Part shown: positions 1-32,932 of the stretch, in pieces
Layout: each line of letters opens with the position of its first letter
How positions within the stretch are numbered: position 1 is the first letter of the stretch
Assembly: GCA_003251275.1 (NCBI GenBank)
Contig: QKGJ01000399.1
Span: forward strand, 1-32,932
Direction: 5' to 3'
DNA from: Ignavibacteria bacterium
Lineage (GTDB): Bacteria; Bacteroidota; Ignavibacteria; UBA10030; UBA6906
Length of the DNA stretch: 32,932 nucleotides
Translations under genes and position numbers: made by a program
Notes under the pieces: model-generated
Told to the model about the DNA's origin: nothing
Databases searched by the model: none
The model's input: only the letters and a program-made list of their open reading frames with translations

Positions 1-1
1 T

Positions 2-250
2 GAATTGTGGATGGGAACTGGTGGACGATCAACGTTATTGTGTCTACCGGTCCGATGTGAGAAGAATCGAAGTAGAAAGGATTTACACGTAACCGAGGGA
101 AACGGGAATCTGTGGTGGAATTCTCGAAACTCGGATCGCACCCAAGCTGAATTAAGAGGTATTCAAGTGCGCGACTATCCTACCCAGTCCATCCATCCAA
201 GTTCTTATGTGATAGAACAGTATGGAGTTTCTTTTTGCTTAAGACTCTGA
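2..250 (+). pseudogene. possible C-terminal remnant of a FISUMP-like protein (partial at left edge)
   Basis: The frame is open from the window edge to a TGA at 248-250. Its last 50 or so codons read like the end of the Fibrobacter succinogenes major paralogous (FISUMP) domain: an LWWNS segment, then a variable stretch, then a terminal YGVSFCLRL, where the family usually has WWSS and ends in GFSVRC. The part before codon 35 does not look like the family, and the +3 frame is also protein-like up to a TAA at 90-92, so a frameshift or decayed gene is possible. No start is visible. The match is a recollection of the family pattern, not a search result; it may be chance. Confidence 0.25.
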
Positions 251-326
251 CGAGATTGAGGGAAGCAGAAGGCCGAATGCTATCTAGATAAAGTAGGCAG
301 GCAAAAAAGGAAAGTCAACAACATTA

Positions 327-343
327 CACGATCGCGGATCGTG
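327..343. repeat. 7-bp inverted repeat with 3-nt loop
   Basis: CACGATC-GCG-GATCGTG is a perfect hairpin in the otherwise featureless stretch 251-437. It lies downstream of the minus-strand cupredoxin gene but is not followed by a T-run on either strand, so a role as an intrinsic terminator is weak. Nothing else is recognisable between 251 and 437. Confidence 0.35.
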
Positions 344-437
344 GAATCGTGGGTTTAGAATCAATAAATAAGGCATTTATATCTGAAATATGGATATTTA
401 CTCGGGTCTTGGTGTCGCTGGCTAATCCTCAAGCGGA

Positions 438-1244
438 TCAACGGAGAACCAGATCAAAATCGACCGTGGCCTCGGTGTTTGGAGAAACGGTAACCTCTTT
501 TATAGTTTCATAGGGTTCCTCGAAGTGATATTTCTTTGGGCTGCCGTTCTCAAGGTCTGTTTTCGTTACGACAACTCCTTCATGCCACATTTTTAGTCGG
601 TAGGTTCCCGGAGGAATTTTGTCCAGTATAAACTTGCCATCTGCATCGGACAAGGCAAAGTAAGGATGTTCGGCAATCATGATGTATGCGCTCATCCAGG
701 GATGACCGGCATCGCAAGTGGCCATTATCAAGCCGGGGGTTTTCAATTGCGCCGACTTGATCGGTGTGCGCTGTCCCTTGATCGGCTGGGCAATATTGAA
801 GATACTGCGCAACTCATTCTGCAGGTCGTAAGCGTGAACGTTGTGAAGCACACGATCACTGTTGACAATGTCAATTGGGGATCCGAACGGGACGACCATC
901 ACGTGCGGCTTGTATTCGCACGTGCGTTGGTCGAGCACCTGTGGTGGACTTGTAGTCCATTTCTTTCCTTCAGCGATGTGTTCCAACGAAACAATAGCGT
1001 TCGCTACACCTTTGTTCTTTCCAAGTATGAGCCGGGGTGATGGTTTTGCCTTACCGCAAAGATCATTGTCCTTGGTAATTGGCATACTCCCGACCTTTGA
1101 CCTGTCACCAACGAATCGGACAACCCCCCGAACTGTTCCTCCATTCTTGACATCGATTTCTTTGTAATGCGATTGTGCCTGGAGCGTATGGCCCCACCCT
1201 CCGAAAAGGATGAGGCCAATGTGCGCAACTGTCAGGACAAAAAT
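438..1244 (-). CDS. exported cupredoxin-like protein with a carboxypeptidase-regulatory-like domain; start codon unclear
   Basis: Probably a periplasmic or surface copper-binding protein. A cupredoxin-like core contains LHNVH and TCDAGHPWM, which supply the His, Cys, His and Met expected of a type 1 copper site. A C-terminal beta-sandwich with DADGKFILDKIPPGTYRL is typical of carboxypeptidase-regulatory-like domains. The first ATG in frame is at 1085, but that would cut into family-like sequence: the same frame continues upstream through NGGTVRGVVRFVGD and a hydrophobic signal-like stretch (VAHIGLILFGGW, then LQAQ) to a TAA at 1257-1259. No ATG, GTG or TTG lies between, only ATT at 1244 and CTG at 1235, without a ribosome binding site. 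Either a rare start is used, or a sequence error or mutation removed the true start. The gene directly follows the cytochrome c gene, suggesting a shared electron-transfer role. Domain call fairly sure; copper binding is inferred. Confidence 0.75.
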   Translation of the reverse strand: MFVLTVAHIGLILFGGWGHTLQAQSHYKEIDVKNGGTVRGVVRFVGDRSKVGSMPITKDNDLCGKAKPSPRLILGKNKGVANAIVSLEHIAEGKKWTTSPPQVLDQRTCEYKPHVMVVPFGSPIDIVNSDRVLHNVHAYDLQNELRSIFNIAQPIKGQRTPIKSAQLKTPGLIMATCDAGHPWMSAYIMIAEHPYFALSDADGKFILDKIPPGTYRLKMWHEGVVVTKTDLENGSPKKYHFEEPYETIKEVTVSPNTEATVDFDLVLR

Positions 1245-1265
1245 GGAGAACGAGAGTTAAAAATT

Positions 1266-1871
1266 CTACTTCTTTCGACTCTTCATCGTTGGCATGCGTT
1301 CGCCCGATGGCGCAATCGGATCGGGTACCGCATTCTCAATTGGCTTTAGTGACATGAGGTACGCAAAAATGGCCTTGAGGTCTTCATCTGTCATTTTCCG
1401 GTATTCGGGCCAGGGCATCGGTGGTAAGATTGCACGCCCTTCACCCATATCCTTGCCGGTACGGATTGCTTTGATAAATATGTCTTCCGTCCAGCTACCC
1501 AAGCCGGTTGCAACATCCGGAGTGAGATTGCGCGTAAAACTTGTTCCCCAGGGGCCAACCCAAGCGGTGAGGTCGCCCGAGACCAATGCACCCCACTGAT
1601 CTGGACCTAGCACTCCCTGCGGAACCTGAGGAAGCTTTGAATTTGCCGGATGGCCTGACAAGAGTCTGGTGGTATCGGGAATGGGTCCCATGGGCGTGAA
1701 AATTTTTGGTGAATGGCAATCGTTGCAGCCTCCGACCGAAACCAGATACTTGCCCCTCTCAATCTGTGCGTTCTTCGGTCCTGGCCCCGCGACTAAGGAA
1801 CTGTGCCAAAACACAGCGATTCCCAGTAGCAGGGTTGCAACAGCGCCGGTGTAGTATATTTTTGTGCGCAT
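1266..1871 (-). CDS. monoheme c-type cytochrome, exported
   Basis: Periplasmic or membrane-anchored electron carrier of 201 aa. A hydrophobic N-terminal segment (about residues 8-28) serves as signal peptide or anchor. The single haem site is CNDCH near residue 49, inside the usual cytochrome c context (RGKYLVSVGGCNDCHSP). A likely axial Met lies in the ILPPMPWPEY segment, and the C-terminal helix reads DEDLKAIFAYLMSLKP, typical of cytochromes that serve dehydrogenases. The ATG at 1871 has a clear AAGGAG 5 nt upstream. The cupredoxin-like gene begins just downstream, so the two are probably co-transcribed and may pass electrons between haem and copper. The electron donor and acceptor cannot be told from the sequence. 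Confidence 0.88.
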   Translation of the reverse strand: MRTKIYYTGAVATLLLGIAVFWHSSLVAGPGPKNAQIERGKYLVSVGGCNDCHSPKIFTPMGPIPDTTRLLSGHPANSKLPQVPQGVLGPDQWGALVSGDLTAWVGPWGTSFTRNLTPDVATGLGSWTEDIFIKAIRTGKDMGEGRAILPPMPWPEYRKMTDEDLKAIFAYLMSLKPIENAVPDPIAPSGERMPTMKSRKK

Positions 1872-1897
1872 AAGAACTCCTTGTGGTGTGATGATGG

Positions 1898-2317
1898 TTA
1901 AGACGTGCTGGTTTCCTTATTCAACAAATCTATATTGAGAGGGGATCTTTTTTCGAAGAATGTGAGATAATAATTATCCTCGCTCTTCAGCGGGAAGATG
2001 AATTCGCATCGAGAAGTCGGACAAGAGTGATACACGTACATGGAATATCGAGTAAGAAGGTCGAAGATTTTCTTCACTGTTCTTTGCCAAGGAATCTGTG
2101 GGGAAAGAGGTACTTTAGCGGAGAGAAGATAGCGACGGGAAAGAGAAAAATCAAGGACAATGTGGATTAAGAGAGGCATTCGTAGAAAACCACTACCAAG
2201 GTTGGCTGGCTTTTGCACAGGATTAGCTGATACACCCGGAATTATACCCTCCAACAGTTCTCGTTCCAACTCTAGAACGAAGAGTAACTCGTCAATAGTA
2301 TTCAACGCTGAGGGCAT
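1898..2317 (-). CDS. doubtful hypothetical protein overlapping the TerB-like gene
   Basis: An open frame of 139 codons, taking the ATG at 2317, which has a GGAAG 5 nt upstream; the frame can also be read from 2398. It overlaps the end of the TerB-like gene by about 26 nt and ends 26 nt before the cytochrome gene. The translation begins MPSALNTIDELLFVLELERE and ends with a fairly protein-like stretch (KIFDLLTRYSMYVY), but I recognise no family, and a possible promoter for the cytochrome lies just inside its 3' end. It may simply be a 390-nt non-coding stretch that happens to be open. Confidence 0.25.
   Translation of the reverse strand: MPSALNTIDELLFVLELERELLEGIIPGVSANPVQKPANLGSGFLRMPLLIHIVLDFSLSRRYLLSAKVPLSPQIPWQRTVKKIFDLLTRYSMYVYHSCPTSRCEFIFPLKSEDNYYLTFFEKRSPLNIDLLNKETSTS
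1925..1932 (-). promoter_or_regulatory. possible Bacteroidota-type -7 element before the cytochrome c gene
   Basis: The minus strand reads TAGATTTG, matching the TAnnTTTG -7 consensus described for Bacteroidetes sigma factors, about 53 nt upstream of the cytochrome start at 1871. No good TTG -33 element is visible at the right distance, so this is a weak call. Confidence 0.22.
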
Positions 2318-2711
2318 CCGCTTCCAACCGTGGGGGGAGACGATCTCTGTTTGCGGCCTCCTCACTTTCTTGGTGGAACCAATTGAGGTCGAGACCATTC
2401 CTTAATGCTGTGTCCTTCAACCATTGTTCTTCTGCAGGATGAAGTTCATTGTCGGAAAACGCAAGCGCGAGCCCATCTTTGATGAACTTGATAGCAAGCT
2501 CTCTCTTTGAGAATTCGGGGATCGTGTCTACAATGTGTCGGTTCTCTAAAATTTCATGAATGGCGTTATCGCAAAACTCTTCTTCAAAGCCCAGGGATTT
2601 CCCGATCCGCCGCATCAGTTCCTTCTCTTGCTCGGTTGTCTTATGATCCTTCGCTATGAGCAACAGCAATCCCCTGAAATAATTGCTTCCATCAACAATG
2701 CTGATGTTCAT
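2292..2711 (-). CDS. TerB-like helical protein
   Basis: A 139-aa soluble, acidic, all-helical protein. The order of segments resembles TerB/tellurite-resistance-like helical bundles: MNISIVDGSNYFRGLLLLIAKD, then DHKTTEQEKELMRRIGKSLG, then RELAIKFIKDGLALAFSDNE with the acidic EL.PAEEQWLK segment that recurs in the family (often DGxxxxxE in a TerB metal site). There is no signal peptide, so it is cytosolic. The ATG at 2711 lacks an evident ribosome binding site. It stands alone after a 422-nt gap, ahead of the cytochrome/cupredoxin pair. The fold is an inference from pattern; no biochemical function can be assigned. Confidence 0.72.
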   Translation of the reverse strand: MNISIVDGSNYFRGLLLLIAKDHKTTEQEKELMRRIGKSLGFEEEFCDNAIHEILENRHIVDTIPEFSKRELAIKFIKDGLALAFSDNELHPAEEQWLKDTALRNGLDLNWFHQESEEAANRDRLPPRLEADALSVEYY

Positions 2712-3133
2712 AACACGCCAGCGACCTTCAATAAGTTCATACCAAGTATTTGCTTCCGCAATAAATCACGCCTAACGCAAGAAGAGAATTCAACCAATGC
2801 CAACCACAACCTAACCATTGGCGACCATTTCCAGGCGCTTGTAATGTCGTCCCGTGTTCATCTTCGTTCGATTATGTTATAGAACAACGTGAAGATAATT
2901 CTTCCGAATATGCACCTCGTGCAATTGGAAGAGAGGCGTGAGATGAATGAAAAATAGAAAGGGGAAGGAGAAATGTCAAGCTGATCATTGACACACGGTT
3001 GGGGATTTCGGAGTAATTGGTCCGAGTCCTGATGGTCTTATTAATGAGGGAGATACTCCGGCTTTGGCGTATGTGGGAGAAACTGGGGGAAGTTATAATA
3101 CCTCCCCATCATCATTAATCTACTGTATTCACT
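2712..3133. other. 422-nt intergenic region without a convincing gene
   Basis: It lies between the 5' end of the TerB-like gene and the 3' end of the RRM gene. A plus-strand open frame (2556-2882) mostly mirrors the TerB-like gene and is not credible. A 6-bp inverted repeat (CCAATG at 2794-2799, CATTGG at 2816-2821) and the hairpin at 3086-3107 are the only structures seen. The region should hold the promoter for the TerB-like gene, but no clear boxes were found. Confidence 0.6.
3086..3107 (-). terminator. possible weak terminator of the RRM gene
   Basis: On the minus strand GGGGAGG pairs with CTTCCCC (one G-U pair) around an 8-nt AT-rich loop, 26 nt after the RRM stop codon. Only a short, interrupted T stretch follows, so termination would be weak. 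Confidence 0.35.
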
Positions 3134-3466
3134 CTAATAGGAACGTCTTCCGCCACCATATCCACTGCCGCCGCCTCTACGCCCACCGCCGCCGTATCCA
3201 CCACCGCGGCGATCATGTCCCTCGGATTTTGGTCTCGCTTCATTGACCGTAAGCGCCTGTCCCATAAATTCGTTTCCGTTAAGTGCCTCAATTGCAGCCT
3301 CGCCCTCGGACTTCTTTGACATTTCCACGAAGCCAAATCCTCTTGACTCATGGCTGAACTTATCCTTGATAATGTTAACGGACATGATCTTGCCGAACGG
3401 TTCGAACAGCGGTCGAACATCGTCTTCCGTTGCCTGACGGGGCAGGTTTCCAACATAAATATTCAT
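3134..3466 (-). CDS. RRM-type glycine-rich RNA-binding protein
   Basis: A cytosolic 110-aa RNA-binding protein. One RNA recognition motif fills residues 1-80: RNP2 is IYVGNL at residues 3-8 and RNP1 is RGFGFVEM near residue 42, both with the aromatic residues that stack on RNA bases. The C-terminal tail is rich in Gly, Arg and Tyr (GGGYGGGGRRGGG), as in cold-induced RRM proteins of cyanobacteria and many other bacteria. The frame is open further upstream, but MNIYVGNLP is chosen as start because AAGGAG lies 7 nt before the ATG at 3466 and family members begin here. Such proteins are often cold- or stress-regulated; the long 5' leader (over 100 nt to the next gene) leaves room for such control. 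Confidence 0.93.
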   Translation of the reverse strand: MNIYVGNLPRQATEDDVRPLFEPFGKIMSVNIIKDKFSHESRGFGFVEMSKKSEGEAAIEALNGNEFMGQALTVNEARPKSEGHDRRGGGYGGGGRRGGGSGYGGGRRSY

Positions 3467-3608
3467 GGGTTCTCCTTTCAAGAGAATCATGTGATGAGAA
3501 CTGTGGCAGCATTTCTGGTGCAACTATCGGAAGAAGCCGGAGTGCGCCCCGAGGGATAATCAACCAAGCTGGTAATGAAGGGTACGAAGAAAAAAGGCTA
3601 AAAGTAAT

Positions 3609-4424
3609 CTATTTTTTTTCTGCGGAAGGTGGAATTACATGCAAACCGGTCAGAACGGCTCTAGTGATGCTTTTTCTGTTGTTCGCGAAGGATTCATCCG
3701 GCTTTGCACTTTGCAGGCAGGTGGCGAAGAAATATACGTTCTCTATCGTCGTCACGTATCCTACGTACCAACCGATACTTTCGCCATCTTGCTCTCCCCA
3801 TCCTGTCTTTGTGCGGAGCGTGTAGTCTGGATGCTCTTCTTCTATCATTATTCTTTTCACGATCTCAACGGAACGTCTTGAAAATGGAAGCTCGTTGCTA
3901 TATAACCGCTTCAGGAAGTCAATCTGCTGTTCGGGTGTCACCCGAAGCCCGCCATCCAGCCAAAACCTGTCGATGCCGCCGGAGGTGTCCGCGTTGCCAT
4001 ACTTTGCCTTCGAAAGCCACTGATACATCCTCTCATTTCCAACGCGCCGGGCCAGCTCCTGGTAATACGGGACGTTGGAGTTTTTGTATGCGGTCTTCAG
4101 GTCATGATCCTTGTTCCATTTGTTCATGGTGCGTTTAATCCCGTCCCACTTGATGACAAAATCTTCATCCTCAATAACGCCCGTTTCCAGCCCAATGAGT
4201 GAATTGCAGATCTTGAATGTTGAAGCTGGTGTAAACGGCCGCGTGAACTGATCGGGATTGGTAAGAATATAGGTCTCCTTCTTCAAGTCATATAAGGAAA
4301 ATGATCCCGACACACCGGCGTTCTCGAAAAGTTTATTGAAGTCGTCCCGCACTTGCTTGTTTTGCGATTGTGCTGTGTTAATAAGAAACAGCGCGAGAGT
4401 CAAGGAGTGGAATAGTTGATGCAT
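3609..4424 (-). CDS. class D (OXA-type) beta-lactamase
   Basis: A periplasmic serine beta-lactamase of 271 aa that hydrolyses beta-lactams. Class D motifs are all present: STFK (residues 68-71, catalytic Ser and carboxylatable Lys), SNV (116-118), YGN (142-144) and KTG (206-208) in the context KTGWG, followed by the WYVGY strand. A signal peptide precedes (LFHSLTLALFLINTAQSQ). The frame can also start at a GTG at 4457, but the ATG at 4424 gives a standard signal peptide and has a GGGG stretch upstream. It lies 22-55 nt downstream of murB and is probably co-transcribed with it. Length and motifs match functional OXA enzymes; BlaR-type penicillin sensors share this fold, but no membrane anchor or second domain is present. 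Spectrum cannot be predicted. Confidence 0.93.
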   Translation of the reverse strand: MHQLFHSLTLALFLINTAQSQNKQVRDDFNKLFENAGVSGSFSLYDLKKETYILTNPDQFTRPFTPASTFKICNSLIGLETGVIEDEDFVIKWDGIKRTMNKWNKDHDLKTAYKNSNVPYYQELARRVGNERMYQWLSKAKYGNADTSGGIDRFWLDGGLRVTPEQQIDFLKRLYSNELPFSRRSVEIVKRIMIEEEHPDYTLRTKTGWGEQDGESIGWYVGYVTTIENVYFFATCLQSAKPDESFANNRKSITRAVLTGLHVIPPSAEKK

Positions 4425-4478
4425 GTGCTGCCCCACGATTGCTTGTGGTTGTTTCACTTCATTGCCAACACGGCGGCG

Positions 4479-5567
4479 TCAATTCGGGCTGACCGGGATG
4501 CCAGTTGAGCCGACAATCACCGGCTCCCGTTGAAGGCTAATGTTGAATTGTTCATGAACTTCACGCTGGATCGCATTGGCAAGCGCAAGAAGCTCGTTCG
4601 TCGTTCCGCCATAATTGACCAGCGCAAGCGAGTGGTTTACTGAAACACCGACATTCCCGGAACGATACCCTTTGTGAAAGCCAGCCTGTTCGACGAGCCA
4701 TGCAGCAGGGACTTTGACTCCTTTGTCAGCTGGAAAGTACGGAAGGTCTGTGTTATTCACCCGATGTTGAAGAGATCGAAATTCTGCGCGGGTAAGAACG
4801 GGATTCATAAAAAAGGAGCCGCACGATCTTGAATGTAAGTCAGCAGAATCGGCCACCATCGACTTTCTTTTCCGCAGCGCCATTACGGAGGCGCGGATTG
4901 CTGTGAGGGCTGCAGGCCCCCGTTGGTTGAGGATATTTTTTGATGTGCTCTCGATGTGTCGCTGGAGTTCGTCGTAACGGATTGCTGGCTTTCCATTGGG
5001 GGAGAGACGCAGGAGTACTTCGGTAATAACGAATCGTTCCCGGTCATTTTGCTTGAACCGACTCTGGCGGTAGCTAAAATCACACTCCTCGTTGGAGAAT
5101 TCTCTTTCCTGTAGCGTCGTTCGGTCAAGCACTTTGACGGAAATGATAGTCTCTCGTACTTCCTGCCCGTACGCGCCGACGTTCTGGACTGGAACCGCTC
5201 CGGCAAGTCCGGGTATTCCTGAAAGACATTCGATGCCGCTTGCTCCCTTTTGGATCGCAAATCGAACAACATCATCCCAATTTTCGCCAGATGCTACCCT
5301 CAGAAATCCTTCGTCTCCTTTTTCGGTATACTCAATTCCACTGAGCCCGATTCTGATGACTAGTCCGTTGAATCCGTCGTCCGAGAAAATGATGTTGCTC
5401 CCACCACCAAGGATCTGCACAGGCCATTGGTTTTCTGCAGCCCGACGGAGGCAAGTCCTGATCTGATCGATCGAGGTGACGGTCACGAAATGAGATGCCG
5501 GTCCGCCGAGACGGATGGTGGTATGCTCTGCCAGCGGGACGTTGCGGTCAAATCCCGGGGTGGTCAT
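4479..5567 (-). CDS. murB: UDP-N-acetylenolpyruvoylglucosamine reductase
   Basis: A cytosolic FAD enzyme that reduces UDP-GlcNAc-enolpyruvate to UDP-MurNAc with NADPH in peptidoglycan synthesis. Residues 10-180 carry the FAD-binding domain (ILGGGSNIIFSD near 52-63; GLSGIPGLAGAVPVQNVGAYGQE-type core around 116-136). The type I loop with the substrate-binding Tyr is present in SYRQSRFK (Tyr166). The catalytic acid Ser is in SCGSFFMNP (Ser251) and the C-terminal Glu is in REPV (Glu348). 362 aa fits E. coli-type (type I) MurB. The ATG overlaps the stop of the upstream nucleotidase gene (ATGA), so the two are translationally coupled. Confidence 0.97.
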   Translation of the reverse strand: MTTPGFDRNVPLAEHTTIRLGGPASHFVTVTSIDQIRTCLRRAAENQWPVQILGGGSNIIFSDDGFNGLVIRIGLSGIEYTEKGDEGFLRVASGENWDDVVRFAIQKGASGIECLSGIPGLAGAVPVQNVGAYGQEVRETIISVKVLDRTTLQEREFSNEECDFSYRQSRFKQNDRERFVITEVLLRLSPNGKPAIRYDELQRHIESTSKNILNQRGPAALTAIRASVMALRKRKSMVADSADLHSRSCGSFFMNPVLTRAEFRSLQHRVNNTDLPYFPADKGVKVPAAWLVEQAGFHKGYRSGNVGVSVNHSLALVNYGGTTNELLALANAIQREVHEQFNISLQREPVIVGSTGIPVSPN

Positions 5568-7090
5568 TGATTTCTTTGGAAGTGGTGGATGACCGCCTGG
5601 CGTATGTCATTTGGCGTCAAGTCTGGCGGCTCATGGATATTCGAGATTCCAGGGTTGTCTCTGCGAAGAAAGTCGAGGTTCGCTTCAGCACCGGTCAGGA
5701 GAAACTCGGTTAGTACTACTCGATATGAGGATTCCGGGTGCAGCACCTGGTCTTTGATCATCCACGATGACACTTTTGGATCGAACGCGATGTTCCGCCA
5801 CTGAAGATACCCCCCGCTTCCCTTATTAGAAACGCCCACGTCGAGAATTCTCTGAAGCAGCGAGCCTTTGATGGTCGTCGTGAAAATTCTCCCTCCAAAA
5901 GGAAGTGTACGAATGATATCATACTGGGTGACCGTGCCACTGACGATGTCGTCGACGCGGATCGAGCCGCTGTTGACAATTGCGCAGTCCGCCGATGGGT
6001 CCGCCTCCAACATTGCGGTTGCGATCAGCTCTGCGGCTTCCGCCGGACGATGACGGATTACCAATTCACGAAAGTCGAGCGGATAGTGCAACGAAGTAAC
6101 AATCTTGTCCGGCTCAAGACCCATCGATCGAAAACCATCGAATGCAGCGACAATCCATTTGTTTGCCACATAGGCCGTGGTTGAATCATCGGGAATCTTT
6201 TCATCAATGATGTTCAATTCCGAGTGAAGCTCAAGGCTGTCGCTCCCGGGTTTGAGGAGGAGACGGTGGACATAAACGCTTTTAACGTTTGCATCCGCCT
6301 TGGTGATAAGAGCGTTGCCGGCACGAACCGCCATATTGGTATGTTCATGACCGCCGAGAATGAGTTGAATCTCCGGCACCTGTCGCGCGAGATCCATATC
6401 CTGTTCGATCGTAAGGTGTGTGATTGCGATGAGGTAATCAATTCTTCCTTTAAGGGTGCGAACAACCCGTCTGGCAGACTCGATTGGATTTTCGAACAGC
6501 AGGTAATCCCGTTTGTTATTGTCGATCGTAAGCCCGATGAGACCAATGCGAACACGACGGACTGATCCGTCGCCGCGGGGAAAATTCATCGTTACTATGC
6601 CAAATTCGGGCAAAGGTTCGCGAACCCCACCGCGCGTTTGGGTAAAGTGTCCGATACCATTCTTCGAGATTTGTTGTACGTTGGAGGAAATCCAACGAAA
6701 GGAAGATTCGTTGATTCTTTCCTGCAACTCTTCTTTGCGAATGTCGAACTCGTGATTCCCGAATGTCACATGCGTTACCCCCACACGATTGAGCACATCC
6801 ACCATATGTGCACCGCTTATTCGTTTGCCTTCCAACTTGCTTGTTCCAATCGCGGATGGACTGAGAAAGTCGCCCGAGAGCACCGTCAGAAGGTGCGGCG
6901 ATTCTTGCTTGAGTCGATTGCGAAGAGTTGCCACGCGGGCGAGTCCACCGTACCTTCCCATTTCGAGGGGCCACAGCTCGTACACATCGTTAAATTGGAG
7001 AATAATGATTTCATCCTTCTGCGCAAGCGCTGGATAAACGGAAAGAAGGAGGAATGCGGCGACGAGTGCTCGTGAAAATCTGAGTTTCAT
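5564..7090 (-). CDS. exported 5'-nucleotidase family protein (metallophosphoesterase plus C-terminal 5'-nucleotidase domain)
   Basis: A periplasmic phosphohydrolase of 508 aa, probably acting on nucleotides or UDP-sugars. Signal peptide: residues 1-23 (ends in ALA). The calcineurin-like domain follows with GDFLSP (Asp74), GNHEFD (Asn112-His113), ITHLT and GGHEH supplying metal ligands. The first metal motif is NDVYE, that is D-x-Y, rather than the usual D-x-H, a variant I have seen in part of this superfamily. The C-terminal 5'-nucleotidase domain (about 320-500) contains NSGSIRVD and LPFGGRIF, with a GGYLQW substrate loop near 430. It overlaps murB by 4 nt. A link to UDP-sugar recycling in wall synthesis is plausible but inferred. 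Confidence 0.92.
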   Translation of the reverse strand: MKLRFSRALVAAFLLLSVYPALAQKDEIIILQFNDVYELWPLEMGRYGGLARVATLRNRLKQESPHLLTVLSGDFLSPSAIGTSKLEGKRISGAHMVDVLNRVGVTHVTFGNHEFDIRKEELQERINESSFRWISSNVQQISKNGIGHFTQTRGGVREPLPEFGIVTMNFPRGDGSVRRVRIGLIGLTIDNNKRDYLLFENPIESARRVVRTLKGRIDYLIAITHLTIEQDMDLARQVPEIQLILGGHEHTNMAVRAGNALITKADANVKSVYVHRLLLKPGSDSLELHSELNIIDEKIPDDSTTAYVANKWIVAAFDGFRSMGLEPDKIVTSLHYPLDFRELVIRHRPAEAAELIATAMLEADPSADCAIVNSGSIRVDDIVSGTVTQYDIIRTLPFGGRIFTTTIKGSLLQRILDVGVSNKGSGGYLQWRNIAFDPKVSSWMIKDQVLHPESSYRVVLTEFLLTGAEANLDFLRRDNPGISNIHEPPDLTPNDIRQAVIHHFQRNQ

Positions 7091-7121
7091 GGTTTGTGCA
7101 ATGAAAATGCTAATGGTTCAC

Positions 7122-7937
7122 TTATTTGCGTGCTGCAATATCGATAACAATAGGGGAAACGAAAATTGTCTCAGGGTTATGCCGATGTTTCAGCCAATCT
7201 GCGAGGAGTGCATCTCCTCGCCCTCTTTCAAGAACCCCTTTCTCCACCATGAGCGGAATATGGACAGTAAAGAATCGATGCCCCCATTCTATGACACCAC
7301 TTTGCGGACCGCCAGCCAGACAGTGCGGAGAGTATTCGACGACGTCCAGTTTGAATTTGCGAAGAAGCCCCGGGAGGTTTGCCCCGATGTACGGATCTCC
7401 CCCCGCCGATTTGTAATATGCGCGAACGACATCGGGCATTCCATCAAAGGCACCACCGCGCGGAAATAATGACAGTCCTTCGTACAAATAATCCTGAATT
7501 GCTATGGTTCCGCCATTCTTCAATGCACGCACTAATGGAGTCAGGAACGCAGTGGGGTCTGGAGTGAATCCGATAACCCAACGGAAAAAAATGAGGTCAA
7601 AGTACTGGTCGGGAAGATTTGCGGTTTCGGCGGAGCCGCTCAATGTCCTGACATTGTGAAACCGCTTGTTCGCGGCCTCGCTTCGGAGTGTTTCCAGGTA
7701 CAACGTTGATGGTTCAAGTCCGGTGACTTCACCATCGGGACCCACACGTTCGGCGAGATCCAGAGTAGCAAACCCCGGACCGGCACCCACATCGAGACAA
7801 CGCCAACCCCTGGAAACGCCGATTCTCTCAAAGAAAGCATCAGTCACGGATTTCCAGACGGCATGCTGAAACCGAAGTCGTTCAAGTTCATCGGTATTAA
7901 CACCAAGCAGGTACTCACTCGTTGATTCAGCTGGCAT
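7122..7937 (-). CDS. class I SAM-dependent methyltransferase
   Basis: A 271-aa Rossmann-fold methyltransferase. SAM motif I is CLDVGAGPGFATLDLAE (about residues 47-64), the acidic end of strand 2 is in GLEPS, and motif IV is FDLIFFRWVIGF; a post-motif IQDYLYEG follows. The substrate is not evident; resemblance is to UbiE/Methyltransf_25-type small-molecule enzymes. It overlaps the 3' end of the upstream cyclase-like gene by 11 nt and so is almost certainly translated with it; whether it modifies a product tied to that protein is unknown. Confidence 0.9.
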   Translation of the reverse strand: MPAESTSEYLLGVNTDELERLRFQHAVWKSVTDAFFERIGVSRGWRCLDVGAGPGFATLDLAERVGPDGEVTGLEPSTLYLETLRSEAANKRFHNVRTLSGSAETANLPDQYFDLIFFRWVIGFTPDPTAFLTPLVRALKNGGTIAIQDYLYEGLSLFPRGGAFDGMPDVVRAYYKSAGGDPYIGANLPGLLRKFKLDVVEYSPHCLAGGPQSGVIEWGHRFFTVHIPLMVEKGVLERGRGDALLADWLKHRHNPETIFVSPIVIDIAARK

Positions 7938-9003
7938 GTTGACCTTCTATCAAGTCTTTCATCGTCCCATAATATTTCTGCGTCCTGATGAACCTCTTGG
8001 AAATGAACTGCGTGAGCGGCCTCCGAATCCATCGGGGAATCTTTATCTTAAAGTGAACCTGCCATGTAAGTCGCGTTCCGGAGCTCTGCGGGTCCAGTCG
8101 GTTTGTAAATATCACAGTCACGGGCGTTCCTGTATACTCCGAGGCAAAATATTCAAACGGCTTCCAATCAAGAATCCTCTCAAACGATTCTCCGCCCCCA
8201 TGCGCGCAATGGTTGGTTGCCCCAACAGCGGTTCTTCCCGATGGTCTCTTCCTTCCTGTCCATATCGAACCTTTTTCGCTCCATTGCGTCCGTTTGCTCA
8301 GGTCATTGAGCCATTCCCATACAATGATCGGAGGGCTCGAGAAGTCCATTGTGAACGAGTGATCAACCTCCTCAGGTTTGAGGAGATAGCGATGCGTATC
8401 TACGATCTCCTTGTAGCGAGTTGCGAGATTCAGTGAGCATGCCTGGAGTGGTGGAAAGTGTTCATAGGTTTCAGTTGTCTCAAGCAGGCCGCTCAATTGG
8501 ACCCCAAGCGCTTTCAGACTTTCCCGGGTAAACAATGCGTATGCCGTCCATCCCGTAGCTTCCGCCACACTGTTTTTCAAAAGACGATGACTCAGGTTCA
8601 CGTCGGATCCAACGGGTTTCTGCTGAAGGCCATAGTTCTGCATGACAAATTCACCCGCGTGGACAACAAACTTCAGATCGAGATTCGGGATTGCTTCGCA
8701 CGCTTTGCAGGTGCACGTCGTTCGTGTATTCATTACTTCTCGTTGTCTCCGAAACCGCACGTATGTGGCCTCAACGAGTTCTATGAGACTCTCTCCCCGC
8801 GAGATCATATCGAGTGGGGAATAGACGAACACCGCATCTCCTTCAACTTCCGCAAGGATCATTGTTGGCGTCAGCGAATTGATGACGAGGTTGTTCACTT
8901 CCTGAACGACCGCCTGAGCGTGCTGAAGCTCGGTTCCCGCCATAAAGGAGGTGTAGCCAGTAATATCGGCGAGCAGAAGGTACCCTCTCACTGTGGAGGC
9001 CAT
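7927..9003 (-). CDS. nucleotide-cyclase-like (DUF2652) protein fused to an SRPBCC domain
   Basis: A cytosolic 358-aa two-domain protein. Residues 5-190 resemble DUF2652 and class III nucleotidyl cyclases: ADITGYTSF (Asp13) and EGDAVF (Asp56) match the two metal-binding Asp motifs, and VNLSHRL (Asn136, Arg140) matches the VNxAxRL motif of the transition-state Asn and Arg. A cysteine cluster, CTCKAC (97-102), lies between. At the position of the purine-selecting Lys of adenylyl cyclases there is Glu52, as in guanylyl cyclases, but the alignment is by eye. Residues 215-355 look like an SRPBCC/polyketide-cyclase lipid-binding fold (IVWEWLNDLSKRTQWS at its start). A ribosome binding site (GAGGAAG) precedes the ATG. 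It sits 24 nt after the M61 peptidase gene and overlaps the methyltransferase gene. Confidence 0.8.
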   Translation of the reverse strand: MASTVRGYLLLADITGYTSFMAGTELQHAQAVVQEVNNLVINSLTPTMILAEVEGDAVFVYSPLDMISRGESLIELVEATYVRFRRQREVMNTRTTCTCKACEAIPNLDLKFVVHAGEFVMQNYGLQQKPVGSDVNLSHRLLKNSVAEATGWTAYALFTRESLKALGVQLSGLLETTETYEHFPPLQACSLNLATRYKEIVDTHRYLLKPEEVDHSFTMDFSSPPIIVWEWLNDLSKRTQWSEKGSIWTGRKRPSGRTAVGATNHCAHGGGESFERILDWKPFEYFASEYTGTPVTVIFTNRLDPQSSGTRLTWQVHFKIKIPRWIRRPLTQFISKRFIRTQKYYGTMKDLIEGQHAS

Positions 9004-9027
9004 GAGTGCTTCCTCTTCGTCGATTTG

Positions 9028-10827
9028 TTAATCTTTAGCCCATTCTGTCGCGAGCCACGATTCGTAAATGCTCTTTTGCAGGGCTGATGGTTTTTTTACT
9101 TTCTGTACTTCATACTCATAGGTGGGCGCATTCCGCAACGAGAAACTGAACGTTCGCAGGATGCCTTCACGAAACACGGTGACGGTAATGGTATCTCCCG
9201 CTTTCATCTCCTTTATCCGTTTATCCATGTCAATTGCACGGATTTTAGAGCCATTAAGAGCCACCAGTTCATCGCCCACATTCAGTCCGGCGTCGTAAGC
9301 ACAGGATCCTTTCACAACGCGGGTAATTTTTGGAATGTTCCCGCCCTCGCTTGCAGTAATCCCCAGCGACGGTCTCTCGGTCGGATCATCGGGTGACAGC
9401 GCCAGCCCTGCGTGCAATAACACTTCTTCCCACGGCAGCGGATGAACTCCGCGAACGTAGTTGTCGAAGAAAGTGCCGAGGCTTTCGCCACCTTGGACCT
9501 CGGCACTCCTTTGAAAATCACTCATGGTATATCCACCGCTACCAACCGGGAATCGTTTGTACATGTCCCGAAAGACGTCATCAAGTGAACGCTTGTTCTT
9601 CGTTTGATTCCGGATCTCCAAATCCAGTAACAGGCAGACATCTGCCCCCTTTCCATAATAATTTGATTCTGAGTTAAACGATTGTTCGTTATCCTTCCAG
9701 AATTTTGTCCACGCATCAAAGCTGCATTCAACCAGAGATTGCTGAAGATTTCCTGGTCTCTCCCGGTCTTCCTTCACTGCTTTTGACACGCTTGTGATAT
9801 ATTCTGCTGGTGTCTTCAGGCCTGCGCGAACCGATAAGATCCCGCCATAATAGGACGTTCCTCCTTCCGCAATCCAGAGTTCCTTGTAATAATTTTCTCG
9901 CTGCCAGTCATACGGGTCCATGCCCTTCGGTCGGAGCCGTTTGACATTCCAGGTGTGAAAGAATTCGTGAATGGCTGTGGAAAAAAAACCGGCGTAACCT
10001 TCCGGCTCGCCAAATCCAAAAGGTCGGATATCGATGGTCGTCGAATTCATATGCTCGGTGGCGCCGGAGGCGTTGGGCGTTACGTGAATGAGGAAGGAGT
10101 AGCGATCATACGGAAGGTCGCCCCAGAACTTCTTACAAGCTTGTACGATGCGGCGCAATCCATCGATGACCGTGGTAGTGTCCCAATGCGGATCGCCTGC
10201 AAGGCTCAGTACATGCATCTTGTTTTCGACGTCGAACTGAATATCAGTATGGGTACCGATTTCAAGAGGACAATCAATGAGATCATCGTACCCGGGAGCG
10301 TGGTATGTGAAGGTTGTATCTGAAATGCGTTCAAGGCCGGTAGTGACTTTCCAGCCCTTATAGGGTGTCACCTGGAGAGTAACTCCAGTCTTGCGGTACT
10401 TCTCAGAGTACATGAAAACAGCAGAACCGTTAACATATCCATGGTTATCATTCAGCCCGCGGGTCCGGGAAGAGAATTCGTTTGCATAAACTCGGTACCG
10501 TACGGCTACTTCGGACCCTTTCGTTTCGATTCGCCATGTGCTCTTGTCAATTTTGTCCCATGACAATGGGCGTTCCTTTGGTGAAAAAGCTTCGAATTGT
10601 TCAACCCCGCCGGCAAAATCAAAGAGAACATACCTTCCACTCCGCCATACGGGGAGCGAAAGATCCAATGTGGAATCACCAACGGGGAGGTTCCCGAAGA
10701 TGATTTCAACCTCGAAGAGGTGAGTCCACGGTTCGGACATCCCCAATGAATAGTGGACGACGGGCGTCTGGGAATACATGGTCTGCACGAAAATGAGTGA
10801 AAGAGCTGCGGTGAAAAAATGCTTCAT
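9028..10827 (-). CDS. exported M61-family (glycyl aminopeptidase-like) metallopeptidase with PDZ domain
   Basis: A periplasmic zinc peptidase of 599 aa. A signal peptide is followed by an N-terminal beta domain (20-200), the catalytic domain with HEFFH (His287, Glu288, His291) and the third ligand Glu321 in WIAEGGTSYY, and a C-terminal PDZ domain (about 480-570: ITRVVKGSCAYDAGLNVGDELVALNG). This is the standard M61 layout. The family cleaves N-terminal Gly or Ala residues in known cases; the natural substrate here is unknown. It follows thrC by 81 nt with no visible terminator in between, and the cyclase-like gene starts 24 nt downstream. Confidence 0.94.
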   Translation of the reverse strand: MKHFFTAALSLIFVQTMYSQTPVVHYSLGMSEPWTHLFEVEIIFGNLPVGDSTLDLSLPVWRSGRYVLFDFAGGVEQFEAFSPKERPLSWDKIDKSTWRIETKGSEVAVRYRVYANEFSSRTRGLNDNHGYVNGSAVFMYSEKYRKTGVTLQVTPYKGWKVTTGLERISDTTFTYHAPGYDDLIDCPLEIGTHTDIQFDVENKMHVLSLAGDPHWDTTTVIDGLRRIVQACKKFWGDLPYDRYSFLIHVTPNASGATEHMNSTTIDIRPFGFGEPEGYAGFFSTAIHEFFHTWNVKRLRPKGMDPYDWQRENYYKELWIAEGGTSYYGGILSVRAGLKTPAEYITSVSKAVKEDRERPGNLQQSLVECSFDAWTKFWKDNEQSFNSESNYYGKGADVCLLLDLEIRNQTKNKRSLDDVFRDMYKRFPVGSGGYTMSDFQRSAEVQGGESLGTFFDNYVRGVHPLPWEEVLLHAGLALSPDDPTERPSLGITASEGGNIPKITRVVKGSCAYDAGLNVGDELVALNGSKIRAIDMDKRIKEMKAGDTITVTVFREGILRTFSFSLRNAPTYEYEVQKVKKPSALQKSIYESWLATEWAKD

Positions 10828-10908
10828 TGACAGAAAAGCCTTGCGGATGAGTACTGAGACTAAGTATCGTTTTTCAGTGGGAATTGCAATAAGTAGTGCG
10901 GCAGATGA

Positions 10909-12216
10909 TCAGGCCCGGTTCCGAAGAATTATTCCTTTCCAGGCCTGATAGTCTGCTCCAATCTGCATAGACTGTTTCGGCTTTGTGAGGATTGCCCGCA
11001 GCTCTTTTGGCATGGTAACCGGTGATCCGGTTGCCTGCTCGACAATCTCCGGGAACTTTGCCGGATGTGCTGTTGCAGGAACGATAAACGGTGTGTTTCC
11101 CCTTTTCCCCTTTTCGATTCGGGCCGCACGTATTCCCACTGCAGTATGGGGATCGAGGAGGTACCCGGACCGTTCAAATGTCCGCTGGATCTCGTCGCTT
11201 GTCTCTTCATCACTGATGCTCACTGCAGAAAGGACAGAGCGGAGGAACTCAAAATTGTTTCCGAAAAGATTTTGGATGCGGGAAATATTATTCGGATTCC
11301 CAACGTCCATCGCACTGGAGTATGTATGCACCGGGGCAGTCGGGACAACGGAACCGGTCGAGAGATAATCAACGAGCACCTTGTTCTCATTTGTTGCTGC
11401 GACAAAACCTTCTGCAGCGATCCCCATATTCTTTGCATAGAGAGCGGCAGTCAGGTTCCCGAGATTCCCGCTAGGAACCACAATCACCGGATTATGCCGG
11501 TCAAAGAGCATTCGCAGCTGCAAATCCGCCCAGATGTAGTAAGCAACCTGTGGAAGCAACCGTCCGATATTGATGGAATTGGCTGTCGTGAGGCGGCGTG
11601 CCAGAACAACGTCAGGGTCCAGTAATGTCTCTTTGATTAACTTTTGACAATCATCGAACGTCCCGTCTACTTCCATGGCGTGAATGTTTCCACCCAGGGT
11701 TGTCATTTGCTGTTCCTGAATCCGACTCACCCTTCCCGCGGGATAGAGGAGGTACGCGCTAATATTTGGGACGCCGTGGAATCCATGTGCAACCGCTCCA
11801 CCCGTGTCCCCGGATGTAGCCGTCAGAATAGTGAGATGGCCCCCTTCCTTTGCAAGGAACGCGGAGAGCGTTTGCGCCATGAACCGCACCCCAATGTCCT
11901 TGAACGCCAGCGTGGGTCCATGGAACAATTCCAGAACGTAGAGTCCTTCTTCGATTTGAATCAAAGGAACGGGAAAGGAGATCGCTGCTCGAACGATTCG
12001 GGATATTTCGGTTTCTGGTATATCGCCCGCGAAACCGGCAATCACTGCTGTTGCGACTTCCGGAAACGATGTCGATGGGTGAGCTTCAAAAAACCGCGGT
12101 GGGAGCGGGGGGATAGTCTCCGGAACATACAGGGTTCCGTCCGGCGCCAGACCACGGAAAAGCGCTTCGCGAAATGGAACCGCGGGACTCACACCGCTAA
12201 TGCTTCTGAACTTCAC
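10909..12216 (-). CDS. thrC: threonine synthase
   Basis: A PLP enzyme converting O-phosphohomoserine to threonine, 435 aa. The N-terminal signature (MKFRSISG, then GLAPDGTLYVPE) is that of the bacterial/yeast-type enzyme. The PLP lysine is in LAFKDIG, and the phosphate/PLP loops are SGDTGGAVAHG and SGNLGNLTAAL. The ATG overlaps the stop of thrB by 4 nt, so the last two steps of threonine synthesis are translationally coupled. No aspartokinase or homoserine dehydrogenase gene lies in the window. Confidence 0.97.
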   Translation of the reverse strand: MKFRSISGVSPAVPFREALFRGLAPDGTLYVPETIPPLPPRFFEAHPSTSFPEVATAVIAGFAGDIPETEISRIVRAAISFPVPLIQIEEGLYVLELFHGPTLAFKDIGVRFMAQTLSAFLAKEGGHLTILTATSGDTGGAVAHGFHGVPNISAYLLYPAGRVSRIQEQQMTTLGGNIHAMEVDGTFDDCQKLIKETLLDPDVVLARRLTTANSINIGRLLPQVAYYIWADLQLRMLFDRHNPVIVVPSGNLGNLTAALYAKNMGIAAEGFVAATNENKVLVDYLSTGSVVPTAPVHTYSSAMDVGNPNNISRIQNLFGNNFEFLRSVLSAVSISDEETSDEIQRTFERSGYLLDPHTAVGIRAARIEKGKRGNTPFIVPATAHPAKFPEIVEQATGSPVTMPKELRAILTKPKQSMQIGADYQAWKGIILRNRA

Positions 12217-13163
12217 GATCTCCCTTTCTTCAATCGAATGGCACCGGTAAGATTAGTCTTGGAGATGTATAACTCGCTTTCCAGTTGCACGGTTCTCTGA
12301 CATACCGTTTTCATCGCAAGACCGATCTTCTCAGCTTTTTGTTTTGTTGGTGCCGCAGCGACAATCGCCGGGCCGGATCCGGAAATGGTACAACCCGTTG
12401 CGCCTTCCTTTAAGGCTGCATACTTGATTTCGTAGAAGCCGGGAATAAGGTGTGCCCTCACCGGCTCTACGATCACATCTTCCATGGATTTCCCGACAAG
12501 ATACGGATTGCCGGCGATAAGTCCATGAACCATTCCTCCGACATTGCCCCACTGACGAACCGCTTTGCGGAGAGATATTTCTGCCGGAAGAACGTGGCGT
12601 GCATCTTCGGTTCGCACTACAATTTTCGGGTACAAAACGGTCCAATAGACCGCATTCTTGATGGGGAGCCGGATGATATCGAGCGGATCATAACTTCGTA
12701 CAAGACATGCGCCACCAAGCAACGATGGTGCAACATTATCCGCGTGGGCTGAACCCGAAGCAAGCCTCTCCCCCTCGAGAGCGAACGGGAGCAATTCACT
12801 CTTTTGGAGCGGTCGCTCCTGAATCAGGTTGAACGCCAGAGCGGCTGCAACGCTGCTTGCTGCCGAACTCCCGAGACCGGATCCCACAGGCATTCGCTTG
12901 TCGAGGACAAGTTCAACGCCGAACTCCGGTTTGAGCTCATCCATCATCAGCTGTGCAACGTGCCGGGCAACGTTCTTTTCTGGCTCAATGGTCACATCGG
13001 TGCGCCGCGTCTGCATCGTGAAATGGATGCCGGCGGTTTTGGTTCTCCGGGCGAACACAGCATCGCCCAGCACATTGAGGGCAGCGCCGAGGACATCGAA
13101 ACCAGGTCCGATGTTTGAGATGCTTGCCGGCGCGAACACCATGACGGAGGTTAACGTTTGCAT
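12213..13163 (-). CDS. thrB: homoserine kinase
   Basis: A GHMP-family kinase phosphorylating homoserine, 316 aa from the ATG at 13163. The N-terminal motif is VMVFAPASISNIGPGFDVLG, the ATP loop is PVGSGLGSSAASS, and the C-terminal GHMP motif is TGCTISGSGPAIVA. The frame stays open to an ATG at 13334, adding 57 residues that have no counterpart in known homoserine kinases; I take the ATG next to the conserved core as start, although neither ATG has a good ribosome binding site. The 3' end overlaps thrC (ATGA). Confidence 0.95.
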   Translation of the reverse strand: MQTLTSVMVFAPASISNIGPGFDVLGAALNVLGDAVFARRTKTAGIHFTMQTRRTDVTIEPEKNVARHVAQLMMDELKPEFGVELVLDKRMPVGSGLGSSAASSVAAALAFNLIQERPLQKSELLPFALEGERLASGSAHADNVAPSLLGGACLVRSYDPLDIIRLPIKNAVYWTVLYPKIVVRTEDARHVLPAEISLRKAVRQWGNVGGMVHGLIAGNPYLVGKSMEDVIVEPVRAHLIPGFYEIKYAALKEGATGCTISGSGPAIVAAAPTKQKAEKIGLAMKTVCQRTVQLESELYISKTNLTGAIRLKKGRS

Positions 13164-13382
13164 AATGTCGCACACATTGTTGTTAGCGCACCAGGCATCG
13201 GGCGTTCTTATTGTTGTACCTGGTAAGTTTCGAACACCAGACACCAGCTTCTCTCCGACAGGCTCCAACAGCATCGTGTTCTGGGAATTCGGCGTAACGA
13301 CAGGTGAAATCACAATAGAGCGGGAGACTTTCATCGGGTATGGGGGATGATGCGCGGCTTTTCTCCTGCTTTGGTTTTGATC
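13164..13382 (-). promoter_or_regulatory. 219-nt leader of thrB-thrC
   Basis: The gap between the Nudix gene and thrB stays open in the thrB frame from 13334 but looks non-coding. It holds a 6-bp inverted repeat, ACCAGG at 13190-13195 and CCTGGT at 13219-13224, just upstream of the thrB start. I see no run of Thr/Ile codons as in an enteric thr attenuator, and no T-box-like terminator. It is the likely site of the thr promoter. Confidence 0.35.
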
Positions 13383-13943
13383 TCATAAGCCGTCATTCTC
13401 CGTGGCAATCAGCGCAAGCGCAATTGCGGCAGTCCATCCGAGAACTTTGAACTCGCCGGCGAGCAACGCACGGCGGAGATCAGACCTGGAGAGAAACACA
13501 AACTCCTGCTCCTCCAGATCGTCCCCAACTCTTTCTGCAACCGGGCGAGCATTGCGCGCAAGAAACAGATGTCCGATGCCGCCCCCTCGATTTCCATCGG
13601 CGGCAAACGATCCAAGGTGAAGAACCGTGCCGGCCTGATAGCCGGTCTCTTCAAGGACTTCTCGGTGCGCAGTGGTCATCGGTTCCTCACCGGGTTCGCA
13701 GTAACCGCCGATCGGCGCGAGCGTGATGCCTTCTGCCGCATACTTTGTCTGGCGAAAACAAAGAAACATCTTCTCGGCGGTCTCAAGAACGACATTCACA
13801 TACTCCGGCATTGCAAGCCATGGCCAATTGCTAATTCTTGTGCCGTCGGGGAGTTGAACGACGTGATCTTCAACCGTGAGGTACTTGCTATGATACAGAA
13901 TGGTGGTTCGCGACAATGTCCTCCAGGCTTGGTGCGCGGTCAT
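13383..13943 (-). CDS. Nudix hydrolase, probably ADP-ribose/nucleoside-diphosphate-sugar type
   Basis: A 186-aa cytosolic pyrophosphatase. The Nudix box is complete: the glycine of GGYCEPGEE through to REVLEETGY (G-x5-E-x7-REUxEExGU). A preceding N-terminal beta region (TILYHSKYLTVEDHVVQLPDG) is typical of ADP-ribose pyrophosphatase-like members; the exact substrate is unknown. Its ATG overlaps the stop of the HAD phosphatase gene by 4 nt, so a mixed housecleaning phosphatase/pyrophosphatase pair is likely. Confidence 0.92.
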   Translation of the reverse strand: MTAHQAWRTLSRTTILYHSKYLTVEDHVVQLPDGTRISNWPWLAMPEYVNVVLETAEKMFLCFRQTKYAAEGITLAPIGGYCEPGEEPMTTAHREVLEETGYQAGTVLHLGSFAADGNRGGGIGHLFLARNARPVAERVGDDLEEQEFVFLSRSDLRRALLAGEFKVLGWTAAIALALIATENDGL

Positions 13944-14569
13944 GGTTCGTGGGTCTTTAGCTGTTGAACATGGATGCCGAGATCCTCAAGTGACGAGACG
14001 AGCCGTTGATATGAAGAGTAATGGATTCCGTTCAAGCCAATTGCCTTCGCGCCCTCTACGTACGAGCCGATGTCGTCTACATAAATGCACTCCTCGGCAG
14101 ACACCTGGAGTTTTCGTAAGGCGTCCTCGTAGATTTCCTTGGAGGGCTTGAGCGCACCAACGTGAAAGGAAGTCGTGACGGAGTCGAACATGTCGAAGAC
14201 CGGGCATGTCATGATTGCTCGCTGATAGTCCAGTTCATTGGTGTTGGAGAGAAGGCCAAGCTTGTATTTTGGTTTTAACATGCGGATTAAATCGATGACC
14301 TGCTGATTTTCAGAAAAAATCTCAGTGAACGCCTCGACGAATTCGCTCCTGGAGATTGACAGCGAACAGGTTCTGGTCACACTATCGACAAATGCATCGG
14401 AAGACACCAGACCAATTTCATATTGACGGACGAGATCGGATGAATGATAAATGAGTGATTCAAGTTCGTCAAAGGTTTTGTCAGTGTACGAAGTGAGCCG
14501 CCGTAGAAACAGGGCGTTGTCGAAGTGACAAATGACGTTACCGAAATCAAAGATTACCGCCGTTGGCAT
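13940..14569 (-). CDS. HAD-superfamily phosphatase, YihX-like
   Basis: A 209-aa cytosolic haloacid-dehalogenase phosphatase. Motif I is IFDFGNVICHF, with nucleophile Asp8; the D-x-G-N-V form, with Gly in place of the second Asp, is characteristic of the YihX / epoxide-hydrolase N-domain group. Motif II is LLSNTNE, motif III the Lys in GALKPSKEIY, and motif IV is YVDDIGSYVEGA. The frame runs up to 14881, but the first 104 codons are not family-like; the ATG at 14569 has GGAGAG 5 nt upstream and starts at the conserved core. Substrate unknown; YihX of E. coli acts on glucose-1-phosphate. Confidence 0.92.
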   Translation of the reverse strand: MPTAVIFDFGNVICHFDNALFLRRLTSYTDKTFDELESLIYHSSDLVRQYEIGLVSSDAFVDSVTRTCSLSISRSEFVEAFTEIFSENQQVIDLIRMLKPKYKLGLLSNTNELDYQRAIMTCPVFDMFDSVTTSFHVGALKPSKEIYEDALRKLQVSAEECIYVDDIGSYVEGAKAIGLNGIHYSSYQRLVSSLEDLGIHVQQLKTHEP

Positions 14570-14922
14570 GCACTCTCCGGATTGCGTCATGAGGCTCCCC
14601 AAAGTACTCAAACGGTGAGGGAAAATCAAACTCTGGCACATGCAAGCGAGAGAGCAGTCAAGTCGCGTAGTTGCGAAGCGATTCTTATTCGCAAGAAGAG
14701 GAAGCGGAAGGGTTCCGAATATCATGTGGATGTATGCGAAAAAAGGGGCTTCAGTATGGCACAAGAGATGCGTGGATGAAGGGTTGATGCTGATGACGGA
14801 TTTTTGTACCATGATGCCGCTCTCACCACGGTGGCCGTATTTTTTGCGGTGACGATGGTGGCTCGCGAGGGCTCCGCGCATTTATCCCCTTCCATTGATT
14901 TCATTTCTTGAAAGGAATGTGA
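14570..14922. promoter_or_regulatory. 353-nt divergent intergenic region (HAD phosphatase / pnt)
   Basis: The only long divergent gap in this part of the window, so it should hold promoters for both directions. A perfect 7-bp inverted repeat, TTGCGAA at 14671-14677 and TTCGCAA at 14688-14694 with a 10-nt spacer, is the clearest structure. GAAAGGA lies 5-11 nt before the pntAA start. No certain -10/-35 pair was found. Confidence 0.45.
14671..14694. repeat. 7-bp inverted repeat, possible operator or hairpin
   Basis: TTGCGAA, 10 nt, TTCGCAA. It is a perfect dyad in the divergent region between the HAD phosphatase gene and pntAA, about 230 nt before pntAA. There is no T-run, so a terminator role is unlikely. 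Function unknown. Confidence 0.35.
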
Positions 14923-16080
14923 ATGATTATCGGTATTCCGAGAGAGGTTGTCGCCGGCGAAACGCGTGTTTCCATGGTGCCCTCCCTTGTTCAGAATATT
15001 GTCCGCGATAAACATGATGTGATAGTTGAACGAGGTGCAGGAACACGTGCCTCGTTTCCCGACGAATCGTACGTGAAGGCAGGAGCAAAGGTTGCCAACA
15101 CCGCGGCAGAAGTTTATCGCAAGGCGAATATCATTTTGAAAGTACAATCTCCCGCAAAGTCCTCCCGCAAGCTGGAGTCGGATCTGTTTATGAGTGGAGC
15201 AACGTATATCGGCTTCCTGCAACCTCTTTCCAGCGCCACGGTGATATCCTCCTTTCTGAAAAGAAAGGTTACCGGGTTTTCGATGGAGTATATTCCGCGT
15301 ATCACCAGGGCGCAGAGTATGGACGCGCTCAGTTCCATGGCGACCGTTGCCGGCTACAAGGCGGTTCTTCTTGCCACGGAGAAGCTAGGCAAGATGTTTC
15401 CTCTCCTGATGACTGCCGCCGGAACTGTTCCTCCCGCAACTGTTCTCGTTCTGGGAGCAGGCGTTGCGGGATTGCAGGCAATTGCGACGGCCAAACGCCT
15501 TGGAGCGAAGGTTGAAGCGTTTGATCCCAGGCCGGCGGTTATGGAGCAGGTGAAAAGTCTCGGCGCCTCTTTTGTTGAAATGGAGATGCCTGAAGATGCG
15601 GAAACAAAAGGCGGTTATGCCAAAGAGCTTTCACCGGAGTTTATCAAGAAAGAGCATGAGGCCATTGCAGCGCGTCTTCCAAAAGTAAACGTGGTGATCA
15701 CGACTGCACAGGTATTCGGGAAACGCGCACCGCTGCTTATCACGAAAGCGATGGTGAAGCAAATGCCTCCCGGATCCGTCATTGTTGATCTGGCGGCAGA
15801 GCAAGGGGGCAATTGTGAATGGACGAAGGCAGGAACGACCGTCGTCAAGGACGGCGTATCCATCGTTGGTGCAGTCAATCTGCCGGCGTCCATTCCCGTG
15901 GATGCAAGTCAGATGTACTCGCGCAACGTGTATAACCTGCTCAAGCTTCTCTACCCCAAACCGGATGCGACTCCGGATTTTAATGATGAAGTTGTGAAGG
16001 GTGCTTGCATTACCAGGGATGGGGCGATTGTGAATGAGCAAGTGAAGAACTCTCTTCAGAAAAAAGGAGCAAAGAAATGA
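14923..16080 (+). CDS. pntAA: NAD(P) transhydrogenase subunit alpha part 1 (NAD(H)-binding dI)
   Basis: Cytosolic NAD(H)-binding component of the proton-translocating transhydrogenase, 385 aa. It starts MIIGIPREVVAGETRVSMVP and has the alanine-dehydrogenase/PntA N domain; the nucleotide fold follows with VLVLGAGVAGLQAIATAKRLG and the acidic end of strand 2 in EAFDPRP. It lacks the membrane helices found at the C-terminus of E. coli PntA; these are on the next gene, as in the three-subunit enzyme of Rhodospirillum rubrum. It overlaps pntAB by 4 nt. GAAAGGA stands ahead of the ATG. Confidence 0.96.
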   Translation: MIIGIPREVVAGETRVSMVPSLVQNIVRDKHDVIVERGAGTRASFPDESYVKAGAKVANTAAEVYRKANIILKVQSPAKSSRKLESDLFMSGATYIGFLQPLSSATVISSFLKRKVTGFSMEYIPRITRAQSMDALSSMATVAGYKAVLLATEKLGKMFPLLMTAAGTVPPATVLVLGAGVAGLQAIATAKRLGAKVEAFDPRPAVMEQVKSLGASFVEMEMPEDAETKGGYAKELSPEFIKKEHEAIAARLPKVNVVITTAQVFGKRAPLLITKAMVKQMPPGSVIVDLAAEQGGNCEWTKAGTTVVKDGVSIVGAVNLPASIPVDASQMYSRNVYNLLKLLYPKPDATPDFNDEVVKGACITRDGAIVNEQVKNSLQKKGAKK

Positions 16081-16376
16081 CAGAGACGTTGATGATTTCC
16101 ATTTATGTGTTTGTGCTTGCCACGTTTGTCGGGGTGGAGATAATCTCCAAGGTTCCGCCACTTCTTCACACACCCCTTATGTCTGGGTCGAATGCAATCT
16201 CGGGCATCACGCTTGTCGGATCGTTGATCGCGGCAGGAGAAGGTCATGCAGGTGTCAGCGTCTTCCTCGGGATGATCGGAGTCATCTTTGCAACTATCAA
16301 TGTTGTCGGCGGTTTCAAAGTAACCGACCGTATGCTTGGCATGTTCAAAAAGGATGGCGGCAAGCCAGCGAAGTAA
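16077..16376 (+). CDS. pntAB: NAD(P) transhydrogenase subunit alpha part 2 (membrane)
   Basis: A 99-aa inner-membrane protein with three hydrophobic segments (about 5-24, 40-55, 60-80) and the conserved VPPLLHTPLMSGSNAISGI loop of the dIIa domain. Together with the N-terminal half of PntB it forms the proton channel. It overlaps pntAA by 4 nt, and pntB begins 43 nt downstream. Confidence 0.96.
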   Translation: MTETLMISIYVFVLATFVGVEIISKVPPLLHTPLMSGSNAISGITLVGSLIAAGEGHAGVSVFLGMIGVIFATINVVGGFKVTDRMLGMFKKDGGKPAK

Positions 16377-16419
16377 CTATTCCAAAATTTTTAGTGAACA
16401 CTTCCTTGAAAAATGAACT

Positions 16420-17820
16420 ATGAATATTGCACTTAGTATAGCATATCTTGTCGCGTCCGTTTGTTTTATTCTCGGATTGAAGCTCCTGAGCTCGCCCACC
16501 ACAGCGCGCCGGGGAAACATCTATGGTGCGCTTGGAATGCTCATCGCGGTTATCGCTACGCTCACGGACAGGCAAATTGTCGATTTCACCTATATAATTG
16601 TGGGTTTGATTATAGGTGGCGGCATCGGGTTGTTGATGGCAGTGCGGGTGGAAATGACCTCCATGCCCCAGATGGTTGGTCTGCTGAACGGGTTCGGCGG
16701 TGGCGCATCAACGCTTGTCGCCTTTGCAGAGTACATTCGACTTTCTGGAAGCGCAGACCTTACAGTGTGGCAAGCCGGCCCCATCAACCTGGACGTGCTT
16801 ATCACTCTCGTCTTTGGTCTTCTCATCGGTACAGTGACGTTCACCGGAAGCGGTGTTGCGTTTGCGAAACTGCAAGGAATCATGAAAAGCGCTCCAGTCC
16901 TTTTTTCGTTCCAGAAGCAGTTGAACCTGTTGATTCTTGTTGCATCGCTCATCCTCGGAGGGCTCTTCGTCGTCGATCCATCGCAATGGTATTTACTCTT
17001 GATCATTATCGGATTGTCTGCGATTCTCGGCGTCACCAGCGTCATTCCCATTGGCGGAGCGGATATGCCCGTGGTTATTTCTCTTCTGAATTCCTATTCC
17101 GGTCTCGCGGCAGCGATGACCGGGTTTATCCTCTCGAATAATGTGCTGATCATTGCAGGGACTCTCGTCGGCACCTCCGGAATTATTCTGACGCAGATAA
17201 TGTGTACGGCGATGAATCGTTCTCTGGCGAATGTTCTGTTCGCCGGCGTTGGCGCAGATTATGAAGCATCGGAGGAAACAGCGGAGCAGCGGACGGTTAT
17301 CCGATACACACCTGAAGATACGGCGTACATGCTGGAGAACGCTCAGTCAGTTATCATCATTCCCGGGTACGGGCTTGCGGTTGCTCAAGCGCAGCATATT
17401 CTTCACGAAGTGACAAAGCTCCTGATGGAGCGGGGAATTTCCGTTCGTTATGCCATCCACCCGGTTGCCGGTCGAATGCCCGGTCATATGAACGTGCTCC
17501 TCGCAGAGGCAAATGTACCGTATGACCTACTACTGGAGATGGATCAGATCAATGACGATTTCCAGAATACCGATATTTCGCTGATCATCGGTGCGAATGA
17601 TGTCGTCAACCCCGCGGCGCGATACAAGAAAAGCAGCCCTCTTTACGGGATGCCAATTCTCAATGCCGACAAAGCAAGAACAGTGATGGTGTGTAAGAGG
17701 AGTCTCAATCCGGGTTTTGCTGGAGAGGATAACGAGCTTTTCTATGACAAGAAAACCATGATGGTCTTTGGCGATGCAAAAGCTACCTTGACCAATCTGG
17801 CGCACCTGCTGAAAAAGTAG
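16420..17820 (+). CDS. pntB: NAD(P) transhydrogenase subunit beta
   Basis: A 466-aa inner-membrane subunit. The first 270 residues contain about eight to nine TM segments of the proton-conducting domain (dIIb); the rest is the NADP(H)-binding dIII domain with IIPGYGLAVAQAQ and the HPVAGRMPGHMNVLLAEA and GANDVVNPAA motifs. The complex uses the proton gradient to reduce NADP+ with NADH. The operon appears to end here: the STAS gene converges from the other strand 20 nt beyond the stop, with no obvious terminator. Confidence 0.97.
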   Translation: MNIALSIAYLVASVCFILGLKLLSSPTTARRGNIYGALGMLIAVIATLTDRQIVDFTYIIVGLIIGGGIGLLMAVRVEMTSMPQMVGLLNGFGGGASTLVAFAEYIRLSGSADLTVWQAGPINLDVLITLVFGLLIGTVTFTGSGVAFAKLQGIMKSAPVLFSFQKQLNLLILVASLILGGLFVVDPSQWYLLLIIIGLSAILGVTSVIPIGGADMPVVISLLNSYSGLAAAMTGFILSNNVLIIAGTLVGTSGIILTQIMCTAMNRSLANVLFAGVGADYEASEETAEQRTVIRYTPEDTAYMLENAQSVIIIPGYGLAVAQAQHILHEVTKLLMERGISVRYAIHPVAGRMPGHMNVLLAEANVPYDLLLEMDQINDDFQNTDISLIIGANDVVNPAARYKKSSPLYGMPILNADKARTVMVCKRSLNPGFAGEDNELFYDKKTMMVFGDAKATLTNLAHLLKK

Positions 17821-17840
17821 AGGGTGTGAGGAATTAGCCC

Positions 17841-18182
17841 CTACGAAAGAGCCTTGACGGCCTCATCGCGCGTATCGCATACTTCGAAGACCAGAGTAAG
17901 TTTCGTAATAACAAAGACGTTGGTCACGTTGTTGTTCAGACCGCAGAGTCGAATCTGTCCATCCTTCCGACTGAACGATGTATATCCTGCAACAAGAACT
18001 CCGATACCCGTGCTGTTAATATACGTCACCTTGCTTAGATCGATAACCAGCTTTTTGTAGTCGCGTTCGATAAAGCCAGTGATTGCCTGCCGGAGCTTGT
18101 CCGTTTCCGTTCCCCCAATTAGGTCACCCCTCACCTCGATAAGTCCAATCCCGCCGTCAAGTGTAGAAGTGCGGACCGCCAT
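17841..18182 (-). CDS. STAS-domain anti-sigma-factor antagonist
   Basis: A 113-aa cytosolic STAS protein of the SpoIIAA/RsbV type. The signature segment is KLVIDLSKVTYINSTGIGVLV, with the phosphorylatable Ser57 (or Thr58) in INSTGIG. The frame begins further upstream at 18275, but the ATG at 18182 has GAGGAG 7 nt before it and is the family-typical start. No partner kinase or sigma factor is nearby; a response regulator starts 165 nt away on the other strand. Confidence 0.92.
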   Translation of the reverse strand: MAVRTSTLDGGIGLIEVRGDLIGGTETDKLRQAITGFIERDYKKLVIDLSKVTYINSTGIGVLVAGYTSFSRKDGQIRLCGLNNNVTNVFVITKLTLVFEVCDTRDEAVKALS

Positions 18183-18225
18183 GATAATCTCCTCGGATTG
18201 TTGCCAATGTGTTTCTGGAAAGAAC

Positions 18226-18275
18226 GTGACACCAAATAATAGAGGATATTCAATTCTAATGCAAGGCAGTGTCAC
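18226..18275. repeat. spaced 7-bp dyad in a divergent promoter region
   Basis: GTGACAC at 18226-18232 and GTGTCAC at 18269-18275 are perfect inverted copies 36 nt apart, between the STAS gene and the response regulator gene. The distance allows two operator half-sites or a looped regulator. No assigned function. Confidence 0.3.
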
Positions 18276-18347
18276 ACTCCCATACGCATCTCGATGTTGA
18301 TTTTATGATGAAGAATATCTATATAGAGCAGTATTTTTTGAGGTGTC

Positions 18348-18734
18348 ATGGCAGGATCGAAGAAAAAAATTCTCTTTGTTGATGACGACGCCGAGTTGCG
18401 AGAGATCGTCCTGGGGCAGCTCATTGACGAGGGGTATGATGTTCAAGAGGCGGAAGACGGACTCGTAGCGATGGAGAGACTTCAGAATCACAAGTTTGAT
18501 CTTGTCCTCCTTGACATCAAAATGCCGGGAAAAAGCGGTTTGGATCTTCTCCGGTTTGTAAAGGAGCGTTCACTCAAATGTCGGGTGATTATGTTGACGG
18601 GCGTTGTTGGCCTTGCGACCGCGATCGAGAGCCTCTCCATGGGCGCCGATGATTATATCACAAAACCCTACAATCTCGACCACTTGGTATCAGCGATTCG
18701 CCGTGTGTTGGAAGAGGGAAAAGACAACGAGTAG
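18348..18734 (+). CDS. single-domain response regulator (receiver only)
   Basis: A 128-aa CheY-like receiver: acidic pocket Asp12-Asp13, phospho-acceptor Asp56 in LLDIKMP, Thr84 and Lys106 in ITKPY, all at the expected places. There is no output domain. GAGGTG stands just before the ATG. The cognate kinase is not adjacent; the only histidine kinase in the window is at 30198, far away. It may act through phosphorelay or protein contact. Confidence 0.95.
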   Translation: MAGSKKKILFVDDDAELREIVLGQLIDEGYDVQEAEDGLVAMERLQNHKFDLVLLDIKMPGKSGLDLLRFVKERSLKCRVIMLTGVVGLATAIESLSMGADDYITKPYNLDHLVSAIRRVLEEGKDNE

Positions 18735-18750
18735 AACTTCAGAGGAAACA

Positions 18751-18786
18751 AAAAAGCCCCGCGCTGTGCACAGCGCGGGGCTTTTT
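18751..18786. terminator. perfect 36-bp palindromic bidirectional terminator
   Basis: Two 18-nt arms, 18751-18768 and 18769-18786, are exact inverse complements: five A, then GCCCCGCGCTGTG, then its mirror ending in five T. A GC-rich stem followed by a T-run reads as an intrinsic terminator in both directions. It sits between the response regulator (stop at 18734) and ahcY (stop at 18806), which converge here. Confidence 0.95.
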
Positions 18787-18805
18787 ATCTTTACAGGGCA
18801 GTCGA

Positions 18806-20086
18806 CTATGTGCCGGCGCTGTAGTCAGACATATACTTCCTTTGTTCCGGAGTCAGTTTATCGATCGTGAATCCCATGGTCCGAAGTTTCAGCATGGCGA
18901 TATCCTGATCCTGTTCCACGGGGATATCGTGAACGGTATTTTCCAGCCGCTTTCCCTTCCGGTGAAGTTCGGCAAGGCGGACCTGAGACATAAATTGATT
19001 TGCGAAAGACATGTCCATCACCTCTGATGGATGACCCTCTGCCGCCGCCAGGTTCACCAAACGACCCTGGGCCAAGACATAGAGGCGGTTTCCGTTCTTG
19101 AGGGTATATTCCTCATTATTCTCACGTATTTGGCGGTGTCCCTTCGCGACCTTTTCCAAGTCTTCAAGATTGATTTCGCAATCGTAGTGACCGGTGTTGC
19201 AGATGATTGCGCCATCCTTCATACTCTTGAAGTGAGGTTCAGTGATAATGTCCTTTACACCTGTTGCAGTAATGAAGATATCCCCGACTTTTGCAGCATC
19301 ACTCATTTTCATGACGCGCATCCCTTCCAAAGTTGCCTTGAGGGCAGCTGTCGCTTTCACTTCTGTAACGATCACGTTTGCGCCAAGGCCTTTCGCCCGA
19401 CTTGCAACGCCACGACCGCAGTGGCCATATCCGGCGACCACAACATTTTTTCCAGCGAACAACACACTCGTTGCCCGCAGAACGCCATCGAGTGTGGACT
19501 GACCGGTGCCGAACACATTATCAAAGTCCCATTTTGTTTCAGCATCATTGACGGCGATAACCGGATAGTTCAAGGCACCATCAGCGGCCATCGCTCTTAG
19601 GCGATGCACACCGGTGGTGGTTTCTTCCGTTCCACCGATAACAAACTTGTTTGCCATTTCGGGATGGCTCTTGTGTATGGTGAAAATAAGATCAGCGCCA
19701 TCGTCCAGAGTCAAGTTTGGATTGAATTTCAGCGTTTCCTCGATGCACCAGTAGAACTCCTTGACGTTCATCCCATGCCAGGCGAAAATCGAAATTCCGT
19801 TTGCGGCAAGAGCTGCGGCGACTGAATCGTTGGTGGAAAGCGGATTGCATCCACTCCAACTGACTTCTGCGCCAGCTGCGACGAGAGTTTCGATCAAGAC
19901 GGCCGTCTCTTTGGTAACATGGAGGCACCCGGCGATACGATATCCTTTGAGGGGTTTGCTCTTCTTATATTCCTCGCGGAGGGACATCATCACGGGCATC
20001 CGCGATTCCGACCACTCGATTCTGCGGCGCCCCTCTTCAGCGAGCTTCATGTCTGCTACTTTGTACTTTCCTGGCTTTGAATCCAT
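18806..20086 (-). CDS. ahcY: S-adenosylhomocysteine hydrolase
   Basis: A cytosolic NAD+-dependent enzyme splitting S-adenosylhomocysteine into adenosine and homocysteine, 426 aa. Substrate-domain motifs include GCLHVTKETAVLIETL and GGTEETTTGVHRL; the NAD fold is VVAGYGHCGRGVASRAKGLG with the acidic EVKATAA; the GHYDCEI loop follows. The protein ends KLTPEQRKYMSDYSAGT and lacks the C-terminal KPDHYRY-like tail, with its Lys and Tyr, of eukaryotic and most bacterial enzymes; this short form is known from archaea and Thermotoga. AAGGAG precedes the ATG. It lies 55 nt downstream of metK. Confidence 0.97.
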   Translation of the reverse strand: MDSKPGKYKVADMKLAEEGRRRIEWSESRMPVMMSLREEYKKSKPLKGYRIAGCLHVTKETAVLIETLVAAGAEVSWSGCNPLSTNDSVAAALAANGISIFAWHGMNVKEFYWCIEETLKFNPNLTLDDGADLIFTIHKSHPEMANKFVIGGTEETTTGVHRLRAMAADGALNYPVIAVNDAETKWDFDNVFGTGQSTLDGVLRATSVLFAGKNVVVAGYGHCGRGVASRAKGLGANVIVTEVKATAALKATLEGMRVMKMSDAAKVGDIFITATGVKDIITEPHFKSMKDGAIICNTGHYDCEINLEDLEKVAKGHRQIRENNEEYTLKNGNRLYVLAQGRLVNLAAAEGHPSEVMDMSFANQFMSQVRLAELHRKGKRLENTVHDIPVEQDQDIAMLKLRTMGFTIDKLTPEQRKYMSDYSAGT

Positions 20087-20141
20087 TGTTCTCCTTCGAA
20101 AAAAGTTGATTATCTGAAAAACCTGTTACGGTGAGGGTTGA

Positions 20142-21287
20142 TTAACCCTTGACGGCTTTTTGAAGAGCCTTCACCAGGTCGAGCTTCTCCCAGGTGAAAC
20201 CCTTTTCTTCACGGCCAAAGTGACCATACGAAGCAGTGTTGCGATAGATAGGTTTCAGAAGGTCGAGACGCTTTCGAATGCCGTGTGGCGTCATATCAAT
20301 TTCTTTGATGATTATCTTGTCCAGCTCAGCGTCGGGGATTCTACCGGTTCCATACGTGTTGACGTGAACGGAGACTGGTTCCGCGACACCGATGGCATAC
20401 GCGACCTGGAGCAGGCATTCATCAGCCAAACCCGCTGCAACGACATTTTTTGCAATGTGGCGAGTTGCATATGCCGCACTGCGATCGACCTTCGATGGAT
20501 CCTTTCCGGAGAACGCTCCCCCACCATGGGGGGCTCTTCCACCGTAGGTATCGACGATGATTTTTCGGCCTGTGAGGCCGGTATCGCCGTGTGGCCCGCC
20601 GATTTCGAATTTGCCGGTAGGGTTAACGTGCACGATCATCTTCTTATCGCGCAGTTGTTCCGGTATCACTTTTTCAATGACATGTTCAATGACATCGTTT
20701 TTGATTTTCTTCTGTGTGACCCCCGGGTCGTGCTGCGTGGAAATGACGACCGTGTGAACGCGCACCGGTTTTCGACCACTATATTCCACGGTCACCTGCG
20801 ACTTTGAGTCAGGCCGAAGGTAGGGCATCAGCTTCGGCTGGTTCTTTCGAATATCAGCAAGACGCTTCACGAGCTTGTGGGCGAACACGATGGGCATCGG
20901 CATACATTCCGGAGTTTCATTTGAAGCGTACCCAAACATCATTCCCTGGTCCCCCGCTCCGCCAGTATCGACTCCCTGAGCAATATCAGGAGATTGTGAG
21001 TGAATACTCGAGATAACCGAACACGAGTCGGCGTCAAAGCGGTAATCTGCTTTCGTATAGCCAATATCGCGGATTACCTGGCGAACGATATCCTGTACTT
21101 CGATATATGCGGACGTAGTAATCTCGCCTCCGACAAAAGCAAGTCCCGTAGTAACAAAACTCTCGCACGCAACGCGTGCATTCTTGTCCTGGGCAAGAAT
21201 AGCATCGAGAACTGCATCGGAAATTTGGTCGCAGACTTTATCCGGATGACCCTCGGATACGGACTCCGATGTAAATAGGTACGACAT
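20142..21287 (-). CDS. metK: S-adenosylmethionine synthetase
   Basis: Makes SAM from ATP and methionine; cytosolic tetramer. All signatures are present in 381 aa: [19 protein letters not shown] at the N-terminus, [12 protein letters not shown] in the middle and [20 protein letters not shown] toward the C-terminus. AAAGGG lies about 8 nt before the ATG. It is followed by ahcY, so synthesis of SAM and clearance of its by-product are encoded together. The 44-nt gap to the upstream gene is too short for a SAM riboswitch. Confidence 0.98.
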
Positions 21288-21331
21288 GGAACAACCCTTT
21301 CTTCTGAATGATCTTGGGGAGACCGGTGATT

Positions 21332-22309
21332 CTAGTAGAAATTTATTTCAGATGACCCACCAACATTAACGCGTTTATAAGACCCGTGGACACTTGACGA
21401 TGGACCTATGATGGATTCATCAAGGAGAGACTTCTGCACCTTGGCATCCTGACCAATGATTGAATTCCTGACAATGGATTCTGAGATTTTTGCGTTATCG
21501 CCAACTGTTGTAAACGGCCCGATAATGCAATTTGAAAGGATTGCATTAGAGGAAATAAAAACCGGTTCATTGATGATGACACCTTCGATGGGTCGCGATG
21601 TCGACTTCTTCTCCAGCAAGGCACGATTGGTCGAGAGCAACGTTTCGGGTTTCCCGCAATCGAACCATCCCTCAACATTAAAAGTCTTCATTTTTTCTCC
21701 CCGCTCAATCATCATCTGCAGTGCGTCGGTCAACTGGTATTCGTTCTTTGTTCGAATGTTCTTATCGACAAGATCGTTCAGACATGAAACCAGTAATGGA
21801 GTATTGGCGAGGAAATACAATCCAACCACCGCAAGTCTGCTTGTTGGATGCTCCGGTTTCTCAATAAGTCGGGAGATGAATCCACCCGATACTTCCGCAA
21901 CGCCAAATCTTCTCGGATCGTCAACGGCTTTTACTCCAAGGGAGGAAACTCCTCCCCTCAACACCGGGGAAAGGTCAACGTCAAAAATGGTGTCTCCCAG
22001 GATAATGAGAACAGGGTCTTCTCCCATGGTATTCCTCGCAATGTAAATTGCGTGGCCGAGACCGAGCATTTCCTGTTGCTCTATGTAGTCGACGCTGAAG
22101 TCCGGATATGCTCCCGAGACATACTCTTTGATCTTCTCTCCCATATGCCCGACAATGATAGTGGCGGATGAAACACCATCCACCATAATCTTGTCAAGGA
22201 TGTGACCGAGAATCGGCTTCCCGGCAACATTCAATAATACTTTTGGAAGTTCAAAGGTGTGCGGTCGGAGCCTGCTTCCAACTCCAGCGACGGGAATAAT
22301 TGCACGCAT
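21332..22309 (-). CDS. sugar-nucleotidyltransferase with left-handed beta-helix domain
   Basis: A 325-aa cytosolic enzyme that joins a sugar phosphate to a nucleotide. Residues 1-235 are the pyrophosphorylase fold: [15 protein letters not shown] with [14 protein letters not shown], then ILGDTIFD (metal Asp), then LIEKPEHP. Residues 250-320 are hexapeptide-like repeats ([16 protein letters not shown]). This resembles glucose-1-phosphate thymidylyltransferase/mannose-1-phosphate guanylyltransferase relatives; the exact substrate is not clear. The ATG at 22309 begins the conserved core; the frame stays open 17 codons further. It heads the metK-ahcY run. Confidence 0.9.
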
Positions 22310-22491
22310 GTGGTATTGTACGCTGCAGAAAAAAACGTCGGTTGATCTGGAGATTTGCAAAAAATGCGTGTTAAGTTACACAAGAAACCCTAGAGAAGCA
22401 AGAAAGCGTATGTGATAGAGATTGAGAAGAGATGCAAGTCACATCCAAGAGGATGGATGAGCGTGCCGCGCCGATGAATTGATTCTCTCTC
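22310..22491. promoter_or_regulatory. 182-nt divergent intergenic region
   Basis: It separates the minus-strand nucleotidyltransferase-metK-ahcY run from the plus-strand fni run. Promoters for both must lie here, but no clear boxes or strong repeats were found, and neither flanking start has a Shine-Dalgarno sequence. Confidence 0.35.
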
Positions 22492-23598
22492 ATGAAATCC
22501 ATATTATCATTGCAAAAATCGCCCTCCATGCCCAAGAATTCCTCATCGCGGAAAATCACCCGCCGCGATTCCTCGCACGCCACCACATCACGCAAACGGC
22601 AGCATGTTGAATTGACTCTCTCGGAGGACGTTCGTTTCAGGCTCAAGCGGACCGGTCTGGATCGGTTTGAGTTTCTCCACAATGCTCTTCCGGAGTTGGA
22701 TCTTGACGAGGTGGACACGACGATTAAGTTTCTCGGACGCCACTTGCGTCTCCCGATTATGATCTCTTGTATGACTGGAGGTTATCAGGACGCCCTCAAA
22801 ATCAACAGGGATTTGGCGGAGATATGTGAAGAAGAAACGATTGCCATGGGTGTTGGGAGTCAAAGACAGGCTCTTGAAAACAGCGCCTTTCATCAGACAT
22901 TTAAGGTGGTAAGAGAAGTTGCGCCGAATATTCCAATCATCGGTAACATTGGAGCGGCGGAAGTTGCAAACATTCGTGATGTCGCACCCCTGAAGCGACT
23001 TGCAGAGATGATTCGTGCTGACGCCTTTGCTGTCCACTTGAACCCACTGCAGGAGTTTTTGCAGCCTGAGGGGAGTCCGAATTTTCGTGGTGTTTTGGAA
23101 GGAATCCAACAACTGGTGAACAACCTCGGCATCCCCATCATAGTGAAGGAAATCGGCGCGGGGATTTCTGGTGGTGTTGCAAAAAGATTGCTCGATGTCG
23201 GTGTGAGAATTATCGATGTGGCAGGGGCCGGCGGAACAAGCTGGGCAGGCGTTGAATCGCTCCGTCGTAAGGAAAAAGAACTATCTCTTTTTTGGGACTG
23301 GGGAATTCCGACAGCTGAATCAATTCAACAAATTGCGAAACTCAAGGAGACTAACCCGACATTGACGATTATTGGCTCTGGTGGAATTACGAATGGAATG
23401 GAGGCTGCAAAATCCCTTGCGCTTGGTGCTGACCTCGTGGCGTCTGCCCGTCCATTCCTTACCACTCTCGTCCAGAAGAAAAAGACCGGGCTGCGCGAGT
23501 TTATTCATGAATGGGAAGAGACGATTCGGGGCGCGATGTTTCTGACGGGAAGCCGGAATATTGACGCCCTGCAGAATGCCCGCCTTGTGGAGTATTAA
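22492..23598 (+). CDS. fni: isopentenyl-diphosphate delta-isomerase, type 2
   Basis: An FMN- and NADPH-dependent enzyme interconverting isopentenyl and dimethylallyl diphosphate; 368 aa. Signature segments: SRKRQHVELTL at the start of the core, ISCMTGGY, VHLNPLQEFLQPEG (catalytic Gln and metal-binding Glu), DVAGAGGTSWAGVE, GSGGITNG, and ASARPFL. The first 30 residues are not conserved; an ATG at 22528 (residue 13) is an alternative start, and neither has a good ribosome binding site. The next gene, a polyprenyl synthase, begins 6 nt after the stop, which supports a prenyl-diphosphate operon. Confidence 0.95.
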   Translation: MKSILSLQKSPSMPKNSSSRKITRRDSSHATTSRKRQHVELTLSEDVRFRLKRTGLDRFEFLHNALPELDLDEVDTTIKFLGRHLRLPIMISCMTGGYQDALKINRDLAEICEEETIAMGVGSQRQALENSAFHQTFKVVREVAPNIPIIGNIGAAEVANIRDVAPLKRLAEMIRADAFAVHLNPLQEFLQPEGSPNFRGVLEGIQQLVNNLGIPIIVKEIGAGISGGVAKRLLDVGVRIIDVAGAGGTSWAGVESLRRKEKELSLFWDWGIPTAESIQQIAKLKETNPTLTIIGSGGITNGMEAAKSLALGADLVASARPFLTTLVQKKKTGLREFIHEWEETIRGAMFLTGSRNIDALQNARLVEY

Positions 23599-23604
23599 CG
23601 TTCG

Positions 23605-24600
23605 ATGAATGAAAGGGAGTTTCGCCGACATACAGCCTCACTCCGGTCTCTATTGAACAAACGAATAGCTTCCCTCTTTCGCAGAAAGAATCCAAGGGAA
23701 CTCCACACAGCCGGCCGCTATGTCCTCACGGCAGGAGGAAAGCGGATCCGGTCTATCCTGCTCCTTCTTGCAGCAGAAACAGTCGGTGGTCGCCCAAAAG
23801 ATGCTCTCGACGCGGGAGTGGCTGTTGAATTGATGCATAACTTCACGTTGATTCATGACGATGTCATGGATCATGCAAAGACCCGGCGGGGAAGACCAAC
23901 CGTCCATGTGCGATGGGACATCAACCATGCTATTCTTGTCGGCGACGTTATGCTGGGATTTGCGTATGACGTTCTTCTGCGCGCTCCCCGAAAGAACGCA
24001 CAATACATATCCAGACTCTTTACGAAAAGGCTCATCAGCGTCTGCGAAGGTCAGGCTCTCGATCTCACACTGGGGTCCGGTGGAAATGCGACCGTGAAAG
24101 AGTACATGGAAATGATCGACAAGAAGACCGGCGCTCTCATAGTTCTATCTTCAGAGCTCGGCGGGGTGGTGGGAGGCGGGACGGGCAAACAGGTTCGGGC
24201 GTTGCGCGAATACGGGAAATATCTCGGAAGGGCGTTTCAACTTCAGGACGACCTTCTGGACGTTGTTGCCGACGAAAAGAGACTGGGGAAGGCAATTGGA
24301 GGAGATATCATGGAAGGAAAGAGAACATTCCTCTATATTACAACCATGGAGCGGGCGTCAACCAGCGATCGAAGGTTTCTCACAAGAGCGTTCAGTGCGC
24401 AACACCGACCGGTGCATGGCCGCGCTCTTGTCCGGCGAGTTCAATCTCTCTATCGTGAGTATGAATCAATAGAAAGGACTCGCGCAATGATTGAACGGAA
24501 CACGGCGAAAGCTCTTGCGAAACTGCAGCAGATTCCCCCCTCCCGGTCACGGGACATGCTCCACCACATGGCGCGTGTCCTTGCCAGCAGGCACATATGA
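23605..24600 (+). CDS. polyprenyl (geranylgeranyl/farnesyl) diphosphate synthase
   Basis: A 331-aa trans-prenyltransferase that extends allylic diphosphates with IPP. The first Asp-rich motif is IHDDVMDHAKTRRGRP and the second is FQLQDDLLDV; the GGKRIR and KTG...K loops bind diphosphate. A Phe sits five residues before the first Asp (NFTLIHDD), a position that limits chain length in archaeal-type GGPP synthases, so a C15-C20 product is more likely than a long chain, but this is inference. It is co-transcribed with fni (6 nt) and followed by ptsH (31 nt). Confidence 0.93.
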   Translation: MNEREFRRHTASLRSLLNKRIASLFRRKNPRELHTAGRYVLTAGGKRIRSILLLLAAETVGGRPKDALDAGVAVELMHNFTLIHDDVMDHAKTRRGRPTVHVRWDINHAILVGDVMLGFAYDVLLRAPRKNAQYISRLFTKRLISVCEGQALDLTLGSGGNATVKEYMEMIDKKTGALIVLSSELGGVVGGGTGKQVRALREYGKYLGRAFQLQDDLLDVVADEKRLGKAIGGDIMEGKRTFLYITTMERASTSDRRFLTRAFSAQHRPVHGRALVRRVQSLYREYESIERTRAMIERNTAKALAKLQQIPPSRSRDMLHHMARVLASRHI

Positions 24601-24631
24601 TCAGAGAGACCACAATCGTTGCAGGAATTGA

Positions 24632-24898
24632 GTGATCGAACGAGAGGTAAGGATCAGGAACAAGGCGGGCCTTCATACAAGACCGGCCGCCTCTATTGTG
24701 AAAACTGCCGCACGATTTGAAAGTGAGTTCACCATCAGCAAAGATGGATTCGAGATTAATGGGAAGAGCATCATTGGTGTTATGACATTGGCAGCGGAGC
24801 AGGGCTCAACACTATTGCTCCGATTCGACGGCCCGGATGAGGAAGCAGCAGCAACAGCAGTGGTGGATCTTTTTGACAGAGGGTTTGATGAGGAATAA
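24632..24898 (+). CDS. ptsH: phosphocarrier protein HPr
   Basis: Small cytosolic PTS phosphocarrier of 88 aa. The active-site His15 is in KAGLHTRPAA and the regulatory Ser46 is in NGKSIIGVM, both in the consensus form; Ser46 is the site used by HPr kinase/phosphorylase in other bacteria. The start is a GTG with AGGAA ahead of it. The end overlaps ptsI by 11 nt. Confidence 0.96.
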   Translation: MIEREVRIRNKAGLHTRPAASIVKTAARFESEFTISKDGFEINGKSIIGVMTLAAEQGSTLLLRFDGPDEEAAATAVVDLFDRGFDEE

Positions 24899-26663
24899 AG
24901 TGCATACGCCGGACAACACGAAAGACGAGATTACGATAAAAGGCATTGGCGCAGCGCCTGGCATTGCTGTCGGCCCGGCGTACGTGTACAGCAAACAGAT
25001 CCCCACGGTGGAAGAAAAATCAATTTCTCAGGAAGAAATAGAGGGAGAAATCGAGCGGTTGCGGGCAGCCAACGTCCGCTCGGAAAAAGAACTCCAGAAA
25101 ATTCATTCCTTCGCCGAACAGAAACTTGGTACCCAGAATGCAAAGATATTTGAAGCGCAAATCATGATTCTCAATGATTCCATTCTGATGTCGACCATCG
25201 AGAAGCGGATCAAAGCAGAGAGAAAGAATGCAGAGTCTGTTGTGTTCGACGAGATCAGCAAATACAAGCGATTAATGCTTGCGGCCCGGGATGAGTATAT
25301 GCACGAGCGAGCGCACGACGTTGAAGATGTGATGAACAGGATCATCCGCAACATTCAAGACCAACGACTATTCTCACGCCTTGAAGGTGAGGCGATTGTC
25401 ATCACCGAAACGCTCGCACCAGCCGATGCCGTTATCTTCAGCAGAAACAAGATTCTTGGCTACGCAACGGACCTTGGCGGTATTACGTCGCATGCCGCCC
25501 TCCTGTCGCGATCTCTCAAGATTCCCGCGGCAGTAGGCTTGCGCAAGGCAACGGCGATCATCCAATCAGGCGATTTCGTCGCCCTGGATGGATATGCTGG
25601 AACGATCACGATCCATCCGTCCGAGGAAACAATCACCTCACTGCAGAGTAAGGCAAAGCGATTTACCGAGTTCGAGGAACAATTGGCAACGATAGCAAAG
25701 CTCCCCGCTGTGACAAAGGATAACAGGACCGTCGAACTTTCCTCCAATGTAGAATTTCTGGAAGGAGTTGAGTTCTCGCTCCTTCAGGGATCGGCGGGTG
25801 TTGGGTTGTATCGAACGGAATCCCAGGTGCTTGGACAGGGACAGTACCCTTCCGAGGAAGAACAATTCAAGGAATACGAACAGGCCGCGGAGAAAGTGTT
25901 TCCGCATTCGGTGATTTTTCGGACATTCGATATCGGCGGAGACAAGCTCGCTCCCGAATTCTATCATGAAGAAAACCCATTTCTCGGATGGCGAGGGATC
26001 CGTGTTTGTCTTGACCGGCCGGAGATGTTCCTGACGCAACTACGGGCGCTCCTGCGGGCGAGCACGAGGAAGAACGTGCGCATCATGTTCCCGATGGTCT
26101 CAACCGTGCAGGAGGTGCGGCTGGCAAAGGATTTTGTCCATCGGGCAAAAGAGGAACTTCGATCGCGCCATTGCGCATTCGATGCAAATCTGAAGATTGG
26201 CGTAATGATTGAAGTTCCCTCCGCTGCGATGCTCGCCGCCGACATCGCGCACGAGGTCGACTTTCTCAGCATCGGAACGAACGACCTCATTCAGTATCTG
26301 CTGGCAGTGGATAGGGACAACAGTGCTGTGGCACCACTCTATCAGCAATTTCATCCTGCCGTTCTCCGGACTATTAAGATGGTCATCGATGCGGGACATA
26401 GTAACGATACGTGGGTTGGAATGTGTGGAGAGATGGCCGGGGATCCACTGGCGACGATTTTGCTACTCGGGCTTGGCATTGACGAGCTGAGTGTTGTTCC
26501 CACAGTACTTCCCGAGATAAAAAAGATCATTCGATCAGTTTCTCACAAACAAGCAAGGGAAATTGCAGAATCCGTGCTTACCTTATCCACAGAACAGGAA
26601 ATCAAGGATTACCTGTACACAACAACGGCTAAGATTCTTCCTGAAATACCACTGGAGGTTTGA
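24888..26663 (+). CDS. ptsI: phosphoenolpyruvate-protein phosphotransferase (Enzyme I)
   Basis: Transfers phosphate from PEP to HPr; 591 aa from the ATG at 24888. The start is chosen because AGAGGG lies 5 nt before it and the conserved core (IKGIGAAPGIAVGPAYVY) begins soon after; an earlier ATG at 24837 is inside ptsH. The N-terminal domain carries the phospho-His202 in GGITSHAALLSRS; the C-terminal PEP-binding domain has FLSIGTNDLIQYLLAVDRDN and the Cys in GMCGEMAGDP. No EII component is in the window. Confidence 0.97.
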   Translation: MRNKVHTPDNTKDEITIKGIGAAPGIAVGPAYVYSKQIPTVEEKSISQEEIEGEIERLRAANVRSEKELQKIHSFAEQKLGTQNAKIFEAQIMILNDSILMSTIEKRIKAERKNAESVVFDEISKYKRLMLAARDEYMHERAHDVEDVMNRIIRNIQDQRLFSRLEGEAIVITETLAPADAVIFSRNKILGYATDLGGITSHAALLSRSLKIPAAVGLRKATAIIQSGDFVALDGYAGTITIHPSEETITSLQSKAKRFTEFEEQLATIAKLPAVTKDNRTVELSSNVEFLEGVEFSLLQGSAGVGLYRTESQVLGQGQYPSEEEQFKEYEQAAEKVFPHSVIFRTFDIGGDKLAPEFYHEENPFLGWRGIRVCLDRPEMFLTQLRALLRASTRKNVRIMFPMVSTVQEVRLAKDFVHRAKEELRSRHCAFDANLKIGVMIEVPSAAMLAADIAHEVDFLSIGTNDLIQYLLAVDRDNSAVAPLYQQFHPAVLRTIKMVIDAGHSNDTWVGMCGEMAGDPLATILLLGLGIDELSVVPTVLPEIKKIIRSVSHKQAREIAESVLTLSTEQEIKDYLYTTTAKILPEIPLEV

Positions 26664-26689
26664 TTGATCGCACGAAGGACAGGATACGC

Positions 26690-27739
26690 ATGAACACAGA
26701 AGACATTCAAAGAGTTGACCCATCGGGCATGTACGCACTCATTAGAGATTTTCCGCGGCAGGTGGAGGAGGCGATCGAAATCGGTCTTGCAGCAAGCATG
26801 CCGCGATTACAAAAAGGGATCGACAATATTGTGCTATGCGGGCTCGGAGGTTCTGCAATTGCTGGAGATCTGCTTAAGAGTTTTCTTGCGGATGAACTCA
26901 AGGTTCCCTTCACGGTTAACCGGCACTACACGGTGCCTGCATTCGTAGGACGGCGAACTCTTGTTTTTGTGTCAAGCTATTCCGGGAACACAGAGGAAAC
27001 AATAGCTGCACACCGACTGGCGGTAAAGCGAAAGGCGAAGGTCGTCTGCATCTCCTCAAACGGCACAACGGCAAAACTGGCGAAGAGACTTCGGCAACCG
27101 CTGATAACGATACCGGGAGGACTCCCACCGAGAGCGGCATTGGGGTATTCATTTTTCCCTCTTCTTCTTGCGATGGCGAAATTGGGTTTTATCAAGAGCA
27201 AGAGGAGTCAAATACAGGAGACCCTCACTTTGTTGCGGAAGAAATCCGTCGAATATGCTGACTTCAATTCAGCGGAGAACAGGGCGCTTCAGTTGGCGCA
27301 TCAGGTTCGGGCGAGAGTCGGCGTCATATATTCCTCCACCGAGCGGTTTGATGCGGTGAACACTCGCTGGCGAGGTCAGGTGGCAGAAAACGGGAAGTCA
27401 CTTCTCTGGGGACACGTTCTTCCCGAAATGAATCATAACGAGCTCGTGGGTTGGAAGGTATTAAAGGAACAGATGAGGGAAATGCAGGTTTTCATCTTGC
27501 GAGACAAGGATGATCACCAAAGGGTAAAGATGCGTATGGATATCACCAAAGTGATTCTGTCTAACCACACGTCCCGCATTACCGAGATATGGAGCGAGGG
27601 CACTTCACTACTTGCCCGGATGTTCTCCCTTGTCTACTTGGGCGATTGGGTGAGCTACTATACCGCGATTCTCCATGGCGAAGATCCGATGCCAGTGGCG
27701 GTGATTGATCAACTAAAGAATGAATTGAGCGAAGTATGA
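26690..27739 (+). CDS. bifunctional phosphoglucose/phosphomannose isomerase
   Basis: A cytosolic 349-aa SIS-fold isomerase interconverting fructose-6-phosphate with glucose-6- and mannose-6-phosphate. The phosphosugar loop is CGLGGSAIAGDLLKS, the second SIS segment VSSYSGNTEETIAAH, and the catalytic Glu and His are likely in LPEMNHNELVGW, as in the PGI/PMI family of archaea and some bacteria. The ATG at 26690, with AGGA before it, is preferred over a TTG at 26660 that overlaps ptsI. Together with HPr and Enzyme I it places sugar-phosphate metabolism here. Confidence 0.93.
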   Translation: MNTEDIQRVDPSGMYALIRDFPRQVEEAIEIGLAASMPRLQKGIDNIVLCGLGGSAIAGDLLKSFLADELKVPFTVNRHYTVPAFVGRRTLVFVSSYSGNTEETIAAHRLAVKRKAKVVCISSNGTTAKLAKRLRQPLITIPGGLPPRAALGYSFFPLLLAMAKLGFIKSKRSQIQETLTLLRKKSVEYADFNSAENRALQLAHQVRARVGVIYSSTERFDAVNTRWRGQVAENGKSLLWGHVLPEMNHNELVGWKVLKEQMREMQVFILRDKDDHQRVKMRMDITKVILSNHTSRITEIWSEGTSLLARMFSLVYLGDWVSYYTAILHGEDPMPVAVIDQLKNELSEV

Positions 27740-27831
27740 ATAAAGAACACAAGATTGCTATCGTGGTTGCGGTACTCCTCTTTATCGCCTTGTATATAGT
27801 CACTATTGTCCGCGACGGGACGGCATGGTGA
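27736..27831 (+). CDS. 31-aa single-transmembrane peptide
   Basis: A tiny open frame coding for 31 residues, too short for normal gene callers. Its ATG overlaps the stop of the isomerase gene (ATGA) and its TGA overlaps the next gene by 7 nt, exactly the coupling used by its neighbours. It starts MNKEHK, continues with one hydrophobic helix (IAIVVAVLLFIALYIVTIV) and ends RDGTAW, so it would be a single-pass membrane peptide with a positively charged N-terminus. Function unknown. The lack of any spacing between it, the isomerase and the next gene, and its good hydrophobic profile, support a real product; sequence conservation was not tested. Confidence 0.6.
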   Translation: MNKEHKIAIVVAVLLFIALYIVTIVRDGTAW

Positions 27832-28265
27832 CGATTAGTCAACCAACAAAAGACCTCCTCGATACCCTCACCACCTTTTCCAACAACGCCCTCACCTGTC
27901 CGGACGATCTGGCCGTTGTCCTTGAGACAGCCCTGCAACAGAATGCGGAATCGGACCTTGCCGACCTGAGCTTCCTTGCAAAATTTCTACATCGCACTTA
28001 CGGCATTATGACCCGCATCGGTAAGGACGGAGAGGGGTATGGTCGACTCGCCGAAGAGTTCGGGGAAAACCTCCAAAAGGTTGTCGGCCATCTTCACAAA
28101 CTTATCTCTGTCGCCTCTCCCGATGTCAGGCATCGGTTTGAAAGCGAGTACCTTGCGATGACGCCGCAATCCCTGAACCGGCTGCTGGCACTTATGTATG
28201 ATCTCTCCTGGTATAAGAACTGGCTGATTGATACCGGGAATCGTGGTGGCCCTCCTCTTTCTTGA
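27825..28265 (+). CDS. conserved-looking helical protein of unknown function
   Basis: A 146-aa soluble, acidic, mostly helical protein with no recognised domain. The first 45 residues contain DLLDTLTTFSNNALTCPDDL, then a Leu-rich middle (LSFLAKFLHRTYGIMTRIGKDGEGYGRL) and a second helical half ending RLLALMYDLSWYKNWLID. No signal peptide, no TM segment. It begins inside the stop of the 31-aa peptide gene, and a membrane-protein gene follows after 51 nt. I cannot assign a role. Confidence 0.75.
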   Translation: MVTISQPTKDLLDTLTTFSNNALTCPDDLAVVLETALQQNAESDLADLSFLAKFLHRTYGIMTRIGKDGEGYGRLAEEFGENLQKVVGHLHKLISVASPDVRHRFESEYLAMTPQSLNRLLALMYDLSWYKNWLIDTGNRGGPPLS

Positions 28266-28316
28266 TAACCCTACAAAAAAAGCCTACATTGTTAGCAAAA
28301 GTAATCATGCTGATCC

Positions 28317-28856
28317 ATGAATTCCGTCGATTCTTCCCCCGCTTGGCGCATTGCTCTTTTCATTCTCGTTCTCTCTTCGACCTTTTGGCTCGGGGGGGCG
28401 CACGCACGGTTGCTCATAGCCAATCAGCTTCTCCAGGGTGGAACGCTGGAGTTCAATACGTATCTCGCTCCTGAGTCCGAACGAGAACTTTTCCGGCTTC
28501 TGTCATTTTCTTCGTTGACGGTGATTCTTTCGTATGGAACCGCGTTGATCAGCGGAACGATTTTCCTCTGGGCAACACCTTTGCGTTTCAAGGAACACGG
28601 TTGGTTGATGTTGAGCGCAATTTTGTTCTACGTATTCGTTCCTGTGGAAGCTTTCTTGATATTCCTTGATGGCAAAATGATTTACTATGAGTTCTTCACA
28701 ACCGAAGGAAATAGTGTGTTCCGGGAGCTATTCATCGCCCGAATGGGGGCGCTTGCGGGCGCTCCGTTTATTGCGACCCTTTGCTATTACACTATCATCG
28801 GACTTGCAGTTTTTCAGCCAATGAAACTCTCAGCGGCAAAATCACATGAAGGTTGA
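28317..28856 (+). CDS. four-TM membrane protein of unknown function
   Basis: A 179-aa inner-membrane protein. Hydrophobic segments lie near residues 11-31, 62-84, 95-117 and 146-168. The loop between TM1 and TM2 has GGAHARLLIANQLLQGGTLEFN. The pattern is reminiscent of small DUF4149-like proteins, but I am not certain. The ATG follows a 51-nt gap; the stop overlaps the next gene by 11 nt. Confidence 0.8.
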   Translation: MNSVDSSPAWRIALFILVLSSTFWLGGAHARLLIANQLLQGGTLEFNTYLAPESERELFRLLSFSSLTVILSYGTALISGTIFLWATPLRFKEHGWLMLSAILFYVFVPVEAFLIFLDGKMIYYEFFTTEGNSVFRELFIARMGALAGAPFIATLCYYTIIGLAVFQPMKLSAAKSHEG

Positions 28857-29124
28857 CCAACTCATTCTCGAACTTGAAGAAGTAGCACAGCAACTCGGTA
28901 TTTCCATTCGCTACGAAAAGGGAGATTTCGAAGGGGGGTATTGCATCCTCCGGGATAGCAAGATGCTCATTGTGAATAAACGCGTTCATCCGCAAAAGAA
29001 GGCAGCAGTTCTTGCATTGGGACTGAACGACATGGGACTCGACAATATGTTTATCAAACCTGCATTGCGCGAATTCATTGAGGATGAAGTGGTAAAAGTG
29101 CGGAGAGAGGCGCGGCAGGCATGA
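28846..29124 (+). CDS. small conserved protein of unknown function
   Basis: A 92-aa cytosolic protein: helix (LILELEEVAQQLGISI), a central beta region (GGYCILRDSKMLIVNKRV) and a C-terminal helical half (LREFIEDEVVKVRREA). This pattern resembles small conserved proteins I know from FCB-group genomes, without an assigned role. It overlaps the membrane-protein gene upstream by 11 nt and the HAD gene downstream by 4 nt. Confidence 0.8.
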   Translation: MKVDQLILELEEVAQQLGISIRYEKGDFEGGYCILRDSKMLIVNKRVHPQKKAAVLALGLNDMGLDNMFIKPALREFIEDEVVKVRREARQA

Positions 29125-29816
29125 TCAAAGCGATCATCTTTGATCTCGACAATACGCTTGTAGACTTCATGGGCATGAAACGGAACGCCGTGATGGCAGC
29201 GATCCATGCAATGATTGATGCAGGGCTGCAGCTATCGCCGGACGAAGCACAACAACGCATCGACGAGATTTATAAGGAACGCGGAATCGAGTTCCAGAAT
29301 GTGTTCGATCAACTGCTGTACGATGTGTTCAAAAAAGTTGACTACAAGATTCTTTCGGCTGGTGTCATTTCCTATCGGAGGGCGAGGGAGGCATCGCTGG
29401 TACCGTATCCGCACGTGACGTTGACTCTGGTGGAATTGCTGAAGAGGGGGCTCAAGCTTGCTGTGGTGTCCGATGCGCCGGGACGCGAGGCGTGGCTGCG
29501 GCTCAGCTATCTGAATTTTGCACATCTATTCGATTGCATCGTCACGTTTGATGATACGGGTGAGCGTAAGCCGAGTCCAGCCCCTTTTCGCAAGGCCCTG
29601 GAGATGTTGCGCGTCCAGCCCGATGAGGCTCTGATGGTTGGTGACTGGCCGGAAAGGGATGTGCTGGGAGCCGGCCAAATAGGCATTACGACAGTCTTCG
29701 CCCGTTATGGCGATACATTCGGCACCGTTGAATCGAACGCCGATTATGATATCAATGACATTTCCGAAATCCTTGGCGTGATTGAAAAGGAAAACTCCTC
29801 GGCAAAAGCAGGATAG
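29121..29816 (+). CDS. HAD-superfamily hydrolase
   Basis: A 231-aa cytosolic phosphatase-type HAD protein. Motif I is IFDLDNTLVDF, motif II LAVVSDAPG, motif III the Lys of GERKPSPAPF, and motif IV MVGDWPERDVLGAGQIGI. A four-helix cap (about 20-90) follows motif I. Substrate unknown. The start overlaps the preceding 92-aa gene by 4 nt, and acpS begins 7 nt after the stop. Confidence 0.94.
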   Translation: MIKAIIFDLDNTLVDFMGMKRNAVMAAIHAMIDAGLQLSPDEAQQRIDEIYKERGIEFQNVFDQLLYDVFKKVDYKILSAGVISYRRAREASLVPYPHVTLTLVELLKRGLKLAVVSDAPGREAWLRLSYLNFAHLFDCIVTFDDTGERKPSPAPFRKALEMLRVQPDEALMVGDWPERDVLGAGQIGITTVFARYGDTFGTVESNADYDINDISEILGVIEKENSSAKAG

Positions 29817-29823
29817 ATGCTGA

Positions 29824-30201
29824 ATGGTTCGAGGTATTGGTGTTGACATAATAGAGATCGACCGAATACGAAGGAGTATCGAAGAGTCCGGTGATCGTTT
29901 CTTGCAGAAAGTCTTCACACAAAACGAAATTGAGTACTGTTCCGGAAAGTCAAACAAGTTTCAGCACTTTGCGGCTCGATTTGCGGCAAAGGAAGCGGTG
30001 AGCAAAGCACTTGCAACCGGCTGGACAGGCGACTTTCTCTGGAAAGATGTCGAAGTAATGAACGAGGCAAGCGGTGCGCCGCGCGTGACGTTGTACGGGA
30101 ACCTGCGTGAACGTCTTTCCGGCTCGATGGTCCTTGTTTCCCTCTCCCATTCCCAGAGTCATGTGGTGGCAATGGCATTGATACAGGATGATGTTCAATG
30201 A
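29824..30201 (+). CDS. acpS: holo-[acyl-carrier-protein] synthase
   Basis: Transfers 4'-phosphopantetheine from CoA to acyl carrier protein; 125 aa. The metal-binding Asp is in GIGVDIIEIDRI (Asp8) and the Glu in RFAAKEAVSKALATG (WAAKEA-type motif); LVSLSHSQSHVVAMAL is the C-terminal strand motif. AcpS-typical size. Its stop overlaps the kinase gene by 4 nt. Confidence 0.96.
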   Translation: MVRGIGVDIIEIDRIRRSIEESGDRFLQKVFTQNEIEYCSGKSNKFQHFAARFAAKEAVSKALATGWTGDFLWKDVEVMNEASGAPRVTLYGNLRERLSGSMVLVSLSHSQSHVVAMALIQDDVQ

Positions 30202-31694
30202 AATTGACAATCTACAAAAAAATGATGCTTGGCTTCCTCGTGGTGATCTTGTTGATGACGATTGTCAATGGATATATCTTGTGGGAACTGAACTCTGTTA
30301 CGGAAACGACGAAGTCAACACTTACCTCGGACGTGCAGGTTATCGACCAGGCAAAACAACTGTCCACCTATCGATACGATGAAGATCTCATCGGGCAAAA
30401 GTACTTTGTTGCCGGTGATAGCGTGTACTATTCTATTCTTGTTGATCGGGCACGCCAGTTTGACGATCTCGAAAAAGAGCTGCTCGGAAACCTGAAGGTC
30501 GATAGCGACATTGCACTGGCACGGAGCATTAGGGATAACCACAATCGCTTTCGGTCAATCATCGAGCGACACCGGGAAAACGTGGTGAACAAGGTGGTCA
30601 CCGAGGAGAAGTTTCCCGCAGGACCACTCGTTGAAATTTCTCGCGGGCTTGAGGAGTTGATTCGATCAAAACAAATCTCCATCGACAATTCGATGAAAGC
30701 CGTCGGCCAGACCACCGGTCGTTCGTTTAATGTAGCCATCATCCTGACAATTTGTACCCTGCTTGCAGCCGTGACTCTGGCACTCATCATTACCCAAACA
30801 CTTACAAAGCCCATCAGTATTCTGAAGCGGGGAACCGAACAGGTTGCCCGTGGATCGTTTACCCAGATTCCCGTGACGACAGCTGATGAGTTTGCCCTGC
30901 TCACCCAGGCGTTCAATGATATGAGCGAGAAGTTAAAAACAGTGAATGAGCGGAAGGCCGAAATGATGCAACGCATCTCCCACGAATTGCGAACCCCACT
31001 GCAGGCAATGCTCTCGGCGCATTTTCTCCTTTCCGAACAGCGATTGGGACCAATTAACGCGGAACAGGCAAGTCTCCTCACATCAATCCGGGAGAGCATC
31101 GACAAACTGACGAAATTCAGCAATCAATTTCTTGATATTGCAAAGGTTGAAGCGGGCATGATGGAGTACTCGTTTGAACAGGTTGATCTGGTCAAACTTA
31201 TTTCTCCGGCAATCGATGAGGCTCAACTGATCGCAGCACGCAAAGCGATTACCGTTGATCTCACCTACACTGAAGTGCCAACCATCGTAGCGGACCCTGA
31301 AAAAATCGGACAGATCGTAAACAACCTGCTGAGCAACGCGGTCAAGTACACGCAAAAGGGAGGAAGCGTTATTGTGAATGTCTCTCCCTCCGACATTGGC
31401 GTGCGGATTGCCGTTCAGGACTCCGGTGTGGGTATTGCGCCGGAAGACCTCACTCGGATCTTTACAAAATTCTATAGGGCAAAAAGTGCAACGAAAACAA
31501 GCGTCAAAGGAACCGGAGTCGGGTTGGCGCTGGTGAAAGCATTAACCGAAGGGCATGGAGGCGTAGTCTCCGTGCAAAGCACCAGTGGTGTTGGGTCAAC
31601 ATTTTTCGTGGAGTTGCCGCGTGTCCCCGATCGTTCCGTCAACAGGGGGCACCAACAAATACGCATCTCGCAGGGACAGGAAGTTGATGCATAG
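30198..31694 (+). CDS. sensor histidine kinase, HAMP-type (QseE/GlrK-like architecture)
   Basis: An inner-membrane two-component sensor of 498 aa. TM1 spans about 9-30, followed by a helical periplasmic domain (31-177) with no cysteines, TM2 (178-200), HAMP (201-250), HisKA with phospho-acceptor His262 in MMQRISHELRTPLQ, and a catalytic domain with N box NNLLSNAVKYT, G1 DSGVGIAPEDL and G2 GTGVGLALVK. The HAMP-to-dimerisation segment and the layout recall GlrK/QseE of enterobacteria. It overlaps acpS by 4 nt and the following lipoprotein gene by 8 nt. No response regulator gene is next to it. Confidence 0.95.
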   Translation: MKLTIYKKMMLGFLVVILLMTIVNGYILWELNSVTETTKSTLTSDVQVIDQAKQLSTYRYDEDLIGQKYFVAGDSVYYSILVDRARQFDDLEKELLGNLKVDSDIALARSIRDNHNRFRSIIERHRENVVNKVVTEEKFPAGPLVEISRGLEELIRSKQISIDNSMKAVGQTTGRSFNVAIILTICTLLAAVTLALIITQTLTKPISILKRGTEQVARGSFTQIPVTTADEFALLTQAFNDMSEKLKTVNERKAEMMQRISHELRTPLQAMLSAHFLLSEQRLGPINAEQASLLTSIRESIDKLTKFSNQFLDIAKVEAGMMEYSFEQVDLVKLISPAIDEAQLIAARKAITVDLTYTEVPTIVADPEKIGQIVNNLLSNAVKYTQKGGSVIVNVSPSDIGVRIAVQDSGVGIAPEDLTRIFTKFYRAKSATKTSVKGTGVGLALVKALTEGHGGVVSVQSTSGVGSTFFVELPRVPDRSVNRGHQQIRISQGQEVDA

Positions 31695-32247
31695 ATCATT
31701 AATATGGATACCCCTTCTGCTCCTTTCTGGATGTAGATCATTTGAATCGGATCAATCAGGCTCGGAACCGTGGTCGCCGGTCGAACGGCACATGACGATC
31801 GCAGACACGTTGGAGCAGGCAAATCTTTTGGCAGAGGCTTCATTGGAGTACACGCTCGCGGCGCAGTTGTATCCCTCTTCGGAATACTATCCGATGGCTG
31901 TGCGGAAGGCGGCTTTTCTCTACAGTGACAAGCGCAATCCGGCCCGCAATGACAGCGTCTCTATCTTTTGGTTCAACCGATATCTTGAGCTTCCGTTGTC
32001 GGCTGAACAAAGGGAAATCACCGTATTGTATCTTCAGTTGAGAGAGGAAGCATCGACCCTTCGAAATTCACTCACACGACAAAGGGGGGTTTCGGATAGT
32101 CTTCAAACGATTATCAAGAGACAGGGGAATGAGATTGGGAATCGCGCCAAGCGGCTGGGGGAGCTTGAAGCGGAACTTGCAAAGGCGAACGACGAGCTGC
32201 AAAAACTTCGCGAAATCGATGTGAAGATGCATAAGACGAAAAAGTAA
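31687..32247 (+). CDS. lipoprotein with coiled-coil C-terminus (QseG-like position)
   Basis: A 186-aa predicted lipoprotein. The signal peptide ends in a lipobox, LLLSGCRS, with Cys16 as lipidation site. After a short linker a helical, TPR-like section (about 38-110: TLEQANLLAEASLEYTLAAQ) leads to a long coiled coil (110-180: RLGELEAELAKANDEL). The ATG at 31687 has AGGAAG 5 nt before it and overlaps the kinase gene by 8 nt. Enterobacteria have an outer-membrane lipoprotein (QseG) downstream of the QseE kinase, and this gene fits that position and type; the function here is inferred. Confidence 0.85.
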   Translation: MHRSLIWIPLLLLSGCRSFESDQSGSEPWSPVERHMTIADTLEQANLLAEASLEYTLAAQLYPSSEYYPMAVRKAAFLYSDKRNPARNDSVSIFWFNRYLELPLSAEQREITVLYLQLREEASTLRNSLTRQRGVSDSLQTIIKRQGNEIGNRAKRLGELEAELAKANDELQKLREIDVKMHKTKK

Positions 32248-32304
32248 GTTCGAGTCCCTATTTGAATGTCAGGGAGAGATTGGTTATTTTTATTCACCAC
32301 GAAC

Positions 32305-32319
32305 AAGCCTGTGAGGCTT
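32305..32319 (+). promoter_or_regulatory. hairpin masking the ribosome binding site of the MerR gene
   Basis: AAGCC-TGTGA-GGCTT forms a 5-bp hairpin directly before the ATG at 32321. The GAGG ribosome binding sequence (32313-32316) lies partly in its loop and stem, so the stem could limit translation. A 10-bp palindrome, CTTCATGAAG (32317-32326), also spans the start codon. Small structures; may be chance. Confidence 0.3.
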
Positions 32320-32320
32320 C

Positions 32321-32704
32321 ATGAAGTCTCTTAACATAAAAAAGCTCTACTACTCGATCAGTGAAGTAAGCCGTATTACCGACCTTGAGCAATACGTGCT
32401 TCGCTATTGGGAGTCTGAGTTTGAGTTGCTCAAACCGGCAAAAAATCGAGCCGGAAACCGGATTTACACGAATCGGGACATCAAACTGATTCTCCACATC
32501 AAGTACCTGTTGCGGGATGAGCGCTACACGATTGAAGGTGCAAAACAGGTGCTGGAAGATTACACTCCCGATCCGGATACAGGAGAGCAACTCGAACTGA
32601 TCGATGCTCCAAAACCCAAAAGCAAGATCAAGGATGAGCAGCTTCGCACAGATGTATTGGAGGTGAAGAGATTTCTTGAGGACCTGTTGCAGGATCTTAA
32701 TTGA
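32321..32704 (+). CDS. MerR-family transcriptional regulator
   Basis: A 127-aa DNA-binding protein. Residues 8-80 are the winged helix-turn-helix: YYSISEVSRITDLEQYVLRYWESEF, with NRAGNRIYTNRDIKLI as the wing and third helix and YTIEGAKQVL as the next helix. No metal- or drug-binding C-terminal domain is present; a short charged linker leads to a dimerisation helix (DVLEVKRFLEDLLQDL). The ligand, if any, is unknown. A 73-nt gap separates it from the lipoprotein gene and a tRNA gene follows. Confidence 0.93.
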   Translation: MKSLNIKKLYYSISEVSRITDLEQYVLRYWESEFELLKPAKNRAGNRIYTNRDIKLILHIKYLLRDERYTIEGAKQVLEDYTPDPDTGEQLELIDAPKPKSKIKDEQLRTDVLEVKRFLEDLLQDLN

Positions 32705-32709
32705 GCAGG

Positions 32710-32728
32710 TTCTCAACGAGAGTGAGAA
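32710..32728 (+). repeat. short hairpin between the MerR gene and tRNA-Pro
   Basis: TTCTCA at 32710-32715 and TGAGAA at 32723-32728 with a 7-nt loop, starting 6 nt after the MerR stop codon. There is no T-run, so it is a poor terminator; it could be an end-stabilising or processing hairpin ahead of the tRNA. Confidence 0.3.
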
Positions 32729-32754
32729 TCAAGAAGTCAGGCATATAGTCATAA

Positions 32755-32828
32755 CGGAGCGTAGCGCAGCCCGGTAGCGCACCTGAATGGGGTTCAGGAG
32801 GTCGGGGGTTCAAATCCCCCCGCTCCGA
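32755..32828 (+). tRNA. tRNA-Pro, anticodon GGG
   Basis: A full cloverleaf can be folded: acceptor arm CGGAGCG with CGCTCCG and discriminator A; D stem GCGC/GCGC with the GG of the D loop; anticodon stem CCTGA/TCAGG around the 7-nt loop ATGGGGT (anticodon GGG); T arm GGGGG-TTCAAAT-CCCCC. Length 74 nt; the CCA end is not encoded. GGG reads CCC and CCU proline codons. Confidence 0.97.
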
Positions 32829-32835
32829 CTTGAGA

Positions 32836-32865
32836 AGCGCCCCATGCATTGGTGCTTTTTTTTTT
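32836..32865 (+). terminator. intrinsic terminator after tRNA-Pro
   Basis: AGCGCC pairs with GGTGCT (one G-U) around a 9-nt loop, followed directly by a run of ten T. It begins 8 nt past the tRNA and is a convincing terminator. Nothing further is recognisable in the last 67 nt of the window. Confidence 0.85.
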
Positions 32866-32932
32866 GCCGGTTTGCGTTTTCAGAGTTGCTTCTCTACTAT
32901 AAGTCATCACTCTGCTTGATGGCTTCCGATGT

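Follow-up and report, generated by a model that had tools for sequence, protein, structure and literature searches.

A predicted class III nucleotidyl cyclase of the DUF2652 family, fused to an SRPBCC domain, in an Ignavibacteria bacterium

Introduction

The DUF2652 proteins were proposed to be class III nucleotidyl cyclases in 2016 by Ramakrishnan et al. (PMC4886424). In the passages of that paper that deal with the family, the Bacteroidetes members with a Glu-Lys/Arg pair are predicted to be guanylyl cyclases, all but one of 53 members are treated as single-domain proteins, a DUF2652 domain with a C-terminal polyketide cyclase domain is given for one protein (U1IMS0, Bradyrhizobium), and the table of neighbours names cyclic nucleotide-binding, alpha/beta hydrolase, helix-turn-helix, phosphohydrolase and periplasmic-binding domains. 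In a passage by a reviewer the cyclase prediction is described as quite robust and easy to verify. In the relevant part of another paper DUF2652 is merely a table entry. Within the open-licence PMC literature, where the works naming DUF2652 are computational, we found no measured activity for any DUF2652 protein, and likewise no paper on a combination of SRPBCC with guanylate cyclase, or of HEAT repeats, a cNMP-binding domain (cNBD) and a transporter.

Here we analyse a stretch of 32,932 nucleotides from an Ignavibacteria bacterium (the window), which encodes a DUF2652-SRPBCC fusion protein. A first-pass annotation, made from the letters alone, had regarded the unit as new; the cyclase assignment, the argument from Glu to GTP and one polyketide-cyclase fusion are already present in the 2016 passages (PMC4886424), and newness cannot be claimed for them. 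The window protein belongs to the same Pfam family and has the same metal-binding Asp residues as the members described there, whereas the SRPBCC fusion, represented by one protein in those passages, is a large subfamily in our set: all 69 aligned members score DUF2652, and 61 of them Polyketide_cyc2 (PF10604, E <=0.01). What our analysis adds to the 2016 prediction is a cNBD-transporter context for part of this subfamily, a charge-swapped base pair whose Glu/Lys and Lys/Glu forms share a single tree, a CxCxxC motif that is invariant and tandem copies; the cysteine passages of PMC4886424 concern base-reading and phosphate positions and not this motif.

Among proteins of known structure, CyaC (1wc1) and Cya2 (2w01) share with the window protein the fold, the metal Asp and the Asn/Arg motif, and Cya2 also the Glu at the base-selecting position, but identity to them is 16-17%, and the window protein has the CxCxxC insert and an attached SRPBCC domain. 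Its Lys129 stands where Cya2 has Gly, according to the corresponding passage of PMC4886424. NE0264 (1xfs) and the ABA receptor PYL3 (4jda) have the helix-grip fold of its SRPBCC domain, which in the window protein, unlike in these two, is fused to a cyclase fold and bears a conserved H265-C266 in an NHCAHG-like motif.

Methods

The locus counts given below refer to 79 fusion loci, each taken with as much as 6 kb of flanking sequence. They were found with search patterns that covered residues 12-20 and 108-116, which inflates the conservation of these two segments; outside the patterns lie D56, the Cys triad, R140, H28, G132, W229 and C266. The 95 fusion rows comprise the window protein, 89 ORFs of the 79 loci and five from further genomes, with L104/L105, L062/L029 and L088/L056 as duplicates among them; rows L107 and L113 were left out of the tree. 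AlphaFold2 was given an alignment (A2) of the window protein with 68 of the 89 fusion ORFs, and the canonical reference profile was made of eight class III cyclase domains drawn from the same fusion loci. The base-reading pair was located by spacing, at -4 from Asp56 and -7 from Asn136, which we take to be the positions of the canonical Lys/Asp or Glu/Cys pair, and most canonical sequences from the loci agree.

Results

Both halves of the protein were recognised by Pfam over the curated cut-offs. PF10851 (DUF2652) covers residues 34-148 (E 4.3e-27; 94.9 bits, cut-off 22.1), which makes the ORF a member of that family, and PF10604 (Polyketide_cyc2/SRPBCC) covers residues 219-337 (E 2.9e-7; 31.3 bits, cut-off 27.4). 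The features are collected in Table 1.

Table 1. Positions of the fusion gene, its domains and residues, and two neighbouring genes (window coordinates unless a locus is named)
Feature	Position	Strand	Basis
DUF2652-SRPBCC protein, 358 aa, probable nucleotidyl cyclase	7927..9003	(-)	ORF list and Pfam
Class III cyclase-fold domain, residues 1-199	8407..9003	(-)	structural match to CyaC/Cya2; PF10851
Asp13, metal-binding Asp 1	8965..8967	(-)	93/95 rows; aligned with canonical Asp
Glu52, base-selecting position, four residues before Asp56	8848..8850	(-)	Glu in 19/95, Lys in 61/95 rows
Asp56, metal-binding Asp 2	8836..8838	(-)	93/95 rows; aligned with canonical Asp
C97-x-C99-x-x-C102 insert, ahead of the LDLKF strand	8698..8715	(-)	each Cys in 95/95 rows
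Lys129, partner of Glu52, seven residues before Asn136	8617..8619	(-)	charge opposite to position 52
NLSHR, Asn136 to Arg140, transition-state motif	8584..8598	(-)	aligned to VNxASR; row conservation
SRPBCC/START-like domain, residues 208-358	7930..8382	(-)	own model and PF10604
Class I SAM methyltransferase, 271 aa, 11-nt overlap; not judged part of the system	7122..7937	(-)	Pfam
L092 transporter	L092:1483-4443		directly downstream of DUF2652-SRPBCC; MFS_1, TLC, HEAT, cNMP_binding (Pfam)

The AlphaFold2 model of the full protein has a pLDDT of 93.9 and a pTM of 0.89. When its residues 1-199 were compared with known structures by VIA-align, CyaC (1wc1_C) matched with Z 19.9, rmsd 2.3 and 181 aligned residues, and Cya2 (2w01_A) with Z 19.9, rmsd 2.7 and 186; the top Foldseek match of this domain was OaPAC (4yut, E 1.5e-9). 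The hhalign comparison with the canonical class III profile (E 7.1e-7, probability 91.9) put Asp13, Asp56, Asn136 and Arg140 in register with the canonical metal-Asp and VNxxxR positions. With the single protein as query, a sequence search of the PDB returned antibody chains only (E 0.4); the alignment as query gave weak SRPBCC matches amid unrelated chains (E 0.003-0.9). By sequence and model, the window protein has the catalytic-domain fold, the two metal Asp and the transition-state Asn and Arg that characterise class III cyclases.

These residues are strictly kept in the subfamily. Asp13, which lies within a segment covered by the search patterns, Asp56 and Arg140 are each found in 93 of the 95 fusion rows, His139 in 91, and D13, D56 and R140 jointly in 92; one of the three rows lacking the full set is a contig fragment. 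Asn136 is more variable, being kept in 64 rows and replaced by Ile in 25, and Ile is also found there in 11 of 12 DUF2652 rows that do not belong to the fusion set. The three cysteines of the insert, invariant in the fusion rows, are each present in 11-12 of these 12 rows, and the loop that bears them probably acts as a knuckle with a structural metal or a redox role. The first-pass annotation had read from the letters a DUF2652-type domain with the two metal Asp and the Asn/Arg motif, a Cys-rich insert, a Glu at the purine-selecting position and a fused SRPBCC domain, and in all of this it was borne out, as were the single-chain fold and the residue conservation by which it had suggested checking the idea.

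The base-selecting residue is Lys in canonical adenylyl and Glu in guanylyl cyclases. The window protein combines Glu52 with Lys129, which is neither the canonical Lys/Asp (ATP) nor the canonical Glu/Cys (GTP) pair. Across the 95 fusion rows the pair is Lys-Glu in 53, Lys-Asp in 8, Glu-Lys in 17, Arg-Glu in 5 and otherwise composed in 12; among twelve other DUF2652 proteins it is Glu-Lys in 11 and Lys-Glu in one. In the 95 tree rows with charged residues at both positions, the order is plus/minus in 67 and minus/plus in 28, and like charges do not occur. On the tree the swap of charges requires no fewer than two changes among the fusion proteins, which does not suffice for a test, and it yields two independent contrasts on starred branches or four on all branches. 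According to the passages on the family, the canonical pair varies among known class III members and is hence not strictly defining (PMC4886424). The Glu52/Lys129 pair points to GTP as the predicted substrate of the window protein, i.e. to a guanylate-type enzyme, and the Lys/Glu relatives would by the same reading use ATP.

The same residues bear on the alternative that the domain is a cyclase-derived, non-catalytic nucleotide sensor, which would bind an NTP or a product and pass the signal on by way of its SRPBCC domain or of a partner. Such a role would agree with the non-canonical Glu/Lys pair, with Ile in place of Asn136 in 25/95 fusion and 11/12 other DUF2652 rows, with the loss of Asp or Arg in some members and with our finding no published DUF2652 activity in open-licence PMC; a non-catalytic binder, however, would not need both metal Asp and Arg140 with the strictness seen in 92/95 rows, and this retention counts against it. 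We consider the sensor unlikely, at a weight that still deserves attention.

The C-terminal half has the helix-grip fold of the SRPBCC/START superfamily. Residues 208-358 modelled alone gave a pLDDT of 94.0, and this domain matched NE0264 (1xfs_B) with Z 16.8, rmsd 2.4 and 137 aligned residues, and PYL3 (4jda) with Z 14.9. The domain is pocket-shaped and a probable small-molecule binder. Its His265-Cys266 (window 8206-8211, minus strand) has Cys266 in 94/95 rows; a conserved Cys is unusual for a plain ligand pocket.

Two or three consecutive fusion genes were found at 8 of the 79 loci. In L096 (7077-8147) and L097 (8375-9241) the last copy keeps both Asp but carries Gln at position 52, Asp at 129 and Phe at 136; in L109 the first copy (4588-5679) has lost both Asp and Arg140 and the second is intact; the other five tandem loci have no such loss at the checked positions, except L095, whose second copy differs at position 151 only. 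In analogy to the C1/C2 arrangement of mammals, the degenerate and intact tandem copies suggest heterodimeric cyclases in some lineages. At L118 two fusion copies flank a canonical class III cyclase, and at L110 the fusion gene shares 4 nt with the gene of an alpha/beta hydrolase-cyclase. Ser/Thr kinase-TPR genes stand in runs beside L038 (a paralogue, G000:C146), L056 and L088, which are closely related to the window protein; since this kinase family occurs at just 4/79 fusion loci with several copies per run, we keep the kinases as a lead and not as a partner.

In the window the fusion gene belongs to a packed co-directional run that extends from thrB to an OXA-like gene (thrB, thrC and murB are presumed names, assigned by eye from the translations). 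The spacing is about 24 nt from the M61 peptidase gene to the fusion gene, -11 nt to the methyltransferase, about 31 nt from there to an UshA-like gene, -4 between the latter and murB and 21 between murB and the OXA-like gene; thrC and thrB overlap by 4 nt. The 11-nt overlap of fusion and methyltransferase genes, noticed in the first reading, is real (7927-7937), and with such tight packing and other small overlaps in the run it says little by itself. Promoter and terminator sites were no more numerous than in shuffles.

Two members of the run may be mentioned on their own account. The UshA-like gene (window 5564-7090, minus strand, 31 nt after the methyltransferase) is of the 5'-nucleotidase/2',3'-cyclic phosphodiesterase family and has by eye a likely signal peptide. 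The OXA-like gene (3609-4457, minus strand) is class D (OXA-type) beta-lactamase-like, with 273 bits against the NCBIfam class D cut-off of 250, and falls short of the thresholds of those named OXA subfamilies that were listed. A defence system was also considered and rejected, PADLOC giving no match for the fusion protein and a single one, mad2, for the methyltransferase.

The methyltransferase (Methyltransf_31, E 6.5e-17) is judged to be an operon neighbour only and not a partner of the fusion protein. No homologue of it was found near the fusion gene at any of the 79 loci (flanks up to 6 kb, E 1e-3). Conversely, in 197 genomes of the class, 29 of which, the window's own included, have a match at E <=1e-20, it occupies 30 loci, and that of the window alone has a DUF2652 gene within ~1.5 kb (0/29 elsewhere). 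As a positive check, the same phmmer query recovered a methyltransferase (1.6e-13) that lies some 1 kb away from L043, another DUF2652 gene of the window's own genome; L043 was not counted as the same pair, since sigma factor-like and small zinc-finger-like ORFs (by eye) intervene. As far as examined, the pairing is therefore local to this genome, and the coupling to methylation proposed by the first-pass annotation is rejected; of the three-part co-occurrence that it expected across genomes, the union of DUF2652 with SRPBCC recurs and the methyltransferase does not follow it.

This absence of linkage weighs equally on the idea of a small metabolic operon, in which the cyclase fold would catalyse some other reaction, the SRPBCC domain would handle a lipid-like substrate or product and the methyltransferase would modify it. 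Polyketide aromatase/cyclases are indeed found among SRPBCC folds, and the gene overlap would suit such an arrangement; with no linkage at 0/79 and 0/29 loci, and no obvious biosynthetic cluster among the neighbours of the relatives listed, we regard it as improbable. A signalling unit of cyclase-like, SRPBCC and methyltransferase parts, to which the same-strand overlap had pointed, is largely refuted and we give it hardly any credence, the pair being absent from all other loci examined (0/79, 0/29) and unrelated neighbours in the same run (UshA-like/murB, thrC/thrB) overlapping by 4 nt as well.

A different neighbour emerges among the relatives. An MFS/TLC-HEAT transporter is the next downstream same-strand gene at 13 of the 79 fusion loci, or 13 of the 47 that have a same-strand downstream gene, and all 13, mostly labelled Chloroflexi or Anaerolineae, carry the Lys/Glu pair. 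In L092 the transporter has a cNMP_binding domain at E 3.1e-21, and such a domain is present at 10 of the 13 loci, the remaining three (L083, L093, L103) being cut by contig ends. GE...R is the phosphate-binding pattern of the cNBD, and it is kept by the ten cNBD sequences. The protein looks like a cyclic-nucleotide-controlled transporter. With 187 cNMP-binding matches across the 13 genomes, between 7 and 23 per genome, and an assumed ~1 gene/kb, the adjacency would arise by chance with a probability well under 1%, with the reservation that the loci lack independence. Among the 78 pairs of transporter loci, 63 have no other neighbour family in common, and across the loci identity drops to 45% for DUF2652 and 40% for the transporter.

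The link is real and not obligate, and viewed from the transporter it is weak, since the transporter also occurs without an adjacent DUF2652 gene. At E 1e-80 it was found in 7 of 151 genomes, four of them outside the fusion set: in one it adjoins DUF2652, in another it lies beside a convergent ORF that is by eye a canonical class III cyclase, and in the other two, one of which has it on a short contig, neither is adjacent; DUF2652 is present somewhere in three of the four, once as a fragment. Among 21 other DUF2652 genomes it was found at E 1e-60 in seven, one being the known L104 pair, and at the six remaining loci no DUF2652 lies within ~1.5 kb. Next to the window's gene or the other Glu/Lys fusion loci we saw no cNBD transporter, and no neighbour common to the window and these loci was noticed. 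For the family the transporter appears to be a better partner than the methyltransferase, and it is absent beside the window's gene. The window's genome, which has four DUF2652 genes, contains six canonical class III cyclase and six cNMP-binding matches, so that cNMP signalling is present there.

Discussion

From our analysis, we propose that the product of the window ORF is a soluble DUF2652-family class III cyclase with an activity set by a ligand of the SRPBCC domain, a reading to which we give a probability of about 0.6. A hydrophobic or amphipathic small molecule would bind the C-terminal helix-grip domain, which would in turn set the activity of the N-terminal cyclase domain. By analogy with other class III cyclases, two copies may dimerise head to tail, so that Asp13 and Asp56 would be the metal ligands, the opposite subunit would contribute Asn136 and Arg140 to steady the transition state, and the pair at positions 52 and 129 would read the base, GTP here and ATP in the Lys/Glu relatives.

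A wider scheme, which we offer tentatively and would not yet wager on, is that in Anaerolineae-type Chloroflexota a ligand-gated DUF2652-SRPBCC cyclase may feed the adjacent MFS/TLC-HEAT-cNBD transporter, that the exchange of Lys/Glu for Glu/Lys may be an ATP/GTP switch, and that some tandem copies (L096, L097, L109) may form C1/C2-like heterodimers with one partner devoid of base-reading or metal residues.

If the proteins are active, a large uncharacterised family would join the cAMP/cGMP field with an SRPBCC small-molecule domain as its input and, in one lineage, the adjacent cNMP-binding transporter as its output. The adjacency makes the prediction of 2016 testable with enzyme and reader both in hand, and the Lys/Glu and Glu/Lys members would constitute a natural series for the study of substrate choice in class III cyclases.
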